Of a stretch of 32,980 nt of DNA, positions 1-32,980 are shown in pieces. The DNA lies in NCBI GenBank assembly GCA_027451885.1, contig DAIDHX010000299.1, positions 1 through 32,980 on the forward strand, written 5' to 3'. Every line of letters begins with the position of its first letter. The stretch's first letter is position 1. A program made the translations under genes and the position numbers. This DNA is from Planctomycetales bacterium. Lineage in GTDB: Bacteria > Planctomycetota > Planctomycetia > Isosphaerales > Isosphaeraceae. The notes beneath the pieces are model-generated. The model was given only the letters and a program-made list of their open reading frames with translations, was not told where the DNA came from and did no database searches.

Positions 1-104
1 GCCCCACGCGCGGCCAACCCAAGCGCGGTCTCGTATCCGATCCCCGAGGTCGCCCCGGTGACCACGCACGTCTTGCCCGACATGTCCCAGTGATCGTGTG
101 TCAT
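1..104 (-). CDS. Short-chain dehydrogenase/reductase, N-terminal fragment
   Basis: Only the first 34 codons lie in the window; the gene runs off the left edge. The translated start carries the Rossmann nucleotide-binding signature TGATSGIG, preceded by the hydrophobic strand CVV, which is diagnostic of NAD(P)-dependent SDR oxidoreductases. The start ATG at 104 overlaps the stop codon of the upstream cupin gene as ATGA, so the two are probably translationally coupled in one minus-strand operon. The substrate cannot be inferred because the catalytic Ser-Tyr-Lys region is outside the window. Confidence 0.8.
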   Translation of the reverse strand, partial: MTHDHWDMSGKTCVVTGATSGIGYETALGLAARG

Positions 105-466
105 GTTTGGTCCCGATGCACGGTTTCGAGGCTGAACGCGGGCAGGCAAACGGCGAGATACTCCGCCCCTTCAGGATCGGGCGTCGAATATCGCACCCAT
201 TCCCCGCGCTCGACAAGCACACCCTGCCCTGCCCGCACATCGAGCAAGCCGCCTCTGTGCTCAATTCGGAGCCGGCCTGCGAGCACCACCGTGTACTCGT
301 CGAAGTCCGGCGTTTGACCAGGCTCCACCCAGCCCCCTGGGCTCTTCATGCGGGCGATGCTCACGCCCTCGTCACCAGACCGCACGCGACCGAAATATTC
401 CTCGATCCGTTTCGGCTTGTTACCCGCCGAAGGGACGACGTTCGGCTCCGAAATCAACTTCGGCAT
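101..466 (-). CDS. Small single-domain cupin protein
   Basis: This is a 121-residue protein with one conserved beta-barrel (cupin_2-like) domain over about residues 40-115. It shows cupin-type motifs: the first around DEYTVVLAGRLRIEHRGG and the second around the GVLVERGEWVRYSTP stretch. Its length and lack of a signal peptide suggest a small cytoplasmic cupin. The first motif keeps an acidic residue pattern (PDFDEYTVVL) instead of the canonical HxH, so metal binding is uncertain. It ends with an ATGA overlap into a short-chain dehydrogenase gene, so the pair may act in the same small-molecule step. It is divergent from mgtE across about 155 bp. The specific function is unknown. Confidence 0.8.
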   Translation of the reverse strand: MPKLISEPNVVPSAGNKPKRIEEYFGRVRSGDEGVSIARMKSPGGWVEPGQTPDFDEYTVVLAGRLRIEHRGGLLDVRAGQGVLVERGEWVRYSTPDPEGAEYLAVCLPAFSLETVHRDQT

Positions 467-621
467 CGCAGCAGGATCCTCAAACCAAGGGTCGACAGTG
501 TAACCTGGGAGCCCGAACGACGAGAATGCTCCGAGCCCCCGCGCGGCGTCAAGCGAGATCGGAGAACCTCAATCAGACCACGACCCCGCGGCACCGATCC
601 GCGACCCGCTGCGAGTGCTTC

Positions 622-2028
622 ATGACCTCGGCCAAGCCACCCACATCCCTGCTCGGCAATCTGGCCCTGCCCGTGGTTCGTGAGCTCATCGAATCCGGTG
701 ATGATGAAACCCTGGGCGAGGTCATTAACCGTTGGATGGCCCCAGACCTGGCCGAGCTGCTGAGAAACCTCAATCACGATGAGCAAATCCATCTGCTGCG
801 CTTGCTCTCGCCGGCAAACGCCGCGACGGCGTTCGAATATCTTGACCTGAGCGTCCAGCGCGGGCTTCTCGAAGCACTCTCCGAGGGCGAGACATCGTCG
901 ATCCTGAACGCGATGTCGCCCGACGACCGCACCGCCCTGCTCGCCGACCTGCCGCCCGAACAGTCCGAACGCCTGCTGGGCCTGCTCTCGCCCGAAGAGC
1001 GAGCCATCGCCCAATCGCTGCTGGAATACGGCGAGGATTCCGTCGGCCGCCTGATGACGCCCGATTACGTCATCGTCCGCAAGGAATGGACCATGCGCCA
1101 CGTGCTCGACCACGTGCGCACTCACGGGCGAGACAGCGAAACGCTCGACGTCATCTACGTCGTCGACGACCACAATCATCTGATCGACGACCTGCGCATT
1201 CGGGAAGTCCTGCTCGCTCCCCTGCATGCCAGGGTTGGCGATGTCGCCAACGGCAAGTTCATCTCACTCAAAACGACCGATGTCAAGAGAAACGCTCTCG
1301 AAGCGTTCCGCAAATACGACCGGGTTGTCCTGCCTGTCGTTGATCCCCAGGGGAGGCTGGCGGGCATCGTCACGCTCGACGACGTACTGGACATCGCCGA
1401 CGAGGCGGCCACGCGCGAGCTTCAACGCTTCGGCGGCGTTGAGGCACTCGATGTTGCTTATATGAGCACACCGCTTACTGGGATGGTTCGGAAACGCGCA
1501 ACCTGGCTCGTCATTCTCTTCGTCGGCGAAATGCTCACCGCTACGGCAATGGGATTCTTCGAGCACGAGATCGCCCGCGCCGTCGTGCTCGCCCTCTTCG
1601 TTCCGCTCATCATCTCGAGCGGAGGCAACTCCGGCTCCCAGGCCGCCACGCTCATCATCCGGGCACTCGCGCTCGGCGAGGTCCGCCCCCGAGACTGGTG
1701 GATCGTCCTCCGCAGGGAAATCGTCTCCGGCCTGCTCCTGGGCATCATCCTGGGCGTGATCGGCTTCTGCCGCATCGCACTCTGGTCCGCTTTTTCCAAT
1801 CTCTATGGCCCGCACTGGCTCATGGTGGGACTCTCCGTGTCCCTCTCGCTCGTCGGTGTTGTCATCTGGGGCGCAGTCACAGGCGCGATGCTCCCGTTCT
1901 TGCTCCGCGCGCTGGGACTCGACCCCGCCACTTCATCCGCACCGTTCGTCGCCACCCTCGTCGACGTCACGGGGCTTATCATCTACTTCTCAATCTCGCT
2001 CGTCCTCCTCAGAGGCACCCTGCTCTAA
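622..2028 (+). CDS. mgtE: MgtE-family magnesium transporter
   Basis: This is a 468-residue inner-membrane divalent-cation channel of the MgtE family, which takes up Mg2+ and is gated by cytoplasmic Mg2+ sensing. Domain order matches the family: a helical N domain (about residues 30-130), paired CBS domains (about 135-260, including VYVVDDHNHLIDDLRIRE and LPVVDPQGRLAGIVTLDDV), a connecting helix, and a five-helix membrane domain (about 285-468). The membrane part has the signature PLIISSGGNSGSQAAT and the late acidic pore segment TLVDVTGLIIYF. The ATG at 622 begins MTSAKPP; an in-frame start at 526 would add 32 low-complexity residues and is less likely. No recognisable Mg2+ riboswitch was seen in the short leader. 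Confidence 0.93.
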   Translation: MTSAKPPTSLLGNLALPVVRELIESGDDETLGEVINRWMAPDLAELLRNLNHDEQIHLLRLLSPANAATAFEYLDLSVQRGLLEALSEGETSSILNAMSPDDRTALLADLPPEQSERLLGLLSPEERAIAQSLLEYGEDSVGRLMTPDYVIVRKEWTMRHVLDHVRTHGRDSETLDVIYVVDDHNHLIDDLRIREVLLAPLHARVGDVANGKFISLKTTDVKRNALEAFRKYDRVVLPVVDPQGRLAGIVTLDDVLDIADEAATRELQRFGGVEALDVAYMSTPLTGMVRKRATWLVILFVGEMLTATAMGFFEHEIARAVVLALFVPLIISSGGNSGSQAATLIIRALALGEVRPRDWWIVLRREIVSGLLLGIILGVIGFCRIALWSAFSNLYGPHWLMVGLSVSLSLVGVVIWGAVTGAMLPFLLRALGLDPATSSAPFVATLVDVTGLIIYFSISLVLLRGTLL

Positions 2029-2348
2029 AACCACGCCAGAACCATGGTCGGGCCAGCTCAGACCTCTCCATCCAAGCCTACTTGGGCGATCACAAGGTTC
2101 ATTTCCGGCTCGCGATGGGTCCTCCCTGGACGACCATCGGCAAGCATAACTCGCAATTCGAATCCGCCTTGCAGCGCACGAATACACTCGTCCCGCGCAA
2201 TGTGCACAATCTCGGGTGCATGGCACTTATTTAGTCGTGCAAGACAAATTAAGAAAGGCAATCGTTGCTTTTGCTTCTCTGGTTTCCTATAAGCGAGTGC
2301 CCCTCACGATGACGTACAGGACCACAAAGCAGAGGCGCATGGATCCTC
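2029..2348. other. Intergenic region between mgtE and the zinc-ribbon gene
   Basis: This is 320 bp, noticeably less GC-rich than its surroundings, especially 2220-2300. It contains a minus-strand reading frame at 2058-2261 (67 codons, TTG start) whose translation looks protein-like, but its third positions are less GC-rich than in the neighbouring genes and no convincing start was found, so it is not called. No clear terminator or RNA gene was recognised. Confidence 0.4.
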
Positions 2349-2999
2349 ATGAAGCCTGGAGTGCTCATCATTTCGTGTCCTCGTTGCGGCCGATCCGGCA
2401 ATCTTCCGGAGCGATTCCGTGCGGGAGAGCATCAGGTCCGTTGCCGCCGTTGCAAGGCGAAATTCTCGACCCGGCATCTATCTCCTCAAGATGCGGCAAC
2501 GCGGTGGGGGGAGGATTCGAGCGAGTTTTCGCTGAATCACGCTCTCGATGACAGCGGTGAGTGGCGATATGGCGACGACGATTCGGGACTGATCGAGAGC
2601 GGCTCGGCCGACTCGCACTACGAACTCTCAGTGGTCGACACGAATGAAGCTCTCGTGTTGCCGAACGCGGGGGCGGACGCCACGGAAGCCGCACCGGCTT
2701 CGACGTACTGGGGTTTGGATCTCCTGCACCGGCTCAAGCGGTTTGAGTCCTTGTGGATGCGTGTGATGCTGCCGGCGTCCTTTGTGCTGGGGACCACGGC
2801 GATCCTCGCGGGCTGTCTCCTGCTCGTGCGGCTCGCCTTCGCAGATCTGCCGCCGGGCGCGGGCTGGTTGGCCTGCCTGGCCGGCCTCGGCATCGCCGCG
2901 CTTGGCATGTTGCTCGGTACGGTCGCGACCTTGAGCCTGCGGCTTGCGAGGATTGCGGGGGACGTTCAGCGCATCGCGGGCGATCTTGCCAGGCGATAG
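2349..2999 (+). CDS. Zinc-ribbon (MJ0042-like) membrane protein of unknown function
   Basis: This is a 216-residue protein with an N-terminal zinc ribbon: C10-x2-C13 and C32-x2-C35 flank a basic hairpin, resembling the MJ0042-type finger common in planctomycete proteins. An acidic, low-complexity linker follows (about 50-120). Then come two strongly hydrophobic helices (about 137-165 and 172-200), the second leading into a basic C-terminus. The topology suggests a cytoplasmic zinc finger tethered to the inner membrane. A GAGG sequence 13 bases upstream is a weak ribosome site. It stands alone between mgtE and tRNA-Phe. No enzymatic motif is visible and the function is not recognised. Confidence 0.75.
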   Translation: MKPGVLIISCPRCGRSGNLPERFRAGEHQVRCRRCKAKFSTRHLSPQDAATRWGEDSSEFSLNHALDDSGEWRYGDDDSGLIESGSADSHYELSVVDTNEALVLPNAGADATEAAPASTYWGLDLLHRLKRFESLWMRVMLPASFVLGTTAILAGCLLLVRLAFADLPPGAGWLACLAGLGIAALGMLLGTVATLSLRLARIAGDVQRIAGDLARR

Positions 3000-3059
3000 A
3001 CCCGAAGTCCGGAAGAGTTCGCGGGAACTCGAGACGCCCCGACGTAGAGGCGGCGGGAA

Positions 3060-3132
3060 TGGGCAGAGCCGGGATCGAACCGGCGACACCAGGATTTTCA
3101 GTCCTGTGCTCTACCAGCTGAGCTATCTGCCC
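3060..3132 (-). tRNA. tRNA-Phe (GAA)
   Basis: The minus strand folds into a complete cloverleaf. A 7-bp acceptor stem (GGGCAGA with TCTGCCC) leads to a D-arm with AGCTGGTAGAGC, an anticodon loop CTGAAAA giving anticodon GAA, and a T-arm GCCGG-TTCGATC-CCGGC. The discriminator is A, normal for tRNA-Phe. The CCA end is not encoded, so it must be added after transcription. Confidence 0.97.
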
Positions 3133-3152
3133 TCCATGAATCGTCGTATGTA

Positions 3153-3181
3153 AAAGTAACGCCGCTTATGGCTTGTGTCAA
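3153..3181 (-). promoter_or_regulatory. Sigma70-type promoter of tRNA-Phe
   Basis: On the minus strand a perfect -35 hexamer TTGACA (3181-3176) is followed after 17 bp by TACTTT (3158-3153). Transcription would begin near 3146, giving a leader of about 14 nt before the mature tRNA. An inverted repeat GCCGCTT/AAGCGGC (3161-3167 and 3180-3186) overlaps the -35 box and spacer. The -10 match is weak (3 of 6). Confidence 0.55.
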
Positions 3182-3271
3182 GCGGCTGGACCGGGAAATC
3201 GGCCGATCCTGAGATCGTTCCAAAAGTTTCAATCGTTCTCGCCGCGCGATTTGTGTCGTAGGTTCCCGTCG

Positions 3272-3302
3272 TGCGGGTCTCGTGTCTCGAGACCGACCCG
3301 CA
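3272..3302. repeat. Nested inverted repeats in the leader of the WYL regulator
   Basis: Two mutually exclusive pairings are possible. One is TGCGGGTC (3272-3279) with GACCCGCA (3295-3302), perfect over 8 bp. The other is GGTCTCG (3276-3282) with CGAGACC (3288-3294), perfect over 7 bp with a 5-nt loop. They lie 34-64 bp before the chosen start of the regulator gene, a plausible place for an autoregulatory operator or an mRNA hairpin. Confidence 0.6.
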
Positions 3303-3335
3303 TGCGCTGGGAAACCGAAGGAGGCGAGGCTCAGG

Positions 3336-4412
3336 ATGACGCGAAGCACGTTGGCAGTGGAGCCCCTGAAGTGGAACGACGACGCGCTTTCGCGTGGGGC
3401 ACGGTTGCCGCTCGCTCGCCTTGTCCAGCTTTTGCTCCTGCTCCAGAACTCGCACTTCCCCAACGCCAGGCGCCTGGCGGAGGCCTGTGGCGTGAGCAGG
3501 CGCACGGTTTTTCGCGACCTGGCTGCGCTCGAGGCGGGCGGCATCCCCGTGGCCTACGACCCAGTTCGCCAGGGCTATGAGATCGCCGGGGGGGGGCTAC
3601 TGCGGTCGCCGCGGCTCGACGAGCGTGAGATGCTCGCGATCCTGGTGCTGATTCAGAGCCGGCCCCTCGTCGATCCGTTTACACTCGATCGCGACAGTCA
3701 AACAGGGCTGGCGAAATTACTCCAGTCGCTGCCGCGCGAGGTGCGGGACCGATTCTCAGCCCTCGGCGAGCTGTTCGACGCGGATCCAGCCTGTCTTGCG
3801 TTTCCCGAGGAGCGTGCCTCGTCGTATCAGACGCTTCTGTTCGCCCTTGAGAATCGGCTCAAGCTCCGCGTTTGGACGACGGAGCCGGAGCTTGGGCAGG
3901 GGCTTGCCGCAACCTTGCTCGCGGCTTATCGGATGACCCGAGGGCGCGGGGCCTGGGCGCTCGTGGGGCACTCCTCGTTCCATGGCGAGGTCCGAATCTT
4001 CCGCCTGCCGTGGATTGCGCGTGTGGAGACCACGGCAGAAGCCTATGAAATCCCCCCGCGGTTCTCGCTCCGACGCTTCCTGGCCCGGATGGACGCATCG
4101 CTTGGGGAGCAGGCGATCTTGCGCTTCGCTCCGGGCGCCGCGGACGCAGCGCGTGATTATTCCTTGCCCGATGGCAGCGAGTTTCGCCCCGCGCCCGATG
4201 GCTGCCTGGATCTCGTGCTCCCAGAACTGGCCTGGTATCAGCTCCTGGGCTGGATCACCGACTTTGGAACCCAGGTCGAAGTGGTCGAGCCGCTCGCGCT
4301 CCGCCAGCGCGTCGAAGCCTGGGGGCTCGCCATCAGCAACACCCATGCGATCCGCCTGGAGGACGCCCCCCGCGCGGCTGGACCGTTGACTCGCGCCGAT
4401 CTGCGTTTATAA
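3336..4412 (+). CDS. WYL-domain helix-turn-helix transcriptional regulator
   Basis: The protein has 358 residues from the ATG at 3336, which is preceded by AAGGAGG at 3318-3324; an in-frame start at 3282 is possible but less well placed. An N-terminal winged helix-turn-helix of the HTH_11/DeoR-like type (about residues 25-85) includes the recognition-helix stretch GVSRRTVFRDLAALEAGG. A central WYL-like beta domain follows (about 165-260), then a C-terminal WCX-like extension ending near LRQRVEAWG. WYL proteins typically sense nucleic-acid or nucleotide ligands and regulate stress or defence genes. No linked target operon is evident: the gene is flanked by two tRNA genes. Inverted repeats just upstream may be its own operator. 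Confidence 0.82.
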   Translation: MTRSTLAVEPLKWNDDALSRGARLPLARLVQLLLLLQNSHFPNARRLAEACGVSRRTVFRDLAALEAGGIPVAYDPVRQGYEIAGGGLLRSPRLDEREMLAILVLIQSRPLVDPFTLDRDSQTGLAKLLQSLPREVRDRFSALGELFDADPACLAFPEERASSYQTLLFALENRLKLRVWTTEPELGQGLAATLLAAYRMTRGRGAWALVGHSSFHGEVRIFRLPWIARVETTAEAYEIPPRFSLRRFLARMDASLGEQAILRFAPGAADAARDYSLPDGSEFRPAPDGCLDLVLPELAWYQLLGWITDFGTQVEVVEPLALRQRVEAWGLAISNTHAIRLEDAPRAAGPLTRADLRL

Positions 4413-4413
4413 T
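4386..4413 (+). promoter_or_regulatory. Consensus sigma70 promoter of tRNA-Ile
   Basis: TTGACT (4386-4391) and a perfect TATAAT (4408-4413) are separated by 16 bp. The expected start near 4420 is about 12 nt before the tRNA-Ile 5' end at 4432. The promoter lies inside the last codons of the WYL regulator, and its -10 box overlaps that gene's TAA stop (4410-4412). Confidence 0.8.
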
Positions 4414-4431
4414 GCATCCCGTCAACGCGGC

Positions 4432-4505
4432 GGGCGTATAGCTCAGTTGGCTAGAGCGCACCCCTGATAAGGGTGAGGTCCTGTGTTCGAATCACAGTAC
4501 GCCCA
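4432..4505 (+). tRNA. tRNA-Ile (GAT)
   Basis: This is a 74-nt cloverleaf with acceptor stem GGGCGTA pairing with TACGCCC, a D-arm GCTCAGTTGGCTAGAGC, an anticodon loop CTGATAA giving GAT, and a T-arm CTGTG-TTCGAAT-CACAG. The discriminator is A and no CCA is encoded. It is a stand-alone tRNA: no rRNA sequence follows, unlike the tRNA-Ile copies found in many rRNA spacers. Confidence 0.97.
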
Positions 4506-4840
4506 TTCACCTGCCGGCCAGCAGGCTTTCCCATCTGAACTTCTGGCCTTATCGCGATCAATTTCCTGATTCGCGTAGCCTGTGCGTGCGTCGCACCCTT
4601 AAGCCCGAGGAACGCACCCGCGCAGCCGTGAGCGCGTAAACCGCGAACAGGGCATCCTGCAAAACGATCCCAGGCGAATTCGCGGCGGAATCGTCTGAGG
4701 AATCGGCATCTGACCCGATGCCGCCTGGCGAATTGCGACACGGCATCGGGATCAGGATCAGGATCCAATGAAAGAAGGGGAATCTCGTTCGAGGGCTGGG
4801 CCAGCCGGGTTAGAACGTGGGCTCTGAGATCGGGAGCGAA
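4506..4840. other. Intergenic region downstream of tRNA-Ile
   Basis: No gene is supported here. A perfect 7-bp hairpin CGGCATC-TGACCC-GATGCCG sits at 4704-4723, and a further CGGCATC copy lies near 4740 next to a short ggatca tandem run (about 4749-4765). There is no T-tract after the hairpin, so it does not look like an intrinsic terminator. Confidence 0.45.
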
Positions 4841-5383
4841 TCACTCCTCGTCATCGCCGTCCTCTTCCTCTTCGACTTCGGCTTCTTCCTCTTCTTCTTC
4901 CTCTTCGGCTGCCTCGACCTCTTCATCCACAACGGCCGCGGCCTTCGAGCGCGACGGCTTGGAGGGCGTGGCGGCGATACGGGGAAGTGCAGCCCCAATC
5001 CCGGGTGCGTCGTCCGGCATGGCTTCCTTGGTGCGCTGGACGAAATGCGATCCCTTGCCCTTGGCGGTGAGCTCAGCCGCCCTGGCCTCGGCCGCCTCTT
5101 TCTGGTTGTAGTCGAACTTCCCGACTTCCTTGAAGGCGTCGTTGAGCACTACCCACACAATCCGCATCCGGGCCGCCTGCTTGGGGGCGCGGGTCGTCTT
5201 TGCCTTCGCCTTCGGCTTGGCTTTCGCCGGAGCCTTGGGCTTCTTTTTTCGACGTCCCCCGTCCTCCTCATCGCCTTCGTCCTCGACCGCCAGTTCGTCG
5301 ACCTCATCCTCCATCGGGTCAAGCGGCTCGGCGGCCTCGCGCTGGCGTCGCAAATCAAGTCGATTCAGGGGTTTACCGGCCAT
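4841..5383 (-). CDS. Lysine/alanine-rich protein with poly-acidic C-terminal tail
   Basis: This is a 180-residue protein from the ATG at 5383; an in-frame extension to 5521 has atypical composition and is rejected. It has three parts. The N-terminus is acidic (about residues 15-42). A Lys/Ala/Pro-rich basic segment (about 44-72, with repeats such as KAKPKAKAK) reads like the tails of bacterial H1-like DNA-binding proteins. A short folded segment follows (about 73-115, RIVWVVLNDAFKEVGKFDY onward), then a long tail that is almost purely Glu/Asp from about residue 150. Charge-patterned tails like these are typical of nucleic-acid-associated or chaperone-like proteins, but the folded part is not one I recognise. 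It lies about 95 bp downstream of the response regulator gene on the same strand. Confidence 0.75.
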   Translation of the reverse strand: MAGKPLNRLDLRRQREAAEPLDPMEDEVDELAVEDEGDEEDGGRRKKKPKAPAKAKPKAKAKTTRAPKQAARMRIVWVVLNDAFKEVGKFDYNQKEAAEARAAELTAKGKGSHFVQRTKEAMPDDAPGIGAALPRIAATPSKPSRSKAAAVVDEEVEAAEEEEEEEEAEVEEEEDGDDEE

Positions 5384-5477
5384 CAGACAACCCTTCGGGT
5401 ATGCGATGCAAGAAAGGGACTCGACCGTACAATTCATTCGTACGACCAAGGAGTTACGGTCCAAACAGCCAGAAATC

Positions 5478-5933
5478 TTATCCAATCTGGCGAGGCTTGA
5501 CCAGACGGTGCACAGGTGCAAGCGGGCGGTGCGGGTCTGCCTCGATCGAGCTCGCCTCGGGCTGGGCTCCTGAACGAATCCGTTCGAGCAAAGCCCTGGG
5601 ATGATACGGCTTGCCCAGAAACTGATTGACGCCCAGCGCGTCGAGAACGTCCAGATGCTGATCCAGCACCGCTGCGCTACAAATCACCACGGCCTGGAAG
5701 GGATTGATTGCCTTGATCCGGCGGCAGACTTCCTCGCCGGGGATGTAGGGCAGATTCAGGTCGAGTAGAACGACGTCGAAAGGTCTTCGCCGTTCGTAGA
5801 GATCGACCCCCTCGCGGCCGTCGGCCGCCTCCACGACGTCGTAGCCCTCGTTCCTCAGGAACTGGCTCACAAGCCTCAAGAGCAGACGCTCATCTTCGAC
5901 GACGAGCAGCCGCTTCCCATCCTGGGTCGTCAT
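5478..5933 (-). CDS. Single-domain response regulator (CheY-like receiver)
   Basis: This is a 151-residue protein that is essentially one receiver domain. It has acidic residues E13/D14 (VVEDE), the phosphoacceptor D58 (VVLLDLNLP), S86 in VVICSAA, and the conserved K108 in LGKPYHP. There is no DNA-binding output domain; a short tail of about 30 residues follows residue 120. It therefore probably acts by protein-protein contact or as a phosphorelay intermediate. The start at 5933 has a good GGAGG ribosome site a few bases upstream; a longer in-frame frame to 6164 has no support. No histidine kinase lies nearby, so its partner is encoded elsewhere. Confidence 0.9.
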   Translation of the reverse strand: MTTQDGKRLLVVEDERLLLRLVSQFLRNEGYDVVEAADGREGVDLYERRRPFDVVLLDLNLPYIPGEEVCRRIKAINPFQAVVICSAAVLDQHLDVLDALGVNQFLGKPYHPRALLERIRSGAQPEASSIEADPHRPLAPVHRLVKPRQIG

Positions 5934-6093
5934 GGGATCCTCCTCTCCCATGCGCCCGAACCACGCGCATCCCTGGGATTGGTCCCAAACTGGGCCGTTT
6001 GAGGAGCGGAGCGAGCAGCCAGGCGCGGCTGGGATCTTAACCCGCGCGGGCCAAAGCGCCCACACGAGTTCTGGGCGAGTAAACTGGGGCAAC

Positions 6094-6342
6094 CTAGGCA
6101 ATTGGGCTGGGCTTGCCGCGAACATCGCCGCGAGTGGACGCGGGACCTGGGGCCGACTTGCCACTTGGCTTGCGATTCACGCCCAGGATCTGGCAGAGAT
6201 AGGCGATCGAGACGTGCTTGGTGAGGTTCAATCCCACAATTCCCCAGAATACTCCCACGCGGAAAAGCCAGAGATTGAAGGCGATGCACGCGATAAGGCC
6301 CAGCAGGCCGAGCAGGCTGAGTTGCAAAGGTTGGCGCTGCAT
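6094..6342 (-). CDS. Small membrane protein of unknown function
   Basis: This is an 82-residue protein whose first half is almost entirely hydrophobic (about residues 6-52, from LSLLGLLGLIACIAF to SIAYLCQIL), consistent with two membrane helices. A short basic, Ser/Pro-rich cytoplasmic tail follows. Codon use is GC-rich at third positions like the neighbouring real genes, and nothing longer overlaps it. A CATAAT box (minus strand, 6355-6350) lies so close to the start that the mRNA could be nearly leaderless. It is upstream of and on the same strand as the response regulator (gap about 160 bp). No family is recognised. Confidence 0.6.
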   Translation of the reverse strand: MQRQPLQLSLLGLLGLIACIAFNLWLFRVGVFWGIVGLNLTKHVSIAYLCQILGVNRKPSGKSAPGPASTRGDVRGKPSPIA

Positions 6343-6634
6343 GGCCTTTATTATGACCGTGACGAAAACCGGCGGAAAGACTGGGAAGCCCGATTGCCGC
6401 GAACATGATCGCGCGCGTTTGCGTCTGGTTTGGGAGGAAGAGGGTGCCTACTAGCGAGCTTGAGGCGGCGGTGATTAGGATATCGCACACATTCGAGGCT
6501 CTGAGTCGCCCGGCGCGATACCGCGGACGCCGGGCGTGGGCGCGGCCGACCTCGGCGCGCGATTTGAGCACCCTTCCGTGCGGTGACCGCCTCCCGCGCG
6601 CAGCGCTCTGGCTCTCAACATCAATCCCTTCTCG

Positions 6635-9208
6635 ATGACGCACGAAACCATCACTCGTCCGGAGTGGAGCACGGTCATCGACCCTGTGCTCCAGAAGGAG
6701 CTCGAACAGCATGTCCTCGTGACCTCATGGGACAAGCTGCTCGGAATGGTCGACACGATCTACAACTGGGGCAGGCGCTCTTCGCTTTGGCCGCTGGGAT
6801 TCGGGCTGGCCTGCTGCGCGATCGAGATGATCTGCACGGCGTCGAGCCGGTTCGACATCGCGCGTTTTGGCGCCGAGGTCTTCCGCGGCTCGCCCCGCCA
6901 GGCCGATCTCATGATCGTCTCGGGTACGGTCACCAAGACGATGATGCCCATCATCGCCCGGCTCTACGATCAAATGCCGGAGCCGAAGTACGTCATCGCC
7001 ATGGGTGCCTGCGCCAGCGGCGGCGGGCCGTTCAAGGAGGGTTACAACGTTGTCTCCGGTGTCGACAAATTCCTCCCGGTCGATGTTTACATTCCAGGCT
7101 GCCCGCCCACGCCGCAGTCGCTGCTGAACGGTTTGATGGTGCTCCAGCGCAAGATCGACGGCGAGAAGATTGATATCCCGCTGATCGGCCGCGAGGGGAA
7201 CACTGCCTGGTATCGCGACGACGTGGAGCGTGAGATCCCGGTGCCTGTGCTTGGCCCTGATCTGATCGATCTGCGTACGGTGGAGCTGGCAGCCGAACGG
7301 ACGGCGATGGGGCTTGTCGAGGCGCGTGAAGCCGGGCTCGACAAGCCCGCGCTGATCCCCGCGCCCACGGTCGAACACGCGCCCCCGCCTGAGACCGCCT
7401 CGGCCAGGCCCGCCCGAAAGCTCAAGCACGCGGTCGCGCGCCCCAGCCTGGTCTGGCTCGGAGACGAACGGCTCGCCCAGCTTGCCGACGATCTCAATCG
7501 CACGCTCGGGCCAGGCACGGCCGCCATCATCCAGGCTGGGCTGCTGATCCCGCCGCAGAAACTCGTCCCGGTCGCGTTTTACCTGCGCGACAAAAACCCG
7601 ATTCGCTACGACTACCTGGTCACAATCCAGAGCGTGCACTACACCGATTGCATCGAGGTTGTCTACCATCTCGACTCGACGGGCGTGCCCGGATCGCTGA
7701 TCGAGCTTCGCGTCCGCGCCGCCGAGGCCGAGGGCGCAGGCGAAGTCCCCTCGCTGTACGACGTTTACCGCGGTGCCGATTTCCAGGAGCGCGAAGTCTT
7801 CGACATGATGGGCGTGCGCTTCGAGGGCCATCCCAATCTCAAGCGCATCCTGATGTGGGAGGGATTCGCCTATCACCCGCTCCGCAAGGATTATCTCGAA
7901 CCCTACTACGAAGCCCCGGCGAAGGTCTTTCCAAGCCGTGTCGACGATGGGCTCGGGCACCACTTCCGCGCGGAGGAACTCAATCCGCACGGCACCAATC
8001 TCAAGGCGCCTCGGAATTACCAGGACTGGGGAAAGCTCTCCTCGCTCGATGACCCCAAGGGCCGCTTGCTCGTTCCCAGCGGCGTGCAGGTTGAAGAGCT
8101 CGCCACCGACCAGTACGTCGTCAGCATGGGTCCGCAGCACCCGAGCACCCACGGCGTCTTCCGGCTCAATCTGCGGGTCGACGGCGAAACGATCGTCGGC
8201 CTTCAGCCCGTGATGGGCTACATGCACCGCAACCACGAGAAAATCGGCGAGCGGAACACGTTCCTCATGAACTTCCCGTTCACCGACAGGCTCGATTATT
8301 TGACCTCAATGGCCAACAACTTCGGCTACGCCCTCGCCGTCGAGCAGCTCCTGGGGGACGAAGCCAGGCCGCCCGAGCGCGCGGAGTACATCCGCGTGAT
8401 CATGGCCGAGCTCACCCGTATCGCCAGCCACATGTGGTCGATCGGCTTCTTGCTCAACGATCTGGGCGCATTCTTCACTCCCGCGCTCTACGCCATCGAG
8501 GAACGCGAGCTCATCCTCGACCTCTTCGAGTGGGCCGCCGGCAGCCGCATGATGTGCAACTATTTCCGCTTCGGCGGCGTGGCCTTCGACCTGCCCCCCG
8601 GCTGGATCGAGCGCTGCCGGGGTATCGTGAACGAGCGCATCGACCGGAAAATCGACGAGCTCGACCGATACCTTTCCGGCAACGAGATCCTGCTCGATCG
8701 CACCAAGGGCGTGGGCATCCTCGACCGGGAGCAGGCGATCCAGTTCTCAACGTCCGGGCCGGTGTTGCGCGCCTCGGGCGTCGCCTACGACATCCGCCGG
8801 GTTGCTCCCTACAGCATCTACGACCGCTTCGAATTCCGAATCCCCACGGGAACCGTCGGCGACGTTTACGACCGCTATCACGTGCGGCTCGAGGAGATGC
8901 GCGAAAGCGTGCGCATCCTCAAGCAGGCTGTCCGCGACATTCCGGACGGGCCGATCCTGCCACGCAAGAAGACATACCAGATCAAGGTGCCCGCGGGTGA
9001 GGCCTATTCGCGCGTTGAGAATCCCAAGGGGGAGCTGGGCTACTACGTGGTTGCGGACGGCTCGGCAACGGCCTACCGCTACCATGTGCGCAGCCCCAGT
9101 TTCATCAACCTGACTGCGCTCGAGACGATGTGCCTGGGGCATACGATTGCGGACGTGGTCGGTATCCTGGGAAGTCTGGACATCGTGCTCGGCGAGGTCG
9201 ACCGGTAG
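6635..9208 (+). CDS. nuoBCD: NADH-quinone oxidoreductase, fused subunits B/C/D
   Basis: One uninterrupted frame of 857 residues joins three complex I peripheral-arm subunits. NuoB (about 1-180) keeps all four ligands of the terminal cluster N2: C60, C61, C126 and C156. A Pro/Ala-rich linker (about 200-265) leads to NuoC (about 268-430), with the 30-kDa signature [17 protein letters not shown] near residue 383. NuoD follows (about 485-857), with the quinone-site motif GPQHPSTHG and the [11 protein letters not shown] stretch. NuoCD fusions are well known; adding NuoB to the same chain is less usual. The NuoD loop reads [12 protein letters not shown] where many homologues have GYLHRGxEKxAE. The product transfers electrons from the FeS chain to quinone. 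nuoI follows after 82 bp; the membrane and NADH-oxidising subunits are not in the window. Confidence 0.95.
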
Positions 9209-9290
9209 ACCGATCGATCTGCGGGGAACGCGAAAACGAGCGAGTCGCGGGCGGAGGCCCCCGCGCGAGCCTGGCGAGAGGATCGAATCC

Positions 9291-10001
9291 ATGGGTGCGG
9301 GAGTCGGCGTTGTTCGCGGCCATCTGATTACGCTCAGGCGCTTTTTGCTGACCTTCTGGCGTGACTGGAAGACCGGCAAAGGGTTCAGCCGGCGCGGGGG
9401 CGGCGCGCTCCTCATCGACCTCTTCCACGGCCCCAAACGCGGCCAGGAGCCCACCGTCACTCAGGATTACAGGACCGACGGGCTCTTCACGGTGGAGTAT
9501 CCCGACGAACGGCTCCCCGTTTACGAGCGTTATCGCGTGCTGCCAGTCCTGATTTACGACGCCGATGACGGCAACGTGCGCTGCACCGCGTGCAAGATCT
9601 GCGCCAAGGTCTGCCCGCCCCAGTGCATCTGGATGTCACAGGCGAAGAGCCCCAAGGGAACGGTCTTGCCGCTCCCCGAGGACTTCTACATCGACATGGA
9701 CGTCTGCATGAATTGCGGCCTGTGCGCGGAGTATTGCCCGTTCGACGCCATCAAGATGGACCACAACTTCGAGCTTTCAAACTACGAACGGCACCAGTCA
9801 CACATCTTCAACCTGCAAGACTTGCTGGTTTCGTCCGAGTTTTATGCCAGAACCCATCCCGAGGCATGGGCGAGCGCGGATGAGGTCAGCGAGCGGAACC
9901 GGGTGGCGAAGAAACGGACTCAGTGGCTGCAAAAGGTGCTCGCGAGCGCCCCGCAGAAACCAGCAGAATCACAAGCTCCCGAAGCAGCCGTGGCGAAGTG
10001 A
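9291..10001 (+). CDS. nuoI: NADH-quinone oxidoreductase subunit I
   Basis: This is a 236-residue ferredoxin-like subunit of complex I that binds clusters N6a and N6b and passes electrons toward NuoB. Two complete 4Fe-4S motifs are present: C98-x2-C101-x2-C104-x3-CP (CTACKICAKVCPP) and C139-x2-C142-x2-C145-x3-CP (CMNCGLCAEYCPF). The amphipathic N-terminus (GHLITLRRFLLTFWRDW) fits its membrane-arm contact. A roughly 45-residue Ala/Gln/Lys-rich C-terminal tail is longer than usual. The ATG at 9291 is preceded by GAGAGGA; the in-frame frame from 9147 overlaps nuoBCD and is rejected. It is probably cotranscribed with nuoBCD, and the pair forms a partial nuo locus. Confidence 0.94.
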   Translation: MGAGVGVVRGHLITLRRFLLTFWRDWKTGKGFSRRGGGALLIDLFHGPKRGQEPTVTQDYRTDGLFTVEYPDERLPVYERYRVLPVLIYDADDGNVRCTACKICAKVCPPQCIWMSQAKSPKGTVLPLPEDFYIDMDVCMNCGLCAEYCPFDAIKMDHNFELSNYERHQSHIFNLQDLLVSSEFYARTHPEAWASADEVSERNRVAKKRTQWLQKVLASAPQKPAESQAPEAAVAK

Positions 10002-10132
10002 CGAACCGCCCACGGCGCCTGGAGCGAGTCACGCGCTGCGTGCGCCAGGATCCTTGAGATTGCGCAGGATGGCGGCGGAGCCCGTCCGTCCCCGACTTCG
10101 CGCGGTTTCGGCTGGCTCGGGCGAGGCGGTCA

Positions 10133-10161
10133 TTGGCGAAGCCGGGCGATCGCACTAGAAT
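10133..10161 (+). promoter_or_regulatory. Candidate sigma70 promoter before the TPR gene
   Basis: TTGGCG (10133-10138) and TAGAAT (10156-10161) are separated by 17 bp. The predicted start near 10168 would give a leader of about 38 nt to the ATG at 10206. This suggests the TPR gene is transcribed independently of nuoBCD-nuoI. Confidence 0.4.
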
Positions 10162-10205
10162 ACGCGAAGCTAGACTGGAATCGCGTTCCTGTTTGAGATC
10201 CCTCA

Positions 10206-10526
10206 ATGCCCACACTGAACGAGCTTTACGACGCGGCCACGGACCGCCGTGACCAGGGAGACAAGGAGGGTGCGGCGGCAATCCTCCAGGATGCACTCGC
10301 GATCGATCCCAATTTCACGCTCGCCCATGGTATGCTCGCCAAGCTCTATGTCGATCTTGCGCAGGCTGACAAGGCGATCGAGCACGCCCGCAAGGTCGTG
10401 GAGCTCGAGCCGGACGACGCTTTCAGCTACACTGCGCTTTCGGTCGTTTACCAGCGCTGCGGCAAGATCCCCGAGGCCGAGCACGCCAAAGCCATGGCCT
10501 GGCAGAAGCAGATGGGCCTCGATTGA
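10206..10526 (+). CDS. Small tetratricopeptide-repeat protein
   Basis: This is a 106-residue protein made of about three consecutive 34-residue TPR units (roughly residues 3-36, 37-70 and 71-104). The TPR pattern is clear in AAAILQDALAIDPNFTLAHG and in AIEHARKVVELEPDDAFSY. It has no signal peptide or membrane segment, so it is a cytoplasmic scaffold or adaptor. It sits 204 bp after nuoI and 45 bp before a secreted peptidase gene. The linkage to either is not shown by sequence; the partner is unknown. Confidence 0.85.
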   Translation: MPTLNELYDAATDRRDQGDKEGAAAILQDALAIDPNFTLAHGMLAKLYVDLAQADKAIEHARKVVELEPDDAFSYTALSVVYQRCGKIPEAEHAKAMAWQKQMGLD

Positions 10527-10571
10527 CCCGCTCGAAACCCTCCCTCGCTCTCGCTCAAGGTGCACAATCCG

Positions 10572-11912
10572 ATGCTGCTCATGAGACTGCTTGCGGGCTC
10601 GCTGCGCGGGCTCGTTGCGCTTGGGGTGTTTGGTCTTGGAATCGCAGCCGCGAGCCCCGCGCTCGCACAGGCCACGGGCGCATCGCCCTGGTTCAGCGAG
10701 AAAATGCCCGAGCTCGTCAGTCTCTACAAGCATTTCCACACCCATCCCGAGCTCTCATTCCACGAGGTTGAGACCTCGAAACGGCTCGCAGCGGAGCTCA
10801 CGGCCGCGGGCGCTCAGACGACCTCGAACGTCGGCAAGCTGGGCGTGGTCGGCGTGATGAAGAACGGGCCAGGACCGGTCGTGCTCGTCCGCTCGGACAT
10901 GGACGCCCTGCCCGTCGTCGAGGAAACCCGGTTGCCGTACGCAAGCACGGTCAAGGCCCACAATCGCGCAGGTAACGAGGTCGGCGTAATGCACGCCTGC
11001 GGCCACGACATCCACATGACGTGTCTGGTGGGGACGGCACACTGGCTCGCGGACCACAAGAACCTTTGGTCTGGGACAGTGCTCTTCATTGGCCAGCCCG
11101 CCGAGGAGGCCATCGACGGCGCACGGAGCATGCTGGAGGCCGGCCTCTACAAGCGCTTTCCCAAACCGAATTATGCAATCGCCCTGCACTGCACCTCGGA
11201 TGCCCCCACGGGCTCGATTGCGTACGTTTCAGGTCCTACGATGGCGAGCTCGACATCACTGCTCGTGACCATGCGCGGCAAGGGGGGCCATGGCGCGTGG
11301 CCGCACAGGACGGTCGATCCGGTTGTACTTTCCGCGCTCCTGGTGCTCGACATGCAAACGATTGTCAGCCGCGAGGTCGAGCCGATCGAGCCGGCCGTGG
11401 TCACCGTGGGCTCGATTCATGGCGGCACCAAGCACAATATTATTCCGGACGAGGTCAGGCTCCAGCTCACTCTCCGCAGCTTTTCTGAGCCCGTGCGCCT
11501 GCAACTGATCGAGGCGATCAAGCGGCGTGCCCGTTCCCTGGCCGAGGCGCACAAGGCACCCGAACCGAGCGTGGTCGTCGAGGAAACCACGCCGCCGACG
11601 ATCAACTCACCCGAGCTGGTCGACAAGGTTGTGCCGGCCTTCAAGGCCGCGCTCGGCGAGTCGAAGGTCTTTCAGGCGAAGCCCGTGATGGGGGCGGAGG
11701 ACTTCGGCCTGTTTGGTGAAGGGGGCGTGCCAACGTTCATGTTCTGGCTGGGCACGCTGCCCGCGGAACGGCTCGCTGCGCTCAAGGCGAAGGGCGAACA
11801 GCCCCCTGCCTTGCACTCGGCCGTCTACTATCCCGAGGCCGAGGGGAGCATCACCACCGGCGTGAAAGCCATGAGTGCCGCGGTCGTCAAGCTGTTGCCG
11901 CCGACAAGGTGA
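10572..11912 (+). CDS. Secreted M20-family amidohydrolase (hippurate hydrolase-like)
   Basis: This is a 446-residue zinc-type amidohydrolase or peptidase of the M20D group, which hydrolyses N-acyl amino acids or peptides. An N-terminal signal peptide (MLLMRLLAG... to SPALAQA) directs export. Metal-site motifs are intact: HACGHDIH (C143, H145), the catalytic GQPAEE (E178/E179), ALHC (H206), and a late LHS motif before VYYPEAE. The dimerisation or lid domain spans about residues 215-325 (GKGGHGAWPHRTVDP). The ATG at 10572 follows AAGG by 11 bases; a GTG at 10560 or an ATG at 10581 are alternatives. It ends 11 bp from the convergent DUF1501 gene. Confidence 0.9.
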   Translation: MLLMRLLAGSLRGLVALGVFGLGIAAASPALAQATGASPWFSEKMPELVSLYKHFHTHPELSFHEVETSKRLAAELTAAGAQTTSNVGKLGVVGVMKNGPGPVVLVRSDMDALPVVEETRLPYASTVKAHNRAGNEVGVMHACGHDIHMTCLVGTAHWLADHKNLWSGTVLFIGQPAEEAIDGARSMLEAGLYKRFPKPNYAIALHCTSDAPTGSIAYVSGPTMASSTSLLVTMRGKGGHGAWPHRTVDPVVLSALLVLDMQTIVSREVEPIEPAVVTVGSIHGGTKHNIIPDEVRLQLTLRSFSEPVRLQLIEAIKRRARSLAEAHKAPEPSVVVEETTPPTINSPELVDKVVPAFKAALGESKVFQAKPVMGAEDFGLFGEGGVPTFMFWLGTLPAERLAALKAKGEQPPALHSAVYYPEAEGSITTGVKAMSAAVVKLLPPTR

Positions 11913-11923
11913 TCCTGGTGCTC

Positions 11924-13405
11924 TCACACGGCCGCCTGGGTGATCAGTTCCTTGATCACCCGCGCGGGCTCGACCCCAGTCAGGCGCTGATCGAGCCCAA
12001 GGTGGCGATACGTGAAGCGGCGGTGATCGAAGCCGAGCAAGTCGAGCACGGTCGCGTGGAAGTCGCGAATATGCACGGGGTCGCGGACGATATTGTACGA
12101 GAAGTCGTCGGTCTCACCGTGGATCGTTCCCGGGCGTGAGCCGCCGCCGGCCATCCACATCGTGAAGCAGCGGGGATGGTGGTCGCGCCCGTAATTCTCG
12201 TGGCTGAGGCCCCCTTGCGAGTAAATCGTGCGCCCGAACTCGCCGCCCCAGATGACCAGGGTCTCGTCGAAAAGCCCTCGCGCCTTCAGATCCTGGATGA
12301 GCGCCCAGCAGGGCTGGTCGACGTCCCGGCACTGGCTGGGCAAGCGGCCCGCCACGTTGAAGTGCGTGTCCCAGTTGTTGTGATAGATCTGCACGAAACG
12401 CACGCCGCGCTCGATCATCCTCCGCGCCAGGAGCGCAGAGTGGGCAAAGGTGCCGGGCTTGCGCGCCTCGTCGCCGTAGAGCGTGAAGGTCGACTCGGGC
12501 TCGTTTGTGATGGCGGTGAGCTCGGGCACGCTCGACTGCATGCGGAAGGCAAGCTCGTACTGTTCAATGCGCGTGTGGGTTTCATCATTACCCACGCGGT
12601 CGTAGTTCATCTGGTTCAGGGCCTTGAGGCCGTCGAGCGTGGCTCTACGGACCTCCGCCGAGACCCCGGGAGGATTGTTGATGTAGAGGATCGGATCGCC
12701 GCCGGAGCGGAACGACACCCCAGCGTGCTCACCCGGCAGGAAACCGGACGACCAGAGCCGGGCCGAGATCGCCTGGAGCTGCTCGGTATTGGTCGGCCGG
12801 GCCACAAGCACCACGAAGGTGGGCAAGTTGTCATTGAGCGATCCCAGGCCGTAGGAAACCCATGCCCCCAGGCAAGGCCGGCCGGTGACCTGGTTGCCCG
12901 TTTGCATGTAAGTAATCGCGGGCTCGTGGTTAATCGCCTCGGTGTGCATGCTGCGAATGAAGCACATGTCGTCGACGATCCGCGACGTGTAAGGCAGGAG
13001 CTCGCAGACCCACATGCCGCACTTGCCGCGCTGGGTGAACTTGTAGCGTGAAGGGGCGATCGGGAATCGCTTCTGGCCCGACGTCATTGTGGTCAGGCGC
13101 TGGCCCTGGCGGATGGAGTCCGGCAGGTCCTTGTCGTACCAACGATCCATGACGGGCTTGTAGTCATACATATCCATCTGCGGCGGCCCGCCGACCATAT
13201 GCAGGTAGATCACCTGCTTCGCCCTGGGCGCGAAGTGGGTACGCGCCTTAAGCGCCTGGGCGGCGTGCTGGGTTCGATCAGCGTCGCCCGCGGCGGCGTC
13301 CTTCGCCAGCAGCGACGCGAGCGCAGCCCAGCTCACGGCGTTCGAGCCCCGTGCCAGGAACTGCCTGCGCGTTTCGTTGCGGATGTATTCTCGGATCGGA
13401 TCCAT
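11924..13405 (-). CDS. DUF1501 protein with Tat-type signal
   Basis: This is a 493-residue member of the DUF1501 family, a sulfatase-like-fold group abundant in planctomycetes. The N-terminus has a twin-arginine motif TRRQFLARG (R13/R14) followed by the hydrophobic stretch AVSWAALASLL, so the protein is probably exported folded by Tat. Typical family stretches include YLHMVGGPPQMDMYDYKP, the RFVQIYHNNWDTH region and VIWGGEFGRTIYSQGG. The biochemical activity of the family is not established. It lies 57 bp downstream of the DUF1549/DUF1553 gene on the same strand, the usual planctomycete pairing, which suggests a shared extracellular or periplasmic degradation role. Confidence 0.92.
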   Translation of the reverse strand: MDPIREYIRNETRRQFLARGSNAVSWAALASLLAKDAAAGDADRTQHAAQALKARTHFAPRAKQVIYLHMVGGPPQMDMYDYKPVMDRWYDKDLPDSIRQGQRLTTMTSGQKRFPIAPSRYKFTQRGKCGMWVCELLPYTSRIVDDMCFIRSMHTEAINHEPAITYMQTGNQVTGRPCLGAWVSYGLGSLNDNLPTFVVLVARPTNTEQLQAISARLWSSGFLPGEHAGVSFRSGGDPILYINNPPGVSAEVRRATLDGLKALNQMNYDRVGNDETHTRIEQYELAFRMQSSVPELTAITNEPESTFTLYGDEARKPGTFAHSALLARRMIERGVRFVQIYHNNWDTHFNVAGRLPSQCRDVDQPCWALIQDLKARGLFDETLVIWGGEFGRTIYSQGGLSHENYGRDHHPRCFTMWMAGGGSRPGTIHGETDDFSYNIVRDPVHIRDFHATVLDLLGFDHRRFTYRHLGLDQRLTGVEPARVIKELITQAAV

Positions 13406-13462
13406 GGCAGCCTCCGCTCGATCGCCGGCGTCTGGCTTTCGCGCCAGCGCACAAACTTCTAT

Positions 13463-16400
13463 TTATTTGTTCAGAAATTCATCAAGATTCATGAGCTCAT
13501 TTGCAAGCATTGTCCAGGCTGCGAGCGTGCCGGGATCGAGCGCGGCATCGGGCCTGGACTCTCCCACGTTGATCAGCTTGAGCGCTTCCTCGGGCCGGGA
13601 CTGGTACCACTGTGCCAGGCGCTCGAGCGAAACCAGCACAGCGGGCCGCTCGTCGGCGCCCAGCGGCCGCGCGATCAGCCGCGTGCACATCCAGTCGATG
13701 CGGTCCTCCTCGCGCGCGAACTTGTGCTTGAGAGCCAGTGTGGCCAGGCCGCGCGCGGCCTCGATGAACTGGGGGTCGTTCAGAGTAACGAGCGCCTGCA
13801 GCGGGGTGTTGGTGCGCTCGCGCTTCACGGTGCAGGTTTCCCGCGTGGGGGCGTTGAAGATCTCGAACGACGCCGGGGGTGCGCTTCGTTTCCAGAAGGT
13901 GTAGACTGAGCGGCGGTAGAGCTTCTCGCCGTGGTCCGGAACATAGAAGTGCGTGTTGCTTTCAGGCATGGCAACGGCTTCCCACACGCCCTCGGGCTGA
14001 TACGGCCTGACGCTCGGTCCGCCCATCCTGCGCACCAGCAAGCCGCCGGCCTCGAGCGCGGCGTCGCGCACCATCTCGCCGTCCATGCGGAATCGCGGCC
14101 CGCGCGAGAGCAGGCGATTCTGTGCATCCTTCGCGCGTTTCTCGGGCGTAACCACGGCCGACTGGCGGTAGGTGGCGGATGTGACCATCAGCTTGAAGAG
14201 CCGCTTCACATTCCAGCCGGAATCACGAAACTCGACCGCGAGCCAGTCGAGCAGATTCTGGTTCGACGGCAGCTCGCCGGTCACGCCAAAGTCGCCGGTG
14301 GTGCTCACCAGTCCGACGCCGAAGACCTCTTGCCAGAAGCGGTTGACCACAACCCGCGCGGTGAGTGGATGCTCGGGGCGTACCAGCCATTCCGCGAGCC
14401 CCAGGCGATTCCGCGGCAGATCCCTGGGCCACGTGGGGAGCGCGGCGGGAGTGGCCGGCTTGACGGGGTCTCTGCGCTTGTCGTACTCGCCGCGGAAGAG
14501 GACGTAGGCCATCGCCTCCTCGCTGCGCTCGTGCATCACGTGCGCCTTCGTGCCGCGCGCAACCAAGGGTTCAAGCGCGCGATCGACGTCCGCCCTGCGC
14601 TCCAGGAGCGCGCGCGACACGGGATCAAACGCCTCGCGCCAGAATCGGTAGGCACGCTCGAGCTCTCCGGGGGTGCGATCCGCTTCGGCCGCGGCGGCCA
14701 GTAAACGGACGCCCGGCAGCCCCATCACGATGTTCGTCTCGCGAGCGTCGAGAACACGGTCATAGATCCGTAGCGAATGCACAAGCACATTTTCGAGCTT
14801 CGAGCCGGTCTCGCGCTGGCGAAGCTTGAGTGCGACCGCGGTGCGTATTGAGCCCTTGAGCGAATCGGCGTGGGTTTCGGTGGAACGTTTGCGGCCGTCG
14901 ACGTAGATCGAGACGCCGCCGGCCTTGCCGCTGCCATCGTACGTTACCATCACGTGGACCCACTCGCCGATGGGGATTCCCTGGCTGGTCACGACCTTGA
15001 TCGCGTCGTCCGACCAGTGATGCACCAGGTGCGTGGCCACGCGGGCGCCTTCCAACCAGAGGTCCCAGCCGCGGTAGTTGTTGCGGTCGTCCATCCGGGC
15101 GAAGATCGACCCGGTGCCACCGGCGTTCGGGATCTTGATCCAGGCGCCGAAGGAGAATGCGTGATCCTTCTCAAAGTCACCGAAATCGGCCGCGTACGAT
15201 TTCACGCTCGGCCGCTCGCCCGGCAAAAGATCAAGCGCCTCGAGCTGGAGCCCGTTCGAGGGCGCAAGCGCGCGGAGCGTCTCGGGCTCAAGCGCGCCAA
15301 GCCAGCGCGTGAATTCGGGCCGGGCGTCTCGCGCGCGCTTTTCCAGATCCGCGCGGATCGCGGACTTTTCAGCTTGCAGGCTTTCCCAGCGTTTGCGATC
15401 GTTCGCGGCTGGCACGAACAGCGTCGGCGGCGTGTCCTGCACGTTGCCGTCCATCACCGGCTGGGTCGTGTTGTTGAAAAACGCCGACAGCGCATAAAAC
15501 TCGCGCTGAGAAATCGGATCGAACTTGTGATCGTGGCACACCGCACAGCCCGCGGTGAGCCCCATCCAGACGAGCGACACGGTCTCGGTGCGGTCGCGCG
15601 TGTAGAGAACCTGGTACTCCTCGGGAATTACCCCGCCTTCGTTGGTGGTGGCGTTACAGCGATTGAAGCCGGAGGCCACCTGCTGGTCGAGCGTGGCGTG
15701 CGGCAGCAGGTCGCCGGCGATTTGCTCGATCGTGAATCGGTCGAACGGCAGGTTGCGATTGAACGCGCGGATCACCCAGTCGCGATAGGCCCAGGCCTCG
15801 CGATAATTGTCAAAGTGATAGCCGTTCGTATCGGCGTAACGAGCCAGGTCGAGCCAGTAACGCGCCCGATGCTCGCCCCATTCGGGACGTGCGAGAAGCG
15901 CATCGACCAGGTCTTCGTAGGCGGTTTTCGAGGCATCGTGCACGAACCGTTCGACGGCTGCGGGATCGGGCGGCAGGCCGGTAAGATCAAGCGACAGTCT
16001 GCGCGCGAGCGTTCGGCGAGAAGCCTCGGGCGCGGGCTTGAGGCCGATTTCCTCGAGCTTTGCCAGCACGAAGCGATCGATCGGGTTGCGCACCCAGGCC
16101 GGGTCTTTCACGGCGGGCAAAGGCGGCCGCCTGGGTGCGATCAGCGACCAGTGGGGTTGGTATTCCGCCCCTTCCGCAATCCAGCGCGCGAGCGTGGCGC
16201 GCTCGGCCGCGGAGAGCGTCTTGGTCGTCTCCTTCGGCGGCATGACCTCGGCCGCGTCGCTGGAATGGATTCGCAGGACAAGCTCGCTCGCGTCCGGCTT
16301 GCCCGGCACGATCGCGCCGGCGTGAATCGCCGCGTCACGCTGGTCGAGCCGCAGATCGGCCTTCCGCGCTGCGCTATCTGGACCGTGGCAGGCGAAACAG

Positions 16401-16591
16401 TTCTCAGCCAGAATCGGGCGGATGTCGCGGTTGTATTCCAGCTTCGGCCGGTCCGAAGCGCCCCGGACCGGGATCGCGATCAACCCTGACATCATCGCTG
16501 CCAGTACGATTGATCCCACACGCGATCGATACGGGCTCCGAGCCCCGAAAAGGCTGAGCGATCGGCTCGACCGCGAAGCGTTCGGATGCAT
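13463..16591 (-). CDS. PSCyt1-DUF1549-LamG-DUF1553 protein
   Basis: This is a 1042-residue planctomycete-type protein. After a basic start, a hydrophobic export segment lies at about 27-45. The cytochrome-like PSCyt1 domain (about 52-150) has a haem c motif C65-x2-C68-H69 (CFACH). DUF1549 follows (about 168-375) with a second CxxCH, C349-H353 (CAVCHDHKFDP). A LamG/concanavalin-like domain (about 460-625) is inserted before DUF1553 (about 715-1000). The architecture suggests an envelope-associated redox or carbohydrate-binding protein; the enzymatic activity of these DUFs is unknown. A GGGAG ribosome site precedes the ATG. It is the first gene of a two-gene unit with the DUF1501 gene. Confidence 0.93.
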   Translation of the reverse strand: MHPNASRSSRSLSLFGARSPYRSRVGSIVLAAMMSGLIAIPVRGASDRPKLEYNRDIRPILAENCFACHGPDSAARKADLRLDQRDAAIHAGAIVPGKPDASELVLRIHSSDAAEVMPPKETTKTLSAAERATLARWIAEGAEYQPHWSLIAPRRPPLPAVKDPAWVRNPIDRFVLAKLEEIGLKPAPEASRRTLARRLSLDLTGLPPDPAAVERFVHDASKTAYEDLVDALLARPEWGEHRARYWLDLARYADTNGYHFDNYREAWAYRDWVIRAFNRNLPFDRFTIEQIAGDLLPHATLDQQVASGFNRCNATTNEGGVIPEEYQVLYTRDRTETVSLVWMGLTAGCAVCHDHKFDPISQREFYALSAFFNNTTQPVMDGNVQDTPPTLFVPAANDRKRWESLQAEKSAIRADLEKRARDARPEFTRWLGALEPETLRALAPSNGLQLEALDLLPGERPSVKSYAADFGDFEKDHAFSFGAWIKIPNAGGTGSIFARMDDRNNYRGWDLWLEGARVATHLVHHWSDDAIKVVTSQGIPIGEWVHVMVTYDGSGKAGGVSIYVDGRKRSTETHADSLKGSIRTAVALKLRQRETGSKLENVLVHSLRIYDRVLDARETNIVMGLPGVRLLAAAAEADRTPGELERAYRFWREAFDPVSRALLERRADVDRALEPLVARGTKAHVMHERSEEAMAYVLFRGEYDKRRDPVKPATPAALPTWPRDLPRNRLGLAEWLVRPEHPLTARVVVNRFWQEVFGVGLVSTTGDFGVTGELPSNQNLLDWLAVEFRDSGWNVKRLFKLMVTSATYRQSAVVTPEKRAKDAQNRLLSRGPRFRMDGEMVRDAALEAGGLLVRRMGGPSVRPYQPEGVWEAVAMPESNTHFYVPDHGEKLYRRSVYTFWKRSAPPASFEIFNAPTRETCTVKRERTNTPLQALVTLNDPQFIEAARGLATLALKHKFAREEDRIDWMCTRLIARPLGADERPAVLVSLERLAQWYQSRPEEALKLINVGESRPDAALDPGTLAAWTMLANELMNLDEFLNK

Positions 16592-17083
16592 GAACGGTCG
16601 CTCCCTGGAGACGCCAGCGGCGCAGTTGGTCGCGGGGCAACCCAGGTTCAGGCTGTACCCCGTGCCCGGCGTGATCCTCTCATTTTATACGCAACCCGGT
16701 CGATGTGCGATCCGCATTTCCCCAACGAAACACGAACCTCGCCGCACCGCGAGACGGCAGGAGCCTCCGCTGCACGCTTGACCCGCACGCCGCAGGGAGG
16801 GAGAATCCAGTCAGCGAATTCTTGAACATTTTGAACGCACGGAGTATTCGCTTTCCTTCGAGAAAGTCCTTCGCTGGCTCGATTCGAAGGAAGGGTTCCA
16901 CGCGGTTTCCCTCCTTTCACATTTCGAGGCAACCCATTTTCGCTCAAGCGGGGCAACAGTCCCTGACGCACCGTCCGAGCTGCGACCGAAATCCGTGTTG
17001 AAGCGGTAAGGGCTCATTCGTCGAGACGGCCCGGGCGTCGTTCAGGACGAAAGGAACATGAAATCGGAATCTCGAGGCCGCCG
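16592..17083. other. Divergent intergenic region between the DUF1553 and DUF1559 genes
   Basis: This is 492 bp without a supported gene. It is locally richer in A and T. It holds a long inverted repeat (listed separately) and a short out-of-frame mini-ORF (17058-17123) with a good AAAGGA site just ahead of the DUF1559 start. A weak plus-strand -35-like TTGAAC lies at 16822-16827, but no convincing -10 follows. Confidence 0.5.
16851..16894. repeat. 11-bp inverted repeat with 22-nt loop
   Basis: The left arm CTTTCCTTCGA (16851-16861) pairs with TCGAAGGAAGG (16884-16894): ten Watson-Crick pairs plus one T-G wobble in RNA form. It lies midway in the divergent region between an exported DUF1553 protein gene and a DUF1559 pilin-like gene. 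It has no downstream T-tract, so an operator or a structured leader is more likely than a terminator. Confidence 0.6.
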
Positions 17084-18109
17084 ATGCGCGCTGGGATGTG
17101 TGAGCAATCGCGCAGGGGTCTGACGCTGATCGAGATCCTGGTTGTGATCGCCCTGGTGGGGCTTGTGATCGCGATCGTGATCCCAGCCGCCCTGTCCGCG
17201 CGCGAGTCGGCCAGGCGCTCGACGTGCGGCTCTCGCCTGCGGCAGATCGCGCTTGCAACTTCAAATTACGCGGATTCCTGGGGCGTCCTCCCGGCTGGAG
17301 TCCAGTTCGCTCAAGATTTCAATACCGCAAGCCAGCAGGTTGCGATTCTGCCGTTCCTTGATCAGGCCGTACTCTTCAACGCAGTCAACTTCGACTGGTG
17401 CATCTGGGCCGCCGCAAACACGACGATCCTTGGTACGAGCCTCGATCTTTATCACTGCCCGAGCGACCCCAGCGCGGCGCTTCGCGAGCTTTTTTCCAGC
17501 GACCGATTCTTCGAAGGAGGCCACGATTTCCTCTATTACGGCCATTTCCCCATCGCTTACACAAGTTATGCGGGCAATGCCGGCACCTGGTTTCAGCACA
17601 GCCGCGATCCCGCCCGTCTTGGGCAAAGCAACGGCCTGTTCTACCGCGAAAGTGCGATCCCTCTGAGCGCGATCACCGACGGGCTCAGCAACACGATCTT
17701 CTACGCCGAGCATGCCGTCTCGATCCTGAACGATGAAACCGAACGCATCCTCGAGGGACCGCAATGGGCCGCGGGCTGGTATGGCTCCACGATCTTCACG
17801 TCGTTCTTCCCCGTGAACCCCCAGGGATCGATTCGCGATGAATACGGAGACGGCCTCTGCCGCGCCTTCATCGGCGCAGCATCCAGCAAGCATCCAGGGG
17901 GTATAAACGTCGTCTTCGTGGACGGTGCGGTCAAGTTCATCAAGGACACGATCGACTCCTGGGAAATCGATCCCGTGCGGGCCGCGCCGCGCGGGGTCAT
18001 TCGCGATGCCGCCGGGCTCTTCCAGCTCTCACCCAGCACCGGGTTCCACGTCTGGCAAGTCCTCACAACACGCGCCGGCAACGAGGTCGTCGGCGCAAGC
18101 GGCTTCTAA
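17084..18109 (+). CDS. DUF1559 protein with type IV prepilin-like N-terminus
   Basis: This is a 341-residue member of the DUF1559 family (SBP_bac_10-like), hugely expanded in planctomycetes. The N-terminus carries a prepilin-type cleavage and methylation site, RRGLTLIEILVVIALVG, followed by a single hydrophobic helix, as in pseudopilins. The globular part has family motifs such as LRQIALATSNYADSWGVLP, YHCPSDPS, ITDGLSNTIFYAEHA and the late HPGGINVVFVDGAVKFIKD. It would be processed by a prepilin peptidase and assembled at or held in the inner membrane. The ATG at 17084 or an in-frame ATG at 17096 could start it. It is a single gene; no pilus-assembly genes are adjacent. Confidence 0.92.
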   Translation: MRAGMCEQSRRGLTLIEILVVIALVGLVIAIVIPAALSARESARRSTCGSRLRQIALATSNYADSWGVLPAGVQFAQDFNTASQQVAILPFLDQAVLFNAVNFDWCIWAAANTTILGTSLDLYHCPSDPSAALRELFSSDRFFEGGHDFLYYGHFPIAYTSYAGNAGTWFQHSRDPARLGQSNGLFYRESAIPLSAITDGLSNTIFYAEHAVSILNDETERILEGPQWAAGWYGSTIFTSFFPVNPQGSIRDEYGDGLCRAFIGAASSKHPGGINVVFVDGAVKFIKDTIDSWEIDPVRAAPRGVIRDAAGLFQLSPSTGFHVWQVLTTRAGNEVVGASGF

Positions 18110-18445
18110 ACCGCATCCACTACCTCCCCTGGGAGTCATCAAATGTCGCCAATCCGCTCCAGTATCCGTTCTTATGTGTAGGGAACTCTTCCCTCCAAAT
18201 CACACTAAACCAGGATTCGCATTAACGTTTCCTGACAATTTGCTTTCCAGGCGTTGCTCGCGGGGGTTTGGGCAACCTTGCGAAGTGACGCCGCATCGTT
18301 AGATCCAGCTCCACCCGATCTCGCGCTCTGGGGACCTTGGGCGCGTGTTCCGGCCGTGGTGAACCAGAACGAAAAGGCGCCGGGCCCAGGTCGATGGAGA
18401 GCCGCGGACTGGCTTCTGACCCGAGTGCGGCTCAGGCGGAGCATC
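18110..18445. other. Intergenic region before the first WD40 kinase
   Basis: This is 336 bp. The kinase reading frame stays open back to 18254, but the composition of 18254-18445 and the GGCGGAG site before 18446 favour the later start. A small hairpin GGGAA-CTC-TTCCC lies at 18181-18193, and 18155-18250 is A/T-richer, as expected for a promoter region, but no clear hexamer pair was found. Confidence 0.4.
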
Positions 18446-21400
18446 ATGAGCAACTCATCAAGGTACACGCTTCACGACATCTCCCTCGACGAGGATCTCG
18501 ATCGGCAAGCATCTGGTTCCACGCAAGATGCCGATTCCGGCGAGGTCGATCTCAGCATCGACTGGGAAGACTCTGGGTCGACGGGCTGGAATCTGGACTC
18601 GGGCGATCTGGTCGGTCGCTCGATTGCCGGCCTGCCGCCAGGGCCTCATCTGCCCCATCTCGGGGACTTCCGCCTGTTGCGGGAACTTGGCCGGGGCGGG
18701 ATGGCGGTCGTTTACGAGGCGATCCAGATCTCGCTGGGGCGGCGAGTCGCGGTCAAGGTTCTGCTCTCACCGCCGGGGGTCGATCCGCGTCGGCTCCGCC
18801 GGTTTCAGGTTGAGGCGCAGGCGGCGGCGAGCCTGCGGCACCCGCATATCGTGCCGGTTTACGCCACGGGATCAGCAGGTGGGATTCCCTACTACGCGAT
18901 GCAGTACATCCAGGGGCGGGACCTCGCACGGATCATCGAGGATCTGAAGCGCGGACCGAGCACCTTGCCAGCCGTGAACGAAACCGGCCTGGCTCCTCCG
19001 CGGCGGCCGATCTTCGACTGCGGCCTGTCGTTCGATCGTGATGCCGCCAGGCTCGCGCATCAGGCCGCCCTTGCCCTGACGCACGCCCACGCGCACGAGA
19101 TCGTGCACCGGGACATAAAACCCTCGAACCTGTTACTCGACGACAATGGCAATCTCTGGGTTACGGATTTCGGCCTGGCGCGGATTCGGGGAGGGCTCGA
19201 GCTCACGCAAACCGGCGAGGCGCTCGGCACCCCACGGTACATGAGCCCAGAGCAGGTGCAAGCTCACCGCGTGCCGCTCGACGGCCGTACCGACGTCTAC
19301 TCGCTCGGCGCCACGCTCTACGAATTACTGACGCTCACTGCGCCTTTCCCGGGCAACGATCGAATCGAGATCCTGCGCAAGATCGTCGAGGCAGAGCCGA
19401 TCGCGCCCCGCAAGCTCGAACCCAGAATCCCGGCTGATCTTGAAACCATCGTGCTCAAGTCCATGGCCAAGGCGCCTGAGGAGCGGTACGCGACGGCCGC
19501 GGAACTGGCCGCGGATTTAAGGCGCTTTCTCGATGATCGCCCCATCCTCGCACGGCGACCCAGTCTCGCCCATCGATCCCTGAAGTGGGCCTGCCGCCAC
19601 AGGCGAATCGTGCTCACGGTCGCGCTTGGCTTGCTGTTCGCGACGGTCTTTCTCACGGCGGCGATGTTTCAGTACACGATCTGGCTGCGGGACCATAGCG
19701 CCAAACTGGAGGCCGAGGTCGCACGCGCTGATCGCAACGCGCAGCTCGCCAACCGCCATCGGCGCGAGGCCGACCGGCACTTGCACGCCGCCCAGCTCAG
19801 GCTCGCGAGCGCATCGATTGAAACCGGGCAGTTCGAGCGCGCCCAGGACATCCTCCAGGACCAGGTGGCGCATCCCGGTGAGGATGATCCGCGCGATTTC
19901 GTCTGGCACGTTCTTTGGGATCGTGCCACCGGCGACGTCGATCGGCTCCACGGCCACGATCGCGATGTACTTGTGCTGGCCGAAAGCCCCGCGGGACGGC
20001 TGCTCGCCAGCGGCGACGAGCAAGGTGAAATCCGGCTCTGGGATCAGGCGACCGGGCGTCAACGCGCGGTCTTGAAGGCACACACGCGACCGATCCGGCG
20101 ACTGGTCTTCACGCAGGATGGCAGCCTTCTCGCCTCGACCGCGCACGGCGACGGCGATACCAGCGTGGAAATCGTCCTCTGGGAAACCGCCGGCGGGGGA
20201 GAACTCGCTCGCATTCCAGACCTTGCAGCCCGCTCAACCGCGAATCCGTCCTTCTCGAGCACCGAACCCGCGCTTGTCATCGACGCCTTCGTAACCGAGC
20301 AGCGGGCCGGGGATCGCTCGCTTTCGCAGATCCGTGAAATCCGCACCTACAGTCTTTCGTACGGTCCTACCCGGCTCGAGCTGCGCTCCGTGGAGCATCC
20401 CGAGGGGAACTTTTGCGTGGCCAACGGTCGCGTTGTTCACTTCAGGAGCATTCCTCAAGGCGACCCGGATCGATGGTCCCTGGCATCGGAAAGCAACTCC
20501 GCGGTCTGGTCGTTCGACGCTGCGCGATTTGGCGATCAGGTCGTGGCCGCAACCAGCCCGGACGGGCAAGCCATCGCCGCGGTGTTCGGCGGCCGACTCG
20601 TCTCTTGCCGCGAGGTCGCGACCGGCAAGGAACTCTATCGATGCATCAGCGACGGGCCAGTGCGCGCGTTTGCGCTTGGCCCCGGCGCCCGTGCGCTCGC
20701 CGTGGCTTCCTTCACGGGGTCGATCGAGCTTCATTCGCTCGGAACGGGAAAGCGCGTCACGATCGCGATCGGTCCAACGGGCCGCGAAAATCCAGTCCTC
20801 CATCTGGCCTTTTCTCCCGATGGCGCCCGGCTCGCAACCTCAGAGTGGGCTCTCCCCGGAGGCGCGACCCCGCTCACGCTCTGGGATGTCGCCAGCGGCA
20901 AACCCCTGTGCGTCTATCCCGGCCGCCGCCAGGGGGTCTCCGACCTGCTCTTCAGCAGCGATGGCACGTCGGTCCTGATTGCCGCGGGACCAACCATCGC
21001 GCGCTGGTTCCCCAACCGCGCGCCTCGCTCAATCCGGCTCGGCTCCCACGATGACGAGGCCTGGAGCGTGGCTTTCTCCGCCGAGGGCGGGTTCCTCGCA
21101 ACCGGCAGCGACGACGACGACCGCGAATCGATCCGGCTGTGGGATCCCGTCACCGGCGCCCGGCTCCGCGGCTGGCACGCTGGGATCGGCACCACCGCCG
21201 CGATCGCCGTGGCACCCGGGGGACAGATCCTCGCCTCCGCACATCTTGACGACTCCGGCAGCATTCGAATCTGGGAGGTTGGAAGCGGCAAGCTCAGGAG
21301 GACCCTGAGCGGCCATACCGGCAAGGCGCGTGCGCTCGCCTTTCATCCGCGGGGCAATCTTCTGGCGACGGGGGGCGCGGACAGGCAGATCCGGATCTGG

Positions 21401-21913
21401 GATCTCTCCACAGGCGCGTGCGTGCGAATCCTCAAGGGGCATCGCGACACCGTCCAGGACCTGGCCTTTTCAACCGACGGCGAGACGCTCGCCTCCGCTT
21501 CCTCGGATTCCACGATCGGTGTCTGGGACGTCACCGCGGGGCGACTTAAGCGCGCGCTTCACGGGGCGGAAAAATTCACCGCGGCTGCGTTCTCTCCCGA
21601 CGGCCGCATTCTGGCCTCGGCGGGTGAATCCGGCCCAATCCGCCTCTGGGACGTCCTCACCGCCCAGGAACTGCACTCGATCAGCGAGTTCTCGGGGCAC
21701 GTCCATGCGCTCGAATTCGCCCCCGATGGATCCTCGCTCGCGTTCGCCAGCCACGATGGCATGGTTGGGCTTTGCCGCACTGATCTCTCTCCAGGCCGCA
21801 ACCGGCCCCATGCGCGTTTCTCACGCGAGCCCGAGCCCAAACGGCCAGGCTGTCGCATGCCAGGCCCAGGCGAACGCCCGCACTCAGGCCGATCCAGCCA
21901 GCCCCCTTCTTGA
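18446..21913 (+). CDS. Membrane Ser/Thr protein kinase with WD40 propellers
   Basis: This is a 1155-residue Hanks-type kinase. After an acidic N-terminus, the kinase domain (about 75-350) has the glycine loop GRGGMAVVYEA, the ATP-binding lysine in VAVKVL, the catalytic HRDIKPSN, DFGLA and the SPEQ activation-segment motif. It is therefore predicted active. One transmembrane helix (about 386-411, IVLTVALGLLFATVFL) separates it from a coiled region and then many WD40 repeats (about 515-1110), with blade motifs such as IRLWDQATG and IRIWDLSTG. These probably form one or two extracytoplasmic beta-propellers for ligand or protein sensing. The last about 45 residues are Pro/Arg-rich low complexity. 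It has no adjacent sigma gene, unlike the second kinase. Confidence 0.94.
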   Translation: MSNSSRYTLHDISLDEDLDRQASGSTQDADSGEVDLSIDWEDSGSTGWNLDSGDLVGRSIAGLPPGPHLPHLGDFRLLRELGRGGMAVVYEAIQISLGRRVAVKVLLSPPGVDPRRLRRFQVEAQAAASLRHPHIVPVYATGSAGGIPYYAMQYIQGRDLARIIEDLKRGPSTLPAVNETGLAPPRRPIFDCGLSFDRDAARLAHQAALALTHAHAHEIVHRDIKPSNLLLDDNGNLWVTDFGLARIRGGLELTQTGEALGTPRYMSPEQVQAHRVPLDGRTDVYSLGATLYELLTLTAPFPGNDRIEILRKIVEAEPIAPRKLEPRIPADLETIVLKSMAKAPEERYATAAELAADLRRFLDDRPILARRPSLAHRSLKWACRHRRIVLTVALGLLFATVFLTAAMFQYTIWLRDHSAKLEAEVARADRNAQLANRHRREADRHLHAAQLRLASASIETGQFERAQDILQDQVAHPGEDDPRDFVWHVLWDRATGDVDRLHGHDRDVLVLAESPAGRLLASGDEQGEIRLWDQATGRQRAVLKAHTRPIRRLVFTQDGSLLASTAHGDGDTSVEIVLWETAGGGELARIPDLAARSTANPSFSSTEPALVIDAFVTEQRAGDRSLSQIREIRTYSLSYGPTRLELRSVEHPEGNFCVANGRVVHFRSIPQGDPDRWSLASESNSAVWSFDAARFGDQVVAATSPDGQAIAAVFGGRLVSCREVATGKELYRCISDGPVRAFALGPGARALAVASFTGSIELHSLGTGKRVTIAIGPTGRENPVLHLAFSPDGARLATSEWALPGGATPLTLWDVASGKPLCVYPGRRQGVSDLLFSSDGTSVLIAAGPTIARWFPNRAPRSIRLGSHDDEAWSVAFSAEGGFLATGSDDDDRESIRLWDPVTGARLRGWHAGIGTTAAIAVAPGGQILASAHLDDSGSIRIWEVGSGKLRRTLSGHTGKARALAFHPRGNLLATGGADRQIRIWDLSTGACVRILKGHRDTVQDLAFSTDGETLASASSDSTIGVWDVTAGRLKRALHGAEKFTAAAFSPDGRILASAGESGPIRLWDVLTAQELHSISEFSGHVHALEFAPDGSSLAFASHDGMVGLCRTDLSPGRNRPHARFSREPEPKRPGCRMPGPGERPHSGRSSQPPS

Positions 21914-21929
21914 CCAGAGGCGGAATTCA

Positions 21930-21984
21930 CGCGAGGAAATCGCGAGAGCGCAAACCCCGGATTTGCGACCGTGGCGTGTTTTTT
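21930..21984 (+). terminator. Candidate intrinsic terminator after the first kinase
   Basis: Two small hairpins follow the kinase stop: CGCGA-GGAAA-TCGCG (21930-21944) and CGCAAA-CCCCGGA-TTTGCG (21949-21967). A run of six T lies at 21979-21984. The T-tract is 11 nt from the second stem, which is farther than in a textbook terminator, so the call is tentative. The convergent ComM gene ends at 22060. Confidence 0.35.
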
Positions 21985-22059
21985 GAGCACATGTTCCTAT
22001 GAACTGGCGTTCTCGCGCTGCGCGGGGCATCCGCGGGCCGGTTGAGCCTTGCCAGGGCA

Positions 22060-23595
22060 TCAGGTGAACACGCCGCGGTCGAGCGAGCGGTAGCCCACGG
22101 CCTCGGCGATGTGCTGGGGCTTGATCTCGTCGAGGTCGTCGAGATCGGCGATGGTGCGGGCCACGCGCAGGACCTTGTCATGCGCCCGCGCGGAGAGGCC
22201 CAGGTCTTCCATGGCGGCCTTGAGCAGGCTTGAGGCCTCGGGCTTGAGCGCGCAGTACTTGCGAATCTGCCGCGGGGTCATCCGGCCGTTGACGAGCATG
22301 CTCTTCGCGCCGAAGCGCTTGCTCTGGCGCCCCCGCGCGGCGAGCACGCGTTCGCGCAGCTCGGCCGAGGTCGGCCCCGGCGGCATCTCGGAAAGCTGGG
22401 CGAACGGCACCGCGGGCACATCCACGTGCAGGTCGATGCGATCGAGCAACGGGCCGGAGATCTTGCTCAGGTAACGTTCGACCTGCGGCGGCGTGCAGCT
22501 ACACGCCCTGCGCGGGTCGGACCGGTAGCCGCAGGGGCAGGGATTCATCGCCGCGACCAGGATGAAATCCGCCGGGAAGGTCGTGCTCCGAAGCGCCCGC
22601 GAGATCGTGACGCTGCCCTCCTCGAGCGGCTGCCGCAGCACTTCCAGCGTCTTGCGGTTGAATTCGGGCATCTCGTCGAGAAAGAGCACCCCCTTGTGCG
22701 CCAGGCTGATCTCGCCCGGCTGGGGCGTGGTGCCGCCGCCGACCAGTCCCGCGTCGCTCACCGAATGATGCGGCGGCCGAAACGGGCGCACCGCCATGAG
22801 CGCCTGACCCGGCTTGAGCAGCCCCATTGCGCTATAGATCCGCGTTGTCTCCAGGCTCTCAGCCGGGGTCAACGCTGGCAGAATCGTCGGCAAACGCTTG
22901 GCCAGCAGCGTCTTGCCCGTCCCCGGCGGCCCGATCATGAGCACATTATGCCCGCCCGCCGCGGCAATCAAAAGCGCCCGCTTGGCGTAGTCTTGACCCT
23001 TCACGTCGACAAAGTCGTCCTCGGTCTGCGAAAGCTGGCGGAAGACCTCATCGAGATCGACCGAACGCGGGTCCATGTCCACCTGGCCGCTCAGGAACCC
23101 GACCGCCTCGATCAGGCTCCCCACCGGGTAGACCGACACGCCCTCCACGACCGCCGCCTCGGCCGCGTTCGCCTCCGGCACCAGAATGCCGTCCCGCTTC
23201 TCGGCCGCGGCCTGAAGCGCCATCGCCAGCACGCCCTTCACAGGGCGCGTCTCGCCCGTGAGCGCCAGCTCGCCCACCACCGCGTACGATCCCGGCCGAT
23301 CAAGCGCAACCTGGGCGCTCCCCACCAGCAAGCCAAGCGCGATCGGCAGGTCGAACCCGCTCGCGTCCTTCTTCAAGTCCGCGGGGGCGAGATTGATCAC
23401 CACCCGGTCGATCGCCCGGCGATAACCCGAGTTCACAATCGCGCGCTCAACCCGGTGCGTGCTCTCCCGCACCGCGGCCTCGGCCAGCCCCACGAGCACC
23501 GTCCTTGGCTGCTCGGAGTACGAAACATCCACTTCCACCTCGACCGGCGTCGCGTCGATCCCCACCAGCGTGTACGAGGCAAGTTTCGCGAGCAT
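22060..23595 (-). CDS. comM: ComM/YifB-type Mg-chelatase-fold AAA+ ATPase
   Basis: This is a 511-residue AAA+ protein of the ComM family. ComM is a branch-migration helicase that aids integration of incoming DNA during natural transformation. The N-terminal Lon-substrate-like (ChlI) domain spans about 20-165 with DASGFDLPIALGLL. The ATPase domain has Walker A GPPGTGKT (222-229) and Walker B VLFLDEMPEF (D307/E308). A cysteine-rich insert (NPCPCGY, followed by CSC) is characteristic of the family. The C-terminal Mg_chelatase_C part spans about 410-505. The start at 23595 (MLAKLASYTLVG) matches the family's usual beginning. It is convergent with the kinase and divergent from the glycosidase gene. 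Confidence 0.94.
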   Translation of the reverse strand: MLAKLASYTLVGIDATPVEVEVDVSYSEQPRTVLVGLAEAAVRESTHRVERAIVNSGYRRAIDRVVINLAPADLKKDASGFDLPIALGLLVGSAQVALDRPGSYAVVGELALTGETRPVKGVLAMALQAAAEKRDGILVPEANAAEAAVVEGVSVYPVGSLIEAVGFLSGQVDMDPRSVDLDEVFRQLSQTEDDFVDVKGQDYAKRALLIAAAGGHNVLMIGPPGTGKTLLAKRLPTILPALTPAESLETTRIYSAMGLLKPGQALMAVRPFRPPHHSVSDAGLVGGGTTPQPGEISLAHKGVLFLDEMPEFNRKTLEVLRQPLEEGSVTISRALRSTTFPADFILVAAMNPCPCGYRSDPRRACSCTPPQVERYLSKISGPLLDRIDLHVDVPAVPFAQLSEMPPGPTSAELRERVLAARGRQSKRFGAKSMLVNGRMTPRQIRKYCALKPEASSLLKAAMEDLGLSARAHDKVLRVARTIADLDDLDEIKPQHIAEAVGYRSLDRGVFT

Positions 23596-23924
23596 GACGT
23601 CCCCAGATCCCTCGGTGCCAGACGCCGCGCGCACCGCCAGGGTGAAGAAAACAGCTCAGGCATCGAGCACCTGGAAAAATGTATCATGCCGCCATGCGCG
23701 AAACATCCCCCGCTTGAGCTGATTTTCCACAGGCGCCTGACCTTCGCGCCGGGGCCGCGCAAGAACCGAGTCTCTCGGCGTGCTTCCTGGATGATCTGTG
23801 ATCCCCGGCGAGCCAATGCCGGTTGGGGACGCGCGCCCGAAGCGCTTGCTTCCCTTGCCCGGCTCGCGTCACGTACCATGGCGCGGGTTTGCCTGAGGCG
23901 CGCGGGGTCGGGGAGGCCGGGATC
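23596..23924. other. Divergent intergenic region between comM and the glycosidase gene
   Basis: This is 329 bp. A TATCAT box sits at 23682-23687 on the plus strand, and the minus strand there reads TGATACATT, an extended -10-like sequence; no good -35 pairs with either. A GGGAGG site at 23911-23916 serves the glycosidase gene. No RNA gene or strong hairpin was found. Confidence 0.4.
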
Positions 23925-25682
23925 ATGCGACCGTTCGTTCGAGGCATCGATCGTTCCCTCGGAGTCAGGATCCTGGGCGCTCTGATCGGCCTGCTGCTCG
24001 CGGCGGACCGCGGGTGGGCGGGCGATGGCGCTCAAACCCCCTCCGCCGTGTTCCCCAGCCCCTTCGGAATTGGAAGCTGCTACATCAATAATCGCGCCGC
24101 CGCCGACAACGCGCGCTGGATGCCCCAGATGGCGCGGATCGGCCTGCGCTTCCACCGCACCTGCGAGACAAGCTGGGACGCGCTCGAGCCCGAACCCGGC
24201 AAGTGGACCTGGAACGCACTCGACGACCAGATGCACGCGCTCGATTCGCTTGGCGTTTCCTTCGGTGCGCTTTTGATTGGCAAGGGGCGCTGGAACACCC
24301 TCGACGCGCCCGGCAGCCTGCCCGTCAAGAATCTGCCCGGGTGGTCGAATTATGTGCGGCAGCTCGCCACGCACCTGAAAGGCAAGGTTCACTGCTTCGA
24401 GGTCTGGAACGAGCCGCCGAACTTCACCGGGCGCGACCAGACCCCCGCCGATTACGCCAGGATCGTGATCGCCGCTCACGACGCCGTGAAGGCCGTCGAT
24501 CCCTCCGCGCTCGTGGGACTCGCCGCGAAATCGGTGCACGTGAATTATCTCGAGCAAACGATCAAGGCGGGCGCGAAGGATCATTTCGACTACATCGTGC
24601 TCCATCCCTATGAAGTACTCGACAGCGTTGCGTCGGACGCCGGCACCGAAGCGCTCTACATGAGCATCGTGCCCACGGTGCGCAAAATGCTCAGCGCGCA
24701 AAACCCCGCGCGTCGCAACGTGCCGATCGTCTTCACCGAGCTGGGCTCGGACGCGGGCAAGGGTGCGCCCCGGCAGGCGTACGCGCTCGTGAAAGCGTAT
24801 ACCATGGCGATCGCGCAGGGTGTGGCGTGCGTCAACTGGTTCGAGGGCATGGACGGCGACAGCGGCCCCATGGGTTTGCTCGACGGCCAGGGCCGGCCGC
24901 GGCCGGCGTATCATGCGCTCGCGAGGCTGATCGAGCATCTGGGCGATCGCCCCGCCTACCTGGGCTGGGTCCTCTTCGCCGGGCGCGAGTACGGCTTCGC
25001 GTTCGCGGGCGCGAAAGGGACCGCGATCGTCGCCTGGGGCCACCGAGATCGGACCGGGCACATCGACCTCAAACAGCCGACGCGCTTCCTGGACCCCGTC
25101 TCGGGCCGGTCGTTCCGCGGCAGCAAGTTCACGCTCTCCTCCGCGCCCATGCTGCTGCTGAGCGCGCCCGAGGATCTCATCGCCCAGGCCCAGGCCAACA
25201 AGAACAGGCCTTTCCCCTGGAACGGCGACTACTCAGCCGCCCGCTCGGTGTCCATGACCATGGGCGCGCGGCATGCCGAGAAAGGCTTGCATTCGCTTTC
25301 AGGCGATGATGTGGCCGATGCGGTGCTCGGTTACGGCGGCTCCGCGCGCGCGGGGGACATCCCCGGCGGCAATGCCTTCGTGGTCGATCCCAACTTCCTC
25401 TCCTATACCACCGAGCCGATCGAGATCGCGGTCGTTGTGCGCAGAGGACCCACCAACGTGAACGCCGGCTTCAAGCTGGTCTACGAATCCACGGCCGGCT
25501 TCAAGAGTCTCAACTGGTACACCGTGCCCGACGACCAGGAATGGCACGAGGTCAAATGGAGGCTCGACGACCCCCAGTTCGTGGGCATGTGGGGCTACCA
25601 CTTCACGCTCGAATCCGACGGCAACGTCTACAACAAGTATTTCCTCAGGAGCGTGACGGTGACGAAGCCTGGCGTGCGGTAG
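23925..25682 (+). CDS. Secreted clan-A glycoside hydrolase (GH39/GH5-like)
   Basis: This is a 585-residue exported protein. The signal peptide spans about residues 1-32 (LGALIGLLLAADRGWA). A (beta/alpha)8 barrel of glycoside hydrolase clan A spans about 45-370. The acid/base residue is E163 in the VWNEPPN motif, and the probable nucleophile is E272 in VFTELGSD, the typical spacing of retaining enzymes. FHRTCETSWDALEPEPGKW is a family-like strand near the barrel start. The C-terminal about 200 residues form a beta-rich accessory region, possibly carbohydrate-binding. The likely role is polysaccharide breakdown; the exact substrate cannot be told. The start at 23925 follows GGGAGG. It is a single gene. 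Confidence 0.85.
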   Translation: MRPFVRGIDRSLGVRILGALIGLLLAADRGWAGDGAQTPSAVFPSPFGIGSCYINNRAAADNARWMPQMARIGLRFHRTCETSWDALEPEPGKWTWNALDDQMHALDSLGVSFGALLIGKGRWNTLDAPGSLPVKNLPGWSNYVRQLATHLKGKVHCFEVWNEPPNFTGRDQTPADYARIVIAAHDAVKAVDPSALVGLAAKSVHVNYLEQTIKAGAKDHFDYIVLHPYEVLDSVASDAGTEALYMSIVPTVRKMLSAQNPARRNVPIVFTELGSDAGKGAPRQAYALVKAYTMAIAQGVACVNWFEGMDGDSGPMGLLDGQGRPRPAYHALARLIEHLGDRPAYLGWVLFAGREYGFAFAGAKGTAIVAWGHRDRTGHIDLKQPTRFLDPVSGRSFRGSKFTLSSAPMLLLSAPEDLIAQAQANKNRPFPWNGDYSAARSVSMTMGARHAEKGLHSLSGDDVADAVLGYGGSARAGDIPGGNAFVVDPNFLSYTTEPIEIAVVVRRGPTNVNAGFKLVYESTAGFKSLNWYTVPDDQEWHEVKWRLDDPQFVGMWGYHFTLESDGNVYNKYFLRSVTVTKPGVR

Positions 25683-25694
25683 CCAGGGCGTGCG

Positions 25695-26774
25695 TCACAC
25701 CTCCCGGGGCAGGCCGCCGGCGACCCCGCGTGCGACTCCACGCGCGAGCGCGGGCCCCACGATCATGACGAGCACAGCGCGCACGGTCTGCTGGCCCATC
25801 ACGAATGAGAGATCGGCATTGGTGGCGGCGGCGATGACGGCGGCGGCGTCGACACCGCCTGGGCTCGTGGCCAGATACGCGGTGAGCAGGTCGGTGCCGG
25901 CCGCGCTGTGCAGAATCCACGCCACTGCGCCGCAGAAGGCCATGAGCAGGAGGATCGAGCCCAGCACCCAGGGAATCGACCGTGCGGCATGCGCCAGCCC
26001 AGCGCGTGTGAACTGGAGCCCAACGCCCCAGCCCAGCACCACGAACGTCCCCAGCAGCAGCCAGCGTGGCAGGTCGATCCGCACCAATCCGGCTGCCTGC
26101 AGCCCCGCGCCCAGGAACAACGGAACCATGAGCGGCCCCGACCGCAGCCGCGCCAGGCGTGAGATCGCAAGGCCGGCCCCCGCGATGAGGAGCGCAGTGA
26201 TCACGGCCGAAACCCCAGGCCCAGAATCGCGCAGCGCCCCCGCCACGAGGCCCCCCGATCCCGCCGCGCCCCGGCCGACCAGCGACGCCAGCACCGCCAC
26301 GCACAGCACCCGCAAATACTGCATGAACGCCACCAGCCGGTGATCGCCGCCGTGCGCCTCGGCCAGCAGCATCATCGTGCTCGCCCCGCCCGGCGATAAT
26401 CCCCAGATCGCCGTCGTGCCCGGCAACAGCCCCCGCCTCGCAAGCACAAAACCCAGCACACTGCTCGCCAGCAGCGTCGAGACCGTCACGCCCAGGTAGA
26501 CCGGCCACTGCCGCGCAAAGCGCTCCAGAAACTCCGGCGTCACCCGCGCGGCGATCATGCAGCCGATCACCGCCTGCGCGGCCACGCGGCTCGAGCGCGG
26601 CAGCCGGATCCGCCCACCCCCAACCCCCACCACCACTCCCGCCAGCAACGAACCCAGCAACCACGCCGCCGGCAGCCTCACCAGAAGCAGGACCGGCACC
26701 AGCACCCCCGTGCCCGCCGCCAGCAACGCCCACTCCCAGAACACGGAACCCTCACGCCCCCGTTCTTCTCGCAT
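25695..26774 (-). CDS. AbrB-family (PF05145) integral membrane protein
   Basis: This is a 359-residue polytopic membrane protein of the AbrB/ammonia-monooxygenase-like family (unrelated to the AbrB DNA-binding regulator of Bacillus). It has about ten hydrophobic segments arranged as two homologous halves. Each half carries the family motif around SPGG: WGLSPGGASTMM near residue 128 and ATSPGGVDAAAVIA near residue 307. Its transport role is inferred from the fold only; no substrate is known. Its ATG (26774) begins directly after the TAA of the upstream hydrolase gene, so the two are cotranslated. Regulation by the divergent TetR protein is suggested by operator-like sites. Confidence 0.87.
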   Translation of the reverse strand: MREERGREGSVFWEWALLAAGTGVLVPVLLLVRLPAAWLLGSLLAGVVVGVGGGRIRLPRSSRVAAQAVIGCMIAARVTPEFLERFARQWPVYLGVTVSTLLASSVLGFVLARRGLLPGTTAIWGLSPGGASTMMLLAEAHGGDHRLVAFMQYLRVLCVAVLASLVGRGAAGSGGLVAGALRDSGPGVSAVITALLIAGAGLAISRLARLRSGPLMVPLFLGAGLQAAGLVRIDLPRWLLLGTFVVLGWGVGLQFTRAGLAHAARSIPWVLGSILLLMAFCGAVAWILHSAAGTDLLTAYLATSPGGVDAAAVIAAATNADLSFVMGQQTVRAVLVMIVGPALARGVARGVAGGLPREV

Positions 26775-27344
26775 TTATTCATCCTTGAATGAAATGGCGT
26801 CCGAGCGCGTAACCCGCGCGATCCTCGGCAAGATGTGCGATACCGCGAACTGGTGCGCCTCGGCCGAAAGGCTCGCCGCCGCGTCCTCGGCGATCACCAC
26901 CGCGATCCCCCGCTCCCAGGCCTCACGCGCTGTCGACTCCACGCCGAAGTTGGTCGCGATCCCCCCCAGCACGATCGTTTGCACCCCCCTGCGCCTGAGC
27001 TGGAGCTCAAGATCGGTGCCGTAAAACGCACCCCATTGCCGCTTCGTGACCACCAGATCGGTCTCGGCCACAAGCCCCGGCGGAAAGTCGATAAACCCCG
27101 GCGGAAATCCCCCCGCGGGCGCGGCAAACGGCTCATCCACCGGCAGCTTGAGCGCATCGCCGAAATCCGCCGACCACGCCACCCGCACCCAGATCACAAG
27201 GGCACCCGCCTCCCGGAACCGCGCGGCAAGCCGCGCCGCCGCCGCCAGCACCTCCGCCCCCGGCCGCGGATACGTCGCCCGCCCCAGCACGCCATTCTGC
27301 AGGTCGATCATCACAAGCGCAGTCGAACGCGCATCCAGGTTCAT
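26775..27344 (-). CDS. Isochorismatase-fold cysteine hydrolase lacking the catalytic cysteine
   Basis: This is a 189-residue member of the isochorismatase-like superfamily. D14 (MIDLQNG) and K101 (VVTKRQWGAF) of the Asp-Lys-Cys triad are present. At the position of the nucleophilic cysteine the protein has G134, in GGIATNFGVESTAREA. From memory, E. coli YecD has a similar glycine (TNIGVESTARNAWE), so this looks like the YecD branch rather than decay. The chemistry is therefore unclear; hydrolysis by the standard thiol mechanism is not expected. The GTTGAGC leader with GAGG supports the start at 27344. It is the first gene of an operon with the AbrB-family membrane protein (zero gap). Confidence 0.88.
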   Translation of the reverse strand: MNLDARSTALVMIDLQNGVLGRATYPRPGAEVLAAAARLAARFREAGALVIWVRVAWSADFGDALKLPVDEPFAAPAGGFPPGFIDFPPGLVAETDLVVTKRQWGAFYGTDLELQLRRRGVQTIVLGGIATNFGVESTAREAWERGIAVVIAEDAAASLSAEAHQFAVSHILPRIARVTRSDAISFKDE

Positions 27345-27382
27345 GCTCAACCTCGCCGGAAACAAACAGGGACGCCAGGGAC

Positions 27383-27411
27383 GTGACGCCCGGCGGCCGG
27401 GGTGGTAATAT
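27383..27411 (+). promoter_or_regulatory. Candidate promoter of the tetR-like gene
   Basis: GTGACG (27383-27388) and TAATAT (27406-27411) are separated by 17 bp, each matching 4 of 6 consensus bases. The last base of the -10 box is the first base of the proximal operator copy, so repressor binding would block this promoter too. Confidence 0.35.
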
Positions 27412-27424
27412 GAGGCTTGCCTCA
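27411..27424. promoter_or_regulatory. TetR operator candidate, copy 1
   Basis: TGAGGCTTGCCTCA is a perfect palindrome: six paired bases on each side of TT. It fits the pattern TGAGG-N4-CCTCR shared with copy 2, 27 bp away centre to centre. It covers the predicted start site of the divergent isochorismatase operon (near 27425) and abuts the -10 box of the tetR promoter. Confidence 0.6.
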
Positions 27425-27431
27425 CAAATCG

Positions 27432-27461
27432 ATTTTATGAGGGAGTCCTCGCAAATGTCAA
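27432..27461 (-). promoter_or_regulatory. Near-consensus sigma70 promoter of the isochorismatase operon
   Basis: On the minus strand a perfect TTGACA (27461-27456) is followed after 18 bp by TAAAAT (27437-27432). Transcription would start near 27425 and give a leader of about 80 nt. The -35 box overlaps the first codons of the tetR-like gene, and operator copy 2 lies entirely within the spacer. Confidence 0.6.
27438..27451. promoter_or_regulatory. TetR operator candidate, copy 2
   Basis: TGAGGGAGTCCTCG is the second, slightly imperfect copy of TGAGG-N4-CCTCR. It sits between the -35 and -10 boxes of the minus-strand promoter, the classic position for steric repression, and in the leader of the tetR-like gene just before its start codon. 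Confidence 0.55.
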
Positions 27462-28081
27462 CCCCGAACGACAGGCACGCCCCGCGCGCGCCCAAGCGCG
27501 CGCGCGGGCGGAAGCGGGTCTCCGAGCTCGTCGAGGCGGGCGTTGCGCTCTTCGCGGAAAAGGGATATGACGCCGCGACCATGACCGAGGTCGCCGCCCG
27601 CGCAGCCGCGCCCATCGGCTCGCTCTATCAGTTCTTTCCCAGCAAGGAAGCCCTCGCCGACGCCGTGCTCGAACGTTGCGACGCCCAGCTCGACGCGGCC
27701 CTGGCCGCCATTGAGAACATCGCCGCCGCCGCCGCGATCCCCCCCCTCGTCGACGCATTTCTCAACCTGCTCCTGGGCTTCGAGCGCGAACGCGCGGCCA
27801 TGGCCACCCTCATCGAGTCCCGCGCGGAAGCCTCCACGCGCGCGGCCGAGCTCAAGCGCAGCAGACGCGCCCGGGTCGCCCAGATCCTCGCCAGACGCTT
27901 CCCCGGCCTGCCGCCCGAGCGCACCCGGAACATCGCCCACCTGCTCATCCAGCTCATCAAGATCGCCGCCAACGTCGCCGCCGAACCCGATCCCGAAACC
28001 CGCGCGGGTGTCAGAAACGAGCTCCGCACACTGGGCATCCTCTACCTGCAAGACGCCGAACGCGCCAGCGAACTGGGCTGA
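27455..28081 (+). CDS. TetR/AcrR-family transcriptional regulator
   Basis: This is a 208-residue dimeric ligand-responsive repressor. The N-terminal helix-turn-helix (about residues 18-65) reads ELVEAGVALFAEKGYDAAT followed by the recognition region IGSLYQFFPSKEALADAV, the standard TetR_N pattern. The C-terminal helical domain (about 75-200) would bind the inducer and dimerise. GGGAG at 27441-27445 lies 9 bases before the ATG at 27455; an ATG at 27437 is an alternative. It is divergent from the isochorismatase/membrane-protein operon, and the shared palindromes indicate it represses that operon and itself. The inducer is unknown. Confidence 0.9.
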   Translation: MSTPNDRHAPRAPKRARGRKRVSELVEAGVALFAEKGYDAATMTEVAARAAAPIGSLYQFFPSKEALADAVLERCDAQLDAALAAIENIAAAAAIPPLVDAFLNLLLGFERERAAMATLIESRAEASTRAAELKRSRRARVAQILARRFPGLPPERTRNIAHLLIQLIKIAANVAAEPDPETRAGVRNELRTLGILYLQDAERASELG

Positions 28082-28136
28082 CCGCCACGCGCTTCCCATG
28101 CCCCGGGCCTGTGCAACGCTCCGCGCCGGCAGGCTC

Positions 28137-28164
28137 TTGCCTGGCGGCCGCCGCGTGGCATACT
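28137..28164 (+). promoter_or_regulatory. Weak candidate promoter before the ECF sigma gene
   Basis: TTGCCT (28137-28142) and CATACT (28159-28164) are 16 bp apart, each matching four of six consensus positions. An alternative is a self-recognised ECF promoter, which cannot be identified without knowing this sigma factor's specificity. Confidence 0.25.
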
Positions 28165-28204
28165 CATACGCCGGCGTCTCCGAGATTCATCGTGAGGTCG
28201 CGCG

Positions 28205-28765
28205 ATGCCGCACGAGAACAACAGCCTCCTCCGCCCGCTCGAAGCCTACGCGGATTACCTCCGCCTGCCGGCGCGGCTGGCGCTCGACGTCCGCCTGCAA
28301 AGCCTGCTCGATCCCTCCGACATCGTTCAGCAAACCCTGCTCGTCGCCCACGAAAAGCAGGACCAGTTCCGCGGCCGGTCCGACGCCGAACGCTTCGCCT
28401 GGCTGCACACCATCCTCGCCCGCATCGTCGCCCAGCATCTTCGCCGGCACGACCGGTTCGGCCCGGAACACGCCCGCTCGCTCCAGACGATCCTCGACCG
28501 CTCGTCCGCCCGGCTCGACGCCTGGCTCACGCACGAAGAATCCACCCCCGGCCAGAAAGCCGCCCGCGCTGAGCTCCTGCTCCTGCTCGCCCACGGCATC
28601 GAGAATCTGCCGCGCGACCAGCGCACCGCGATTGAACTTCATCACTTGCGCGGTCTTTCCGTCGCGGAAGTCGCAAAATCGATGGAGAAATCGGTGGAAT
28701 CGATCGCGGGTCTGCTGTACCGTGGAGGGAAGGTTTTAAGAGCCTCGTTGCGTGATCCTGAGTGA
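28205..28765 (+). CDS. ECF-subfamily RNA polymerase sigma factor
   Basis: This is a 186-residue planctomycete-type ECF sigma factor. Region 2 includes LLDPSDIVQQTLLVAHEKQDQFRG and continues into FAWLHTILARIVAQHLRRHDRF, the -10 recognising helices. Region 4 is near the C-terminus: NLPRDQRTAIELHHLRGLSVAEVAKSM (in two overlapping helices) and VESIAGLLYRGGKVLR, the -35 recognising helix-turn-helix. No anti-sigma gene is adjacent; a WD40 Ser/Thr kinase follows with an overlapping or nearly overlapping start. In planctomycetes, ECF/kinase gene pairs are common and the kinase is thought to control the sigma factor; here that is inference from position. Confidence 0.92.
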   Translation: MPHENNSLLRPLEAYADYLRLPARLALDVRLQSLLDPSDIVQQTLLVAHEKQDQFRGRSDAERFAWLHTILARIVAQHLRRHDRFGPEHARSLQTILDRSSARLDAWLTHEESTPGQKAARAELLLLLAHGIENLPRDQRTAIELHHLRGLSVAEVAKSMEKSVESIAGLLYRGGKVLRASLRDPE

Positions 28766-28775
28766 CGCATCGGCC

Positions 28776-31700
28776 ATGGCGGCGGATCCGGACCGGAACC
28801 CTCTCAACGAAACACAGGTCGCGCGGGTGCTGGCGGCGTATTACCAGGCCGCGGAGCAATCCCGCGCGCCCGACCGCCAGGCATTGCTCGCGCAGCATCC
28901 CGACCTGGCGGACGAGCTCACCCGCCATTTCGCGTTTCAGGATCGCTTGAGCGTGCTGGCCGAGCCGCTCCGCGTGCTGGGGTCCTTGCTCGCCGACGAG
29001 GCGCTCGCCCCTCCCGCCGACGTCGGCCGCACCATCGGCGATTACAAGCTCCTGGGCGAGCTCGCGCGCGGCGGCATGGGCATCGTCTACCGCGCCCGGC
29101 AGCTCAAGCTCGACCGCCTGGTCGCTCTCAAGGTCTGCCGCGACGGCGTGCTGGCCGGCAAGGACGATCTCACGCGCTTCCGCAACGAGGCCCAGGCCGT
29201 CGCCAATCTCGACCATCCCAACATCGTCCCCATCCACGAGGTCGGCGAGCATGAAGGCGCGTGCTACTACAGCATGAAGCTGGTCGAGGGGGGGAGCCTG
29301 GCCGCTCGGCTGCCCGAATACACGCGCGACCCCGCCCGCGCGGCCCGGCTGCTCGCCACAGTCGCCCGCGCTGTGCACCACGCCCACGAAAAAGGGATCC
29401 TCCACCGCGACCTCAAACCCTCCAACATCCTGATCGACAGCCGCGGCGAACCCCTGGTCGCCGACTTCGGCCTGGCATGCCGACTCGATGGACCGAGCGA
29501 CCTCACCCGCACCGGCGACATGCTGGGCACTCCCAGCTTCATGTCGCCCGAACAGGCCTCCGGCAAGCGCAACGCCGTCACCCCCCGCACCGACGTCCAC
29601 GGCCTGGGCGCAATCCTCTACGCCCTCCTTACCGGCCGGCCCCCGTTCCAGGGCGAAAACCAGCTCGAAACCCTCACGCTCGTGCGCGAACGGCCGCCCC
29701 AGCCCCCCCGGTTCTCGACCGCGGCCGTCGATCCCAACCTGGAAACCATCTGCCTGAAGTGCCTGGAAAAGGATCCGCGCGACCGCTATCCCTCCGCGCG
29801 CGCCGTCGCGGAGGAGCTCGAGGCCTGGCTGGCCGGCCGGCCGATCGAGGCTCGCCCCGTGACCCAGCTCGAGCGGCTCCTGCGCCACGGCCGCGGGCAC
29901 CCCAGGGCTGCGCTTCTGGGCGTGATCGCCGCCGGGCTCCTGGTCGCCGCGCTCGCCGCGCTCGAGATCACCCGCCGCGCCCTGAGCGCAGCCGCGCTCG
30001 AACGCCAGGCCGCGCGCAAGGCCGAAACCGAGCTCGAGCGCAGGCAGTACCTCCGCGGCCTGCGCCTGGCCGGCGAGCACATCCGCGACCACCGCCTCGC
30101 CGATGCGCACGCCCTGATCGACTCCCTCCCCACCCCGGCCGAGCCCGCCGACCTTGAGGGCTTTCCCCGGCTCTACCTCGAGCGGCTCCTCGCACTCCCC
30201 CCCGCGCCCCTCGCAGGCCACCAGGGAGACGTCTACTACGCCGCGTTCTCTCCCGACGGACGCACCCTCGCCACCGCCAGCCGAGACTTCACCACCCGGC
30301 TCTGGGACGTCCCCACCCGCCGTTGCCGCGCCATCCTCCAGGCGCATACCCACGAGGTCGGCTGGGCCGCCTTCTCACCCGACGGCAAAACCCTCGCCGT
30401 CGCCGGCCAGGACCGCGCCATCACGCTCTGGGACACACGCTCGGGTGCTCTTATGAGCACGCTTTTGGGCCATGCCGACGACGTCCTCGCCGCCGTCTTC
30501 CTCCATCACGCCCACCGCCTGGTCTCCTGCGCCCGCTCGGGCGAGATCATCCTCTGGGATCTCGGCACCCGCACGCCCGAGCGCCGGTTCCAGTTGAACA
30601 TCGGCGAGGTCCAGTCGCTCGACGTCTCGCCCGACGATCGGCTGCTTCTGCTCGCGGCGTCGACTCGCAGGGGCCCCGCTCCCAACCGCCCGACCATCGT
30701 CTGGGACCTGGCGGCGGGGCGGGAAGCCGCCCGCTTGCTCGATATTCAAGACTTCGACGAGTGCGCCGTCTTTTCGCACGACGGGCAGTGGGTTGCGACC
30801 GCGGGAAACGACGACCATGCGCGGCTCTGGCGCACGAGCGACTGGAGTCTCAAGGCCACCTTGCCCGGGAGCACCAGCCGCGTGCGCAGCGTGGCGTTTG
30901 CTCCCGACGATCGCGTGCTCGCCGCCTGCGACGAGCACGGCGGAATCCACCGCTGGGATCTTGCCACCGGCGAACGCGAGACCCTGAGCGCGGGGCCCGG
31001 CTGGAACTGGTGCGTGGCCTGGTCGCCCGATGCGCGAATCCTGGCCGTTGGCGCGCGGGACGGCTCGGTCCGGCTCTGGGACCAAACGCGCGACCGCAAT
31101 CGGATCGCGATCGAGGTCCGCGCGCGGACCTTGCCCAGCATGGGCCTCACGCGCGACGGGCTGCTGCGCATCGGCGACAACCGGGGTGCGTTCTCGGCGT
31201 ACGACGTGCCCAGCGGCCGCCTGGTCGCCGCCGGCAAGGCGCCCACCCAGCGCCCCGTGCTCGACGCCGTGATCTCCCAGAACGGCGAACGCATGCTCAC
31301 CCATGAATCCGACGGCGCCACCACGCTCTGGGAGCTCCCCACGCTCCGCAAGCTGGCCGCGTTCCAGACCCCGCCGCGATCCGACCAATCGTTCGTCCTC
31401 TCCCCCGCGGGCGCATGGCTCGAGCGCAACGGCGACTCCGCCGGGGGCGCGTTTCCCCGCGATTTCTGGGCGCTCGGGGACCAGGTCGAGCACGTCGAGC
31501 TCAGCATGTGGGGCGGGACGATTTCCGCCCTTGACGATCGCGGGCTCGTCAGCATCGACCACTGGGACCGCAACGACCCCACGGTCTATCGGCTCCCCTC
31601 GGGCGCGCGGATTCCGCCCAGCGGGCCCGGCCATTCCGTCACCGTCAACGCCGCCGCCTTCGCGCCCGACGGCCGCTGGCTCGCCTCCGGCGGCAGGGAT

Positions 31701-32003
31701 CGCAAGATCATCTTCTGGAACCTCGAAAACCTGCGCCCGACCCTGAGCACCGTGCGCGCCTCGTCACCGCCCCTCGCGCTGCAATTCTCACCCGACGGCC
31801 GCTGGCTCGCCTCCGGCCACGTCGACGGCCTCGTGCGCATCTGGGATGTCGCCTTCGGCCAGGAGGTTCTCACCCTCGACGGCCACGTCCGCCCGGTCGA
31901 GCGCATCCTCTTCAGCCCCGACGGCCGCACCCTGGCCACCTGCTCCATCGCCGTCAACGGATTCTACGAGGTCTTTCTCTGGCCAACCCGCTCGCCAGAT
32001 TAA
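28776..32003 (+). CDS. Membrane Ser/Thr protein kinase with WD40 propellers, paired with ECF sigma
   Basis: This is a 1075-residue Hanks-type kinase. The N-terminal about 85 residues form a helical planctomycete-type leader (LAAYYQAAEQSRAPDRQALL). The kinase domain (about 88-360) has the glycine loop ARGGMGIVYRA, lysine in VALKVC, HRDLKPSN, DFGLA and SPEQ, all intact. A membrane helix (about 378-398, LLGVIAAGLLVAALAAL) leads to WD40 repeats (about 470-1074) with blades ending TRLWDVPTR, ITLWDTRSG and VRIWDVAFG. The ATG at 28776 is 10 bp after the sigma stop; a GTG at 28752 would overlap it by 14 bp. It probably transduces an envelope signal to the sigma factor. Confidence 0.94.
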   Translation: MAADPDRNPLNETQVARVLAAYYQAAEQSRAPDRQALLAQHPDLADELTRHFAFQDRLSVLAEPLRVLGSLLADEALAPPADVGRTIGDYKLLGELARGGMGIVYRARQLKLDRLVALKVCRDGVLAGKDDLTRFRNEAQAVANLDHPNIVPIHEVGEHEGACYYSMKLVEGGSLAARLPEYTRDPARAARLLATVARAVHHAHEKGILHRDLKPSNILIDSRGEPLVADFGLACRLDGPSDLTRTGDMLGTPSFMSPEQASGKRNAVTPRTDVHGLGAILYALLTGRPPFQGENQLETLTLVRERPPQPPRFSTAAVDPNLETICLKCLEKDPRDRYPSARAVAEELEAWLAGRPIEARPVTQLERLLRHGRGHPRAALLGVIAAGLLVAALAALEITRRALSAAALERQAARKAETELERRQYLRGLRLAGEHIRDHRLADAHALIDSLPTPAEPADLEGFPRLYLERLLALPPAPLAGHQGDVYYAAFSPDGRTLATASRDFTTRLWDVPTRRCRAILQAHTHEVGWAAFSPDGKTLAVAGQDRAITLWDTRSGALMSTLLGHADDVLAAVFLHHAHRLVSCARSGEIILWDLGTRTPERRFQLNIGEVQSLDVSPDDRLLLLAASTRRGPAPNRPTIVWDLAAGREAARLLDIQDFDECAVFSHDGQWVATAGNDDHARLWRTSDWSLKATLPGSTSRVRSVAFAPDDRVLAACDEHGGIHRWDLATGERETLSAGPGWNWCVAWSPDARILAVGARDGSVRLWDQTRDRNRIAIEVRARTLPSMGLTRDGLLRIGDNRGAFSAYDVPSGRLVAAGKAPTQRPVLDAVISQNGERMLTHESDGATTLWELPTLRKLAAFQTPPRSDQSFVLSPAGAWLERNGDSAGGAFPRDFWALGDQVEHVELSMWGGTISALDDRGLVSIDHWDRNDPTVYRLPSGARIPPSGPGHSVTVNAAAFAPDGRWLASGGRDRKIIFWNLENLRPTLSTVRASSPPLALQFSPDGRWLASGHVDGLVRIWDVAFGQEVLTLDGHVRPVERILFSPDGRTLATCSIAVNGFYEVFLWPTRSPD

Positions 32004-32020
32004 GCCCGTCCCCCCCGCGC

Positions 32021-32056
32021 AAAAAAAATTCCCCCCCGCGCGCTCTGTTCGCGGGG
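32021..32056 (-). terminator. Hairpin plus T-tract oriented on the minus strand
   Basis: CCCCGCG (32034-32040) pairs with CGCGGGG (32050-32056) with a 9-nt loop. Read on the minus strand, the stem is followed by a short G run, AA and a run of eight T, the form of an intrinsic terminator. It faces the opposite way from both flanking genes, and no minus-strand gene lies to its right within the window. Confidence 0.4.
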
Positions 32057-32179
32057 TTCGAGCATCTTCTGGGTAGGGTGGGGTTCACAGCAGCCGCGTG
32101 TGCCTGCGTCCCCCGCGCCTTGCTCCCCCGCGCCGGGGAGACCGGATGAGGGCACTGGGCCGTGAGTCGCCGCTCCGAT

Positions 32180-32219
32180 GCCGGACGCAAACGCGACCAG
32201 GGCGCACCCCGCGTCCGGC
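32180..32219. repeat. Perfect 9-bp inverted repeat upstream of the TPR gene
   Basis: GCCGGACGC (32180-32188) and GCGTCCGGC (32211-32219) are exact complements separated by 22 nt. They lie 95-134 bp before the start of the secreted TPR protein gene. Possible roles are an operator or a structured leader. Confidence 0.55.
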
Positions 32220-32313
32220 CGAATGACCGCGGATTCCAGGGGGCCGGTCTTCCTGCCCCACCCTCGATCAACAACCAACCAGGGCCCAAGCCATTTTCCC
32301 GGAACCAGGCACC

Positions 32314-32980
32314 ATGATGACACTGCGCCAGAGCACCATCTTCGCCGGTCTATTTTGCATCGCAGCCGCCTGCCCAGTTCACGCCCACGCCCAGCAATCG
32401 TGGGTTGGCAAGAATGTCGTGACGAAGAACGAAGCGCCGCTCCGCGTCGGCACCACGATCGTCGACGATGGCAGCCTGTTTCGTGTCTACACCGTGGAGA
32501 AGGAAAACGGCGGCTGGCTCTGGCTGGTGAGCGGCTCGGTGGAGGGCTGGGTCACCGCGCAGGAGGTGGTGCCCCTCGAGGAAGCGGTGGATTACTACAC
32601 CCAGTTTGTGAATACCGACCAGGCCGCATGGGCGTACGGCAAGAGGGCGACCATCTGGATGGAACGCAAGGAGTACGACATCGCCATCGCCGATTACAAC
32701 GAGTCCATCCGGCTCGATCCCGGGGCTGCTGCTAACTACAACAATCGGGGCAGGGCGTGGTTCAACAAGAAGGAATACGACAGGGCCATCGCCGATTTGA
32801 GCGAGGCCATCCGGCTCGAACCCAAATACGCGGACGCGTACGACAACCGGGGCAACGCGCGGCAGGGCAAGAAGGAATATGACAAAGCCATCGCCGATTA
32901 CAACGAGGCCGTCCGGCTCGATCCCAAATCCGAATCCGCGTACTACAGCCGGGGCCTCGCGTGGTTATACAAGGAGGAAT
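32314..32980 (+). CDS. Secreted SH3-like/TPR protein, truncated by the window end
   Basis: The reading frame is open to the right edge (222 codons visible). An N-terminal signal peptide (TIFAGLFCIAAACPVHAHA) is followed by a small SH3-like domain (about 30-95) with WVGKNVVTKNEAPLRVG and GGWLWLVSGSVEGWVTAQEVV. At least three TPR units of exactly 34 residues follow, each with a KEYDxAIADYNEAIRLDP-like core; at DNA level they repeat every 102 bp (32668, 32770, 32872). The near-identity of the repeats suggests recent internal duplication. The architecture resembles other planctomycete periplasmic TPR proteins. A start at 32317 is also possible. The partner is unknown. Confidence 0.85.
   Translation, partial: MMTLRQSTIFAGLFCIAAACPVHAHAQQSWVGKNVVTKNEAPLRVGTTIVDDGSLFRVYTVEKENGGWLWLVSGSVEGWVTAQEVVPLEEAVDYYTQFVNTDQAAWAYGKRATIWMERKEYDIAIADYNESIRLDPGAAANYNNRGRAWFNKKEYDRAIADLSEAIRLEPKYADAYDNRGNARQGKKEYDKAIADYNEAVRLDPKSESAYYSRGLAWLYKEE

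Follow-up and report, generated by a model that had tools for sequence, protein, structure and literature searches.

Paired palindromes beside a divergent tetR gene: candidate operators conserved across several phyla

TetR(B) of Tn10 works through two palindromic operators, tetO1 and tetO2, that lie in one divergent intergenic region and serve autoregulation as well as the control of a gene for a membrane protein. The combination of a divergent tetR gene and palindromic operators is a classic one. For mycobacterial divergent TFTRs, the genomic context and palindromic intergenic motifs have been described, and QacR of Staphylococcus aureus binds as a tetramer to a single 28-bp palindrome (PMC4482099). 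Here, we analysed a tetR locus in a stretch of 32,980 nucleotides from a Planctomycetales genome, referred to as the window, whose two intergenic palindromes, O1 and O2, carry a DNA motif that is previously unreported in the literature we searched. That literature, outside of which most subscription journals fall, yielded no description of TGAGGN4CCTCA, of this TetR subfamily or of a TetR/isochorismatase operator.

Two palindromes between divergent promoters

The features of the locus are collected in Table 1. The earlier note had reported two copies of TGAGG-N4-CCTCR lying 27 bp apart, and both the coordinates and the start-to-start distance are exact. These are the sole two places in the whole window that match the motif, against 0.13 matches expected in dinucleotide-preserving shuffles, of which 0 of 100 reached the observed count. 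The likeness of O1 and O2 extends over 21 bp (TATGAGG-N4-CCTC[AG]CAAAT), and at up to two mismatches this extended word has no occurrence elsewhere in the window's 6.18-Mb genome; one site with three mismatches lies elsewhere, within an ORF. A wider regulon in this genome was considered and rejected. Perfect TGAGGN4CCTCA sites elsewhere fall inside long ORFs, and the spaced-pair pattern with one or two mismatches is loose (190 strand matches versus 89 for the reversed control) and is matched exactly by the tetR/hydrolase locus only, so we claim no second target.

Table 1. Features of the tetR locus, with positions in the window.
Feature	Positions	Strand	Sequence or elements	Remarks
tetR (TetR_N + TetR_C_15)	27437..28081	+		start ATG 27437 or 27455; start placed from orthologues
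Candidate operator O1	27411..27424		TGAGGCTTGCCTCA	perfect 5-bp arms; at predicted minus-promoter start; abuts tetR −10; kept position by position in 38 orthologous loci
Candidate operator O2	27438..27451		TGAGGGAGTCCTCG	fills minus-promoter spacer; overlaps/abuts tetR start; kept in 38 loci
Predicted divergent promoter	27432..27461	−	TTGACA (27461-27456) - 18 bp - TAAAAT (27437-27432)	for hydrolase/membrane-protein operon
Putative tetR promoter	27383..27411	+	GTGACG (27383-27388)-N17-TAATAT (27406-27411)	8/12 consensus
YecD-type isochorismatase-superfamily hydrolase	26775..27344	−		PF00857; NF008517/PRK11440
AbrB-duplication membrane protein	25695..26774	−		PF05145/TIGR03082; next gene of divergent operon

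The position of the palindromes relative to the two promoters also agrees with what the note had proposed. O2 lies wholly within the 18-bp spacer of the minus-strand promoter, O1 begins where the start of that promoter is expected (about 27425), and the last base of the tetR −10 hexamer is at the same time the first base of O1. The minus-strand promoter matches 11 of 12 consensus bases, with 0.1 such sites expected in shuffles. On the tetR side, the promoter is weak; it is kept among some members of the window's own family and shows little conservation beyond it. Similar TGACR-N17-TA hexamers occur in L148, L151, L153, L154 and L157. The pair may be placed to block both divergent promoters, of which the hydrolase-side one is strongly conserved and the tetR one only weakly so outside the family.

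The regulator matches PF00440 (E = 1.1e-14) and PF17918, both above their cut-offs, and has a TetR_N helix-turn-helix (HTH) followed by a helical C-terminal domain; its predicted fold is all-helical (pLDDT 86.7) and matches TetR structures over residues 20-213. The named TetR equivalogs (AcuR, KstR, BetI, RutR and others) all score far below their curated cut-offs (ScbR-type: 52.3 versus 150; AcuR: 38.5 versus 247), and its relatives by sequence in the PDB have E values no better than 6.7e-16 and align mostly over the HTH region. A ligand guess from the fold was abandoned: the neighbours comprise acyl-CoA, quorum-sensing and drug-binding TetRs with tied Z scores of about 14-16, which makes them uninformative on ligand class. 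The divergent hydrolase belongs to YecD/PRK11440, scoring 238.3 bits against NF008517 (cut-off 195). Elsewhere in the window, at 28205-32003, an ECF sigma factor gene and the Ser/Thr kinase-WD40 fusion gene that comes after it overlap by 14 bp.

Taken together with the conservation described below, these sequence data make it very probable that the adjacent TetR has its cognate operators in O1 and O2; it would repress both the divergent operon and tetR until released by a small molecule. The geometry predicts coordinated repression of both genes. By analogy with known TetR-family repressors, one TetR dimer would sit on each palindrome. The dimer on O2 would sit in the spacer of the divergent promoter and block RNA polymerase there, and the dimer on O1 would cover the start of the divergent promoter together with the −10 and start of the tetR promoter, such that both the hydrolase/membrane-protein operon and tetR itself (autoregulation) would be repressed. 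Binding of a small molecule to the C-terminal domain would then release the protein and lift both repressions.

Conservation of the pair and of the divergent promoter

Conservation of the palindromes in orthologous loci had been named beforehand as the deciding check, and the proposal withstood it. TetR relatives were gathered by protein similarity without consulting the motif, and their upstream DNA was then inspected. In the resulting tree, the clade with the operator pair comprises 42 rows on one side of a branch (SH-aLRT 94), drawn from Planctomycetota, Pseudomonadota and Eremiobacterota, with 46 rows on the other side. Two palindromes are present in 39 of the 42 clade TetRs: 38 carry the pair by the script's rule, and in the 39th, L110, the two sites are variants (CGAGGAATCCCTCG and AGAGGATGGCCTCG) spaced by 26 bp. 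The exceptions are L092, with O2 only, and L080 and L118, with neither site. No comparable pair was found in the 46 more distant rows, where L093 (Ktedonobacter) shows two looser sites of the form TGAGN6CTCA, spaced by 34 bp, and L128 a pair with three mismatches.

The nearest planctomycete orthologues, G002 (54% identity) and G032 (55%), carry both palindromes, likewise 27 bp apart, and more distant members of the window's family also have the pair at 25-29 bp. The same range holds in orthologues of 33-45% identity from Microvirga, Caulobacter, Methylocapsa, Rhizobium, Agrobacterium, Peteryoungia, Ferrovibrio, Terasakiispira, Dyella, Rhodanobacter, Trinickia and Paraburkholderia and from an Eremiobacterota MAG. 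Rhizobium tropici and Dyella japonica are two cultivable examples with this layout. Overall, spacing runs from 25 to 29 bp, most often 26 or 28 bp, with L082 at 37. Given this range, neither strict helical phasing of O1 and O2 nor cooperative contact between the dimers is supported. In a second planctomycete class (G159, L169), degenerate dyads lie 28 bp apart with a hydrolase-like gene divergent to them.

Conservation reaches beyond the palindromes to the promoter around them. Aligning the 38 loci ungapped on O2 yields the block TWTATGAGGATGNCCTCACAAAAGTCAAG, which reads on the minus strand as a −35 (TTGAYT) and an A/T-rich −10 with O2 filling the 18-bp spacer between them. Scored at this fixed position, the divergent promoter averages 7.9 of 12 in the 38 loci versus 2.3 at shifted control positions; 24 of the 38 score at least 8, and none of the shifted controls does. 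A palindrome overlapping the promoter to be regulated, as expected of a TetR-family operator, is thus found in the window, and its geometry is kept across the 38 loci.

Ownership of the motif and rival readings

The earlier note had described the palindromes as shared between tetR and a divergent hydrolase/transporter operon. The pair does go with TetR; the divergent partner, however, is not always a hydrolase. It is one in most loci, an AbrB-type membrane protein in L073, L074, L076, L081, L084 and the annotated Paraburkholderia record L177, and a small membrane protein in L150, L157, L054 and probably L151. From reading the sequences rather than from profile searches, it is an MFS-type transporter in L068 and SDR-like in L104 and L153. 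The operator pair stays constant while the divergent gene differs and, as judged from these comparisons, the motif is that of the regulator TetR, not of the divergent gene. Plasmid record L177 (1211-2320) calls the AbrB-type relative an 'AbrB family transcriptional regulator', a misleading name for a membrane protein. In L054 (1482-2036, G030), what appears to be a cassette copy in decay retains the operator pair intact, together with a truncated tetR relic and a divergent gene for a small membrane protein. L183 (G028:C1:3176126-3176398) is a second, broken hydrolase gene copy with in-frame stops near a tRNA-like sequence.

Palindromes can be bound by other regulators too, and O1 and O2 might be operators of one encoded elsewhere, with the adjacent TetR merely a target. 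We regard this as very unlikely. Whether a locus has the pair accords with its place in the TetR phylogeny (5 label changes versus 28.6 in shuffles), the pair persists across phyla with different divergent genes, and in the genomes searched the extended site occurs only beside tetR; for the extended half-site in proteobacteria, these were six genomes, of which five had matches. Moreover, the hydrolase-AbrB operon of G059 has neither an adjacent tetR nor the operator pair, even though its hydrolase, at 69% identity, resembles the window's more closely than do the hydrolases of the TetR-linked loci found. Upstream of the TetR-less operon in L180, the string TGAGGATGCCCT was inspected as an O2 remnant; it has the wrong orientation and is taken as chance.

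In the recognition helix of the TetRs, GSLY[Q/H/R]FF, the residue after Tyr is mostly Q, with H in one planctomycete clade and R in L068. Operator half-site positions 4 and 9 drift in the H clade, and C9 changes to G in both sites of L068. The events are few and the correspondence is suggestive of a possible specificity determinant for half-site positions 4 and 9.

A second alternative is that the repeats are not DNA operators, but RNA hairpins in the tetR leader that exert translational control. Each dyad could fold into a 5-bp stem closed by a 4-nt loop, and the tetR start codon, as placed from the orthologues, overlaps O2. The start in the window is ambiguous (ATG at 27410, 27437 or 27455), so that O2 may overlap coding sequence. 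In nearly all 38 loci, L101 excepted, an in-frame start codon (ATG; TTG or GTG in some) falls inside O2 or at its edge, either in TATGAGG or at the palindrome centre (TGAGGATGNCCTCA), and several orthologues have no start codon later than this one. By this comparison the window's tetR may start at 27437 (MRESSQMSTP...) rather than at the alternative 27455, for which a Shine-Dalgarno-like stretch, AGGGAG, lies inside O2.

Several observations speak against hairpins. Their stems would be short, and O1 is found at the likely tetR start or upstream of it. The O2 block is locked to the divergent −35 and −10 and is kept also outside the tetR start region. On Paraburkholderia plasmids, a variant-arm pair 25 bp apart and its trailing GTCAA are retained some 120 bp ahead of the tetR start, in a position where they code for no part of TetR. 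We consider the hairpin explanation even less probable than that of a regulator encoded elsewhere.

Because the −35 region elsewhere also encodes the TetR N-terminus, codon choice was analysed as well. Where a Ser codon overlaps the −35, it is TCA in 29 of 30 loci, compared with 6.5% of the other Ser codons in these genes (the loci average 63% GC), and loci with Ala or Thr at this residue use GCA or ACA. Retention of the rare TCA within the −35 demonstrates constraint on the DNA. Besides the usual pair, which is at the divergent promoter, the Paraburkholderia plasmids have a third palindrome with wider spacing, ATATGCGAGGA-N12-TCCTCGCATAT (L177/L178, about 2465-2500), which is located closer to the tetR start.

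Chance or duplicated sequence without function is the least credible explanation and can practically be set aside: a 10-specified-base palindrome does have 66 strand matches in the 6-Mb genome, some at the same place, but the pair is conserved across phyla at fixed promoter positions, and at 24-29 bp with at most one mismatch it occurs in 34 regions versus about 0.005 expected in dinucleotide shuffles of the 38 operator-bearing regions, which were chosen for having the pair (35 of all 90 regions examined satisfy the same rule).

A regulatory cassette compared with known systems

With O1 and O2 read as operators of the adjacent TetR, two aspects of the locus appear more unusual than its divergent layout: O2 has three roles, as operator, as spacer of the divergent promoter and as the region of the tetR start codon, and the operator stays constant while the target genes are exchanged. 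We consider the evidence evenly balanced on whether a compact cassette (tetR start codon, O2, divergent −35/−10 and O1, all inside about 60 bp) has travelled between phyla in one piece and been recruited to control unrelated divergent genes. In that case O2 would be under simultaneous constraint as operator, as spacer of a promoter and as codons for the N-terminus of the repressor. The analysis provides a candidate operator motif ready for experiment, TGAGGN4CCTCA twice at about 27 bp, for a TetR subfamily that is uncharacterised and occurs in several phyla, and points to a regulon of hydrolase and membrane protein. Exchange of the divergent gene beside an unchanged operator offers a usable case of regulatory cassette re-use, and the TetR/operator pair is a candidate part for orthogonal repressors.

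Among described systems, Tn10 TetR(B) shares with this locus the two palindromes in a divergent intergenic region and a membrane protein gene in the (here predicted) target operon; it differs in operator sequence and C-terminal domain and in that the first divergent gene here is a hydrolase, and the likeness in protein sequence and fold is at TetR-family level only. QacR is likewise a TetR-family repressor over a promoter, but it occupies one long site, whereas here two separate 14-bp dyads lie 27 bp apart, with spacing that varies among loci. Also similar in layout are the divergent TFTRs (PMC4482099), with regulator and target divergent, less than 200 bp between them, intergenic palindromes and functionally diverse divergent genes; in contrast to these, the clade described here spans several phyla and its O2 overlaps the start codon of the repressor.
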